The position numbers and the translations under genes are program-made. This document shows, piece after piece, positions 1 through 36,976 of a DNA stretch of 36,976 nucleotides. The notes below the pieces were generated by a model. That model worked only from the letters and a program-made list of their open reading frames with translations. It was not told the DNA's origin and ran no database searches. Origin of the DNA: an uncultured bacterium (lineage in GTDB: Bacteria; Latescibacterota; UBA2968; UBA8231); assembly GCA_937942165.1 (NCBI GenBank), contig CALDFW010000028.1:1-36976 (forward strand). The letters run 5' to 3'. Numbering within the stretch: the stretch's first letter is position 1; the number at the start of each line of letters is the position of its first letter.

Positions 1-1611
1 GCCTATCCAGCCGTAGTTGCAGACTTCGACCGAGACGGCCGAACGGACCTGTGGAGCGCTGGCAAGTTGGTCTACAACCAGACAGAGGGCGGCCGCTGGG
101 TTCGCATCGCTTTACAGGGACTCAATAGCAACCGACCTGGGATTGGAACAAAGGTCGAAATTAAGACTGAAAACCGCCTTCAGAAACGCGAAGTTCGCGG
201 CAACGGCAACGCCGAAGAAGAGCTGCTATTCGGTCTTGCCGAGAATGATTCTTTAGAGTTTGTTCGCATCCTGTGGCCGGGTGGAGTACGGCAAACCGAG
301 TTAGCTACCGGCGCGAGCCAGCGTCTATCTCTAAAAGAGCTGGATCGCAAAGGCACCTCGTGTCCAATACTCTACGCGTGGGACGGCGAGCAATACCGCT
401 TTGTTACGGACATATTAGGGGGTGGAATAATTGGCTACTTTATCGCTCCAGGCCAGTACTACTACCCAGACAGCGACGAATACGTACCGCTCGAAGCGCT
501 AGCCGCCCAGGACGGTCGCTATACGCTTAAGTTGACAAACCAGCTCGAGGAAATCATTTACATGGACGGCCTCGAACTGGTTGCCGTGGACCATCCCGCC
601 GACGTCACGGTATATCCCAATGAGCGACTGCTAGCCGCTCCGCCCTATCCAGATTTTGCACTCTATCCCCTGTCCGACCTACGTCCTCCTCGCGATGCTA
701 GAGACGGTCAGGGACGGATAATCTTGGACCAATTAACGGAGATCGACGACGTCTGGTATGATGACTTCGGCCTGACCGATATTCACGGATATGCCGAAGA
801 GTATAGCATCACGCTGGACTTGGGCGATTTAAACGGTACTGAGCATCCCGTTTTACTCGCATATGGCTGGGTTGACTACGCCCACTCCAGCTCTAACTGG
901 GCCGCTTCACAGCGCGGACTAACTCTGTCCCCTCCCCGCATCGAAGCGGCCGACGGCCGCGGCGGGTGGCATCTCCTGAGTGCCGATATGGGCCGACCGG
1001 CAGGCTTACCCAAGCATATGCTATTTGATCTGAAGGACGCCTTTGAGGCAGAAGATTACCGCATCCGCATAACGACGAACGCAGCTATATACTGGGATCA
1101 ATTTCTCGTGGGTTCGTCCCGCCAGGTCCCGCTGCAGGTCCAGCGCCTCCGTCCCACTGCTGCCGACCTACGCTGGCGCGGCTATCCAGCCCACACATCG
1201 ATAAACGGAACCTTCGCCTTCCGCTATCACTACGATAGACTTCACACTGAAGCACCTTGGGGCACACACGCCGGTTCCTACACGCGCTTGGGCCCCGTTA
1301 CAGAGCTCGTCCAAGCAATAGACGACCGTTTCGCTATCATGTTCCACGGGGATGAGTTGAGTTTTGAATTCTCTGCAGACGAACTATCTCCACCGGCCCC
1401 GGGTATGAAGCGTAGCTTCATGCTCTACGCAAATGGATTCGGCAAGGATATGGATTTTCACTCGGCCTACTCGCAGACGGTCGAACCCCTTCCCTTTCAC
1501 GGTATGTCATCCTATCCCTACCCACCAGGAGAACGCTATCCGCAAAGCGAGGCTCACTCCGAATACGTCGAGGCCTACAACACGCGCCGCGTCAAGGGTT
1601 ACTATAGATAG
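1..1611 (+). CDS. CRTAC1-type secreted protein with FG-GAP and ASPIC/UnbV domains, 5'-truncated
   Basis: The frame is open to the left edge, so the true start lies outside the window. The first visible residues form an FG-GAP/VCBS-type calcium loop (VADFDRDGRTDLW), the end of a beta-propeller. Residues about 40-110 of the visible part match the ASPIC/UnbV domain: N-RPGIGTKVEI, then EVRGNGN, FGLAEND and RILWPGGVRQ. A long C-terminal region of about 400 residues follows, beginning CPILYAWDGEQYRFVTDI and rich in Tyr, Asp and Pro. It looks like beta-sandwich material and I cannot name its domain. Family knowledge says such proteins are exported and propeller-bearing with mostly unknown function, and are expanded in Acidobacteria, Planctomycetes and Latescibacterota. 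It converges with the SUMF1-domain gene 20 bases downstream. The domain call is firm; the role is unknown. Confidence 0.85.
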   Translation, partial: AYPAVVADFDRDGRTDLWSAGKLVYNQTEGGRWVRIALQGLNSNRPGIGTKVEIKTENRLQKREVRGNGNAEEELLFGLAENDSLEFVRILWPGGVRQTELATGASQRLSLKELDRKGTSCPILYAWDGEQYRFVTDILGGGIIGYFIAPGQYYYPDSDEYVPLEALAAQDGRYTLKLTNQLEEIIYMDGLELVAVDHPADVTVYPNERLLAAPPYPDFALYPLSDLRPPRDARDGQGRIILDQLTEIDDVWYDDFGLTDIHGYAEEYSITLDLGDLNGTEHPVLLAYGWVDYAHSSSNWAASQRGLTLSPPRIEAADGRGGWHLLSADMGRPAGLPKHMLFDLKDAFEAEDYRIRITTNAAIYWDQFLVGSSRQVPLQVQRLRPTAADLRWRGYPAHTSINGTFAFRYHYDRLHTEAPWGTHAGSYTRLGPVTELVQAIDDRFAIMFHGDELSFEFSADELSPPAPGMKRSFMLYANGFGKDMDFHSAYSQTVEPLPFHGMSSYPYPPGERYPQSEAHSEYVEAYNTRRVKGYYR

Positions 1612-1620
1612 AGGATTTTC

Positions 1621-1662
1621 GTTTCGCTGCGCTAGGTCTCGATGTCCCTGGCGCAGCGAAAC
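1621..1662. terminator. 12-bp perfect inverted repeat between convergent genes
   Basis: GTTTCGCTGCGC (1621-1632) is exactly complementary in inverted orientation to GCGCAGCGAAAC (1651-1662), with an 18-base loop. It sits between two convergent genes and overlaps the last codons of the minus-strand one. Neither side has a proper T-tract, so it is either a bidirectional transcription-end hairpin lacking a U-run or an mRNA 3'-end stabiliser. Confidence 0.5.
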
Positions 1663-2567
1663 CCTATATAACCGTGATAGGCATTTGGAGAGGCCGAGTG
1701 CCGTGCGGCCGCGCGAATGTCTATGCGGTTGGTATGATAGCCACCGCCGCGATAGACCCTTGCCGTTCCATCAAGAGGGCCTGGGGGGTTGGCCTCCGGG
1801 CTCCGAGCATAGTATTTAACTTCATACCAATCGCCCACCCATTCCCCCACGTTCCCACACATATCCCATACCCCAAAAGCGCTTACTCCTTTGGGAAATT
1901 TCGTGACAGCTGTGGTCTTACCTTCCGAGTTGGCGAAGTTGGCATATTCTGCCGAACATTGCTTTCCCCAAGCATACTCGCGATACTCAGTCCCCCTAGC
2001 CGCCCATTCCCATTCGGCTTCAGTGGGCAGCCGCTTACCGACCCACTCGGCATAGGCGTAGGCATCTTCCCACGACACGTTAACCGTTGGATGATCGGCC
2101 TGTCCCACGGGAAAGGTCCCGTTTTGCCAATGGATGGGCTTCCGGTGCCCCGTGACGTCCACGAAGTCTTTGTACTGTAGGTTTGTCACCTCATACCGAT
2201 CCATCAAAAACGACTTTATGTGCACTTTGTGTTCCGGGTTCTCGTCTTCTTTATCAGGCGAGTTACTGCCCATCCGCAGCGTACCCGCGGGAATAGTGAC
2301 CATCTCCCGTTCGTTGAGCTTGCATTGTAACTCAACTCGTTGCTCTTCCATCTTTTCTATTTCTTGCCGCATCTCCTCAAGCTGATTCACCGTCGCAACT
2401 CTGCTTGCCTCGACGTTTGAAATCTTCTCGTTGCACTCTCTTTTACGTCGCTCTACCTCCTCTACACCTGGAATAACGCGGTTCAACTTGCGGCGATAAT
2501 CAACGAATATATGCACCCACAGTATAGCACACAGAACAATACCCAAAGCTAATGCCCAATCTTCCAT
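1632..2567 (-). CDS. Membrane-anchored coiled-coil protein with SUMF1/FGE-like domain
   Basis: This 311-residue protein has an N-terminal transmembrane helix (about residues 4-24), a charged coiled coil (about 30-85) and a C-terminal formylglycine-generating-enzyme/SUMF1 domain (about 88-308). Domain hallmarks include IPAGTLRMGS, DRYEVTN, VSWEDAYAYAEWVGKRLPTEAEWEWAARG, DMCGNVGEWVGDWY and the terminal IGFRCAR. The catalytic cysteine pair of true FGE, expected in the GGS-x-C region near the C-terminus, is absent: the segment reads YRGGGYHTNRIDIRAAARHS. Formylglycine generation is therefore unlikely and a binding or structural role more probable. Topology suggests anchoring in the inner membrane. 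The helix and coiled coil are related without gaps to the 102-residue protein at 4740-5048. It is divergent from the PBP gene, with a short shared upstream region. Confidence 0.85.
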   Translation of the reverse strand: MEDWALALGIVLCAILWVHIFVDYRRKLNRVIPGVEEVERRKRECNEKISNVEASRVATVNQLEEMRQEIEKMEEQRVELQCKLNEREMVTIPAGTLRMGSNSPDKEDENPEHKVHIKSFLMDRYEVTNLQYKDFVDVTGHRKPIHWQNGTFPVGQADHPTVNVSWEDAYAYAEWVGKRLPTEAEWEWAARGTEYREYAWGKQCSAEYANFANSEGKTTAVTKFPKGVSAFGVWDMCGNVGEWVGDWYEVKYYARSPEANPPGPLDGTARVYRGGGYHTNRIDIRAAARHSASPNAYHGYIGFRCARDIET

Positions 2568-2581
2568 ATGCGCTCACTTTC

Positions 2582-2610
2582 TTGACTTTTATAGAATGCG
2601 ATGGGATATT
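2582..2610 (+). promoter_or_regulatory. Candidate sigma-70-type promoter for the PBP gene
   Basis: TTGACT (2582-2587) is followed after 17 bases by GATATT (2605-2610), a 5/6 and 4/6 match to the consensus boxes. Transcription would start near 2617. That excludes an ATG at 2596 and supports the ATG at 2635 as the PBP start. Judged by eye only. Confidence 0.35.
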
Positions 2611-2634
2611 TTCCAAACAACTTCAGTGGGAATC

Positions 2635-4743
2635 ATGGTAAAACGCATCGCTCTATATACAGTAGCATTTTTTTCTGTCTACGCTCTGTCTCTAATAGGT
2701 TTATATCTATCCTTTAACGACAATCTACCCGATATTGCCGCGTGGACTTTCCAACCAAAACGCATAACTAAAGTCTATTCGAGAGACGGTCAACACCTAA
2801 AGGATTTCTTAGAAGAAAACCGAGAAATCCTTACCTATGAAGAAATTCCCCAATCCATGCAAGATGCCCTCATATCCATTGAGGATCAGCGTTTTTTCTC
2901 CCACTGGGGCATCGACATACGCCGAATCTTCGGCGCCATCATTGCCAATATTCGCATCGTAAGCTTGACAGCACAGGGCGCCAGCACGATCACCCAACAG
3001 TTGGCGCGTAACGTATTTGTAGAAGAGGTCGGTAACCAGCGCAGCAGCGCCACTTTAGAAGCCCTAATTGCGACCTACTCGCGTAAAATCCGCGAGCAAA
3101 TAACCGCCGTCTATATCGAGCGCCTTTACACCAAACAGGAGATACTAACCATGTATCTCAACAAGGTCTATTTTGGTCACGGTGCGCACGGGTTAAAAGC
3201 GGCTGCTCGGTACTATTTTGACAAAGACGTAACCCAGCTCAACTTGTCCGAAAGCGCCCTGCTAGCAGGCTTGTTAAAAGCGCCCAACGGCTACAGCCCA
3301 ATACGCCGTCCTGAACGCGCATTGAAACGTCGCAACCAAGTGCTCTTCAGCATGGTTAGCAACGAAAAGCTCTCGCGACAAAGCTATGATGTTCTGCGAA
3401 AACAGCCCATAGTCACTCGCCTGCGCACGCGCGAAGAGACGTACGACTTAGCGCCCTACTTTGTGGAACACGTGCGCCAACAAATGCAGCGCGACCTTGG
3501 CACCTCGATTTACAGAGAAGGCTTTACGGTGCGTACGACACTGGACTCTCGCCTTCAGCGCATTGCAGAAAAGTTCTACGCCAGCGAGACACAGCGCGTT
3601 GAGCAAAACGTCAACGCCTACTTGGCTCGTCAGGATTCTTCCGAAGGGCTACCCGATTCGGCTAAGGTTCAAGCCGCGTTTGTCGCCCTAGATCCCCATA
3701 CGGGGCGCATTCTAGCCATGGTTGGAGGACGCGATTTCAACGAGAGCAAGTTTAACCGGGCAACGCAGGCCAAACGCCAACCCGGTTCATCCTTTAAGCC
3801 CTTCGTATACACAGCGGCCATCGACAACAACCGGTTTACGGTAGATGTCCTCGATGACAACGCCATTACGCTACACAACGAGACAACGGGCGAGTTTTGG
3901 GACCCAGAAAACTACGACAAGAAATTTAAAGGGCCCATGACGCTACGAGACGCTTTCAAACAGTCGCGAAATTTGATAGCCCTCAAATTAGCTGATGAGA
4001 TTGGACCGCCGCTGATCCGTCGCTATGCGCGCAATATGGGCATATCCACCCCCGTTCGCGCAATACCCTCTATTGGCATAGGTACGAGTGAGGTTCACCT
4101 TCTGGACTTGGTCTCTGCCTATTCCGTCTTTCCCAACAGAGGCATCCACGTGCAGCCATTTTCCATCGAGCGCGTAGAGGACAAGGATGGAAACGCGATC
4201 TTCAGCAGGGAAAGCGGCAGCAAGAGAGAGGTGCTTCGCCCAGCTGTAGCCGTCGTAATGACCGACATAATGCGCTCTGTCATCGACGAAGTCGGTGGGA
4301 CGGGGCGCGCTATACGAACGCGCCATCGCTTTCGACCAGATGCAGCCGGAAAAACGGGCACGACAAACGACTATACGGATGCTTGGTTTATCGGCTTTAC
4401 GCCGCATCTAGTAGCCGGAGTCTGGGTCGGTATAGACGATCCGAGTCTGCGCCTATGGCCGCGCCAGTCCGGCTCGGCGGCGGCCTTGCCCATGTGGGCA
4501 CAGTTTATGAAGGAAGTATACGGTCAGGTCGAACCCTACAAGAGTATGACAGGAGAAGAATTTGAGTATCCAGAAGAGCTGATTGAACGACTGGCCATCT
4601 GCACAGATTCGCACAAACTTGCCACGCGCTTCTGCCCCAATCAGGGCGAGGATATTTTCATTAAAAACGAGGCGCTTCCCAGAGCCTGTCCGCTACACGG
4701 AGGCAGCCAAACGCCTTCCCCATCGCGCGTGCAGCGTTTTTAG
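2635..4743 (+). CDS. Class A penicillin-binding protein (PBP1A-type glycosyltransferase/transpeptidase)
   Basis: This bifunctional peptidoglycan synthase acts at the outer face of the inner membrane. Numbered from Met 2635 (702 residues), it has an N-terminal TM helix (KRIALYT...LIGLYLSF). The GT51 motif EDQRFFSHWGID starts at residue 83, followed by GASTITQQLARN, RKIREQITA and LNKVYFGHGAHGL. The transpeptidase has SxxK at S385 (SSFK), SRN at 444 and KTGT at K573. All catalytic motifs are intact and the length is normal. I chose 2635 over the in-frame ATG at 2596 because GGGA lies just upstream of it and a candidate promoter overlaps 2596. The neighbours are a SUMF1/coiled-coil protein (divergent) and a related small coiled-coil protein (convergent, stops separated or overlapped by a few bases). 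Confidence 0.95.
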   Translation: MVKRIALYTVAFFSVYALSLIGLYLSFNDNLPDIAAWTFQPKRITKVYSRDGQHLKDFLEENREILTYEEIPQSMQDALISIEDQRFFSHWGIDIRRIFGAIIANIRIVSLTAQGASTITQQLARNVFVEEVGNQRSSATLEALIATYSRKIREQITAVYIERLYTKQEILTMYLNKVYFGHGAHGLKAAARYYFDKDVTQLNLSESALLAGLLKAPNGYSPIRRPERALKRRNQVLFSMVSNEKLSRQSYDVLRKQPIVTRLRTREETYDLAPYFVEHVRQQMQRDLGTSIYREGFTVRTTLDSRLQRIAEKFYASETQRVEQNVNAYLARQDSSEGLPDSAKVQAAFVALDPHTGRILAMVGGRDFNESKFNRATQAKRQPGSSFKPFVYTAAIDNNRFTVDVLDDNAITLHNETTGEFWDPENYDKKFKGPMTLRDAFKQSRNLIALKLADEIGPPLIRRYARNMGISTPVRAIPSIGIGTSEVHLLDLVSAYSVFPNRGIHVQPFSIERVEDKDGNAIFSRESGSKREVLRPAVAVVMTDIMRSVIDEVGGTGRAIRTRHRFRPDAAGKTGTTNDYTDAWFIGFTPHLVAGVWVGIDDPSLRLWPRQSGSAAALPMWAQFMKEVYGQVEPYKSMTGEEFEYPEELIERLAICTDSHKLATRFCPNQGEDIFIKNEALPRACPLHGGSQTPSPSRVQRF

Positions 4744-5048
4744 TCTTCCAACTTGAACTTAGTTGGCTTGCGTCGTCGCTCGCGCGCGCGAACCTGCTCG
4801 ACCTTCTTTTGCATATCACCAAGCTCTTTCTCCAAATCAGAGATTTCTTTTTGCAAGGTCTCGACTTCTTGCTTGGTCGTATTCGTCGCAGCCTGTTCGC
4901 TCTCTATGCGCATTTCACATTCGCGAATTTCCTGCCGCGCAAGTTCGGCTTTCGGCTTTAAGCCCGAAGACACATTCAGGTAATCGATTATAATCCAGAC
5001 GAGAAAGCCGGCTGAGCCCGCTGCAATCGCTATGTATACCCACGTCAT
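4740..5048 (-). CDS. Small membrane-anchored coiled-coil protein
   Basis: This 102-residue protein has an N-terminal TM helix (about 3-22, WVYIAIAAGSAGFLVWIIID), a continuous coiled coil (about 33-88) and a basic C-terminus (RARERRRKPTKFK). ATG 5048 is preceded by GGAG at a normal distance. It is the last gene of a minus-strand set with the MotE-like gene 13 bases upstream, and it overlaps the PBP stop region tail to tail. Residues 21-83 align without gaps to the TM-proximal coiled coil of the SUMF1-domain protein (shared DY, P, REC and EI positions). I do not recognise a named family. By shape it could be an inner-membrane scaffold or spacer protein. Confidence 0.75.
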   Translation of the reverse strand: MTWVYIAIAAGSAGFLVWIIIDYLNVSSGLKPKAELARQEIRECEMRIESEQAATNTTKQEVETLQKEISDLEKELGDMQKKVEQVRARERRRKPTKFKLED

Positions 5049-5061
5049 AACGACTCTCCTT

Positions 5062-5643
5062 CTAGTTGCCGGGCAACTCTTTCATAACTTTCGTGATGCG
5101 CGCCGCAAATTCGGCGTCCATGCTGCCCATAATTTTGGCCATCTGCTGGGGCTGTAGCATCATCATCAGGTTAGCGACGGTCGTATCGCTGAGTTGACCG
5201 TCTCTTTGTAGAATTTCAGCTGCGCGCTGCGCCTTAATTTTGTCGTAAAACTTAGCCAACTGCTTGAGCCGTTCCACCCCATCCCTTTGAGATGCTGAAT
5301 CGGTCTGTCCGCCTAGTTCCGCCTGTTTTTTCTCAAGATCTTGTTTTTTTTCTTCCAAAAGGATTCCCGCCTTGGCCAGGCTTTCCGCCTCCGCCGTGGC
5401 CTGCGCGGTCATCGCCTCGTAGCGCTCTCTATACTCTTCTGTCAGCACCGCCAGTTCAGCCAAACGATCTTCCCTAAGGCGAAATTCTTCAAATACATCC
5501 GCCGAATCTTTGTTTCCGAGTACAATGTCGACCAATTCCTGAGGCGTCTTGACGGTCTGAGTGAAAAAGAGCATGGCCACCAGGGCTGCGGCAAAGGAGA
5601 GAAACATGCCTATGATCAGCAAGGGGACCAGTAAAAACTTCAC
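5062..5643 (-). CDS. MotE-like coiled-coil membrane protein
   Basis: This 193-residue protein has an N-terminal TM helix (about 5-27), a long coiled coil (about 55-110) and a C-terminal helical domain. That domain carries KIKAQRAAEILQRDGQLSDTTVANLMMMLQPQQMAKIMGSMDAEFAARITKVM. The pattern AAEIL, LMMML, MAKIMG and AARIT is that of the MgtE N-terminal/FliG-like module found in MotE, a periplasmic chaperone/stabiliser of the flagellar stator protein MotC. The flagellin gene elsewhere in this window agrees with a flagellar role. The start is GTG 5643 with GAGGT five bases upstream. It lies 33 bases after the large secreted-protein gene and 13 before the 102-residue gene, so an operon is likely. 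It could also be a MotE-like protein recruited to another envelope complex. Confidence 0.75.
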   Translation of the reverse strand: MKFLLVPLLIIGMFLSFAAALVAMLFFTQTVKTPQELVDIVLGNKDSADVFEEFRLREDRLAELAVLTEEYRERYEAMTAQATAEAESLAKAGILLEEKKQDLEKKQAELGGQTDSASQRDGVERLKQLAKFYDKIKAQRAAEILQRDGQLSDTTVANLMMMLQPQQMAKIMGSMDAEFAARITKVMKELPGN

Positions 5644-5676
5644 GTAATACCTCGCTTAGGTTTATAAGCCACGAGA

Positions 5677-7392
5677 TCAGAGTATAAAAAATATATAGAC
5701 CAAACCGCCGAGAATACTAGCGGAAAGGCCGCGTTCCACTACTTTATTATCGGCTTCAATGGTCGCGCGCTTTACCGCTTCTCCCCCAAGGATATCCGCA
5801 CTTGCTCCTGGCACGGAATCTTTCTTGTAGGCGCGTATACGCCGCTCCCAGCGAACCACTTGATCACGCTGATCTACAAGGCGAAGTACCAAATCACCAT
5901 ACGCTTCCCTCACCTTGTTTTTGCGCAAAAAGGGTAGTCCGCTTCCCGAAGAGTACACAACGCGCGAGCTAACGAGGCGATATCGGATAACGGCCGCTCC
6001 TTCTCTCCCTTCCGGGGCCCGCACGAGGAGGCGATGCCCGCGGGCGCGCACAACTTCCCCCAATACGTCTTCTACAATCCAGTTTGCATCGTTTTTAACA
6101 TCGCCCTCCAGATAGATCGGCACGTCGCGATCCATCGGCAGGGAACCCATCTGTTCATCGAGTGCCTGCAGAAACGATTCTGATACCAACTCTAAATCCG
6201 TTGGCATGTCGCGCGTGCGCGCCGCCTGTTTTCCTGCGGGCCAGGCAACCATAACCAACAGATCTCCGGCCAGTGGAATAAAATCGGTCCGCTCTCCGGG
6301 ACGCGCGAATGCGCGCCAGGTAAACGGACCTGGGCGCTGTGGCCTAACGCGCAGGTCAACTTGAACATACCCATTGGGCTCCAGCTCTTCGGGCACATCA
6401 ATCGTTACGTACCGCAGTCCATCCTGCATTTCGAGGCGCGCCCGGGTTTCTTCGTCTGCCAGAGCTACATCGGAAAATGCAGAATTCACTTCTAACCGCA
6501 GCGCATCAACGGCCATGCTACGCGCACTGTGGTTGTGCCAACGAAAGGCTATAACCTGCTCTTGGCCAACGTCGATAACGTCTGAAACAACTTCGGCGAT
6601 CGGCAAAGGGTCAACGCGCAATCCCAGCTCTTCCAACGGTATGGGAGGCAGTTCACCCACCGCAGCAAGAGCGCCTATCCGCTGCTCACCTTGTGTGAGC
6701 TCGTCTACGTTGACTTCGACCGTCTCTACGAGCATATCCCCAGCCGCAACGGCACCACTCCACGCGATTTTTTCGACCTGGCTCGGCTGTATACCTTCTG
6801 GCCATGCCCACTGCACTCCTCGTAGCGGACGTCCCTGATCGTCTTTGTGCTCGACGCGCAGGGTCAAAAGGGCCGATTCCCCTCGAAACAACTGCTTTGG
6901 TGTTATCGACCAAGTCGCCTGAGGACCGGGTTCAACGCGCAGCAAGGCTTCGTGACGGTGTGCTACGCCTTCTGATGCCGAAGACTCAATTTCAACTACG
7001 AGTGGGATACTACGCGCGGATTCAAGCGCTTTCACATCCACGTGGAGCGTATCAGCCAGCACGCCCGTCAGAGGCTTTTCGGCATAGTCTATTTCAATGT
7101 GTGTGGGGTAAACTCGCGCTATCCCCAAGCCGGAAACGGCGTTATCTACCTGTAACTCTGCTGCCGAATACGTTAAACGAGAGCGCACGATAGCCTCGCC
7201 ATCGCCAACAAAATATTGAACGTACAGACTGATTTGCTGCTGAGCCTGAGCAGCGAGTGCCTCATGCGAAAGACGCAAAACGGCCGTTGAGCGACCTTCG
7301 ACCACAGCCGGCCAACCCAACCACAGCACGGCGCAAAAAGCCGGTATTACTCTCGTTAGAATCGCATTAATTCTTCGCGAACTTCTGTGCAT
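5677..7392 (-). CDS. Secreted multi-domain (Ig-like) protein with C-terminal membrane anchor, function unknown
   Basis: Starting at ATG 7392 the product is 571 residues with a clear signal peptide (basic MHRSSRR, hydrophobic VIPAFCAVLWLGWPAVV). The open frame extends another 33 codons upstream, but that stretch does not look like a leader. Residues about 30-385 are beta-rich and look like three or four Ig-like modules with alternating hydrophobics (for example GESALLTLRVEH and NGYVQVDLRVRP). A mixed alpha/beta domain follows (about 395-515), with SESFLQALDEQMGSLP and EAYGDLVLRLVDQRDQVVRWERRIRAYKKD. The last 17 residues (SASILGGLVYIFFIL) form a hydrophobic tail. It leads a minus-strand group with the MotE-like and small coiled-coil genes, which suggests one envelope-spanning assembly. 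I do not recognise the family. Confidence 0.7.
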   Translation of the reverse strand: MHRSSRRINAILTRVIPAFCAVLWLGWPAVVEGRSTAVLRLSHEALAAQAQQQISLYVQYFVGDGEAIVRSRLTYSAAELQVDNAVSGLGIARVYPTHIEIDYAEKPLTGVLADTLHVDVKALESARSIPLVVEIESSASEGVAHRHEALLRVEPGPQATWSITPKQLFRGESALLTLRVEHKDDQGRPLRGVQWAWPEGIQPSQVEKIAWSGAVAAGDMLVETVEVNVDELTQGEQRIGALAAVGELPPIPLEELGLRVDPLPIAEVVSDVIDVGQEQVIAFRWHNHSARSMAVDALRLEVNSAFSDVALADEETRARLEMQDGLRYVTIDVPEELEPNGYVQVDLRVRPQRPGPFTWRAFARPGERTDFIPLAGDLLVMVAWPAGKQAARTRDMPTDLELVSESFLQALDEQMGSLPMDRDVPIYLEGDVKNDANWIVEDVLGEVVRARGHRLLVRAPEGREGAAVIRYRLVSSRVVYSSGSGLPFLRKNKVREAYGDLVLRLVDQRDQVVRWERRIRAYKKDSVPGASADILGGEAVKRATIEADNKVVERGLSASILGGLVYIFFIL

Positions 7393-7526
7393 TCTGACCT
7401 GAAAAATACAGAGGGGTGGAATGGACTTAAATACCAATAGCACATGAACTTGGAGTCGATCAAGACTAACATAAAAGCGGGGGACTGTCAAGCGATTTGG
7501 AGAGGGATCCTTGACTTCTAACCTCT

Positions 7527-8294
7527 ATGCTCAGTACGTTGTTAGGAAGACCTTATCTCCTTCCTATTTTCGATGGCAAAGGTGTCGTGCTCGACTTTTT
7601 TCTATACGCTCTACTAGTGGGTGTCTTTTTCTTTTTTTTTCTACCCATTTCGCTGGTGCTGCGCGCAGCGCGTCACGAGTCCAATGCGCCTATCCATGCA
7701 GAAATAAGCTTGGGGCTTTACAGAGCATGTATAGGCATCGCATTCCAGATGCGAGAAAACCAACCGTCCATTCATCTCGTTCTGTTTGACCGTTTGATTA
7801 CTCGTCCCAGTTTGCCCTTAGCAACAGGCAAGAAAAAAGTCGATAACGCGCCATCCATTGCGGAGACGGAGACGCAGTCACAGGAACAGTCACCCTCTTC
7901 ACCTTTGCCCCCCGAGCCATTGGAAGCCGAAAACGGCTTGGAAACGATAGATTGGATCCGCATTGGCCTATCGCCTTTGTTGCGACTACTCACCCGCTTC
8001 CCCAAGGCATTCTCTCTATACATTTTGCTGGTTAAGGGACGTTTTGGGCTCGAAGATCCCATGCAGACCGGCGCGCTCTACGGCTATCAGCGCGCCGCTA
8101 TGGCCTTGCCATTTAAAAGACTACGCTTAGAATTAATACCGGACTTTTGTAGACAAGGCTTCAGCGGACAGGCACAGATCTCTATTGGCATCCATCTGGG
8201 CGTGTTACTCCTGATGGTCTTGAGCTTCGCGCTACACGCAGGACTGCGCTACGTGCAAGTTCGCTACACCTCCAAACCACTTCGCTTCTTTTAA
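7527..8294 (+). CDS. DUF2953-family membrane protein (YtfI-like)
   Basis: This 255-residue protein has an N-terminal TM helix (about 23-42), an acidic/Pro-rich linker (about 100-130, TETQSQEQSPSSPLPPEPLE) and a C-terminal TM helix (about 218-238). Between them it has the DUF2953 pattern ALYGYQRAAMALPFKRLRLELIPDF. The gene directly downstream, 14 bases away, is GerW/YtfJ-like. DUF2953 (ytfI) and gerW (ytfJ) are neighbours in Bacillus, and this context is the main support for the assignment. ATG 7527 has a poor ribosome-binding site. A GTG at 7587 preceded by AAAGGT would start just before the first TM helix and is a plausible alternative. Function is unknown outside spore formers. Confidence 0.7.
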   Translation: MLSTLLGRPYLLPIFDGKGVVLDFFLYALLVGVFFFFFLPISLVLRAARHESNAPIHAEISLGLYRACIGIAFQMRENQPSIHLVLFDRLITRPSLPLATGKKKVDNAPSIAETETQSQEQSPSSPLPPEPLEAENGLETIDWIRIGLSPLLRLLTRFPKAFSLYILLVKGRFGLEDPMQTGALYGYQRAAMALPFKRLRLELIPDFCRQGFSGQAQISIGIHLGVLLLMVLSFALHAGLRYVQVRYTSKPLRFF

Positions 8295-8308
8295 AAAGGC
8301 GGTATGCT

Positions 8309-8695
8309 ATGCCAGCCGTAGAAAACCTCATTGAACGCGTCATGGGCGAACTGCATCGCATCGTGCAAACCGAGACCGTTGTCGGAGAGCCCGTGCACGC
8401 CGGCGAACTGACCATCATACCCGTTTCAAAGATTTCTTTTGGATTCGCCGCCGGAGGAGGCCAAGACGACAAAGGCCAAAGCGGTACGGGCGGAGGGGCC
8501 AGCGTGGAGCCCATAGCATTTTTGGTCGTTGACAGCAGCGGCAAAGTGCAAATCATGACGCTGACCGACAAGGAAATTGGCTGGGGACAACTGGCTGAAC
8601 TCGTACCAGATGCCTTGGGAAAACTCAAGCGATTTGTCGAAAAGAAGAAGGATTCAAAAGACGAGGAGGCGGACGAAGAGCCGCTGGGGATCTAA
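8309..8695 (+). CDS. GerW (YtfJ)-family protein
   Basis: This 128-residue protein has the YtfJ/GerW signature: an N-terminal NLIERVMGELHRIVQTETVVGEPV, then GELTIIPVSKISFGFAAGGG, a Gly-rich loop (GTGGGAS), VEPIAFLVV and a charged Lys/Glu tail. In Bacillus the family is a spore protein needed for germination. The same domain occurs widely in bacteria that do not sporulate, where its role is unknown. It follows the DUF2953 gene, and its stop overlaps the stop of the convergent YdjM-like gene by four bases (8692-8695). Confidence 0.88.
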   Translation: MPAVENLIERVMGELHRIVQTETVVGEPVHAGELTIIPVSKISFGFAAGGGQDDKGQSGTGGGASVEPIAFLVVDSSGKVQIMTLTDKEIGWGQLAELVPDALGKLKRFVEKKKDSKDEEADEEPLGI

Positions 8696-9213
8696 TGATG
8701 TCCCCTTTCCGTGGGAAAGATCCGAAATCGCCCGTCCAACACCAAGTGCGTATACCACCCCACAATACACGCCAATAGGTAGATAACGTGCCCCCGTATC
8801 AGTCCGTGCACGTTTTCCCAAGAAAAATCACCGAGAAACGCGTGCCGAGCTCGCCAATATTCGTAGGCTGCGCCGAGCAACACAGAAACGACCAGCGGAC
8901 TGATCTTCCAATGGGTCCATCCGCGGTGATGATCCAGCAGCGGCAGGAGCGATAAAATCGCCACCAGCGTCGCCAGATCGTACTGCTCGTGCCATCCTAA
9001 ATAGAGCAATAGAGCAAATACGCAGCGAAAAAACCAGCGCTGTGGGACGGAAGCTGTATCGAGATCTGGGAAGAGAGAAAAGAACGTCGTCGTGGCAAAA
9101 AGAGCCCCCCACGTCGCGTAGTCGCCTCGCTCTGCATAGGCAAAATGGACTGCCCCTTCGGCCATACCTACGCCCACGAGCGCCCCGCAAATGAGATGTC
9201 CCCGAAAATTCAT
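8692..9213 (-). CDS. YdjM-like (metal-dependent hydrolase family) membrane protein
   Basis: This 173-residue multi-pass membrane protein begins MNFRGHLICGALVG. It contains the family's SLFPDLDTAS, LLDHHRGWTHW and HLVLDGRFRIFP blocks, whose Asp/His residues (D-LD, HRGWTH, H-LD) are the presumed metal ligands. The family is annotated as inner-membrane metal-dependent hydrolase; E. coli YdjM is its LexA-regulated member. The open frame extends 36 codons upstream into rlmN coding sequence. I use the Met at 9213 because HRGHL-type openings are typical and it leaves a 10-base gap after rlmN. It is probably transcribed with rlmN. Its substrate is unknown. Confidence 0.75.
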   Translation of the reverse strand: MNFRGHLICGALVGVGMAEGAVHFAYAERGDYATWGALFATTTFFSLFPDLDTASVPQRWFFRCVFALLLYLGWHEQYDLATLVAILSLLPLLDHHRGWTHWKISPLVVSVLLGAAYEYWRARHAFLGDFSWENVHGLIRGHVIYLLACIVGWYTHLVLDGRFRIFPTERGHH

Positions 9214-9223
9214 GGCACCCGCT

Positions 9224-10303
9224 TCAGTGCGCTGCCACCGCAGCCTCTTGATTATCGAAGAGCTGTCCACAGGCTGCATCGATGTCGCGACCGCGGCTCT
9301 CGCGCACTGTAAATTCGGCACCGGCCCCTTCTAGTGCGCGGTAAAAAGCTTTCAGACGCGCCTGAGAGGGGCGCCTGAAGTCGCTCTCCGATCCCAGCTC
9401 GTTGTAGGGTATGAGATTAATTTTACAGGGAACGTCTGCCGTTAGCTGAGCAAGTCGGACGGCATCTTCGTCCGAATCAGTCACCCCATCCATCAACACG
9501 TATTCGAAAGTGACTCCATAGCCGCGCAGCTGATGAAACTCACGCGCGACTTCAAGAAGGTCGTCGATCTTGAAGCGACGGTTAATAGGCATGAGCTCTT
9601 CCCGAACGGCGTCGGTTGTCGCATTGAGCGATATCGCCAACCCGACGTTGAGTTCCTCGTGAGCGAGCTTGCGAATCCCCGGAACGTAGCCTGCCGTCGA
9701 TACGGTAATTCGACGACCCCCTAAGCCAACGCCTTCTGTTTGCCGCATGAGATAGAGAGCACGAACCACCGCGTCGTAGTTGAGCAAAGGCTCCCCCATA
9801 CCCATCATTACGACGTTGGTCACCCGCTCGCCTCGCTCATGCGCATAGGCTGACACCTGAATAAGCTGATCGAGAATATCTCCCGGGGTCAAGTTGCGCA
9901 CTAACCCCATGCGACCCGTCGCGCAAAACTTGCAGTCTAAAGGGCATCCGACCTGCGAAGAGATACACACCGTGCGACGCGCACCGTCGACAATAAGGAC
10001 CGACTCAATCCGCTCACCCGTAGGCACTTCAAAGAGAAATTTAACCGCCTGACCGGTCTGCGATTCGCGCTGCGCGACGAGTCGCAGACGCGTAACAAAA
10101 GCAACCTCACCCAGCGCGGTGCGAAGTGACTTGGAGAGGTTTGTCATCTCGTCAATCTCGGCTACGCCCTTGTTGTGCACCCAGTCAAAAATCTGTCTTG
10201 CACGGTAGGAAGGCTCTCCCAACTCGGCGACAAAGGCCTCTATCTCGGCAGGTAACATGCTCTTTAAGTCTGCGCGCGAGGCATCAGCTCTTTGTATACT
10301 CAT
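9224..10303 (-). CDS. rlmN: Dual-specificity 23S rRNA (A2503)-C2 / tRNA (A37)-C2 methyltransferase RlmN
   Basis: This 359-residue radical-SAM enzyme has the cluster motif C120-x3-C124-x2-C127 within SQVGCPLDCKFCATGRMGL. It also has the SAM-binding GMGEPLLNYD block, HEELNVGLAISLNA and PINRRF, and the C-terminal catalytic cysteine C345 in RGRDIDAACGQL. RlmN uses that cysteine and a methyl-cysteine relay to methylate C2 of A2503 in 23S rRNA and A37 of some tRNAs. Length and all key residues are normal, and it lacks features that would suggest Cfr. It lies head to head with the M23 peptidase gene and is followed by the YdjM-like gene. Confidence 0.97.
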   Translation of the reverse strand: MSIQRADASRADLKSMLPAEIEAFVAELGEPSYRARQIFDWVHNKGVAEIDEMTNLSKSLRTALGEVAFVTRLRLVAQRESQTGQAVKFLFEVPTGERIESVLIVDGARRTVCISSQVGCPLDCKFCATGRMGLVRNLTPGDILDQLIQVSAYAHERGERVTNVVMMGMGEPLLNYDAVVRALYLMRQTEGVGLGGRRITVSTAGYVPGIRKLAHEELNVGLAISLNATTDAVREELMPINRRFKIDDLLEVAREFHQLRGYGVTFEYVLMDGVTDSDEDAVRLAQLTADVPCKINLIPYNELGSESDFRRPSQARLKAFYRALEGAGAEFTVRESRGRDIDAACGQLFDNQEAAVAAH

Positions 10304-10328
10304 AGTGCCCGTTTAACCCGGAAATACC

Positions 10329-10357
10329 TTGACGTAAAATTTACATAGGTTTATTAT
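10329..10357 (+). promoter_or_regulatory. Sigma-70-type promoter for the M23 peptidase gene
   Basis: TTGACG (10329-10334), a 17-base spacer and TATTAT (10352-10357) each match the consensus boxes at 5 of 6 positions. They lie 30 bases before the ATG at 10387 in an AT-rich intergenic stretch. This is the best-looking promoter in the window by eye. Confidence 0.6.
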
Positions 10358-10386
10358 AAATAAATAGTTTTGCACGTAATAGGTCA

Positions 10387-11838
10387 ATGCCCCACATCGT
10401 CCTCCCCCCCGTGCAACTGCCCGAAAAACCGTTGAAAAAACTGGATCCATCTTTGCTATTTTGGGCCGGCCTAGCGCTGGCCACTGTCGTTGTGTTCGTG
10501 CGCTTAGAATTGCTACACACGCTTGAGGCTACCACGGGCGAAACGACCCTCGTGCCTCTGGCCAAGACGGCAATTACAGCGGAAACGTACGTCTCGCCCC
10601 CAGTACAAGCATCCAGCGAGGATATCCCGCCTGCCGTCAATAAGTCGGCACCGACGGAGAAGACGGAGACCGGTTGGGCCTTTGTTGGCCCTCCCTTACC
10701 GCCTCCGATGGCGTTCGATGCACAACCCAACCACCGCGTTATAAGAGACACACTCCGCTCGGGAGATTCAATCTATCTCTCTCTCAAGAGGAACAGTCTG
10801 AGCGAAGAGCAGATTTCACTGATTAACCTCGCGCTCCGCGGCGTCTTTGATGCGAGTAGTCGGTCGCGTCCGAAAGACTCTTATCACTTGGTCGTCGACA
10901 CCAGCGGCGTAGTTCTCAGCTTTACCTACACCCCGATTAGAGAACCCGAACGGCCCGTATTTATCGAGCTCGCGGCAGACGGACTCGTCGGCAGACGCGA
11001 AAATCTACCGTTAGATACTCGGCAATTTGCAGCAGAAATTTTTATTGAAAACAACTTGGCCAACGCCATTAGTGCGCTGGGTGAAAGCGATGCGCTCACC
11101 GACCGCATTACGGACAATATTTTTGGTTCGGTAATTGATTTCCGTCTCAATCCCCGCAAGGGAGACCGAATTCGAGTCTTGTTTGAAAAAGAGTACCTAA
11201 ACGATCAGTTTATCCGCTACGGCCGCGTCGCTATGGCCGAGTATCAAGGCCAGATAGTTCAACAAACCGCGTACCACTATGCCCCTCGGGGAGAGACCCG
11301 AGGTTATTTTGATGCTAAAGGCAATTCTCTAGCGCGCATGTTCCTTCTTTACCCCCTGCCTTTTCGGGGCATCAACTCTCATTTTAACCTGCGCCGTTTC
11401 CATCCCGTGCTCAAACGCAATGTGCCTCACTTAGGAACGGATTACGCCGCATCGCACGGAACTCCGGTCTACGCAACGGCGATCGGCACGGTTACACACG
11501 CGGGCAACCGAGGCGGATACGGCCTGCTTGTAGAAATAGAGCACGCCAACGGCTACCGCACTCGCTACGCCCATTTGAGCAAAGTTCTCGTCAAACGCGG
11601 ACAGCGCGTTGCCCAACAGCAAACCGTCGGCCGCGTGGGATCGACGGGGCGTTCAACCGGCCCCCATCTGCACTACGAAATCCTAAAGAATGGCCGTCAG
11701 ATCAACCCGACGTCTGTAAACCGTGGAGAGCGCGGCAAACCGTTGGACAGAAAGAATATGGCCGCCTTCCAAGCGCATCGCGATTCGCTGATGGACGCGC
11801 TCAACACCCATCTGCAGCGCACAGCCTCTGCCCCCTAG
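10387..11838 (+). CDS. MepM-like M23 (LytM) murein endopeptidase
   Basis: This 483-residue protein has a short cytoplasmic start, a TM helix (about 22-40) and a Pro/Thr-rich linker. An OapA/LysM-like region (SGDSIYLSLKRNSLSEEQI) and a Csd3-like N-terminal domain (LNPRKGDRIRVLFEKEYL) follow. The C-terminal LytM domain has zinc ligands H348 and D352 (HLGTDYA) and H427-x-H429 (HLHYEI), plus the usual YAHLS histidine. This arrangement matches E. coli MepM and Helicobacter Csd3, which cut D-Ala-mDAP cross-links to let new wall be inserted. All catalytic residues are present, so it should be active rather than an EnvC-type degenerate factor. The final 30 residues are a basic tail. Confidence 0.92.
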   Translation: MPHIVLPPVQLPEKPLKKLDPSLLFWAGLALATVVVFVRLELLHTLEATTGETTLVPLAKTAITAETYVSPPVQASSEDIPPAVNKSAPTEKTETGWAFVGPPLPPPMAFDAQPNHRVIRDTLRSGDSIYLSLKRNSLSEEQISLINLALRGVFDASSRSRPKDSYHLVVDTSGVVLSFTYTPIREPERPVFIELAADGLVGRRENLPLDTRQFAAEIFIENNLANAISALGESDALTDRITDNIFGSVIDFRLNPRKGDRIRVLFEKEYLNDQFIRYGRVAMAEYQGQIVQQTAYHYAPRGETRGYFDAKGNSLARMFLLYPLPFRGINSHFNLRRFHPVLKRNVPHLGTDYAASHGTPVYATAIGTVTHAGNRGGYGLLVEIEHANGYRTRYAHLSKVLVKRGQRVAQQQTVGRVGSTGRSTGPHLHYEILKNGRQINPTSVNRGERGKPLDRKNMAAFQAHRDSLMDALNTHLQRTASAP

Positions 11839-11857
11839 TCTTCAGAAATACCCTCAC

Positions 11858-11886
11858 TTGACATAGCTGTGTCCTTATCTTGTATT
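11858..11886 (+). promoter_or_regulatory. Sigma-70-type promoter for the Minf_1886 / larC pair
   Basis: A perfect TTGACA (11858-11863), a 17-base spacer and TGTATT (11881-11886, 4/6) lie about 37 bases before the ATG at 11923. A TTG at 11869 in the same frame falls between the two boxes, so the promoter argues for the start at 11923. Confidence 0.5.
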
Positions 11887-11922
11887 GTGCAAGGAAACCC
11901 TACATTCCACACTATTCGGACT

Positions 11923-12330
11923 ATGAAAACAGACTGGGAAAGTGCCGTCGAGGATCTAGCCGAGCGCGACGGGCGTTATAATAAGGAAGCGTTCTTCTTT
12001 GTCTATCGCGCCCTCGATTTCACCGTGAAAAAAATGGGATTGGCCGAAGTCGAACTCGAGAAACGGCACGTAACTGGGCGCGATCTGTTAACGGGAATAA
12101 GTGAGTATGCCTTTGACCAATTTGGCCCTCTGACGCAAGAGGTTTTATCTCATTGGCGCCTGTATCAAACGCGAGACTTTGGGGAAATTGTGTTTGCTCT
12201 GGTCGAAGGCAGCCTGATGGGAAAGACAGAACGCGACTCGATAGAAGACTTTGTAAACGTGTACGACTTTAGCGAAGAATTCGACTGGAAAAAGCGCCGC
12301 GCTGCGCAGCAGTCCGCAAAAAAACTATGA
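11923..12330 (+). CDS. Minf_1886-family conserved protein
   Basis: This 135-residue soluble protein matches the Minf_1886 family (originally noted in Planctomycetes and Verrucomicrobia). Landmarks are YNKEAFFFVYRALDFTV near the N-terminus, HVTGRDLLTGISEYAFDQFG, VLSHWRLYQTRDFGEIVFALVE, LMGKTERDSIEDF and VYDFSEEFDW. No biochemical function is known. I chose ATG 11923 because a promoter lies upstream of it and family members begin close to the YxxEAF block. Its stop overlaps the larC start (ATGA, 12327-12330), implying translational coupling. Confidence 0.88.
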   Translation: MKTDWESAVEDLAERDGRYNKEAFFFVYRALDFTVKKMGLAEVELEKRHVTGRDLLTGISEYAFDQFGPLTQEVLSHWRLYQTRDFGEIVFALVEGSLMGKTERDSIEDFVNVYDFSEEFDWKKRRAAQQSAKKL

Positions 12331-13583
12331 AAATAGCCTATTTCGATTGCTTCTCTGGAATTAGCGGAGATATGGTCTTGGGCGCTCTTATCGACGCCGG
12401 ACTTTCCCTAGATGCACTCATAGAAGAGCTGAATAAGCTAGATCTGCCCGGTCTAGAGCTAACCCAAGAGCGGGCCGTCCGTCAGGCTATTGCCGGAACG
12501 CATGTGAAGGTTCATTTCGGCGGACGCCCCATCGGAGCAGAAGACGAACATCACTTTGCGCCAATTGTCCCGCGCGAACAGCCCACCGGAGCGCTGCTAC
12601 GCACAGGCGCATCCGATAAGCACGAGCATCACCGCTTAGAAGACATACTGTCGCTTATCGAAAAGAGTCGTTTAGATAAGAGCGTGCAGACGCAGTCCAT
12701 TGCGATTTTTAACAGGCTAGCCCAAGCCGAGGCCGAAGTTCACGGCAGTCCGCCAGACCAGGTCCACCTGCACGAAGTCGGCGCACTCGATGCCGTGGTC
12801 GATATCGTTGGTTCCGTTGCCGGACTCCGGCTCTTAGGGATCGAAAAGATCTACGCGTCCCCCCTGCATTTTGGCACTGGATTCGTTCGCTGCGCACACG
12901 GTCGCTATCCTGTCCCCGTCCCCGGCGTTCTCGCCCTGTGCCGCGACGTTCCAAGCGTGCAAACCGATATTCGATCTGAACTCGTAACGCCAACCGGGGC
13001 GGCGCTCATCACTACCTTGGCCTGCCAGTTTGGTCCAGCGCCGAGCTTTGTGCAGACGGCCGTCGGATACGGCGCGGGATCGCGCAGCCTCGAACAAATA
13101 CCCAACATGCTGCGCGTACGCATAGGTCAACAAGAGCAGACCATTCAGCGAGAAACACTCCATCATATCGAGGCGAATATCGACGATATGAATCCAGAGG
13201 TATACGGCTACCTGTTTGAACGGCTCATTGAGCAAGGTGCACGCGATGTCTACGTGACGCCCATAGCAATGAAAAAGGGACGACCCGCTCATCTACTGGG
13301 CGTTTTGGTAGATCAAGGTAAAAGTGCACAGATCACAGAGACGATTTTAGCAGAGACGACTACGCTGGGCGTTCGTTACCACGCCGTTGAACGCCGCGTG
13401 CTTCAGCGAACTATTCGCCAGGTTGAAACGGAATACGGCACCGTTGGTGTCAAAGTAGGACTGGTCGGTAGCACCCAGCGTGCAGCGCCAGAGTACGAAG
13501 ACTGCGCTCGCCTAGCTCGACAACACAGCGTGCCCCTACTCACCGTTTATCAAGCGGCAAGCCGCGCCGCTAGCGAGGAATAG
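12327..13583 (+). CDS. larC: Nickel-pincer cofactor biosynthesis protein LarC
   Basis: This 418-residue protein opens with the LarC signature MKIAYFDCFSGISGDMVLGALIDAG. It contains the His-rich nickel-binding segment (DEHHF...DKHEHHRLEDI, about 70-105), VHLHEVGALDAVVDIVG and HGRYPVPVPG. The C-terminal CTP-dependent cyclometallase half contains EANIDDMNPE, KKGRPAHLLGVL and TTLGVRY. LarC inserts nickel into the pyridinium dithiocarboxylate precursor to make the cofactor of lactate racemase-type enzymes. Here both halves are one continuous frame, unlike the larC1/larC2 arrangement with a programmed frameshift in Lactiplantibacillus. No larA, larB or larE is visible. It overlaps the Minf_1886 gene and is followed two bases later by a secreted FG-GAP-like gene. 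Confidence 0.95.
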   Translation: MKIAYFDCFSGISGDMVLGALIDAGLSLDALIEELNKLDLPGLELTQERAVRQAIAGTHVKVHFGGRPIGAEDEHHFAPIVPREQPTGALLRTGASDKHEHHRLEDILSLIEKSRLDKSVQTQSIAIFNRLAQAEAEVHGSPPDQVHLHEVGALDAVVDIVGSVAGLRLLGIEKIYASPLHFGTGFVRCAHGRYPVPVPGVLALCRDVPSVQTDIRSELVTPTGAALITTLACQFGPAPSFVQTAVGYGAGSRSLEQIPNMLRVRIGQQEQTIQRETLHHIEANIDDMNPEVYGYLFERLIEQGARDVYVTPIAMKKGRPAHLLGVLVDQGKSAQITETILAETTTLGVRYHAVERRVLQRTIRQVETEYGTVGVKVGLVGSTQRAAPEYEDCARLARQHSVPLLTVYQAASRAASEE

Positions 13584-13584
13584 T

Positions 13585-14331
13585 ATGATGAGTTCACTAT
13601 TTTCCCTCTCACTCGTCTTTGCCCTTTTGTGCGCGGTCGGTCCGACCGATGCCTCGGACCTCAATGAGTTTGACAACCTGCGCCGCCTTGAGACCATTGA
13701 TGACATTCAGCGCATTGTCTATGGAGACGCCAACGGACGCGTGCACGTTTTAGAAGGCGACGGCACTCGCTTTGCAGAAGTTTGGGTCAGTGAATATTTG
13801 GAGGGGGCCGTGGCTGGCCTATTTGTTACGGATGTCAACGGCGACGAGCTAGAGGAAGTCGTCGTCTTCACAGACCGGGGGCGGATCTACTATATCGATT
13901 CGCGCGATTACCGCACAATTTGGAGTAACCCTCCGGGAGAATATGAACGCATTACCTGCCAGGGCGTTTACGATACAGACGACGACCCACAGCCAGAGCT
14001 GCTATTTTGCGCCGATGGCTACCTCATCGTCTACGACGGACGAGACCAATACGAGCAGTGGCGCAGTGATCAGAGCAACCTAACATCACGCCAACTTCTC
14101 ATTGGCGACGTCGACGGCGATGGCGAGAAAGAAATCGTACTCAACGACGGATATGTCTTCGACGCGCGTTTTTTTGACCTTGAATGGCAATCACCTGAAC
14201 CCTTTGGCGAGCGACTTGGCCTGCTCGACATGGACGAAGATGGCATCCTAGAGCTTATTGGCGAGTTTCAAGGACGGTATTTGCGCGTATTTGACGTAGA
14301 CTTACGGCGCGAAAAGTCCCTGTCGCGCTAG
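13585..14331 (+). CDS. Secreted FG-GAP/VCBS-like propeller protein
   Basis: This 248-residue protein has a signal peptide (SLFSLSLVFALLCAVGPTDA). Blade-like repeats carry calcium-binding style loops: DVNGDELEEVVVF, TDDDPQPELLF, DVDGDGEKEIVL and DMDEDGILELIG. The size corresponds to four or five blades, short for a full seven-bladed propeller. It begins two bases after the larC stop, so it is probably co-transcribed, although nothing links the functions. The partner or ligand is unknown. Confidence 0.72.
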   Translation: MMSSLFSLSLVFALLCAVGPTDASDLNEFDNLRRLETIDDIQRIVYGDANGRVHVLEGDGTRFAEVWVSEYLEGAVAGLFVTDVNGDELEEVVVFTDRGRIYYIDSRDYRTIWSNPPGEYERITCQGVYDTDDDPQPELLFCADGYLIVYDGRDQYEQWRSDQSNLTSRQLLIGDVDGDGEKEIVLNDGYVFDARFFDLEWQSPEPFGERLGLLDMDEDGILELIGEFQGRYLRVFDVDLRREKSLSR

Positions 14332-14343
14332 GCACACTTTCTA

Positions 14344-14373
14344 TTGACACTCGGGCAATGGCGCGCGAATATT
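14344..14373 (+). promoter_or_regulatory. Candidate promoter for the TIM-barrel isomerase gene
   Basis: TTGACA (14344-14349) is followed after 18 bases by AATATT (4/6), within the AT-rich gap before ATG 14424. A strong GAGGAG ribosome-binding site precedes that ATG. The -10 box is poor. Confidence 0.35.
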
Positions 14374-14423
14374 TGTACTCTAAATATTGATATTAAGAAA
14401 TCACTTAGACGAGGAGTTCCCAT

Positions 14424-15416
14424 ATGGCACGACCCGTAACGTTATTCACCGGCCAGTGGGCCGATTTAGACATCGAAACAATGTGTCAGAAAGCCAAAGA
14501 TTTTGGCTACGATGGACTCGAATTAGCCTGCTGGGGTGATCATTTTGAAGTCGACAAGGCCAACGCTTCCTACTGTAAATCCAAGCGTCAGCTCCTAGAG
14601 CAATACGATCTACAGCTCTTTTCCATATCCAACCACCTTGTCGGTCAAGCCGTATGCGACAATATTGACGAACGGCATCAGTCTATTCTCCCTCCTGCAG
14701 TCTGGGGAGACGGCGATCCCGAAGGGGTTCGCAGACGAGCAGCCAAGGAAATGATCGCTACGGCCAAAGCTGCAAGTCGTCTGGGCGTAGACGTCGTCAA
14801 CGGATTCACAGGATCTTCCATTTGGCATTTGCTTTACTCCTTCCCACCCGTTTCGCCCGATATGATTGACAAGGGCTACAAAGACTTCGCAAAGCGTTGG
14901 AAACCGATTCTAAACCAGTTTCAAAAGCTGGGCGTAAAGTTTGCCCTTGAAGTGCATCCAACGGAAATAGCGTTTGATATCGCTTCCGCGGAGCGCGCGA
15001 TTGAAGCATTGGATGGGCATCCAGCCTTTGGATTTAACTACGACCCTAGTCACCTTGGCTATCAAGGCGTGGACTACGTGGAGTTTATATACCGCTTTAG
15101 CGATCGCATTTTCCACGTTCACATGAAGGACGTCGGCTGGTCTTCCACGCCGAAAGAGGCAGGCGTCTTTGGCGGCCACGTAGAGTTTGGCGACCGGCGC
15201 CGTTTCTGGGATTTCCGCTCACTTGGACGTGGCAATATAGATTTCGAAGAAATCATACGCGCACTCAATCGAATTCAGTATCAAGGTCCTCTTTCCGTCG
15301 AATGGGAGGACAGCGGCATGGATCGTGAGCACGGCGCGACAGAAGCAGCCGCTTTCGTGAAAGAAGTCGACTTCACCCCCTCGAACGTCGCATTTGACGC
15401 TGCGTTTGAAAAGTAG
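14424..15416 (+). CDS. Sugar phosphate isomerase/epimerase-like TIM-barrel protein
   Basis: This 330-residue protein belongs to the xylose-isomerase-like TIM-barrel (AP-endonuclease 2) superfamily. Motifs include [15 protein letters not shown] at strand 2, [13 protein letters not shown] (metal Glu), [13 protein letters not shown] (Asp/His), [11 protein letters not shown] (His-x-His) and [11 protein letters not shown] (last metal Glu). The set fits a divalent-metal-dependent isomerase or epimerase of sugars or ketosugar acids. A Gfo/Idh/MocA dehydrogenase and ABC transport genes within 5 kb suggest a sugar or polyol catabolic module. Such dehydrogenase/isomerase pairs are frequent, but the substrate cannot be told from sequence. 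The start has an excellent GAGGAG site. Confidence 0.88.
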
Positions 15417-16065
15417 GCCCAATAAAGGAAAGAGCGGTCTCTGGCATCTCGCACAGAGATCGCTCTTCCGGGGCGCCGTTCTGTGTGCGCTCCTCATCCT
15501 CTCGCCTGCGCTGGTCTACAGTCAGATACTCCCCTCTGGCGAAATTGACCCCACCTATCTACGTCTAGCCGAAAAAAAGCTGGCAGGCCTGTTAGCTCCT
15601 TCGAAAGAAGAGGCCTTTTTACAGGTATTCGTCGAGGCTTCGATCGATCGAGACGCACTCATAGACACCGCAGTGGTATACGATCTCATAGTGCACTACG
15701 ATCCGAATCGCTATACCAATCCCCGCGTAGGATCCTATCCTCTTCGATTCGAAGAGCAGCTCATCCTCTGGGGTAAACGCATTGCGGCTTACACAAAGAG
15801 TACGCAGTGGACGAGTGGACGATTTTACCTACGCGACCTATCAACGGGACGCGCCGCTTGGATTTTCACCGCTGACGCCCGCAGACTATACGCTCCGTCC
15901 CCAAAGCGCATTTCGGCGCGCGACGAGGCGTCCTATACGGATATACACACAACGGGCCAGTGGCTCCGAGCTTTCAAGGAAGAGAGCCGCGAGGCCGTAG
16001 GTCTGCGTTTGCAACAGGAAGCACTGCAACGCGCCCAATCCCTGACGAAGGATCTCAAACCGTGA
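15394..16065 (+). CDS. Secreted protein of unknown function upstream of ABC transport genes
   Basis: This frame of up to 223 residues contains no methionine codon downstream of its start, so it must use a non-ATG start. TTG 15394 (inside the isomerase gene) and TTG 15406 are the candidates. A signal peptide ([22 protein letters not shown]) follows. The mature part has helices ([16 protein letters not shown]), a central beta-rich region and a Glu/Arg-rich C-terminal helix ([14 protein letters not shown]). The gene is credible because its TGA overlaps the GTG of the next gene (GTGA, 16062-16065). A 14-bp hairpin lies within its first codons. I do not recognise the family; it may be a periplasmic accessory of the transporter. 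Confidence 0.6.
15430..15467 (+). repeat. 14-bp near-perfect hairpin just after the isomerase stop
   Basis: AAGAGCGGTCTCTG (15430-15443) pairs with CAGAGATCGCTCTT (15454-15467). All 14 positions pair, one as G-U, around a 10-base loop. It begins 14 bases after the isomerase stop and lies inside the first codons of the next gene. There is no T-run on the plus strand. It could be a weak terminator/attenuator between isomerase and transporter genes, or a translational control hairpin. Positions may be off by one base. Confidence 0.6.
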
Positions 16066-17621
16066 ACTATCTCAAATTTGTATTTGCTGTATTTCTATTG
16101 GCCTGTGGCGGCACGCAAACCGCCAACGACACGCTCGTTTTTGTTCGTGGATCTGATTCGGTCGGCTTAGATCCTGCCCTAGAAACCGACGGCGAATCGT
16201 TTAAAGTCTGTGACAATATATATGAGACCCTCGTCACCTACGACGAAGAGACGACTGAGGTCATACCTCAACTCGCCCATGCATGGGATGTATCCGACGA
16301 CATGCTGACCTGGACTTTCCACCTGCGCACCGACGTCCAGTTTCACGACGGCACTCCGTTTAATGCCCAAGCCATGCTATTCTCTCTGGGACGTCAGTTT
16401 TTTAAGGACCATCCACACCACGATATACCCGGCGCGTACAAGTATTGGAAAGACATGGACATGGACAATATCGTCTCCGATATGTCCGCTCCAAACGACT
16501 CGACCTTCGTATTTCAGTTGAAGAGGGCCAATGCCCCTTTTCTCTCTAATTTAGCCATGAATTTCTGCGCAGCCGTAAGCCCGGCTGCCGTGGAAAAATA
16601 CGGCAGTGACTTTTTTAAGCATCCCACTGGAACCGGACCGTTCCGCTTTGTAGAGTGGCGTAAGGACGAGCGCATTATTTTGGATCGCAACGAGCAGTAC
16701 TGGGGCAAAACTGCACCGTTAAAGCGCCTCATTTTTAAACCGATTCAAGAGGCTTCGGTTCGCTTTCTCGAACTAAAGCAGGGCACCGCACAGGGGATGG
16801 ACAACCTCAATCCCGAGTATATTGAGCAAATTCGCAACAACCCAGACCTTCAGCTCCTGACCCAACCAGGTATGAACGTGGGCTACTTAGCCATGAATAT
16901 GGACAAGCCCCCCTTTGACAAGCCCCTTGTTCGCCGCGCGCTCAATCACGCAATTAACAAACAAGCACTGGTAGATAATTTTTACCAAGGCCTGGCACTA
17001 GCGGCAAAAAACCCCATCCCCCCAACGATGTGGAGCTATAACGACCAGGTGCAGGGGTATGAATACGACCCACAGCGTGCTCGACAGCTACTAGCGGAAG
17101 CCGGATTAAGCGACGGGTTCGAGACCGAACTGTGGGCGATGCCCGTCCCCCGTCCCTACATGCCGCAGCCCGATAAGATTGCACAGGCGATCCAAGCCGA
17201 CCTAGAAAAAATTGGCGTTCGCGCCAAAATCGTGCAGTGGGAATGGGGAACGTATCTGGACAAAGTTTCCCAGGGTGAACACACTATGGCCTTGCTCGGT
17301 TGGACCGGCGACAACGGCGACCCCGACAACTTTCTCTATGTATTGCTCGACAAGACTGCGGCGGAAAAACCGGCGGGCAACATTGCATTTTACCGCAGTG
17401 ACCAACTGCATGACGTGCTGGTGCGAGCACGAGCAAGCGCGCAGCGAGACGAACGAGACGCTCTCTACCGACAGGCGCAAGAAATTATTTTCCGCGATGC
17501 ACCCTGGGTCCCCCTAGTCCACGCCACGCAGACTGCGGCATTTCGCCACAACGTAGAGGGCTTCAAGCTACATCCCACCGGCAATAAGTGGTTTCGCAAC
17601 GTGCGTATTAACACACCTTAA
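16062..17621 (+). CDS. ABC transporter solute-binding lipoprotein, SBP family 5 (DppA/OppA type)
   Basis: This is the periplasmic binding component of a peptide/opine/sugar-type importer. From GTG 16062 the product is 519 residues and opens with a lipoprotein signal ([16 protein letters not shown], lipobox LLAC). Family 5 landmarks include GSDSVGLDPALETDGES, NIYETLVTYDEET, PQLAHAWDVSDDMLTWTFHLR, VQFHDGTPFNAQ, GTGPFRFVEWRKDERIIL, VRRALNHAINKQALV and DNGDPDNFLYVLLD. The open frame extends 34 codons upstream, but that stretch lacks a leader. The GTG overlaps the preceding TGA, so translation is probably coupled. The permease gene follows after three bases. Family 5 proteins mostly bind peptides, but some bind oligosaccharides or nickel, so the ligand is uncertain. 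Confidence 0.93.
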   Translation: MNYLKFVFAVFLLACGGTQTANDTLVFVRGSDSVGLDPALETDGESFKVCDNIYETLVTYDEETTEVIPQLAHAWDVSDDMLTWTFHLRTDVQFHDGTPFNAQAMLFSLGRQFFKDHPHHDIPGAYKYWKDMDMDNIVSDMSAPNDSTFVFQLKRANAPFLSNLAMNFCAAVSPAAVEKYGSDFFKHPTGTGPFRFVEWRKDERIILDRNEQYWGKTAPLKRLIFKPIQEASVRFLELKQGTAQGMDNLNPEYIEQIRNNPDLQLLTQPGMNVGYLAMNMDKPPFDKPLVRRALNHAINKQALVDNFYQGLALAAKNPIPPTMWSYNDQVQGYEYDPQRARQLLAEAGLSDGFETELWAMPVPRPYMPQPDKIAQAIQADLEKIGVRAKIVQWEWGTYLDKVSQGEHTMALLGWTGDNGDPDNFLYVLLDKTAAEKPAGNIAFYRSDQLHDVLVRARASAQRDERDALYRQAQEIIFRDAPWVPLVHATQTAAFRHNVEGFKLHPTGNKWFRNVRINTP

Positions 17622-17624
17622 GTC

Positions 17625-18632
17625 ATGCACCTGTACATTCTGAAGCGGATTGTCCTACTCTTTCCAACCCTGTTGGGAATTTCGCTGCTCGTCTTTCTCA
17701 TGCTGTACTTTGTCCCAGGCGATCCGGCTCAGATTATGCTCGGCGAGCGTGCCAATGCCGAAACGCTGGCCGAGCTCAGAGCAGAAATGGGCCTCGACCA
17801 GCCGTTTCACATTCAGTTCTACCGCTTTTTTTCCGGTCTTCTCTCTGGCGATTTAGGTCGGTCCATAAGGACGCACGAAAAGATAACCGTAGAAATTTTT
17901 CAGCGTTTTCCCGCCACGTTTGAGCTCACGTTCTTCAGCATGTTTATCGCCACCTTCGTTGGAATAAGCACGGGTATCTTAGCCGCAGTACGCCGAGGGA
18001 GATTCATTGACTTACTCAGCATGATTGGCGCAACGGCGGGCATCTCTATGCCTATTTTCTGGCTGGCGTTATTACTCGTACTGATGTTTTCCGTCTACCT
18101 ACCATTCTTCCCCGTTTCGGGTCGGATGGGCACCCATATTTACCTCGAGCCCGTAACCTACTTTTATACCCTAGATGCCATGCTCGCAGGCGACTGGGCC
18201 GCCCTGTCTAACGTACTCTGGCATTTGACGCTGCCCGCAATTGCCTTGGGCACGATTCCCATGGCAGTTATCGCACGTATGACAAGAGCAAGCCTATTAG
18301 AAGTGTTGGGAGAAGACTACGTGCGTACGGCCTGGGCCAAGGGCTTGGCTCGCCGCTGGGTGATCCTGCGCCACGCCGTGCGCAACGCCTTTATTCCGAC
18401 TCTGACAGTCATTGCGCTCGAGTTTGGCTATTTGCTGGGCGGAGCCGTCATAACAGAGACGATTTTTGCCTGGCCCGGAGTAGGACGCTGGATTTTTCTC
18501 GCCGTGCAAGCGCGCGACTTCCGAGCCGTCCAAGGCGGCGTGCTGCTCATTGCGACCATCTTTGTTTTGGTCAACCTACTCGCCGACATTCTCTACGCCT
18601 GGCTCGATCCGCGCATTCGCTACGAAAAATAG
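17625..18632 (+). CDS. ABC transporter permease, DppB/OppB type
   Basis: This 335-residue inner-membrane permease has about six TM helices. It carries the DppB N-terminal signature (YILKRIVLLFPTLLGISLLVFLM, then VPGDPA) and the EAA loop (DYVRTAWAKGLARRWVILRHAVRNAFIPT) that contacts the ATPase. A C-terminal block reads GYLLGGAVITETIFAWPGVGRW. It is normal in length and starts three bases after the binding-protein stop. Its expected partner DppC is not next to it; the only DppC-type gene is on the other strand at 22612-23448, and no ATPase gene is in the window. A convergent gene follows after a strong hairpin. Confidence 0.94.
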   Translation: MHLYILKRIVLLFPTLLGISLLVFLMLYFVPGDPAQIMLGERANAETLAELRAEMGLDQPFHIQFYRFFSGLLSGDLGRSIRTHEKITVEIFQRFPATFELTFFSMFIATFVGISTGILAAVRRGRFIDLLSMIGATAGISMPIFWLALLLVLMFSVYLPFFPVSGRMGTHIYLEPVTYFYTLDAMLAGDWAALSNVLWHLTLPAIALGTIPMAVIARMTRASLLEVLGEDYVRTAWAKGLARRWVILRHAVRNAFIPTLTVIALEFGYLLGGAVITETIFAWPGVGRWIFLAVQARDFRAVQGGVLLIATIFVLVNLLADILYAWLDPRIRYEK

Positions 18633-18636
18633 ATAG

Positions 18637-18678
18637 CATGAAAAAGCGGGTCGATGCACTCAACCGCACCGACCCGCT
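18637..18678 (-). terminator. Rho-independent terminator of the Gfo/Idh/MocA gene
   Basis: On the minus strand AGCGGGTCG (18678-18670) pairs perfectly with CGACCCGCT (18653-18645), with a 16-base loop, followed directly by TTTTT. It lies about 30 bases after the minus-strand dehydrogenase gene. It also stands 12 bases past the plus-strand permease stop, so it may act on both, though the plus side lacks a T-run. Confidence 0.75.
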
Positions 18679-18709
18679 ACTCAACACATCAGCCCATCTG
18701 ACTTCACGC

Positions 18710-19840
18710 TTAGAGTCGGGTCCAAGCGCCTTTCTTTTTCGAACTTTCAACCGCGGCTTTAACAAACTTCATTCCGGCCACGCCTTCGTCTACACCCGGG
18801 TGATCAAACGCTTCCGGAACGCCCTTTTCGCCATTCTTCTTGCGAATCAGTCTCTCTATCGTCGTATGTAAATTGGCCAAGGCCTCAAAGAAGTCCTCGT
18901 GGTGCCCTGCAGGAACGCGCAGATATGAGCCGACTGATTCTGGCTCAACCCCCGTGCCGATCCAATAAGTTTCATCGTGCTCGCCGCGGCGCACGAGGAG
19001 CTTTTCGGCTGCCTCCTGATGCCACTCTAGCGAACCTTTGGTGCCGTAAATACGGAAACCGTTGTCGTTCTTGTAGCCGATGGCAATTTGCGTCGCCGTA
19101 ATAATGGCGGTAGCTCCATTCTCCATCTCGCCAATTACATTAAAATCGTCGTCGAGCACGCGGCCTTTTACAAAGGTATTGAGTCGCGCCGAGACCTTCT
19201 TGACAGCCAAGCCACTCACCCAAGTAGCGGCGACAAAAGCATGGGTGCCAATGTCTCCGCCGCAGTTGGAGATGCCGGTGCGCTTGGGGTCTGTGCGCCA
19301 TGCCGCCTGCTGCTGACCGCTCTTTTCTAAGTCGGTTGCCAACCATCCCTGATTGTACCAAGCTTCGACCTTTCGCACTTCACCAATATCGCCATTTCTC
19401 ACCATTTCCTTGGCCATCATCATCATCGGATGTCCAGTATAGGTGTGTGCAAGAACAAAGGGCACTTTTTTGCGCTTAGCGATCCGCGCCAGATCCTGTG
19501 CCTCAGCAACGGTCATGGTCATTGGTTTTTCACACAGCACGGGGATTCCTGCCTGCAGACACGCCTTTGCAGGATCGTAGTGAGCGAAGTTAGGCGTTAC
19601 AATCGTTACGTAATCGAGCGCGATGTCGCCGCTTTGCACGGCGGCAATCATATCTTGATAGCTGCCAAAGCCTTGAATACCATAATCCTTGGCTGCTCGC
19701 AGGGCCGCTTTGGCGTCGGAACGCAGCGCACCGGCTACCAGTTCACGACTGGCATCAATTGAGATCGCACGCGTATGCACCATGCCAAAAAAGTTGCCGG
19801 GGCCACCGCCCCCAATCATTCCAACTCTCAGTTTTGCCAT
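18710..19840 (-). CDS. Gfo/Idh/MocA-family oxidoreductase
   Basis: This 376-residue NAD(P)-dependent sugar or polyol dehydrogenase starts MAKLRVGMIGGGGPGNFFG, a Rossmann dinucleotide loop. It continues with the family's VTPNFAHYDPAKACLQAGIPVLCEKPMT (EKP motif). The substrate-domain signature is GGDIGTHAFVAATWVSGL, with the conserved Asp and His. The C-terminal region has NGFRIYGTKGSLEWHQE. The ATG at 19840 has a strong GAGGAGA ribosome-binding site. Family members oxidise or reduce hydroxyls of glucose, inositols or glucosides. The TIM-barrel isomerase gene 3.3 kb away suggests the two act in one pathway. The exact substrate is unknown. Confidence 0.93.
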   Translation of the reverse strand: MAKLRVGMIGGGGPGNFFGMVHTRAISIDASRELVAGALRSDAKAALRAAKDYGIQGFGSYQDMIAAVQSGDIALDYVTIVTPNFAHYDPAKACLQAGIPVLCEKPMTMTVAEAQDLARIAKRKKVPFVLAHTYTGHPMMMMAKEMVRNGDIGEVRKVEAWYNQGWLATDLEKSGQQQAAWRTDPKRTGISNCGGDIGTHAFVAATWVSGLAVKKVSARLNTFVKGRVLDDDFNVIGEMENGATAIITATQIAIGYKNDNGFRIYGTKGSLEWHQEAAEKLLVRRGEHDETYWIGTGVEPESVGSYLRVPAGHHEDFFEALANLHTTIERLIRKKNGEKGVPEAFDHPGVDEGVAGMKFVKAAVESSKKKGAWTRL

Positions 19841-19929
19841 TTATCTATCTCCTCGTAGTAGATATTCCTGCAACAGATGTTAATGGATACGTATAAGCAT
19901 CCCGTATGTCAATCGAATAGACAGTGCCG

Positions 19930-20703
19930 TTAATAATCAACCCTAAGCAGTTGCTCTTCCGATATCCCAGACTCAAATTGCACCGCATTCAAGACCCGTT
20001 TTAAATCATAGTTCTGGTAAACGACAGTGATGCGAACGTCCCCCTGAGCGATTTCGACGCGCTGCGGCAGAAAGAGCGGACCAACGGCCACGTAGTCTGA
20101 CATTGTGCGCGTGACCGGCAGCCGATCCGGAGCATCGCGAATCTCTTCGCGCAGAAACACACCCCTGTATAGGTCCACCCAGAGACGACGGCGCATAGGA
20201 TCATTTGTGACCGTAACAACCGCGCGATCTGCTCGCTCATATTCAACCTGCAGCGCGCCGCCCGTCGGCGCGGGCTCTACCCAACCCAAGAGAGCGCGAG
20301 CAAGCGGATATTGGCCAAAATCCATGCCGGTCAATTGACGAAGCAGAGATCCGCGCGCCGCTCCCTTCCACGCTCCTCCAACAGCGGGTCCCCAAACAGT
20401 CAGGCTATCTCCCTGCTGAAGAGCGGTAAAGACGTGGCTGTAGAGCGGTCCCCGCACTTCCATCCGAAAAAGATCGTCTCCCTTTACTTGGATAAGAGCC
20501 GTGGCACGATCTCGCACTCCATCCAACTCAAACTCAACGCTAGCTTCCGTCGTTAGGTTATCGAGCCCTGCCCACTCGCGTTCGAGTAGCGGCCAGAGAG
20601 ATGTAATTCCATTGGCCGAATCCCAGGCTCGCCGCGCGGTCGGAGGGGGAGCGCAGGCCGATATTAGCAGAGCGATTACACTCGACCAAAGGAGATATTG
20701 CAT
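19930..20703 (-). CDS. LolB/DUF4292-like outer-membrane lipoprotein
   Basis: This 257-residue protein has a short lipoprotein signal (YLLWSSVIALLISACAPPP, lipobox ISAC). A concave beta-sheet-like body follows with LTTEASVEFELDGVRDRATALIQVKGDDLFRMEVRGP, GDSLTVWGP and VGPLFLPQRVEIAQGDVRITVVYQNYDL. The pattern matches LolA/LolB-fold lipoproteins, particularly the DUF4292 group. It starts six bases after the TPR lipoprotein stop, so the two are probably co-translated and cooperate at the outer membrane. The assignment to LolB proper is uncertain. It may instead be a lipoprotein-carrier-fold protein with another cargo. Confidence 0.65.
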   Translation of the reverse strand: MQYLLWSSVIALLISACAPPPTARRAWDSANGITSLWPLLEREWAGLDNLTTEASVEFELDGVRDRATALIQVKGDDLFRMEVRGPLYSHVFTALQQGDSLTVWGPAVGGAWKGAARGSLLRQLTGMDFGQYPLARALLGWVEPAPTGGALQVEYERADRAVVTVTNDPMRRRLWVDLYRGVFLREEIRDAPDRLPVTRTMSDYVAVGPLFLPQRVEIAQGDVRITVVYQNYDLKRVLNAVQFESGISEEQLLRVDY

Positions 20704-20709
20704 CGTCGT

Positions 20710-22611
20710 TTACCGCTCTAATTTCTCGATTAATTGTGCGTTGGCAGGGTCGAATTCCAAGGCCCGCGTCCAATGGCCTCTGGCTTCTGAGCGACGACCC
20801 TGTGCCTGGGCAATATCACCGGCGTGATCGTAGATTATCGCCAATGACTCACCGTCTTCTTCTTCATCAAGCCATTCTATGGCCCGATCTAAATAGCGTT
20901 CAGCCTCGGACAAATCGCCCAGCTGGAAGTAGGCCCATCCCAAGCTGTCGAGAAACGCGCTGTTATTGGGGTCTATTGCTATGGCCCGGAGCAGTAGTTG
21001 AATGGCCTCTTCGAGATTAATCCCTTTCTCCGCATACATATACCCCAGATAATTGAGAGCAAATGCGTCCTCGGGGTTAGCCTCTATAATCGTGCGGAAG
21101 GTTTCCACTGCCGAGGTAAAGTAGTCTCCATTTGCCAGTTCACGCGAGGCCCGTTCGTAGCAAGATGCCAAGTAAAACAGCACGTTATGATCATCGGGCA
21201 GGAGCGGCACCGCGGCATTTAACTTCTCTATTGCATCTTCCCAGCGTGCCACCTGCTGCAGCGCGATTCCCCAGTGGAGCCACACCTGACCATGCTCCGC
21301 ATCCACTCCGCTCGCCGCTTCGTAGCACGACAGCGCCTCCTGCCAGCGGGACAGACGCCCCAGGCATATTCCCCAACGCAGATACAGTTCCACGTCGGGA
21401 CCTACGACTTGCAGAGCTAGCTGATAGTGTTCAATGGCCTCTTCCCACTGATCCATATCTTCCATGAGTAAACCCCAGTAAAGATATAGCTGCACGCTAT
21501 CGGGAAACTGCGCAATGCCCTGCTCGTATACATCTGTTGCGCGATCGTAACGCCCTCCACGCTCGAGAGCCGTTGCCCAAAAGAGATAGATCTCGCTGCT
21601 GTCCGGCATCACTTCAGCCGCCTGCTGCATCACGGAATGAAGCTGTTCATAATCTTCCAAGTACAAGTAGTAGCGCCCCAGGTCCAACCACCCCTCAACG
21701 CTGTCGGGCTGCATGTTGACCACTCGCTTAAACAGCAGAGCCGCCAAGTCTAACTTACCGGCATCCGAAAGGACCACCCCAAGCCGGTAGAGGACGCTGG
21801 GAGTCTCTTCGCGGATAATTTCTTCTAAATCGGGTTCGGCGACGATAAGACGGGCCAAGTAATAGAGGGGGATTGAGCTGTCGGGCAGCTGACGCGCTGC
21901 GTTTCGATAAATTTGCATGGCCTGCTGACGCTCTCCCTGAGAGAGCTTCAAGTCCGCCCAGCCCAGCCATGCGTCCTCGACTCTGGGATTCTTGCTCAGC
22001 ACGCTGGCATAGATTGCTTCTGCCCGCTCGCGTTCACCTACTCGCGTAAATACAGAGGCAATATCCACTTTGATCTCTAGCGGCGTTCTCGAATCTTTCA
22101 GCAGTTTTTCAAACAGGACACCAATGCGTTCTTCCTGTCCCGTTTCTAGATAGAGATAGGCCAAATGGCGATAGAGCGGCCAGCTCGCCGTTTCGTAGGT
22201 GAGGAGGATCTCAATCTGAGTTACCGCCTCTTCGTGCGCCCCTTCTCGCTCCAAAACCTGAACGAGAAAACGACGTAACTTCACGTCTGAGGGATCTAGT
22301 TTGAGACCCTCATACGCAAAGTGCGCGGCCATTTTCAGATCGTCGATACGCTTGTAATTGTATGCGAGTTGGGCAAAGATTGTAGGAGAGCTCGGGTCGA
22401 GGTCAGCGGCGTTGCGCAAAGCAACAATGGCCGCCATAAAGTTTCCCTGTGACTCAAAGACCTTGGCGCGAATAAAGTACTGCATGGCCTGGCGCTGATC
22501 TTCCCTATCCCCACTGCCCCCCATAGGTCGCAGCGTAGCGCATCCAGCGACCCACAGCGCGAGCAAGAAGCATCCCAGAACTGTCTTGTACATTCCGTTA
22601 TTTGCTCTCAT
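20710..22611 (-). CDS. Large TPR-repeat lipoprotein
   Basis: This 633-residue protein begins MRANNGMYKTVLGCFLLALWVAGCATL, a lipoprotein signal with lipobox VAGC. The remainder is a solenoid of about fifteen 34-residue TPR units. Typical examples are AIVALRNAADLDPSSPTIFAQLAYNYKRIDD, DSVEGWLDLGRYYLYLEDYEQL and NSAFLDSLGWAYFQLGDLSEAERYLDRAIEW. ATG 22611 abuts the dppC-like stop (TAAATG). The second Met (22593) would give a more standard signal peptide and is an alternative start. TPR lipoproteins of this kind act as protein-binding scaffolds in the periplasm or at the outer membrane. The LolB-like neighbour suggests a link to lipoprotein or envelope assembly, but this is inference. Confidence 0.88.
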   Translation of the reverse strand: MRANNGMYKTVLGCFLLALWVAGCATLRPMGGSGDREDQRQAMQYFIRAKVFESQGNFMAAIVALRNAADLDPSSPTIFAQLAYNYKRIDDLKMAAHFAYEGLKLDPSDVKLRRFLVQVLEREGAHEEAVTQIEILLTYETASWPLYRHLAYLYLETGQEERIGVLFEKLLKDSRTPLEIKVDIASVFTRVGERERAEAIYASVLSKNPRVEDAWLGWADLKLSQGERQQAMQIYRNAARQLPDSSIPLYYLARLIVAEPDLEEIIREETPSVLYRLGVVLSDAGKLDLAALLFKRVVNMQPDSVEGWLDLGRYYLYLEDYEQLHSVMQQAAEVMPDSSEIYLFWATALERGGRYDRATDVYEQGIAQFPDSVQLYLYWGLLMEDMDQWEEAIEHYQLALQVVGPDVELYLRWGICLGRLSRWQEALSCYEAASGVDAEHGQVWLHWGIALQQVARWEDAIEKLNAAVPLLPDDHNVLFYLASCYERASRELANGDYFTSAVETFRTIIEANPEDAFALNYLGYMYAEKGINLEEAIQLLLRAIAIDPNNSAFLDSLGWAYFQLGDLSEAERYLDRAIEWLDEEEDGESLAIIYDHAGDIAQAQGRRSEARGHWTRALEFDPANAQLIEKLER

Positions 22612-23448
22612 TTACTCGCGTACAGTTTTCGGATCGAGCGCGTCCCGAAGACCATCGCCAAAGAGGTTAATTGCTAACACGACAATAAAAATAGCTAATC
22701 CGGGGAAGGTCATAACCCACGGCGCCTCAAATAAGAGCTCTCTCCCACCCGCAAGCATTGCTCCCCATTCCGGCATCGGAGGCTGGGCGCCCAACCCTAG
22801 AAAGCTCAGACCCGCAGCGTCGAGAATCGCCGTCCCCAGCCCCAGCGTAGTCTGAACAATAATGGGCGCCATACAGTTGGGCAGTATACCGACAAAGAGG
22901 ATTCGCATCTGTCCCGCGCCTAGGGCGCGAGCGGCTTCGACATAAGCAGTTTCGCGAACAGTAAGCACCGAAGAACGCACGAGCCGTGCAAATTGGGGAA
23001 TCAAGACTACGCTGACGGCCATAATGGCATTATCTATACCGGGACCTGCCACAGCAACAATCGCAATGGCCAACAGGATGCTCGGAAACGCCAGAAGAAG
23101 ATCCATGCAGCGCATGATCAACGTATCTGCCCACCCCCCCCAATACCCTGCCCACAGACCTAAGAGCGTGCCCACTAGCAGCGCAGCAGTAATGGAAGCC
23201 CCTCCAATACGCAGTGAGATTCGCGAACCGTATATCATTCGACTGAGAATATCGCGGCCAAAATCATCCGTTCCTAGAGGATGCTCCAACGAAGGAGGCT
23301 GTAGCCGCGCGTATAGATTCTGCTCCATGGGATCATGCGGTGCCAAAACAGGTGCACAGAGAGCAATAAACAGGAGCAAGAATAGAATGCCCCCGCCAAT
23401 CATTGCCAGCCGCTGTTTTCGCAGCCGTTTCCAAATATCTCTAAACAC
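22612..23448 (-). CDS. ABC transporter permease, DppC/OppC type
   Basis: This 278-residue permease has the DppC N-terminal helix (LRKQRLAMIGGGILFLLLFIALCAPVLAPHDP) and the DppC-specific LQPPSLEHPLGTDDFGRDILSRMIYGSRISLRIG. The EAA loop is YVEAARALGAGQMRILFVGILPNCMAPI. The C-terminal blocks are LSFLGLGAQPPMPEWGAML and INLFGDGLRDALDPK. The start is GTG 23448 with GAGGG upstream. DppC normally follows DppB directly. Here it is 4 kb away on the opposite strand, between glgB and the TPR lipoprotein gene. It may serve the DppA/DppB pair in this window or a different transporter. Confidence 0.94.
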   Translation of the reverse strand: MFRDIWKRLRKQRLAMIGGGILFLLLFIALCAPVLAPHDPMEQNLYARLQPPSLEHPLGTDDFGRDILSRMIYGSRISLRIGGASITAALLVGTLLGLWAGYWGGWADTLIMRCMDLLLAFPSILLAIAIVAVAGPGIDNAIMAVSVVLIPQFARLVRSSVLTVRETAYVEAARALGAGQMRILFVGILPNCMAPIIVQTTLGLGTAILDAAGLSFLGLGAQPPMPEWGAMLAGGRELLFEAPWVMTFPGLAIFIVVLAINLFGDGLRDALDPKTVRE

Positions 23449-23528
23449 GCCGATACGCCCTCTTTCGACAGGTAAAAACTCTAAACTGATACAACGAGAC
23501 CCGATACAAATACGTATGGGAATTTTTA

Positions 23529-25706
23529 CTAAGCGAGACGCAGTACCAGCACACTGAGCGGGGGAAGCTGCAGACTCAGCGACGCAGGATATCCGTGACT
23601 TGCGACCTCATCCGCAGCGAGCATGCCTCCGTTGCCGATACCGCTTCCGCCGTAGCAGTGCGCATCGCTGTTGAGGACTTCGCGATAGCGACCCGGTTTT
23701 GCAACGCCTAACCGGTAGTCTTGACGAGGTACTGGCGTGAAGTTGCACGTAAAAATAAGGTCTTCTCGACCTGGTGCACGGCGCACAAATGCAACGGTGC
23801 TTTGGTCTCGATCTAAGCAATCGACCCAAGCAAAGCCCTGTGGATCGGTATCCGTTTCGTGTAGTGCTGGCTCGTTACAGTAGAGCATGTTGAGGTCGCG
23901 CACCCACTGCTGCACCCCGCGGTGAGGTTCGTATTCGAGCAGCTGCCAGTCCAGAGACTGCTCGTGATCCCACTCGTCCCATGGAGCCATTTCTGCCCCC
24001 ATGAACAGTAGTTTCTTACCTGGATGACCAAACATAAATCCATAGAGTGCGCGCAGATTGGCAAACTTCTGCCAATCGTCTCCCGGCATCTTACCCAGCA
24101 ACGACTTTTTGCCGTGCACGACTTCGTCATGAGAAAGAGGAAGCACAAAGTTTTCGTGGTATGCATAAACCATGCTGAACGTCAAGCTGCCGTGGTGCCA
24201 TTTTCTGTGAATGGGATCGGACTCCATATAGTGCAGGCAGTCATTCATCCACCCCATATTCCACTTAAATCCAAATCCCAATCCACCCGCGTGCACAGGA
24301 CTTGAGACAGAGGGCCACGCCGTCGATTCTTCAGCGATCATCGCCACGCCCGCACAGCGCGCGTATACGACGCTGTTAAGCTCTTTGAGAAACTCTATCG
24401 CCTCTAAATTTTCTCTTCCTCCATAGCGATTGGGCACCCACTCGCCTTCTTTTCGCGAATAGTCTAAATACAGCATGGAGGCGACGGCATCTACACGCAA
24501 ACCATCAACGTGGTAGTGTTCGAGCCAAAATAGGGCATTCGATAACAGGAAAGATCGCACCTCGTCTCGACCGTAATTGAATACCATTGTGTCCCAGTCC
24601 GGATGCCACCCCTGGCGAAGGTCTTCGTGTTCATACAGGGCCGTGCCGTCAAAACGCGCCAAGCCATGCGCATCTTTGGGGAAATGACCAGGCACCCAGT
24701 CAACGATCACACCCAAACCGTTTTGGTGACAATAATCGACGAAATAGGCAAAGTCCTCAGGTGATCCAAAGCGTGAGCTCGGTGCAAAATAGCCCGTGAC
24801 CTGATAGCCCCACGAACCGTCAAAGGGATGTTCGGCCACGGCCATGAGTTCGATATGCGTAAAACCCATGTCGCGCACGTAGTCGACGAGCTGATGGGCC
24901 AGCTCGCGCCAGCTGCAATACGAGCCGTCTTCGCCCTTCTTCCATGAGCCGGGATGTACTTCATATATGCTGACGGGTCTATCAGTCCACCCTGACGACG
25001 CTCTCCTTTGCATCCATGCTTCATCGTTCCAGACAAACCGAGAAATATCCGCAACAATAGAAGCGGTGCTCGGCGGATGTTCTGCCGCGAACGCATAGGG
25101 GTCGCACTTGAGCAGTACTTCTCCGTCTCCAGTGAGAATTTCGTACTTGTACACGGCCCCTGCCTTGACTCCCGGAAGAAAGATTTCCCACAGCCCGGAA
25201 TTCCCCAACGGCCGCATACCGTGCCTGCGGCCATCCCATTCGTTGAAATCTCCTACCGTGCTCACTCTCCGAGCACTGGGAGCCCATACGACAAAATGCG
25301 TCCCTTCTATCCCGTCCACATCTTTGAGATGCGCTCCGAGAAAGCGATGAGCTCCCTGCTGTTTTCCCTCGTTGAACAGGAAGCAATCTTCTTCAGAAAC
25401 CATGGGCCAGAACGAGTACGGATCGCGCAAGCGATGCGTACCGTTCTGATTTACACATTCCAACTCGTAGGAAAAAGGTTCGGTTTGTTCGGATATTGAT
25501 ACAACAAAGAGACCTTCGTCTGCCACCTTGTGCATGGGCCAGCGATCCCCACTCGAACGGCCTACTACGCAGACCGTTTCACAGCCAGGTAAAAAAGCGC
25601 GCACCTGCACCAAACCGCCCGCCTTATGCATCCCTAATACTGAGAATGCATCGCCCCATTCAGCGCGCAGAATCGATTCGATCGTACTATTCGCGAGTTT
25701 GTCCAT
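23529..25706 (-). CDS. glgB: 1,4-alpha-glucan branching enzyme GlgB
   Basis: This 725-residue enzyme introduces alpha-1,6 branches into glycogen. It has an N-terminal CBM48-like region (about 1-120), a second CBM48 ([31 protein letters not shown]) and a GH13 barrel. The nucleophile is D406 (LRVDAVASM), the acid/base E459 (AEESTAWP) and the third carboxylate D527 ([13 protein letters not shown]). These align almost exactly with E. coli D405/E458/D526. A C-terminal beta domain ends the protein. The length is normal. Its ATG overlaps the stop of the metal-permease gene by one base (TAATG), so translation is probably coupled despite unrelated functions. No other glycogen gene is present. Confidence 0.97.
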
Positions 25707-27547
25707 TAGTCGTGATCAGCGTGGTGAACGTGATCGGACGCACAGGACTTCTCCGAAGTACAGCATGCGTCATCTCCGTGATTGTGATGGTCGTGTTCGT
25801 CGTCGCCATCTGCAACGATTTCTGCAACAAAAGCACGCGGCCCCATACGCACAAATGAGGCTAGGAAAAGTGCACCCAGTGCGATCAAACAGAGCCCTTC
25901 CAAGCTCATCCACTGCAGGGTTTCCTCTGCGTCGAGAGCTGGTCCTACGACGACGGGCGATAGCAAATTGACCCCCCAACCCAACAGAATGGAGAGCACC
26001 ATAATAGCCGTGGCAAAAGCCATGGCCAGCCGGCGCCCGTGCAGGCGCGCCAATACGCCAAAAGTCGTTAAGTTTGTCGCGGGACCCGTCAGCAAAAAAG
26101 CGAGCGCAGCACCGGGCGAAACGCCCTTGTAAACGAGCACGGCCGCAAGGGGAGTCGCACCGGAAGCGCAAACGTAGGTGGGAATACCGAGTAGAGCAAA
26201 GAGCGCAACTTCTGACCAATCTGGAATCGAATTGAGCGCATCGGCTAAGAGGAGCGCATCGGCCAACGCGGCTACGCCTAAACCCAGTATGATCCACGGC
26301 GCGGTGTCATCGACTACGTCAATCAAGCCCGTTCTCAGGCTGTGGACCAAGCGCGATCGGGCACTCATAGGTGGCCCCTCGGGGGGCTCTTCCCGCTGCG
26401 GGGTGAGCTGCGGAACAATCCACCGCCCCACGCCCCACCCTACGAGTAGAGCTACTGCAGCAGCACATACAACCCGCACAAGGGTAAACTCACCGCCGAG
26501 TAGCGGCAGCGATATTAACACGGCATCGATGCTCAATTCAGGAGTGGCAACAAGAAAGCTGAGCGCAGCCGACACGGGCACCCCTCGAGCGATGAGACTT
26601 CGATAGACTGGGACTACGCCGCAGGAACAGATGGGCAGCGGCAAACCGAATCCCATTCCTCGCAGTGACTGCGATAAATGGCCTCCTCGGCCCATCCAAG
26701 TTAGCGATCCTTTTGGCATAAAACCGTAGACCAAGCCAGCGGCTAGGTAGGCTAAAAGTAGCGCTGGTGCGCTCTCCCATGCCAGCCGCATAAAAGCCTG
26801 AGCGGAGTCCACTATGGCCGGATCTAGGTGATCTGAGACCATAAAGGCCATCAGCACCAAACCACCCACCGCTCCAACTCCTGCCTGACGCCGGCGCGCA
26901 GCGGTCGAAGCACCCTCTTCTTCTATCGGATACGATCGGTGAACTACTACGTGCAAAAGCGTGCCCGCAACCAAGGCCTGAAACAAACCTCGGCTGTCAT
27001 TGGTAAGACTCCCAACGGCGAACTCACCCATAAAAAAGCCCAAGACTGTTGCAACCCCAATGAGTAGAAGCGTTGCCAAAGCGAGCCGTAGTCCATAAAC
27101 AGGCCGGATGAGGAACCACACCATGAGCCCCACAGGCAGACGGTGTAATACCACAGCCCAGGGCAACATATGTTCTCCGGCGTGTTCGTGTCCGCCCTGT
27201 CCCAAAGCCAGCCCGTCGGTGAATCCGTGCAGACTGATACCGACCAAAGCCAATAGCAGAGCGACAGCATGTGCTTGGCGCGCGAGGTTTTCCAGCCGGT
27301 GCTCGACCCAACCCGGCCCCATTAAACCCAGTGCAAGGGCCATAAAAACGGGCCAGCCAGCTAGGTGGTAGGTTTCTGGGAGAATATGGAAGAGTACCAT
27401 CCCCCCTATAGTCACATAGACAAAGCCATCCAGCGCGGCGAGCATCGTGCCGGTGGCGCGTGCCAGCTGGTGAAGCGCGGGGCCAATGGCGAGCACCAGC
27501 AGGCTCAGCAATAATAGTGAGTAACCTTCTATCGTCTCTCCGTGCAC
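25706..27547 (-). CDS. ZIP-like / SO_0444-type permease fusion with His/Cys-rich tail
   Basis: This 613-residue multi-pass membrane protein has two parts. Residues about 1-205 look like a ZIP metal transporter: FHILPETYH in an early helix, [11 protein letters not shown] at 106-116 (ZIP TM4 motif, H107 and D111), a His-rich loop (H120, H122, H126) and VLHRLPVGL at about 134-141 in the place of TM5. Residues about 225-575 match the permease family of YraQ/SO_0444 (Cu/Zn efflux): [16 protein letters not shown] with C307 and C309, a repeated half [16 protein letters not shown], and [10 protein letters not shown]. The last 30 residues are a metal-binding tail rich in His, Asp and Cys ([15 protein letters not shown], then HVHHADHD). 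The role inferred is divalent-metal transport or tolerance. The ZIP part lacks the usual HEhPHE of TM5. Confidence 0.8.
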
Positions 27548-27577
27548 TTTTCTCTGTTATAGCTGAGGGGAATGAAC

Positions 27578-27590
27578 CGCTAGGCTAGCG
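27578..27590. promoter_or_regulatory. 13-bp palindrome in the divergent metal-permease / dprE1-like promoter region
   Basis: CGCTAG-G-CTAGCG is a perfect inverted repeat centred at 27584, 31 bases before the metal-permease start. It sits in the 173-base gap between divergent genes, which otherwise is AT-rich with no clear promoter boxes. It could be an operator for a metal-responsive regulator. I cannot match it to a known box. Confidence 0.3.
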
Positions 27591-27720
27591 ATTATCTGTG
27601 ATACATAAAATAAACTAAAGGGGCCAATATCCCAAGCCAAGGACTTGCCGCATACATTATCTATCATTTTTATTAAACTATTACTTATAGCAATCGATCA
27701 CTCGAGTCGCGCACACACTA

Positions 27721-29052
27721 TTGAAATCGGAAATACACAGTGGCTGGGGTCTGCACCCCCGCATTGAGACGCGCGTTGTTCGCGCACGGCAGGCTGACCA
27801 ACTCGTCGACGGACACCCCGATGCGTCCCTGCTCATCCAGGGAGCACGACGCTCCTATGGAGATGCTTGCCTAGCAGACCGAGTCATCTCCACTCAGCTG
27901 CTAGGCCATCTGCTCGAATTTGATGCCGAACGCGGCCTCATACGCTGTGAGGCCGGCATTACCCTGGATGTTCTCATTGCTTTTATTGCCCCACGCGGCT
28001 TTTTCTTACCCGTTACACCTGGAACAAAGTTTCCCACGATTGGCGGCTGCGTAGCGGCAGACGTGCATGGCAAGAACCACCATAAAGAGGGTTCTATTGG
28101 TTTTTTTGTCGAAGAGATTGAACTGTTCTTAGCCGATAGAAGCCGCGTTTGCTGCTCGCGAGAAGAACGGAGTGAACTGTTCTGGGCAACGATCGGCGGC
28201 ATGGGCCTGACGGGCGCAATCTACGCCGTGACCCTGCGTCTTAAAAAAGTCGAAAATACCTACATGCGCACGCGCACGCTTAAGACGCGCAACTTTGATG
28301 AACTCTGCCGCCATTTTGAGGAGACTCAGCAGGAGTACACGTATTCGGTTGCCTGGATTGACAGCCTAGCCAACGGAGCGCATCTTGGCCGCGGGTCTCT
28401 CATCCTAGGCGAACATGCCACAGCAGACCAGGCACCAACGTCCAAACGGTTTAAGCTGCATTCGACGGGAGGACCCAGCGTTCCCTTCTTCTTTCCCAGC
28501 GCCACGCTCAACGGTCTGACAATGCGCCTTTTCAACACCTTGGTCTACCATCGACAGATACGCCAGCAGCGCGACGCAACCGTTCACTACGATCCCTATT
28601 TTTATCCGCTGGATTTTGTGCGCCACTGGAACCGCATTTACGGGAAACGGGGCTTCTTGCAGTACCAGTTTGCCGTTCCCTTTGACGGGGGGCGAACGCT
28701 AATGGGAGACATCTTGCAGCGCATTGCCCAACGCGGCGTTGCTTCTTTTCTGACCGTCCTCAAAACGCTTGGTCAAGAGAGCGGAGGGCTCCTATCTTTT
28801 CCCATTCCCGGCTACACGCTCGCCCTCGACATTCCGCTGCGAGACCCCTCAGTCATTTCCTTTCTACAGGACATTACCCGTTTAGTTGTGCGGGCGGGAG
28901 GACGCATCTACTTGGCCAAAGACGCCATTCTACAGCGCGCCGACTTCGAAGCAATGTATCCTCGCTTACCCGAATTTAAACGCGTGAAACGCGCCTGCGA
29001 CCCCCATAACCGCTTTCGCTCTCTTCAGTCCGAGCGGCTGGGACTTACGTGA
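27721..29052 (+). CDS. DprE1-like decaprenylphosphoryl-beta-D-ribose 2'-oxidase (FAD)
   Basis: This 443-residue FAD enzyme has the PP-loop IQGARRSYGDACLADRV and the DprE1 block PGTKFPTIGGCVAADVHGKNHHKEGS with H116. Further landmarks are TIGGMGLTGAIYAVTLRL and the C-terminal FPIPGYTLALDIP...GGRIYLAKD with K400 (mycobacterial K418). DprE1 oxidises the 2'-OH of polyprenylphospho-ribose to the keto intermediate that DprE2 reduces to the arabino epimer. The DprE2-like gene overlaps its stop, which strongly supports the role. Ala368 stands where mycobacterial DprE1 has Cys387. The start is a TTG, since an in-frame stop lies 33 bases upstream and no ATG or GTG intervenes. Confidence 0.88.
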   Translation: MKSEIHSGWGLHPRIETRVVRARQADQLVDGHPDASLLIQGARRSYGDACLADRVISTQLLGHLLEFDAERGLIRCEAGITLDVLIAFIAPRGFFLPVTPGTKFPTIGGCVAADVHGKNHHKEGSIGFFVEEIELFLADRSRVCCSREERSELFWATIGGMGLTGAIYAVTLRLKKVENTYMRTRTLKTRNFDELCRHFEETQQEYTYSVAWIDSLANGAHLGRGSLILGEHATADQAPTSKRFKLHSTGGPSVPFFFPSATLNGLTMRLFNTLVYHRQIRQQRDATVHYDPYFYPLDFVRHWNRIYGKRGFLQYQFAVPFDGGRTLMGDILQRIAQRGVASFLTVLKTLGQESGGLLSFPIPGYTLALDIPLRDPSVISFLQDITRLVVRAGGRIYLAKDAILQRADFEAMYPRLPEFKRVKRACDPHNRFRSLQSERLGLT

Positions 29053-29789
29053 AAAAACGCGCACTCATACTAGGCGCCAAATCGGCGATTGCCCGTGCAA
29101 TAGCGCAGCGTTTAGTCTCTGACGGCTATGATTTAGTACTAGCCGCACGCCAGGTAGACGCACTTTTGCCATTCGCTACAGACATCAGATTACGCCACCA
29201 ATGCCAGGTCGACCTCATCGAATTTGACGCCCTCGACTTTGACACTCTAGAACATCTGCCGCAGCGCGTTGAACGCACTGCAGGGCCGTTTGATCTGTCG
29301 GTTCTCGTTTTTGGCTATTTGGGAAAACAGGAAGATACGGGGCGCAGCACAGAAGAGATGCTCAAGGTTCTCAACGCCAATTTCACCGGAGCCGCTGTAA
29401 CGCTTGGGCACCTAGCCAACTACTTTGAGCAAAGAAACGCTGGGGGCATTATTGGCATAGGTTCAGTAGCGGGTGATCGCGGGCGACAAAGCAATTTTTT
29501 TTACGGAGCAGCCAAAGGGGGATTGGGTCTATTCCTTCAGGGACTGCGCAACCGACTAGCCCCATGCGGTATTCACGTACTCACCGTCAAACCGGGCTTT
29601 GTCGACACGCCGATGACAGAGGGATTAGACGGACTGTTTTTAGTTGCAAAACCGGAAAAGGTAGCGAATGATATCGTGCGGGCTTATAACAGAAAGAGAG
29701 ACGTGCTGTACACGCCTTTCTTTTGGCGCTGGATCATGTTTATCATACGCAGCATACCCGAGCGCATTTTTAAAAAACTCTCTCTGTAA
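29049..29789 (+). CDS. DprE2-like short-chain dehydrogenase
   Basis: This 246-residue SDR has the nucleotide loop ALILGAKSAIARAIAQRL, an NAN-type segment VLNANFTGA and the catalytic set in GIGSVAGDRGRQSNFFYGAAKGG (Ser, Tyr-x3-Lys). KPGFVDTPMTEG follows, and a hydrophobic C-terminus (FFWRWIMFIIRSIPERIFKKL) suits membrane association. This is the layout of DprE2, which reduces the 2-keto-pentose intermediate. GTG 29049 overlaps the DprE1-like stop (GTGA). SDR function is otherwise hard to assign; the coupling to DprE1 is the decisive evidence. No UbiA-type phosphoribosyl transferase is in the window. Confidence 0.87.
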   Translation: MKKRALILGAKSAIARAIAQRLVSDGYDLVLAARQVDALLPFATDIRLRHQCQVDLIEFDALDFDTLEHLPQRVERTAGPFDLSVLVFGYLGKQEDTGRSTEEMLKVLNANFTGAAVTLGHLANYFEQRNAGGIIGIGSVAGDRGRQSNFFYGAAKGGLGLFLQGLRNRLAPCGIHVLTVKPGFVDTPMTEGLDGLFLVAKPEKVANDIVRAYNRKRDVLYTPFFWRWIMFIIRSIPERIFKKLSL

Positions 29790-29794
29790 CGTTT

Positions 29795-31981
29795 TTAGAG
29801 TAGCTGCTGCCCCACTTCGACTTTCTCCTCAACCTCTCCGCGCAGGCGCTGCTGAAGCGTGGTAAAGCGTTCTGCCACTTCGTTGTTTTGCACAGCCATG
29901 CCCAAAGCCTGCTTGGTGCCGACGAGCACGATCATTTCTTTTGCCCGAGTGATCGCCGTGTAGAGTAAGTTTCGCTGCAGCATAACAAAGTGTTGCGTAG
30001 TCAGAGGCAGTATGACTACGGGAAACTCCGAGCCCTGCGAGCGATGCGTGCTAATCGCATAGGCTAAGGTTAGCTCGTCTAAATCGGCGACATCGTATTC
30101 TACGCTAGCATCGAATCCTACCAGCAGCTGCTGTTTGTCCACGTCTATGTGCTCTACTAAGCCCATATCTCCGTTGAACACGCCTTTGTCGTAGTTGTTT
30201 TTCACCTGCATCACCTTGTCTCCAACGCGAAACTCTCCCCCACCGTGGCGAAAAGCATGCGCTCCCTCATTGAGCTTGTTCTGCAGGCGTTGATTGATGT
30301 TCACAGCTCCCGTCTCACCGCGATACATCGGAGACAGAACTTGAATATCTCGGCGCGCATCATAATTGCCATGGGCCGGCAGCCGGCGAGCACATAAGTC
30401 TTCTACAACTTCGACTACCCGCGTCGGCTCTTTCTCTTCAATAAAAAAGAAGTCACGCGTCTCTCTATTATCTAGCAGAGGCATTTGGCCATCGTTGATT
30501 CGGTGTGCGTTCGTGATTATGTGACTCGTTGCCTCTTGACGAAATATCTGCGTCAACCGCACAACCGGCACTTCACCCGAATTGATCATATCTCGCAGCA
30601 CATTGCCCGGACCAACAGAAGGCAATTGGTCTACATCGCCGACCAAAACCAACCGAGCCGTATCGGGCAACGCTCGAAGCAGCGCGTTCATCAGCACAAT
30701 ATCGATCATTGAGGCCTCGTCGACGATGAGTGCCTCCACGTCCAATTTGTCTTCGTAGTCCTTTTTAAACTGACCGTCCCCCGGCTGAAATTCTAGCAGA
30801 CGATGAATGGTTCGCGCCTCGCGTCCGGTTGCCTCGCCCAGTCGCTTTGACGCTCGACCGGTCGGAGAACACAGGGCGACTTTTAATGTCCCCCCTTCAA
30901 AACAGGACAGGATGCGTTTCGTCACCGTAGTCTTTCCGGTGCCGGGTCCCCCAGTGAGAATCATCACCTTCTCTGCGGCAGCCAAATCTACCGCTTCCTG
31001 CTGAGTGGGCGCGAGTTTAAGATCGTCTTCAACTGAACCGCTATCGTCTAACAGTTTCTCGCAGGGAGTGCGCAATAGACGACGCACCGAAGAGGCGACA
31101 CCCACTTCAGCGTGATAGAGGGGGGGCAAAAAATAGCGCAACGCCTCTGTCACCACTCCATCGTCCGCACGCAGCGCCTCCAGCGCGGGCGGTATGAGTT
31201 CGGCATTGATTTCGAGAATGTCTTTGGCCCGTTCAATGAGGCCTGGCTGACCCGGCTTTTGACGACCTCCGGGCAAAAATACGTGTCCGTCGTCTGCCGC
31301 TTGATTCAGCAAGTACCGTATACCGGCTTGAACGCGCTGTGGCGCATCTTTACCCAAGCCCAAGTTTTGAGCGATTCGATCCGCAATTCTAAACCCAATT
31401 CCGCGGATATCGCGCTCCAGACGATAGGGATTAGTGCGCACTTTCTGAATCGCTTCCTGTCCATATTGCTTAAAGATCTTTACCGCATAGCCCGTCGTAA
31501 TCCCGTGCGATTGGAGAAATACCATTACGTCTTTCACGTGGCGCTGGTCTTCCCATGCCTCGGCAATCATATCGACGCGCTTTGCACCAAGATTAGGGAC
31601 CTCGGAAAGACGCTGGGGGTTCGCATCAATAATATCGAGCGTCTCTTCACCAAAGTGATCGACGATACGCTTGGCAGAGACGGGCCCCACCCCTTTTATC
31701 AACCCCGAGCCCAGATACTTTTTTATCCCCTCCAGCGTAGTCGGATATACGAGTCGATAGGTTTCAATTTTAAACTGACGACCGTATTTGGCATGGTTCG
31801 TCCACTGACCTTCAACCTCGACATTCTCCCCTTCTTCAAGTGAAGCTATCGCCCCAACCACGGTAATCTTTTCGCGCTGCCCCTCGGCAACCAGCCGGGC
31901 TATTGTATAGCCATTCTCCGGGTTGTGGTAGGTTATGCGGTCTATATGTCCTCTGTATGATTCTGCCATAGACAATTCCAT
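29795..31981 (-). CDS. recD2: SF1B DNA helicase RecD2
   Basis: This 728-residue helicase begins SYRGHIDRITYHNPENGYTIARL, the RecD2-specific N-terminal OB-like domain absent from RecBCD RecD. Helix-hairpin-helix segments (YLGSGLIKGVGPVSAKRIVDHFG, LSEVPNLGAKR) follow. Helicase motifs are GGPGTGKTTVTKR (Walker A, K350), LIVDEASMID (Walker B), LVGDVDQLPSVGPG, LTQIFRQE, and near the C-terminus LAYAISTHRSQGSEFPVVI. RecD2 is a 5'-3' helicase acting in DNA repair in organisms with or without RecBC. ATG 31981 lies six bases after the PAP2-like stop; a second Met four codons on is also possible. The stop is five bases from the convergent dprE2-like stop. Confidence 0.95.
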   Translation of the reverse strand: MELSMAESYRGHIDRITYHNPENGYTIARLVAEGQREKITVVGAIASLEEGENVEVEGQWTNHAKYGRQFKIETYRLVYPTTLEGIKKYLGSGLIKGVGPVSAKRIVDHFGEETLDIIDANPQRLSEVPNLGAKRVDMIAEAWEDQRHVKDVMVFLQSHGITTGYAVKIFKQYGQEAIQKVRTNPYRLERDIRGIGFRIADRIAQNLGLGKDAPQRVQAGIRYLLNQAADDGHVFLPGGRQKPGQPGLIERAKDILEINAELIPPALEALRADDGVVTEALRYFLPPLYHAEVGVASSVRRLLRTPCEKLLDDSGSVEDDLKLAPTQQEAVDLAAAEKVMILTGGPGTGKTTVTKRILSCFEGGTLKVALCSPTGRASKRLGEATGREARTIHRLLEFQPGDGQFKKDYEDKLDVEALIVDEASMIDIVLMNALLRALPDTARLVLVGDVDQLPSVGPGNVLRDMINSGEVPVVRLTQIFRQEATSHIITNAHRINDGQMPLLDNRETRDFFFIEEKEPTRVVEVVEDLCARRLPAHGNYDARRDIQVLSPMYRGETGAVNINQRLQNKLNEGAHAFRHGGGEFRVGDKVMQVKNNYDKGVFNGDMGLVEHIDVDKQQLLVGFDASVEYDVADLDELTLAYAISTHRSQGSEFPVVILPLTTQHFVMLQRNLLYTAITRAKEMIVLVGTKQALGMAVQNNEVAERFTTLQQRLRGEVEEKVEVGQQLL

Positions 31982-31987
31982 AAGAGC

Positions 31988-32557
31988 TCACATCAACGCC
32001 CGGTAAGCCGCGAGCGAGACGCCAATACCCAAGACAAAGCCTGCCAATACCTGTGCCACGGTATGAACCCCTAAATACAATCGAGCCCATCCTACCAGCA
32101 GCACAGCCAAAACACCTGGCCAAGCTATGCCGGCTCCCGCAATGGAGAACAGGAGAGCTACGGCTCCTCCCACTCCAACACAGTGAATACTGATCTTCCA
32201 AAAAAGGTTGATACAGAAGACCAGCAGCGTCGCAAGCGTAAAGCTTATTCCCACTACAAGCAATAGCAGATCAGGATTTATTATCCACAGCACTCCCCCC
32301 CCCAACCCATAACTCATCGCACCCTGCAGCAGCATTTCGCTACGCTGCTGGCGCACCTCAGGGTAGAGTTGATTCATGCGTCCTTTGCGGAGTCCGTGCA
32401 GTAGCCCCAACGCAGGCAATACAATATAAAAAAGCACCCCCACCATAACTACGAGGCCGTCATCGGGATGATAGATCCACCAGCAAATCCATAAGACCAG
32501 CGCTACGCCGGCGGGATTGAGCCCGTGTGATATCCAGTGGGCGATGTGTTTTAACAT
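31988..32557 (-). CDS. PAP2-like membrane protein
   Basis: This 189-residue protein has about six hydrophobic helices. C-terminal blocks resemble the PAP2 phosphatase motifs: KISIHCVGVGG (motif 2, S-x-H) and WARLYLGVHTVAQVLAGFVLG (motif 3, R-x5-H-x3-D). The usual Ser before Arg is Ala here and the final Asp is Gln, so activity is uncertain. Motif 1 is represented only loosely by GLRKGRMNQLYPEVRQQR. PAP2 proteins dephosphorylate lipid phosphates such as undecaprenyl pyrophosphate. In mycobacteria a PAP2 protein is proposed for decaprenylphosphoryl-5-phosphoribose, the step before DprE1. The DprE1/E2-like pair 2.2 kb away makes this possible but unproven. It probably forms a unit with recD2. 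Confidence 0.7.
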   Translation of the reverse strand: MLKHIAHWISHGLNPAGVALVLWICWWIYHPDDGLVVMVGVLFYIVLPALGLLHGLRKGRMNQLYPEVRQQRSEMLLQGAMSYGLGGGVLWIINPDLLLLVVGISFTLATLLVFCINLFWKISIHCVGVGGAVALLFSIAGAGIAWPGVLAVLLVGWARLYLGVHTVAQVLAGFVLGIGVSLAAYRALM

Positions 32558-32894
32558 GCGCTTCGTTTTCTCTTACACTCTTCGAACTACGCTTCGCAAC
32601 GTTCTTTAGAGATGTTTTTTCTAAAGGTTTCTCGTCACTCCGTCGATAGTAGACTTACAGATACTAAGTTATATCGAGTAATATTTTTAAAAACCATGTA
32701 ATATTTGGTAAGGCGAGTAACGCATACCCAGTAAAAACAATACTATACGATCATAAATGCCGTCTTATACAGTCACGAAGGAGGGAATACCCCACAGTTA
32801 AACACCCGATAAAAAACACAGTTTTACACATAAAAAGTATATAATCGATTTCAACATCAAGGATGAATTTGCATAGGAAACAAGGAGGTTTCTA
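32558..32894 (+). promoter_or_regulatory. Intergenic region and leader of the flagellin gene
   Basis: This 337-base AT-rich gap holds no gene I can support. A perfect TATAAT lies at 32840-32845 with no convincing -35 box. I see no clear sigma-28 (TAAA...GCCGATAA) or sigma-54 (GG...GC) promoter. The ribosome-binding site AAGGAGG (32882-32888) is six bases before the ATG. GGA triplets at 32861, 32876 and 32884 fall in the likely leader. The stretch nearer 32558 must also hold the promoter of the minus-strand PAP2/recD2 genes, which I could not locate. Confidence 0.5.
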
Positions 32895-34055
32895 ATGCCA
32901 TTACGCGTCAATAATAACATTGCGGCTATTAACTCGCGCCGACAATTGAATGCTAACAACCGAGATCTAAGCTCTCGCTTAGAGCGCTTATCTTCCGGTT
33001 TGCGTATCAATAGAGCGGCTGATGATGCCGCTGGACTTTCCGTTCGCGAGGGTATGCGAGCTGAAATTTCCGGTTTGAAGATGAACGTGCTCAACGCAGA
33101 ACAGGGCTCTAATCTTCTACAGGTCGCTGAAGGTTCGCTGAATGAAATCAACGCTATGCTGATCCGCATGCGCGAACTAGCCGTGCAGTCAGCCTCTAGC
33201 ACGGTGAACGATTCCAACCGCGAATCAATCCAGGCCGAGTATACGCAGATGATTCAGGAAATAGATCGCATTGCGCAGTCTACAACCTATAACGATCAGG
33301 TACTTTTAACCGGTTTTGGCAATACCGTCGATGCGACTTCAACGGCATTGACTACCAGCAATGCTACAGGCGTTAGCTCGATTAAGATATCTGGAGCCTC
33401 TACAGGCACCTATACCTTTGGCGATACGGCCGGCGATAGCGAGATCACGCTAGGCAATGGAACGGTTACGCAGACCATCCGCATCGCTACGATGCTAGAC
33501 GGGAGTGACGTATCCACCGGCACCACGACCGTCGCCAACTTTGACCGTCTCGGCGTGCAGGTGACGCTGGCCGGCGCAAACGTGAGCAACGCAACGGGCA
33601 ATTACAGCGATGGTGATTTGGACGGTACGACCATTGTCGTCGACTCTAGCACCGGTGGCTCGTTTCAGGTCGGACCAGACGATGGTATTAACAATCGCAT
33701 AGAAGTAGGCATCCAGGATATGCGCGCTTCAGGGGCGATTCTCAACCTGAATACGACCGCTGTCGGCACGCTCGACTCGTCGCGCGCTGCCATCACCGAG
33801 ATCGATCAGGCGATCTTTAAGGTTTCGAACCAGCGCGGTGATCTCGGTGCTTTTATGAATCGACTGGCGTTTACGATCTCATTTACCGAGAACGAGATCG
33901 AGAACATCCAGAACTCGGAGGCATCCATCAGCGACGCCGACGTGGCCGCAGAAGTCACGGCGTTCACCCGAGCACAGATTCTCAGCCAGGCAGCTACTTC
34001 CATGCTGGCCCAGGCCAACGTGGTACCGCAGTCGGCCCTGTCTCTGCTACAGTAA
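32895..34055 (+). CDS. Flagellin
   Basis: This 386-residue flagellar filament subunit has a conserved N-terminal D0/D1 region (PLRVNNNIAAINSRRQLN, LERLSSGLRINRAADDAAGLSV, MLIRMRELAVQSAS, YNDQVLLTGFG). The C-terminal D1/D0 is intact (AITEIDQAIFKVSNQRGDLGAFMNRL, ISDADVAAEVTAFTRAQILSQAATSMLAQANVVPQSALSLLQ). Between them is a Thr/Ser/Gly-rich variable domain of about 150 residues. The protein is exported by the flagellar type III apparatus, so it has no signal peptide. Its ribosome-binding site is the strongest in the window and it ends in a strong terminator, consistent with very high expression. It stands alone: no fliD, fliS or csrA lies beside it. Confidence 0.97.
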   Translation: MPLRVNNNIAAINSRRQLNANNRDLSSRLERLSSGLRINRAADDAAGLSVREGMRAEISGLKMNVLNAEQGSNLLQVAEGSLNEINAMLIRMRELAVQSASSTVNDSNRESIQAEYTQMIQEIDRIAQSTTYNDQVLLTGFGNTVDATSTALTTSNATGVSSIKISGASTGTYTFGDTAGDSEITLGNGTVTQTIRIATMLDGSDVSTGTTTVANFDRLGVQVTLAGANVSNATGNYSDGDLDGTTIVVDSSTGGSFQVGPDDGINNRIEVGIQDMRASGAILNLNTTAVGTLDSSRAAITEIDQAIFKVSNQRGDLGAFMNRLAFTISFTENEIENIQNSEASISDADVAAEVTAFTRAQILSQAATSMLAQANVVPQSALSLLQ

Positions 34056-34065
34056 GTATTTTCAC

Positions 34066-34102
34066 CAAAAAGAGGGGCGGGAATATCCCGCCCCTCTTTT
34101 TT
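34066..34102. terminator. Strong bidirectional rho-independent terminator
   Basis: GAGGGGCGGGA (34072-34082) pairs perfectly with TCCCGCCCCTC (34086-34096) around a three-base loop. It is preceded by AAAAA and followed by TTTTTT. It ends the flagellin gene on the plus strand and also serves the convergent PqqD-like gene, whose stop lies in the T-run. Confidence 0.93.
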
Positions 34103-34484
34103 ATTTTTTAATCCATTTCTTACCGCTGGCCCCTCCCGGATCAGGCGGTCCCTTCTCCCCTTCCAAGACAAAACCGATAAAGCGCTTTTCGCCCAGCATT
34201 TTTAGATATTGTAGCAACGAGACTTCGGCTTCTTTGCGGTTGAGCTGATACGTATCGCTCAACTGCTCAATCATATCACCAACCGTATTCCGGCCGTTGC
34301 ACATCTGCCAGACCTCGGTGCCGACTTCGTCGAGCGTAATCTTTCTCTTCTTCGGAATGTAAAACAGCTTTGAGAGCAAGCGGACTTTCCACGTGTCCTG
34401 ACGAACGACGCTTATTTGAACTTCGCCTTCGTCGGTAGTCTCCCAATCAAGCGAGTCATTCCTCGTCGGTCGGGACGACATCAT
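34101..34484 (-). CDS. PqqD-like (RRE-fold) protein
   Basis: From the Met at 34484 the product is 127 residues; an in-frame Met at 34526 would lie deeper inside the upstream gene. The core (about 48-105) matches PqqD: KRKITLDEVGTEVWQMCNGRNTVGDMIEQL, then YQLNRKEAEVSLLQYLKMLGEKRFIGFV. This is the winged-helix RRE fold that binds peptide precursors in RiPP pathways and also occurs in unrelated contexts. The N-terminal 45 residues (SLDWETTDEGEVQISVVR, FYIPKKR) are extra. A basic/Gly-Pro tail closes it. No radical-SAM protein or precursor peptide is visible. The start overlaps the upstream 331-residue gene by about 29 bases, so coupling is likely. Confidence 0.8.
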   Translation of the reverse strand: MMSSRPTRNDSLDWETTDEGEVQISVVRQDTWKVRLLSKLFYIPKKRKITLDEVGTEVWQMCNGRNTVGDMIEQLSDTYQLNRKEAEVSLLQYLKMLGEKRFIGFVLEGEKGPPDPGGASGKKWIKK

Positions 34485-35451
34485 CGCCCCCCGATTTAAC
34501 TTCGGCTTCTTCGATAAAATGGCCATGGACGACCGTTTCCACTATGTCTGAAGCATCGTCTTTTTTTCGATACAGATATTCGACGACGCTGATTTTATCT
34601 TGATCCTGACGATGCCATATCCGGGCATCCATAAACAGGCGCGGACGCGGATTCACAAAGGGAAGCGGGCGCAGCAGCTGGCGCCAGCGACTGCGCGGAC
34701 GTCCCGCCAAGCGCAAGCCCACGTGTCCTTCCACCTCTTCCCGCGTTATATCGATAACAAAATCGCGCAGCTGTTTTTTAAAGAAGGCCGGATACCACTG
34801 CTCTACGTCACTGCCTTTGAGCAACAGTCGAGCCATACTGAGTCGATGGACGCGACATTCTTTGCGCCCCTGCTCAAAACGCAGTTGAATATGACCCGAC
34901 TTTAACTCGTGCCCGGCCAGCGCAAATTCTGCCGGCATAAAAAAGCGCAGTCCGTACACGCACCACAGGTACTCTTCGCGGTCGGCCTCCTCGCGCAGCG
35001 ATCGAAAAATCCGCTCAACAACGTCGATTTGATCTTCGTCGCGCTGTGCTAAGACTCGCAGCAGCACAACGCGCTGCGTAGAGACGAAGCGGAGCGCTAT
35101 ATTAAACGCCCGAAAATCAGCATCCCACGTAAAAACCTCGTAGTCATATCCATCCAACCACTGTTTTTCCCGCAGGAAACGCGCCCGGCGCTGCACATCA
35201 AAGCCCGCTCCGGCCTTGTCTGCTTTCTTTTTCAGACCTTCAAGATAGCGATCGACCAAGTCGCTGAGGGGAACGCCTACTTCGCGCCCTTTCAGCTTGC
35301 GCCATTCGATCTCCGCTCGCACTATTTCCGCATCGTCTAAGCGTGCATATCCCTTCTCAGCATCGCCGTCAACGCGCCCTAGATTCCAGTCACTTGGCAC
35401 GCGCAAACGCAGTCCCTGCCAGCCGAAATCTTCCCAGTCTTTTTCAGCCAT
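34456..35451 (-). CDS. Unknown cytoplasmic protein with two related halves
   Basis: This 331-residue protein has no signal peptide or TM helix. Its halves look like duplicates. Residues about 8-155 begin GWQGLRLRVPSDWNL and end IDVVERIFRSLRE. Residues about 163-310 begin VYGLRFFMPAEFAL and end ISVVEYLYRKKD. GLRxxxPxxxxL openings of this sort are seen in PsbP/DcrB-like domains, but I cannot name the family with confidence. The last 20 residues are acidic. The ATG directly follows the stop of the DUF6785-like gene (TAAATG) and the 3' end overlaps the PqqD-like gene, so the three are probably one operon. It may help a membrane complex formed by the DUF6785-like protein. Confidence 0.65.
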   Translation of the reverse strand: MAEKDWEDFGWQGLRLRVPSDWNLGRVDGDAEKGYARLDDAEIVRAEIEWRKLKGREVGVPLSDLVDRYLEGLKKKADKAGAGFDVQRRARFLREKQWLDGYDYEVFTWDADFRAFNIALRFVSTQRVVLLRVLAQRDEDQIDVVERIFRSLREEADREEYLWCVYGLRFFMPAEFALAGHELKSGHIQLRFEQGRKECRVHRLSMARLLLKGSDVEQWYPAFFKKQLRDFVIDITREEVEGHVGLRLAGRPRSRWRQLLRPLPFVNPRPRLFMDARIWHRQDQDKISVVEYLYRKKDDASDIVETVVHGHFIEEAEVKSGGDDVVPTDEE

Positions 35452-36976
35452 TTAAAATATCAAGACATCGACCGATTTCTGAATGAGCGCGATACCAACC
35501 GATGCCATCCCCATTAGGGCCATACCGCAGGAAAACCCTACGGCGAGGATCGGTGCATACTGCAGCCATTCTTTCCGGCCGTACTTGTTCCAGAAATAGT
35601 AGCGAGCTAGTAGTGCACCTATGACTTCTGTGACGACAAAGTGCGGTAACACTGTCAGCGATCGCACAAAACCAAAGATGAGTAGGATCGGGAGTCCGAG
35701 CACGGACAGCAGAGCAAAACTGACGACGCCGAAACCCGTCCCAATCGCAATCACCTCAGGCTTGAGCGCGCGGAAAAGATACGGCACATCCGTCGAACGC
35801 TGAATCCAGGAGGACGTAAAGAGCGGATCTGTATCCACCTCGAAGTAGTAGTTCCATCCAGCGGGAACCTCTTTTTCAGATCGGACAAAGAGCGTTGGTC
35901 GCGGGTCGCTCACAAAAGAATCCATTTCCGGGCCAACCGGAATGATGCCGGGCAGTCCCGCAGAGATTTCCTCACTTGGGTCGCTAGCGTCGCGCAAGAA
36001 ACGGTCGGCGGCAATATCCGGTTCGCCTTCGGCAAAGTGAGTGTAGAAAACTTGCGTTTCCGACCAAGGTCCCACCTTACCAAACTTCCCTTCCGTATCA
36101 AGCCAGTCATCGTCGACTAATCGCGCACGCCAGTACCACCACTCGTCCTCGATAAGATTCGCCGGCGTCCAGTCTGCGCGTAAGGCATCCGTATTGAGTT
36201 CCTGACGCATCGTTCCGGTCATAAACAGGCACTGCTGATAGGCTCGCAGACGCCAGATCAACTGCGCGTAGGGGTAGGATGCGGACGGGATCGGAGCGAG
36301 TTTCCAGATGTACGAACCGTAGAGAAAGCTGGTGAACAAAATAATGGGCACCATGAATATTTCTGCTCGCATGATGCTTGTAAATTGGGTACCCGTAAGC
36401 TCAATCTCGCGGAATTTCTGCGTCTGAGCACCGTAGTTCCCAATGGGGAACGGAATAAACCAAATATCTACGCCGCGGTATCCCGACAGGATAATTGTTG
36501 CCTCGCGCACAAAGGGTATTTCCACTGTCTGCCCCACTAACCCAACCAAACGCGCATTTACAAACGATTGAAACGGGGTAAAGACGAATCCAAAAAAGAG
36601 GAAAAACCAGATAAATTGGCTGAATCCGGGCAGCAACCAAGCCGCGATGCCGATCAGTGCCGTAGTTGCCACCGCATAAAGCCCGAGCGCAATCCATATG
36701 GGGAAGTCACCGCGTCCCTGAGGTACGGTAAAACTGCGTCGGTCTCCGCTGGCTTCGCTGGCAGCACGCGAAGCACGAACTCCCTGAACCACCTGATAGA
36801 TACCGATCAGCGCGATGGCGATTGTCGTCCCAATACCAAAGCTCATCCAGAAATCGACGTTATTGACGAAAAAGGTGTCAATCGTTCCCATGCCTTGGCG
36901 CCACAGCGTGAGATAGGGCTCATCCCGCCAAGGGGGCGCATAGGTGTAGAGAATCGGATTTGCAATCGCTGCAACA
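35452..36976 (-). CDS. DUF6785-like multi-pass membrane protein, 5'-truncated
   Basis: The frame stays open to the window edge: 28 extra codons precede the Met at 36891 (ending ...DEPYLTLWRQG before MGTIDTFF), with no stop. That Met is probably internal and the real start is outside. The visible 508 residues contain about seven TM helices, with a soluble region rich in Asp, Trp and Tyr (about 265-390) between helices. Blocks such as GTIDTFFVNNVDFWMSFGIGTTIAIALIGIY and GYRGVDIWFIPFPIGNYGAQ resemble DUF6785, a large membrane family known from Poribacteria and related phyla. A cluster of the 331-residue protein and a PqqD-like protein follows. Transport is plausible, but no substrate can be inferred. 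Confidence 0.65.
   Translation of the reverse strand, partial: VAAIANPILYTYAPPWRDEPYLTLWRQGMGTIDTFFVNNVDFWMSFGIGTTIAIALIGIYQVVQGVRASRAASEASGDRRSFTVPQGRGDFPIWIALGLYAVATTALIGIAAWLLPGFSQFIWFFLFFGFVFTPFQSFVNARLVGLVGQTVEIPFVREATIILSGYRGVDIWFIPFPIGNYGAQTQKFREIELTGTQFTSIMRAEIFMVPIILFTSFLYGSYIWKLAPIPSASYPYAQLIWRLRAYQQCLFMTGTMRQELNTDALRADWTPANLIEDEWWYWRARLVDDDWLDTEGKFGKVGPWSETQVFYTHFAEGEPDIAADRFLRDASDPSEEISAGLPGIIPVGPEMDSFVSDPRPTLFVRSEKEVPAGWNYYFEVDTDPLFTSSWIQRSTDVPYLFRALKPEVIAIGTGFGVVSFALLSVLGLPILLIFGFVRSLTVLPHFVVTEVIGALLARYYFWNKYGRKEWLQYAPILAVGFSCGMALMGMASVGIALIQKSVDVLIF

Follow-up and report, generated by a model that had tools for sequence, protein, structure and literature searches.

In the search for hidden peptide natural products, PqqD-like genes serve as signposts, and to the RRE-Finder authors the presence of regulators, enzymes and transporters around a PqqD-like protein strongly indicates a RiPP cluster (PMC7470986). 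Here, a large set of such proteins, spread across phyla, is found to go with what would be a transport machine. The window, a stretch of 36,976 nucleotides from an uncultured bacterium of the Latescibacterota, ends in genes for a PqqD-like protein (PqqD below), a protein termed B and a large membrane protein.

Discrete RREs (PqqD, TbiB1, lasso B1) have in common with the window's PqqD an RRE fold across the whole domain and a conserved helix alpha-3, but the latter has an N-terminal signature and an insertion ahead of beta-3 of its own, and neither modifying enzyme nor precursor was seen near proteins of its type. The Eag chaperones (DUF1795; SciW and EagT6) and other PsbP/Mog1 proteins resemble B in their fold, in the bringing together of two domains and in the lack of a predicted signal or transmembrane segment. 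The domains of B are, however, fused in tandem, whereas Eag chaperones are dimers of single domains; furthermore, no type VI genes were noticed around B, and no sequence similarity was found. OPT oligopeptide transporters (PF03169), which are importers, are similar in size to the membrane protein, have 11 hydrophobic segments as it does by a simple scan, and likewise adjoin PqqD. Unlike them, this OPT-like protein reaches no curated cut-off, and comparison with a true-OPT profile of two sequences only gave an hhalign probability of 2.8%; it ranges from about 660 to 810 aa, the window protein being among the long forms, which exceed the short ones by about 140 residues. The mechanical 'type VII' ABC systems (MacB, LolCDE, FtsEX) share with the set described here FtsX-fold permeases, one with a MacB_PCD domain (M28FtsX) and another, small FtsX, with a small ATPase beside it. 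In contrast to these systems, one permease here is a fusion of about 1600 aa with an M28-like domain, and there is coupling to three kinds of subunit that MacB, LolCDE and FtsEX are not known to have, namely OPT-like, PsbP/Mog1-tandem and PqqD. No prior description of such a machine was found in the open-access literature searched; it is apparently undescribed. Its occurrence is widespread, taking in archaea as well as several bacterial phyla.

The operon in the window

The three ORFs are all present on the minus strand (Table 1), in one operon that runs off the contig end. It is closed 3' of PqqD by a hairpin whose stability was equalled by 0 of 200 shuffled sequences (z -6.33).

Table 1. Positions of the operon features in the window and on the contig that continues it
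Feature	Position	Strand	Basis or value
PqqD-like protein, 141 aa	34101..34526	-	PF05402 match
B, tandem PsbP/Mog1-like protein, 331 aa	34456..35451	-	predicted model, fold matches
OPT-like multi-TM membrane protein, C-terminal 507 codons	35452..36976, open at window edge	-	
N-terminal part of OPT-like membrane protein	contig C183 (L004:3-1034)	-	
Terminator-type hairpin, interval between PqqD and convergent flagellin gene	34068..34100	.	-29.6 kcal/mol

The sequence-only reading had described a TAAATG junction followed by an overlap of about 29 bases. The junction is found in the window sequence, but the length of the overlap has to be revised: because residues ahead of the start assumed earlier are conserved in an alignment of 21 PqqD sequences (R12 and M15 invariant, A14 nearly so), the start is most likely the upstream ATG at 34526, which would extend the PqqD/B overlap to 71 bases. 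The membrane protein ORF, truncated by the contig end, shares 141 bases with contig C183, where its frame continues, and arithmetic over the two pieces gives a full length of about 805 aa. The suspicion that further genes lay beyond the right edge proved justified, as the operon continues on another contig with M28FtsX, a protein of 1588 aa in which an M28-peptidase-like domain is fused to an FtsX permease. Of 12 comparisons, the 11 with unsaturated dS gave dN/dS ratios of 0.08-0.24; judging from these ratios, the operon genes are under purifying selection.

Predicted features of the encoded proteins

PqqD matches PF05402 with an E value of 1e-11 (45.4 bits, against a Pfam cut-off of 23.4), while its score of 29.9 bits against the NCBIfam equivalog for PqqD of PQQ biosynthesis, TIGR03859, falls below the cut-off of 46. 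Its signature is P-x-R-N-x4-W, and the extra segment ahead of beta-3 comprises about 18 residues. The predicted model (pLDDT 81.6) aligns over 84 of 84 residues with the complex of TbiB1 and its leader (5v1u; Z 11.6, rmsd 2.1) and over 85 residues with lasso B1 (6jx3; Z 11.3, rmsd 1.9). In this model the RRE fold is complete, with three strands and three helices as in leader-bound RREs, bearing out the initial assignment of a RiPP-recognition-type domain. The groove helix, alpha-3, is kept and is the best conserved of ten elements (0.84, compared with 0.52 for beta-3).

For B, no significant family match was found in Pfam or NCBIfam, no match in the PDB by sequence at an E value of 10, and none to the Eag chaperone family DUF1795 in Pfam at an E value of 1; no transmembrane segment was predicted by a hydropathy scan. 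Its description as a two-repeat protein is upheld by the alignment of its halves with one another (hhalign E 6.8e-05, probability 63%), each half also having its own PsbP/Mog1 match in the predicted model (pLDDT 88.3). Residues 4-155 match CyanoP (2xb3; Z 13.2, 140 aligned, rmsd 3.1) and residues 158-315 match Mog1 (1jhs; Z 11.5, 142 aligned, rmsd 3.9), such that B is, on the basis of the model, a tandem of two PsbP/Mog1 domains.

The membrane protein had been called DUF6785-like. A distant likeness does exist, as profile comparison with DUF6785 proteins gives an E value of 3.3e-04 (probability 38%), but the window piece has no match in Pfam, DUF6785 (PF20581) included; a 635-aa gene on contig C54 is a match to that family (4.9e-87), and DUF6785 and OPT profiles compare with a probability of 0.1%. 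The window piece has a weak match to the OPT superfamily model TIGR00728 (E 2.5e-05), its score of 23 bits falling short of the cut-off of 128, and a Lentisphaerae copy gives the best Pfam match among its relatives, near full length but weak (20.8 bits against a cut-off of 25.8). None of 11 aligned members matches any NCBIfam model at an E value of 0.01; the 11 hydrophobic segments were counted in an 810-aa ortholog. These comparisons suggest a protein that is OPT-like rather than DUF6785 proper, with membership of the OPT superfamily weakly indicated.

Both permeases carry PF02687, to which M28FtsX adds its M28-peptidase-like and MacB_PCD domains, and the small dedicated ATPase adjoining small FtsX carries PF00005. 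The canonical metal-ligand motif of M28 peptidases is HxD / D(D) / EE; where HxD / DD / EE would be expected, M28FtsX reads YYD / AEQ / HH. A complete ligand set occurs in none of the 28 distinct rows listed (one of them empty) from 47 aligned M28FtsX sequences, and an archaeal protein (L141) retains HYD alone. As it lacks the usual metal ligands, the M28-like domain probably binds rather than cuts. Past the last hydrophobic segment, at roughly residues 1431 to 1588, M28FtsX ends in a soluble stretch. This C-terminal region was considered as a third PsbP-like copy and rejected (hhalign probability 1.2% and 0.6%).

Distribution among genomes

The order OPT-like protein, B, PqqD is conserved in 24 of 25 loci of the window's family, so that the trio noted at the outset recurs among related genomes. 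A scan of genomes with PqqD alone as the query retained 79 loci, at 61 of which B lies on the same strand within 300 bases. The OPT-like protein is found at 37 of these loci, M28FtsX at 33, and small FtsX and the ATPase at 18 each; B, FtsX, ATPase and OPT-like protein are all present at ten. A frequent gene order is M28FtsX, OPT-like protein, B, PqqD, small FtsX, ABC ATPase. Together with genome searches, the scan detected these same parts in Latescibacterota, Armatimonadota, Lentisphaerae, Planctomycetota, a Desulfococcus and Desulfurococcales archaea. One Planctomycetota genome has PqqD-B-DUF6785-OPT-M28FtsX plus FtsX-ATPase in a single cluster, and in one archaeal genome FtsX-ABC-ABC adjoins OPT-DUF6785-M28FtsX. 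Among 16 genomes reached via PqqD loci, 13 have the OPT-like protein and the same 13 have M28FtsX, with matches covering its N-terminal and FtsX parts, two of the 13 having been known beforehand. Locus L135 has its ORFs in the order of those of locus L131, with near-identical starts.

Across 64 genomes of the phylum, PqqD and the OPT-like protein are both present in 54 and both absent from five, with PqqD alone in one (G104) and the OPT-like protein alone in four (G025, G042, G103 and G055, where B lies at a contig end); the association (Fisher p 9e-05) is phylogenetically confounded, as four of the five genomes with neither belong to one family. The genes are not always contiguous. In two Latescibacterota families B-PqqD is separate from M28FtsX-OPT, small FtsX and the ATPase are located elsewhere in most members of the window's family, and the window's own genome, which is 73.7% complete, yielded no close small FtsX ortholog. 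Outside the Latescibacterota group, 12 of 31 PqqD loci have no partner adjoining. Neighbours of B-PqqD in families f3 and f4 (SprA, Obg, DprA, NADH dehydrogenase, sulfatase and SUF genes) were discounted as partners, being family-variable or housekeeping-like.

In the gene maps, neither a radical-SAM enzyme nor a precursor gene was seen to be conserved (motif scan; ORFs of at least 50 aa), and those read around PqqD loci had no recurrent modifying enzyme. A search for signs of a RiPP cluster around the 79 loci likewise gave no recurrent CX3CX2C gene or candidate ORF. A CX3CX2C gene of 200-800 aa is absent within 6 kb of PqqD at 75 of the 79 loci and present at four, a stricter motif is found at none of them, and the sole radical-SAM gene named by Pfam among the part of the window ORFs scanned is of the RlmN type, about 24 kb away. 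The sequence-only reading had remarked on the lack of a visible radical-SAM enzyme or precursor peptide; by this survey, the missing partners are FtsX/ABC proteins rather than these. This weighs against a RiPP pathway in which PqqD serves a modifying enzyme, radical-SAM or otherwise, encoded at a distance, the transporter exports the product, and the linkage with OPT and FtsX proteins is that of an ordinary exporter; PqqD is nevertheless a classical RRE, in a setting of the kind that the RRE-Finder authors take as a sign of RiPP clusters. We regard such a pathway as very improbable.

In Firmicutes without M28FtsX, PqqD immediately follows the gene of a true OPT (PF03169, E 1e-100). The same PqqD subfamily occupies this position in relatives of Thermosediminibacter (5/5 PqqD matches among 26 genomes, the query included), tying PqqD to the OPT-type subunit. 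That PqqD accompanies OPT even where the rest of the set is unseen would also fit a structural adaptor, the groove binding, by strand addition, a cytosolic tail that is conserved in the OPT-like protein or in M28FtsX, with no free peptide, and B and PqqD acting as assembly or regulatory subunits. The C-terminal region of M28FtsX might offer such a tail, and the operon has no precursor-sized gap (one pair of genes is 33 bases apart, one abuts with 0 bases between and one overlaps by 71 bases). However, the RRE grooves in the matched structures bind free leader peptides, and any fitting tail is a candidate only; this arrangement is judged unlikely, if still worth weighing.

The proposed machine

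The favoured interpretation, to which we assign a probability of roughly 45%, is that the trio forms the 3' end of an operon encoding a multi-subunit membrane transport machine, in which an FtsX-type ABC motor is combined with an OPT-like transporter, a cytosolic peptide-binding RRE (PqqD) and the PsbP-like B. Its composition is well supported by co-occurrence, and, along with the predicted folds, the degenerate M28 site and the link between PqqD and OPT, is drawn from comparison; a physical complex, a peptide ligand, the direction of transport and the role of B are what we infer from these. The earlier proposal of an RRE-repurposed membrane system thus survives in outline, given the co-occurring trio, the retained RRE fold and groove helix and the genes beyond the edge, but only partly as regards its parts, which are now an OPT-like protein, a PsbP/Mog1 tandem and FtsX/ABC partners.

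The core would be a mechanical ABC motor like those of MacB, LolCDE and FtsEX, made up of the small ATPase, small FtsX and M28FtsX, working with the OPT-like transporter. On the cytosolic side, the beta-3/alpha-3 groove of PqqD may hold a peptide segment, which would belong either to a peptide that the OPT-like subunit handles or to that subunit's own tail, and B could be a chaperone of PqqD or its adaptor to the FtsX motor. In a possible cycle, the M28-like domain captures substrate outside, ATP-driven FtsX motion passes it to the OPT-like subunit, and PqqD and B take it up inside, although the opposite direction is also conceivable. More tentative than the machine itself is the idea of a new kind of transport machine, shared by bacteria and archaea, that would be a hybrid of an ABC (FtsX) and a secondary (OPT-like) transporter. 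An RRE that left peptide-natural-product biosynthesis would be its substrate receptor in the cytosol, and a catalytically dead M28 domain would be its receptor on the outside.

Were the machine to work outwards, PqqD and B could constitute an Eag-like cytosolic chaperone pair, whose client, a protein or peptide that is hydrophobic or carries a leader, would be kept soluble and delivered to an FtsX/OPT exit, perhaps for the assembly of the envelope or of surface glycans. The fold of B also matches SciW (Z 10.8) and EagT6 (Z 9.9), chaperones that bind effector transmembrane helices in the cytoplasm (PMC7773334). At L131 the B-PqqD-FtsX-ATPase set comes after genes for BamA, LpxC/FabA, LpxA and LpxI, and at the Latescibacterota locus L155 FtsX-ATPase comes after RmlD and two GT2 genes. 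Against this, the PsbP/Mog1 fold is common and serves in many roles, OPT proteins transport inwards, and the parts of the set occur also in archaea, which to our knowledge have no outer membrane of the kind that bacterial envelope assembly serves. An outward machine of this type seems a distinctly poor prospect.

If the proposed transport machine exists, its PqqDs would account for part of the 'orphan' discrete RREs, and that an RRE can act as a transporter's receptor is a testable claim. The OPT and PqqD pair of Thermosediminibacter and Thermoanaerobacter would represent a two-gene version in cultured bacteria, in which direct testing is possible. Parts would also be assigned to the large unannotated proteins M28FtsX, OPT-like protein and B. 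M28FtsX and the OPT-like protein are each present in several copies in Latescibacterota, and the window's genome has several M28FtsX-OPT sets, of which one only is adjoined by B and PqqD.

The operon and its continuation past the contig edge

The genes at the right end of the window encode a PqqD-like protein (PqqD; PF05402, with the predicted RRE fold of recognition elements known from RiPP biosynthesis), a 331 aa protein of predicted tandem PsbP/Mog1 domains (B) and an OPT-like membrane protein. The TAAATG junction described in the sequence-only reading is present between the stop codon of the membrane protein and the start of B. That reading placed the start of PqqD such that it overlapped B by ~29 bases; an upstream ATG is instead favoured, because the residues preceding the proposed start are conserved in an alignment of relatives, and with this start the overlap is 71 bases. 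Between PqqD and the flagellin gene that converges on it (assigned by Pfam) stands a strong hairpin, so the operon ends with PqqD. Purifying selection acts on B as well as on PqqD, with synonymous sites saturated in one PqqD pair.

The earlier suggestion that further genes of the operon might lie beyond the right edge is borne out by contig C183 of the same genome, the end of which repeats the last 141 bases of the window. The membrane protein frame runs on in this contig to give a total of ~805 aa, matching the 804-810 aa of its orthologues in three other loci (L036-L038). The gene for M28FtsX, a 1588-aa fusion of an M28-peptidase-like domain and an FtsX permease, lies 33 bases upstream of the OPT-like start, and beyond it are an Hpre_diP_synt_I (Gx-type) gene and a NusG_II gene. 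The M28FtsX family is expanded in Latescibacterota: more copies are found in the window's genome on contigs C152, C136, C4, C15 and C54, several of which adjoin OPT-like or DUF6785 genes, and neither B nor PqqD was seen beside them in the stretches read. The set on C54 is a paralogous M28FtsX-DUF6785-OPT-like arrangement without B or PqqD. The window also contains a radical-SAM gene of the RlmN type, which lies ~24 kb away and has no connection with PqqD.

Locations of the operon genes and of other features discussed in the text
Feature	Location	Strand	Remarks
PqqD	34101-34526	-	ORF
B	34456-35451	-	ORF
Membrane protein (OPT-like)	35452-36975	-	ORF; runs past window edge
Start of membrane protein frame in C183	L004:1034		
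M28FtsX domains			Domain matches: Peptidase_M28 6e-08, MacB_PCD 2e-08, FtsX 3e-15
Radical-SAM gene	9224-10303		
Paralogous set on C54	L005:2-7656		
ORF between OPT and B	L040:9146-11053		
BamA/Lpx genes and B-PqqD-FtsX-ATPase	L131:2430-11784		

Conservation within Latescibacterota

B is present in 53 of 60 related genomes and PqqD (profile E<1e-40) in 52, the two sets being identical except for G055, a genome in which B sits at a contig end. PqqD and the OPT-like protein are concordant in 59 of 64 phylum genomes (54 with both, five with neither). The proposed co-occurrence of the trio holds in the window's family, where 24 of 25 loci have OPT-B-PqqD contiguous; the remaining one (L020/L040) carries a 635-aa ORF, unmatched in Pfam, that separates OPT from B.

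Families f5 and f9 have a single operon, M28FtsX-OPT-B-PqqD-small FtsX-ATPase. In f3 and f4, B is near PqqD, but among other genes, with M28FtsX-OPT elsewhere in the genome, while in f7 (L164) B stands apart and the small FtsX and ATPase have PqqD as their neighbour. Searches of 16 genomes gave a strong orthologue of the f5/f9-type small FtsX (E at most 1.6e-49) in 14, among them the genome of the query; it was absent from G048 and the window's genome, which is 3.46 Mb in 221 contigs with an estimated completeness of 73.7%. In family f8 (L053, L054), a 703-725-aa, probably secreted protein is encoded downstream of PqqD with a slight overlap, and in L054 has a Rha78A-type Ig / Fn3-like domain (Pfam).

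Conservation beyond the phylum

With only the PqqD alignment as query, a scan of about 85,000 species genomes retained 79 loci. Of these, 48 were assigned to Latescibacterota from their titles and similarity; some of the titles read Gemmatimonadetes or only 'bacterium'. Same-strand neighbours across the 79 loci were B (61), the OPT-like protein (37), M28FtsX (33), small FtsX (18) and ATPase (18); B, FtsX and ATPase occur together in 15, and with the OPT-like protein in ten. Outside the Latescibacterota group (31 loci), B is present in 16 and FtsX with ATPase in 14; 12 have none of the parts, including two from Firmicutes. Complete or near-complete operons are found in Armatimonadetes (L123, L124, L134, L136, L138, L149), two records titled Actinomycetota (L137, L139) and Lentisphaerae (L148). 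One Planctomycetota genome holds all parts plus DUF6785 in a single cluster (L177). In a Desulfurococcales genome, FtsX-ABC-ABC stands together with OPT-DUF6785-M28FtsX (L173), and a separate contig carries PqqD-B (L147). In a genome-wide search of 16 genomes reached via PqqD loci, OPT-like and M28FtsX were found in the same 13, two of which were known beforehand to carry both, and were missing from one Zipacnadia and two Firmicutes genomes. At L120, L126 and L128 (WS1/Zipacnadia and an Armatimonadetes record), a PqqD of ~200 aa stands behind a metallophosphatase-type gene (Pfam, L120) in place of the transport parts.

Genome-wide searches of Thermosediminibacter and Thermoanaerobacter found no M28FtsX or OPT-like gene, and in both the gene immediately before PqqD encodes a true OPT transporter. 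All five PqqD matches among 26 genomes of this Firmicutes class (query included) adjoin this OPT; three have internal stops inside the aligned stretch, which may mean damage or wrong boundaries in some copies. As PqqD adjoins OPT even without M28FtsX and the OPT-like protein, this PqqD subfamily has its most constant partner in an OPT-type protein. The signature P-x-R-N-x4-W is present in 67 of the 79 loci, including L142, and is only partly kept in archaeal copies and a few others.

Predicted folds and the M28 site

The PqqD model (mean pLDDT 81.6) resembles two leader-bound proteins, TbiB1 (Z 11.6 over 84 aligned residues) and lasso B1 (Z 11.3), as well as PqqD (Z 9.6); Foldseek E-values were modest (best 3e-03). 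From RRE structures, the groove is presumably formed by a helix and beta-3; in the alignment, conservation peaks in this helix (mean identity 0.84), with beta-3 at only 0.52. The B model (pLDDT 88.3) has two PsbP/Mog1 domains, matching PsbP (Z 13.2), Mog1 (11.5), DcrB (10.8) and the Eag chaperone SciW (10.8), a predicted common fold that does not show function. In the M28 domain of M28FtsX, the usual metal-ligand motif is missing from all copies printed. Its positions hold other, conserved residues, hence a different chemistry may operate at this site.

Novelty and possible function

For each part there is a similar known family or fold, the assembly as a whole matches no system known to us, and no paper joining these parts was found in the open-access literature searched. 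It is therefore read as a variant of the FtsX-type ABC machine, a new kind of machine being the bolder reading. The FtsX proteins and ATPase would form a mechanical ABC motor, with the M28-like domain capturing substrate outside and the OPT-like protein providing its path; PqqD would act as a cytosolic peptide receptor, and B perhaps as a chaperone or adaptor. Passages of the RRE-Finder paper (PMC7470986) describe discrete RREs occurring apart from lasso machinery, and leave open whether these bind DNA or belong to RiPP classes not yet known. A term search of the main text of a 2025 structure-based RRE paper returned none of FtsX, ABC or membrane.

Neighbouring genes hint at an envelope or glycan function and converge on no single substrate. 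RmlD-type and two GT2 glycosyltransferase genes lie upstream of small FtsX-ATPase in L155-L161, named by Pfam for L155 and, for one GT2, L157, with ORFs of similar size preceding elsewhere. In Desulfurococcales (L140, L141, L147), starch-synthase-type and GH57 genes directly precede PqqD-B, and the archaeal FtsX-ABC/OPT cluster of L173 likewise has GH57 genes at its flanks (Pfam for L141 and L173). In L131 and, judging by the order and starts of its ORFs, L135, BamA, LpxC/FabA, LpxA and LpxI genes are followed by B-PqqD-FtsX-ATPase, a plausible position for a Lol-type exporter.
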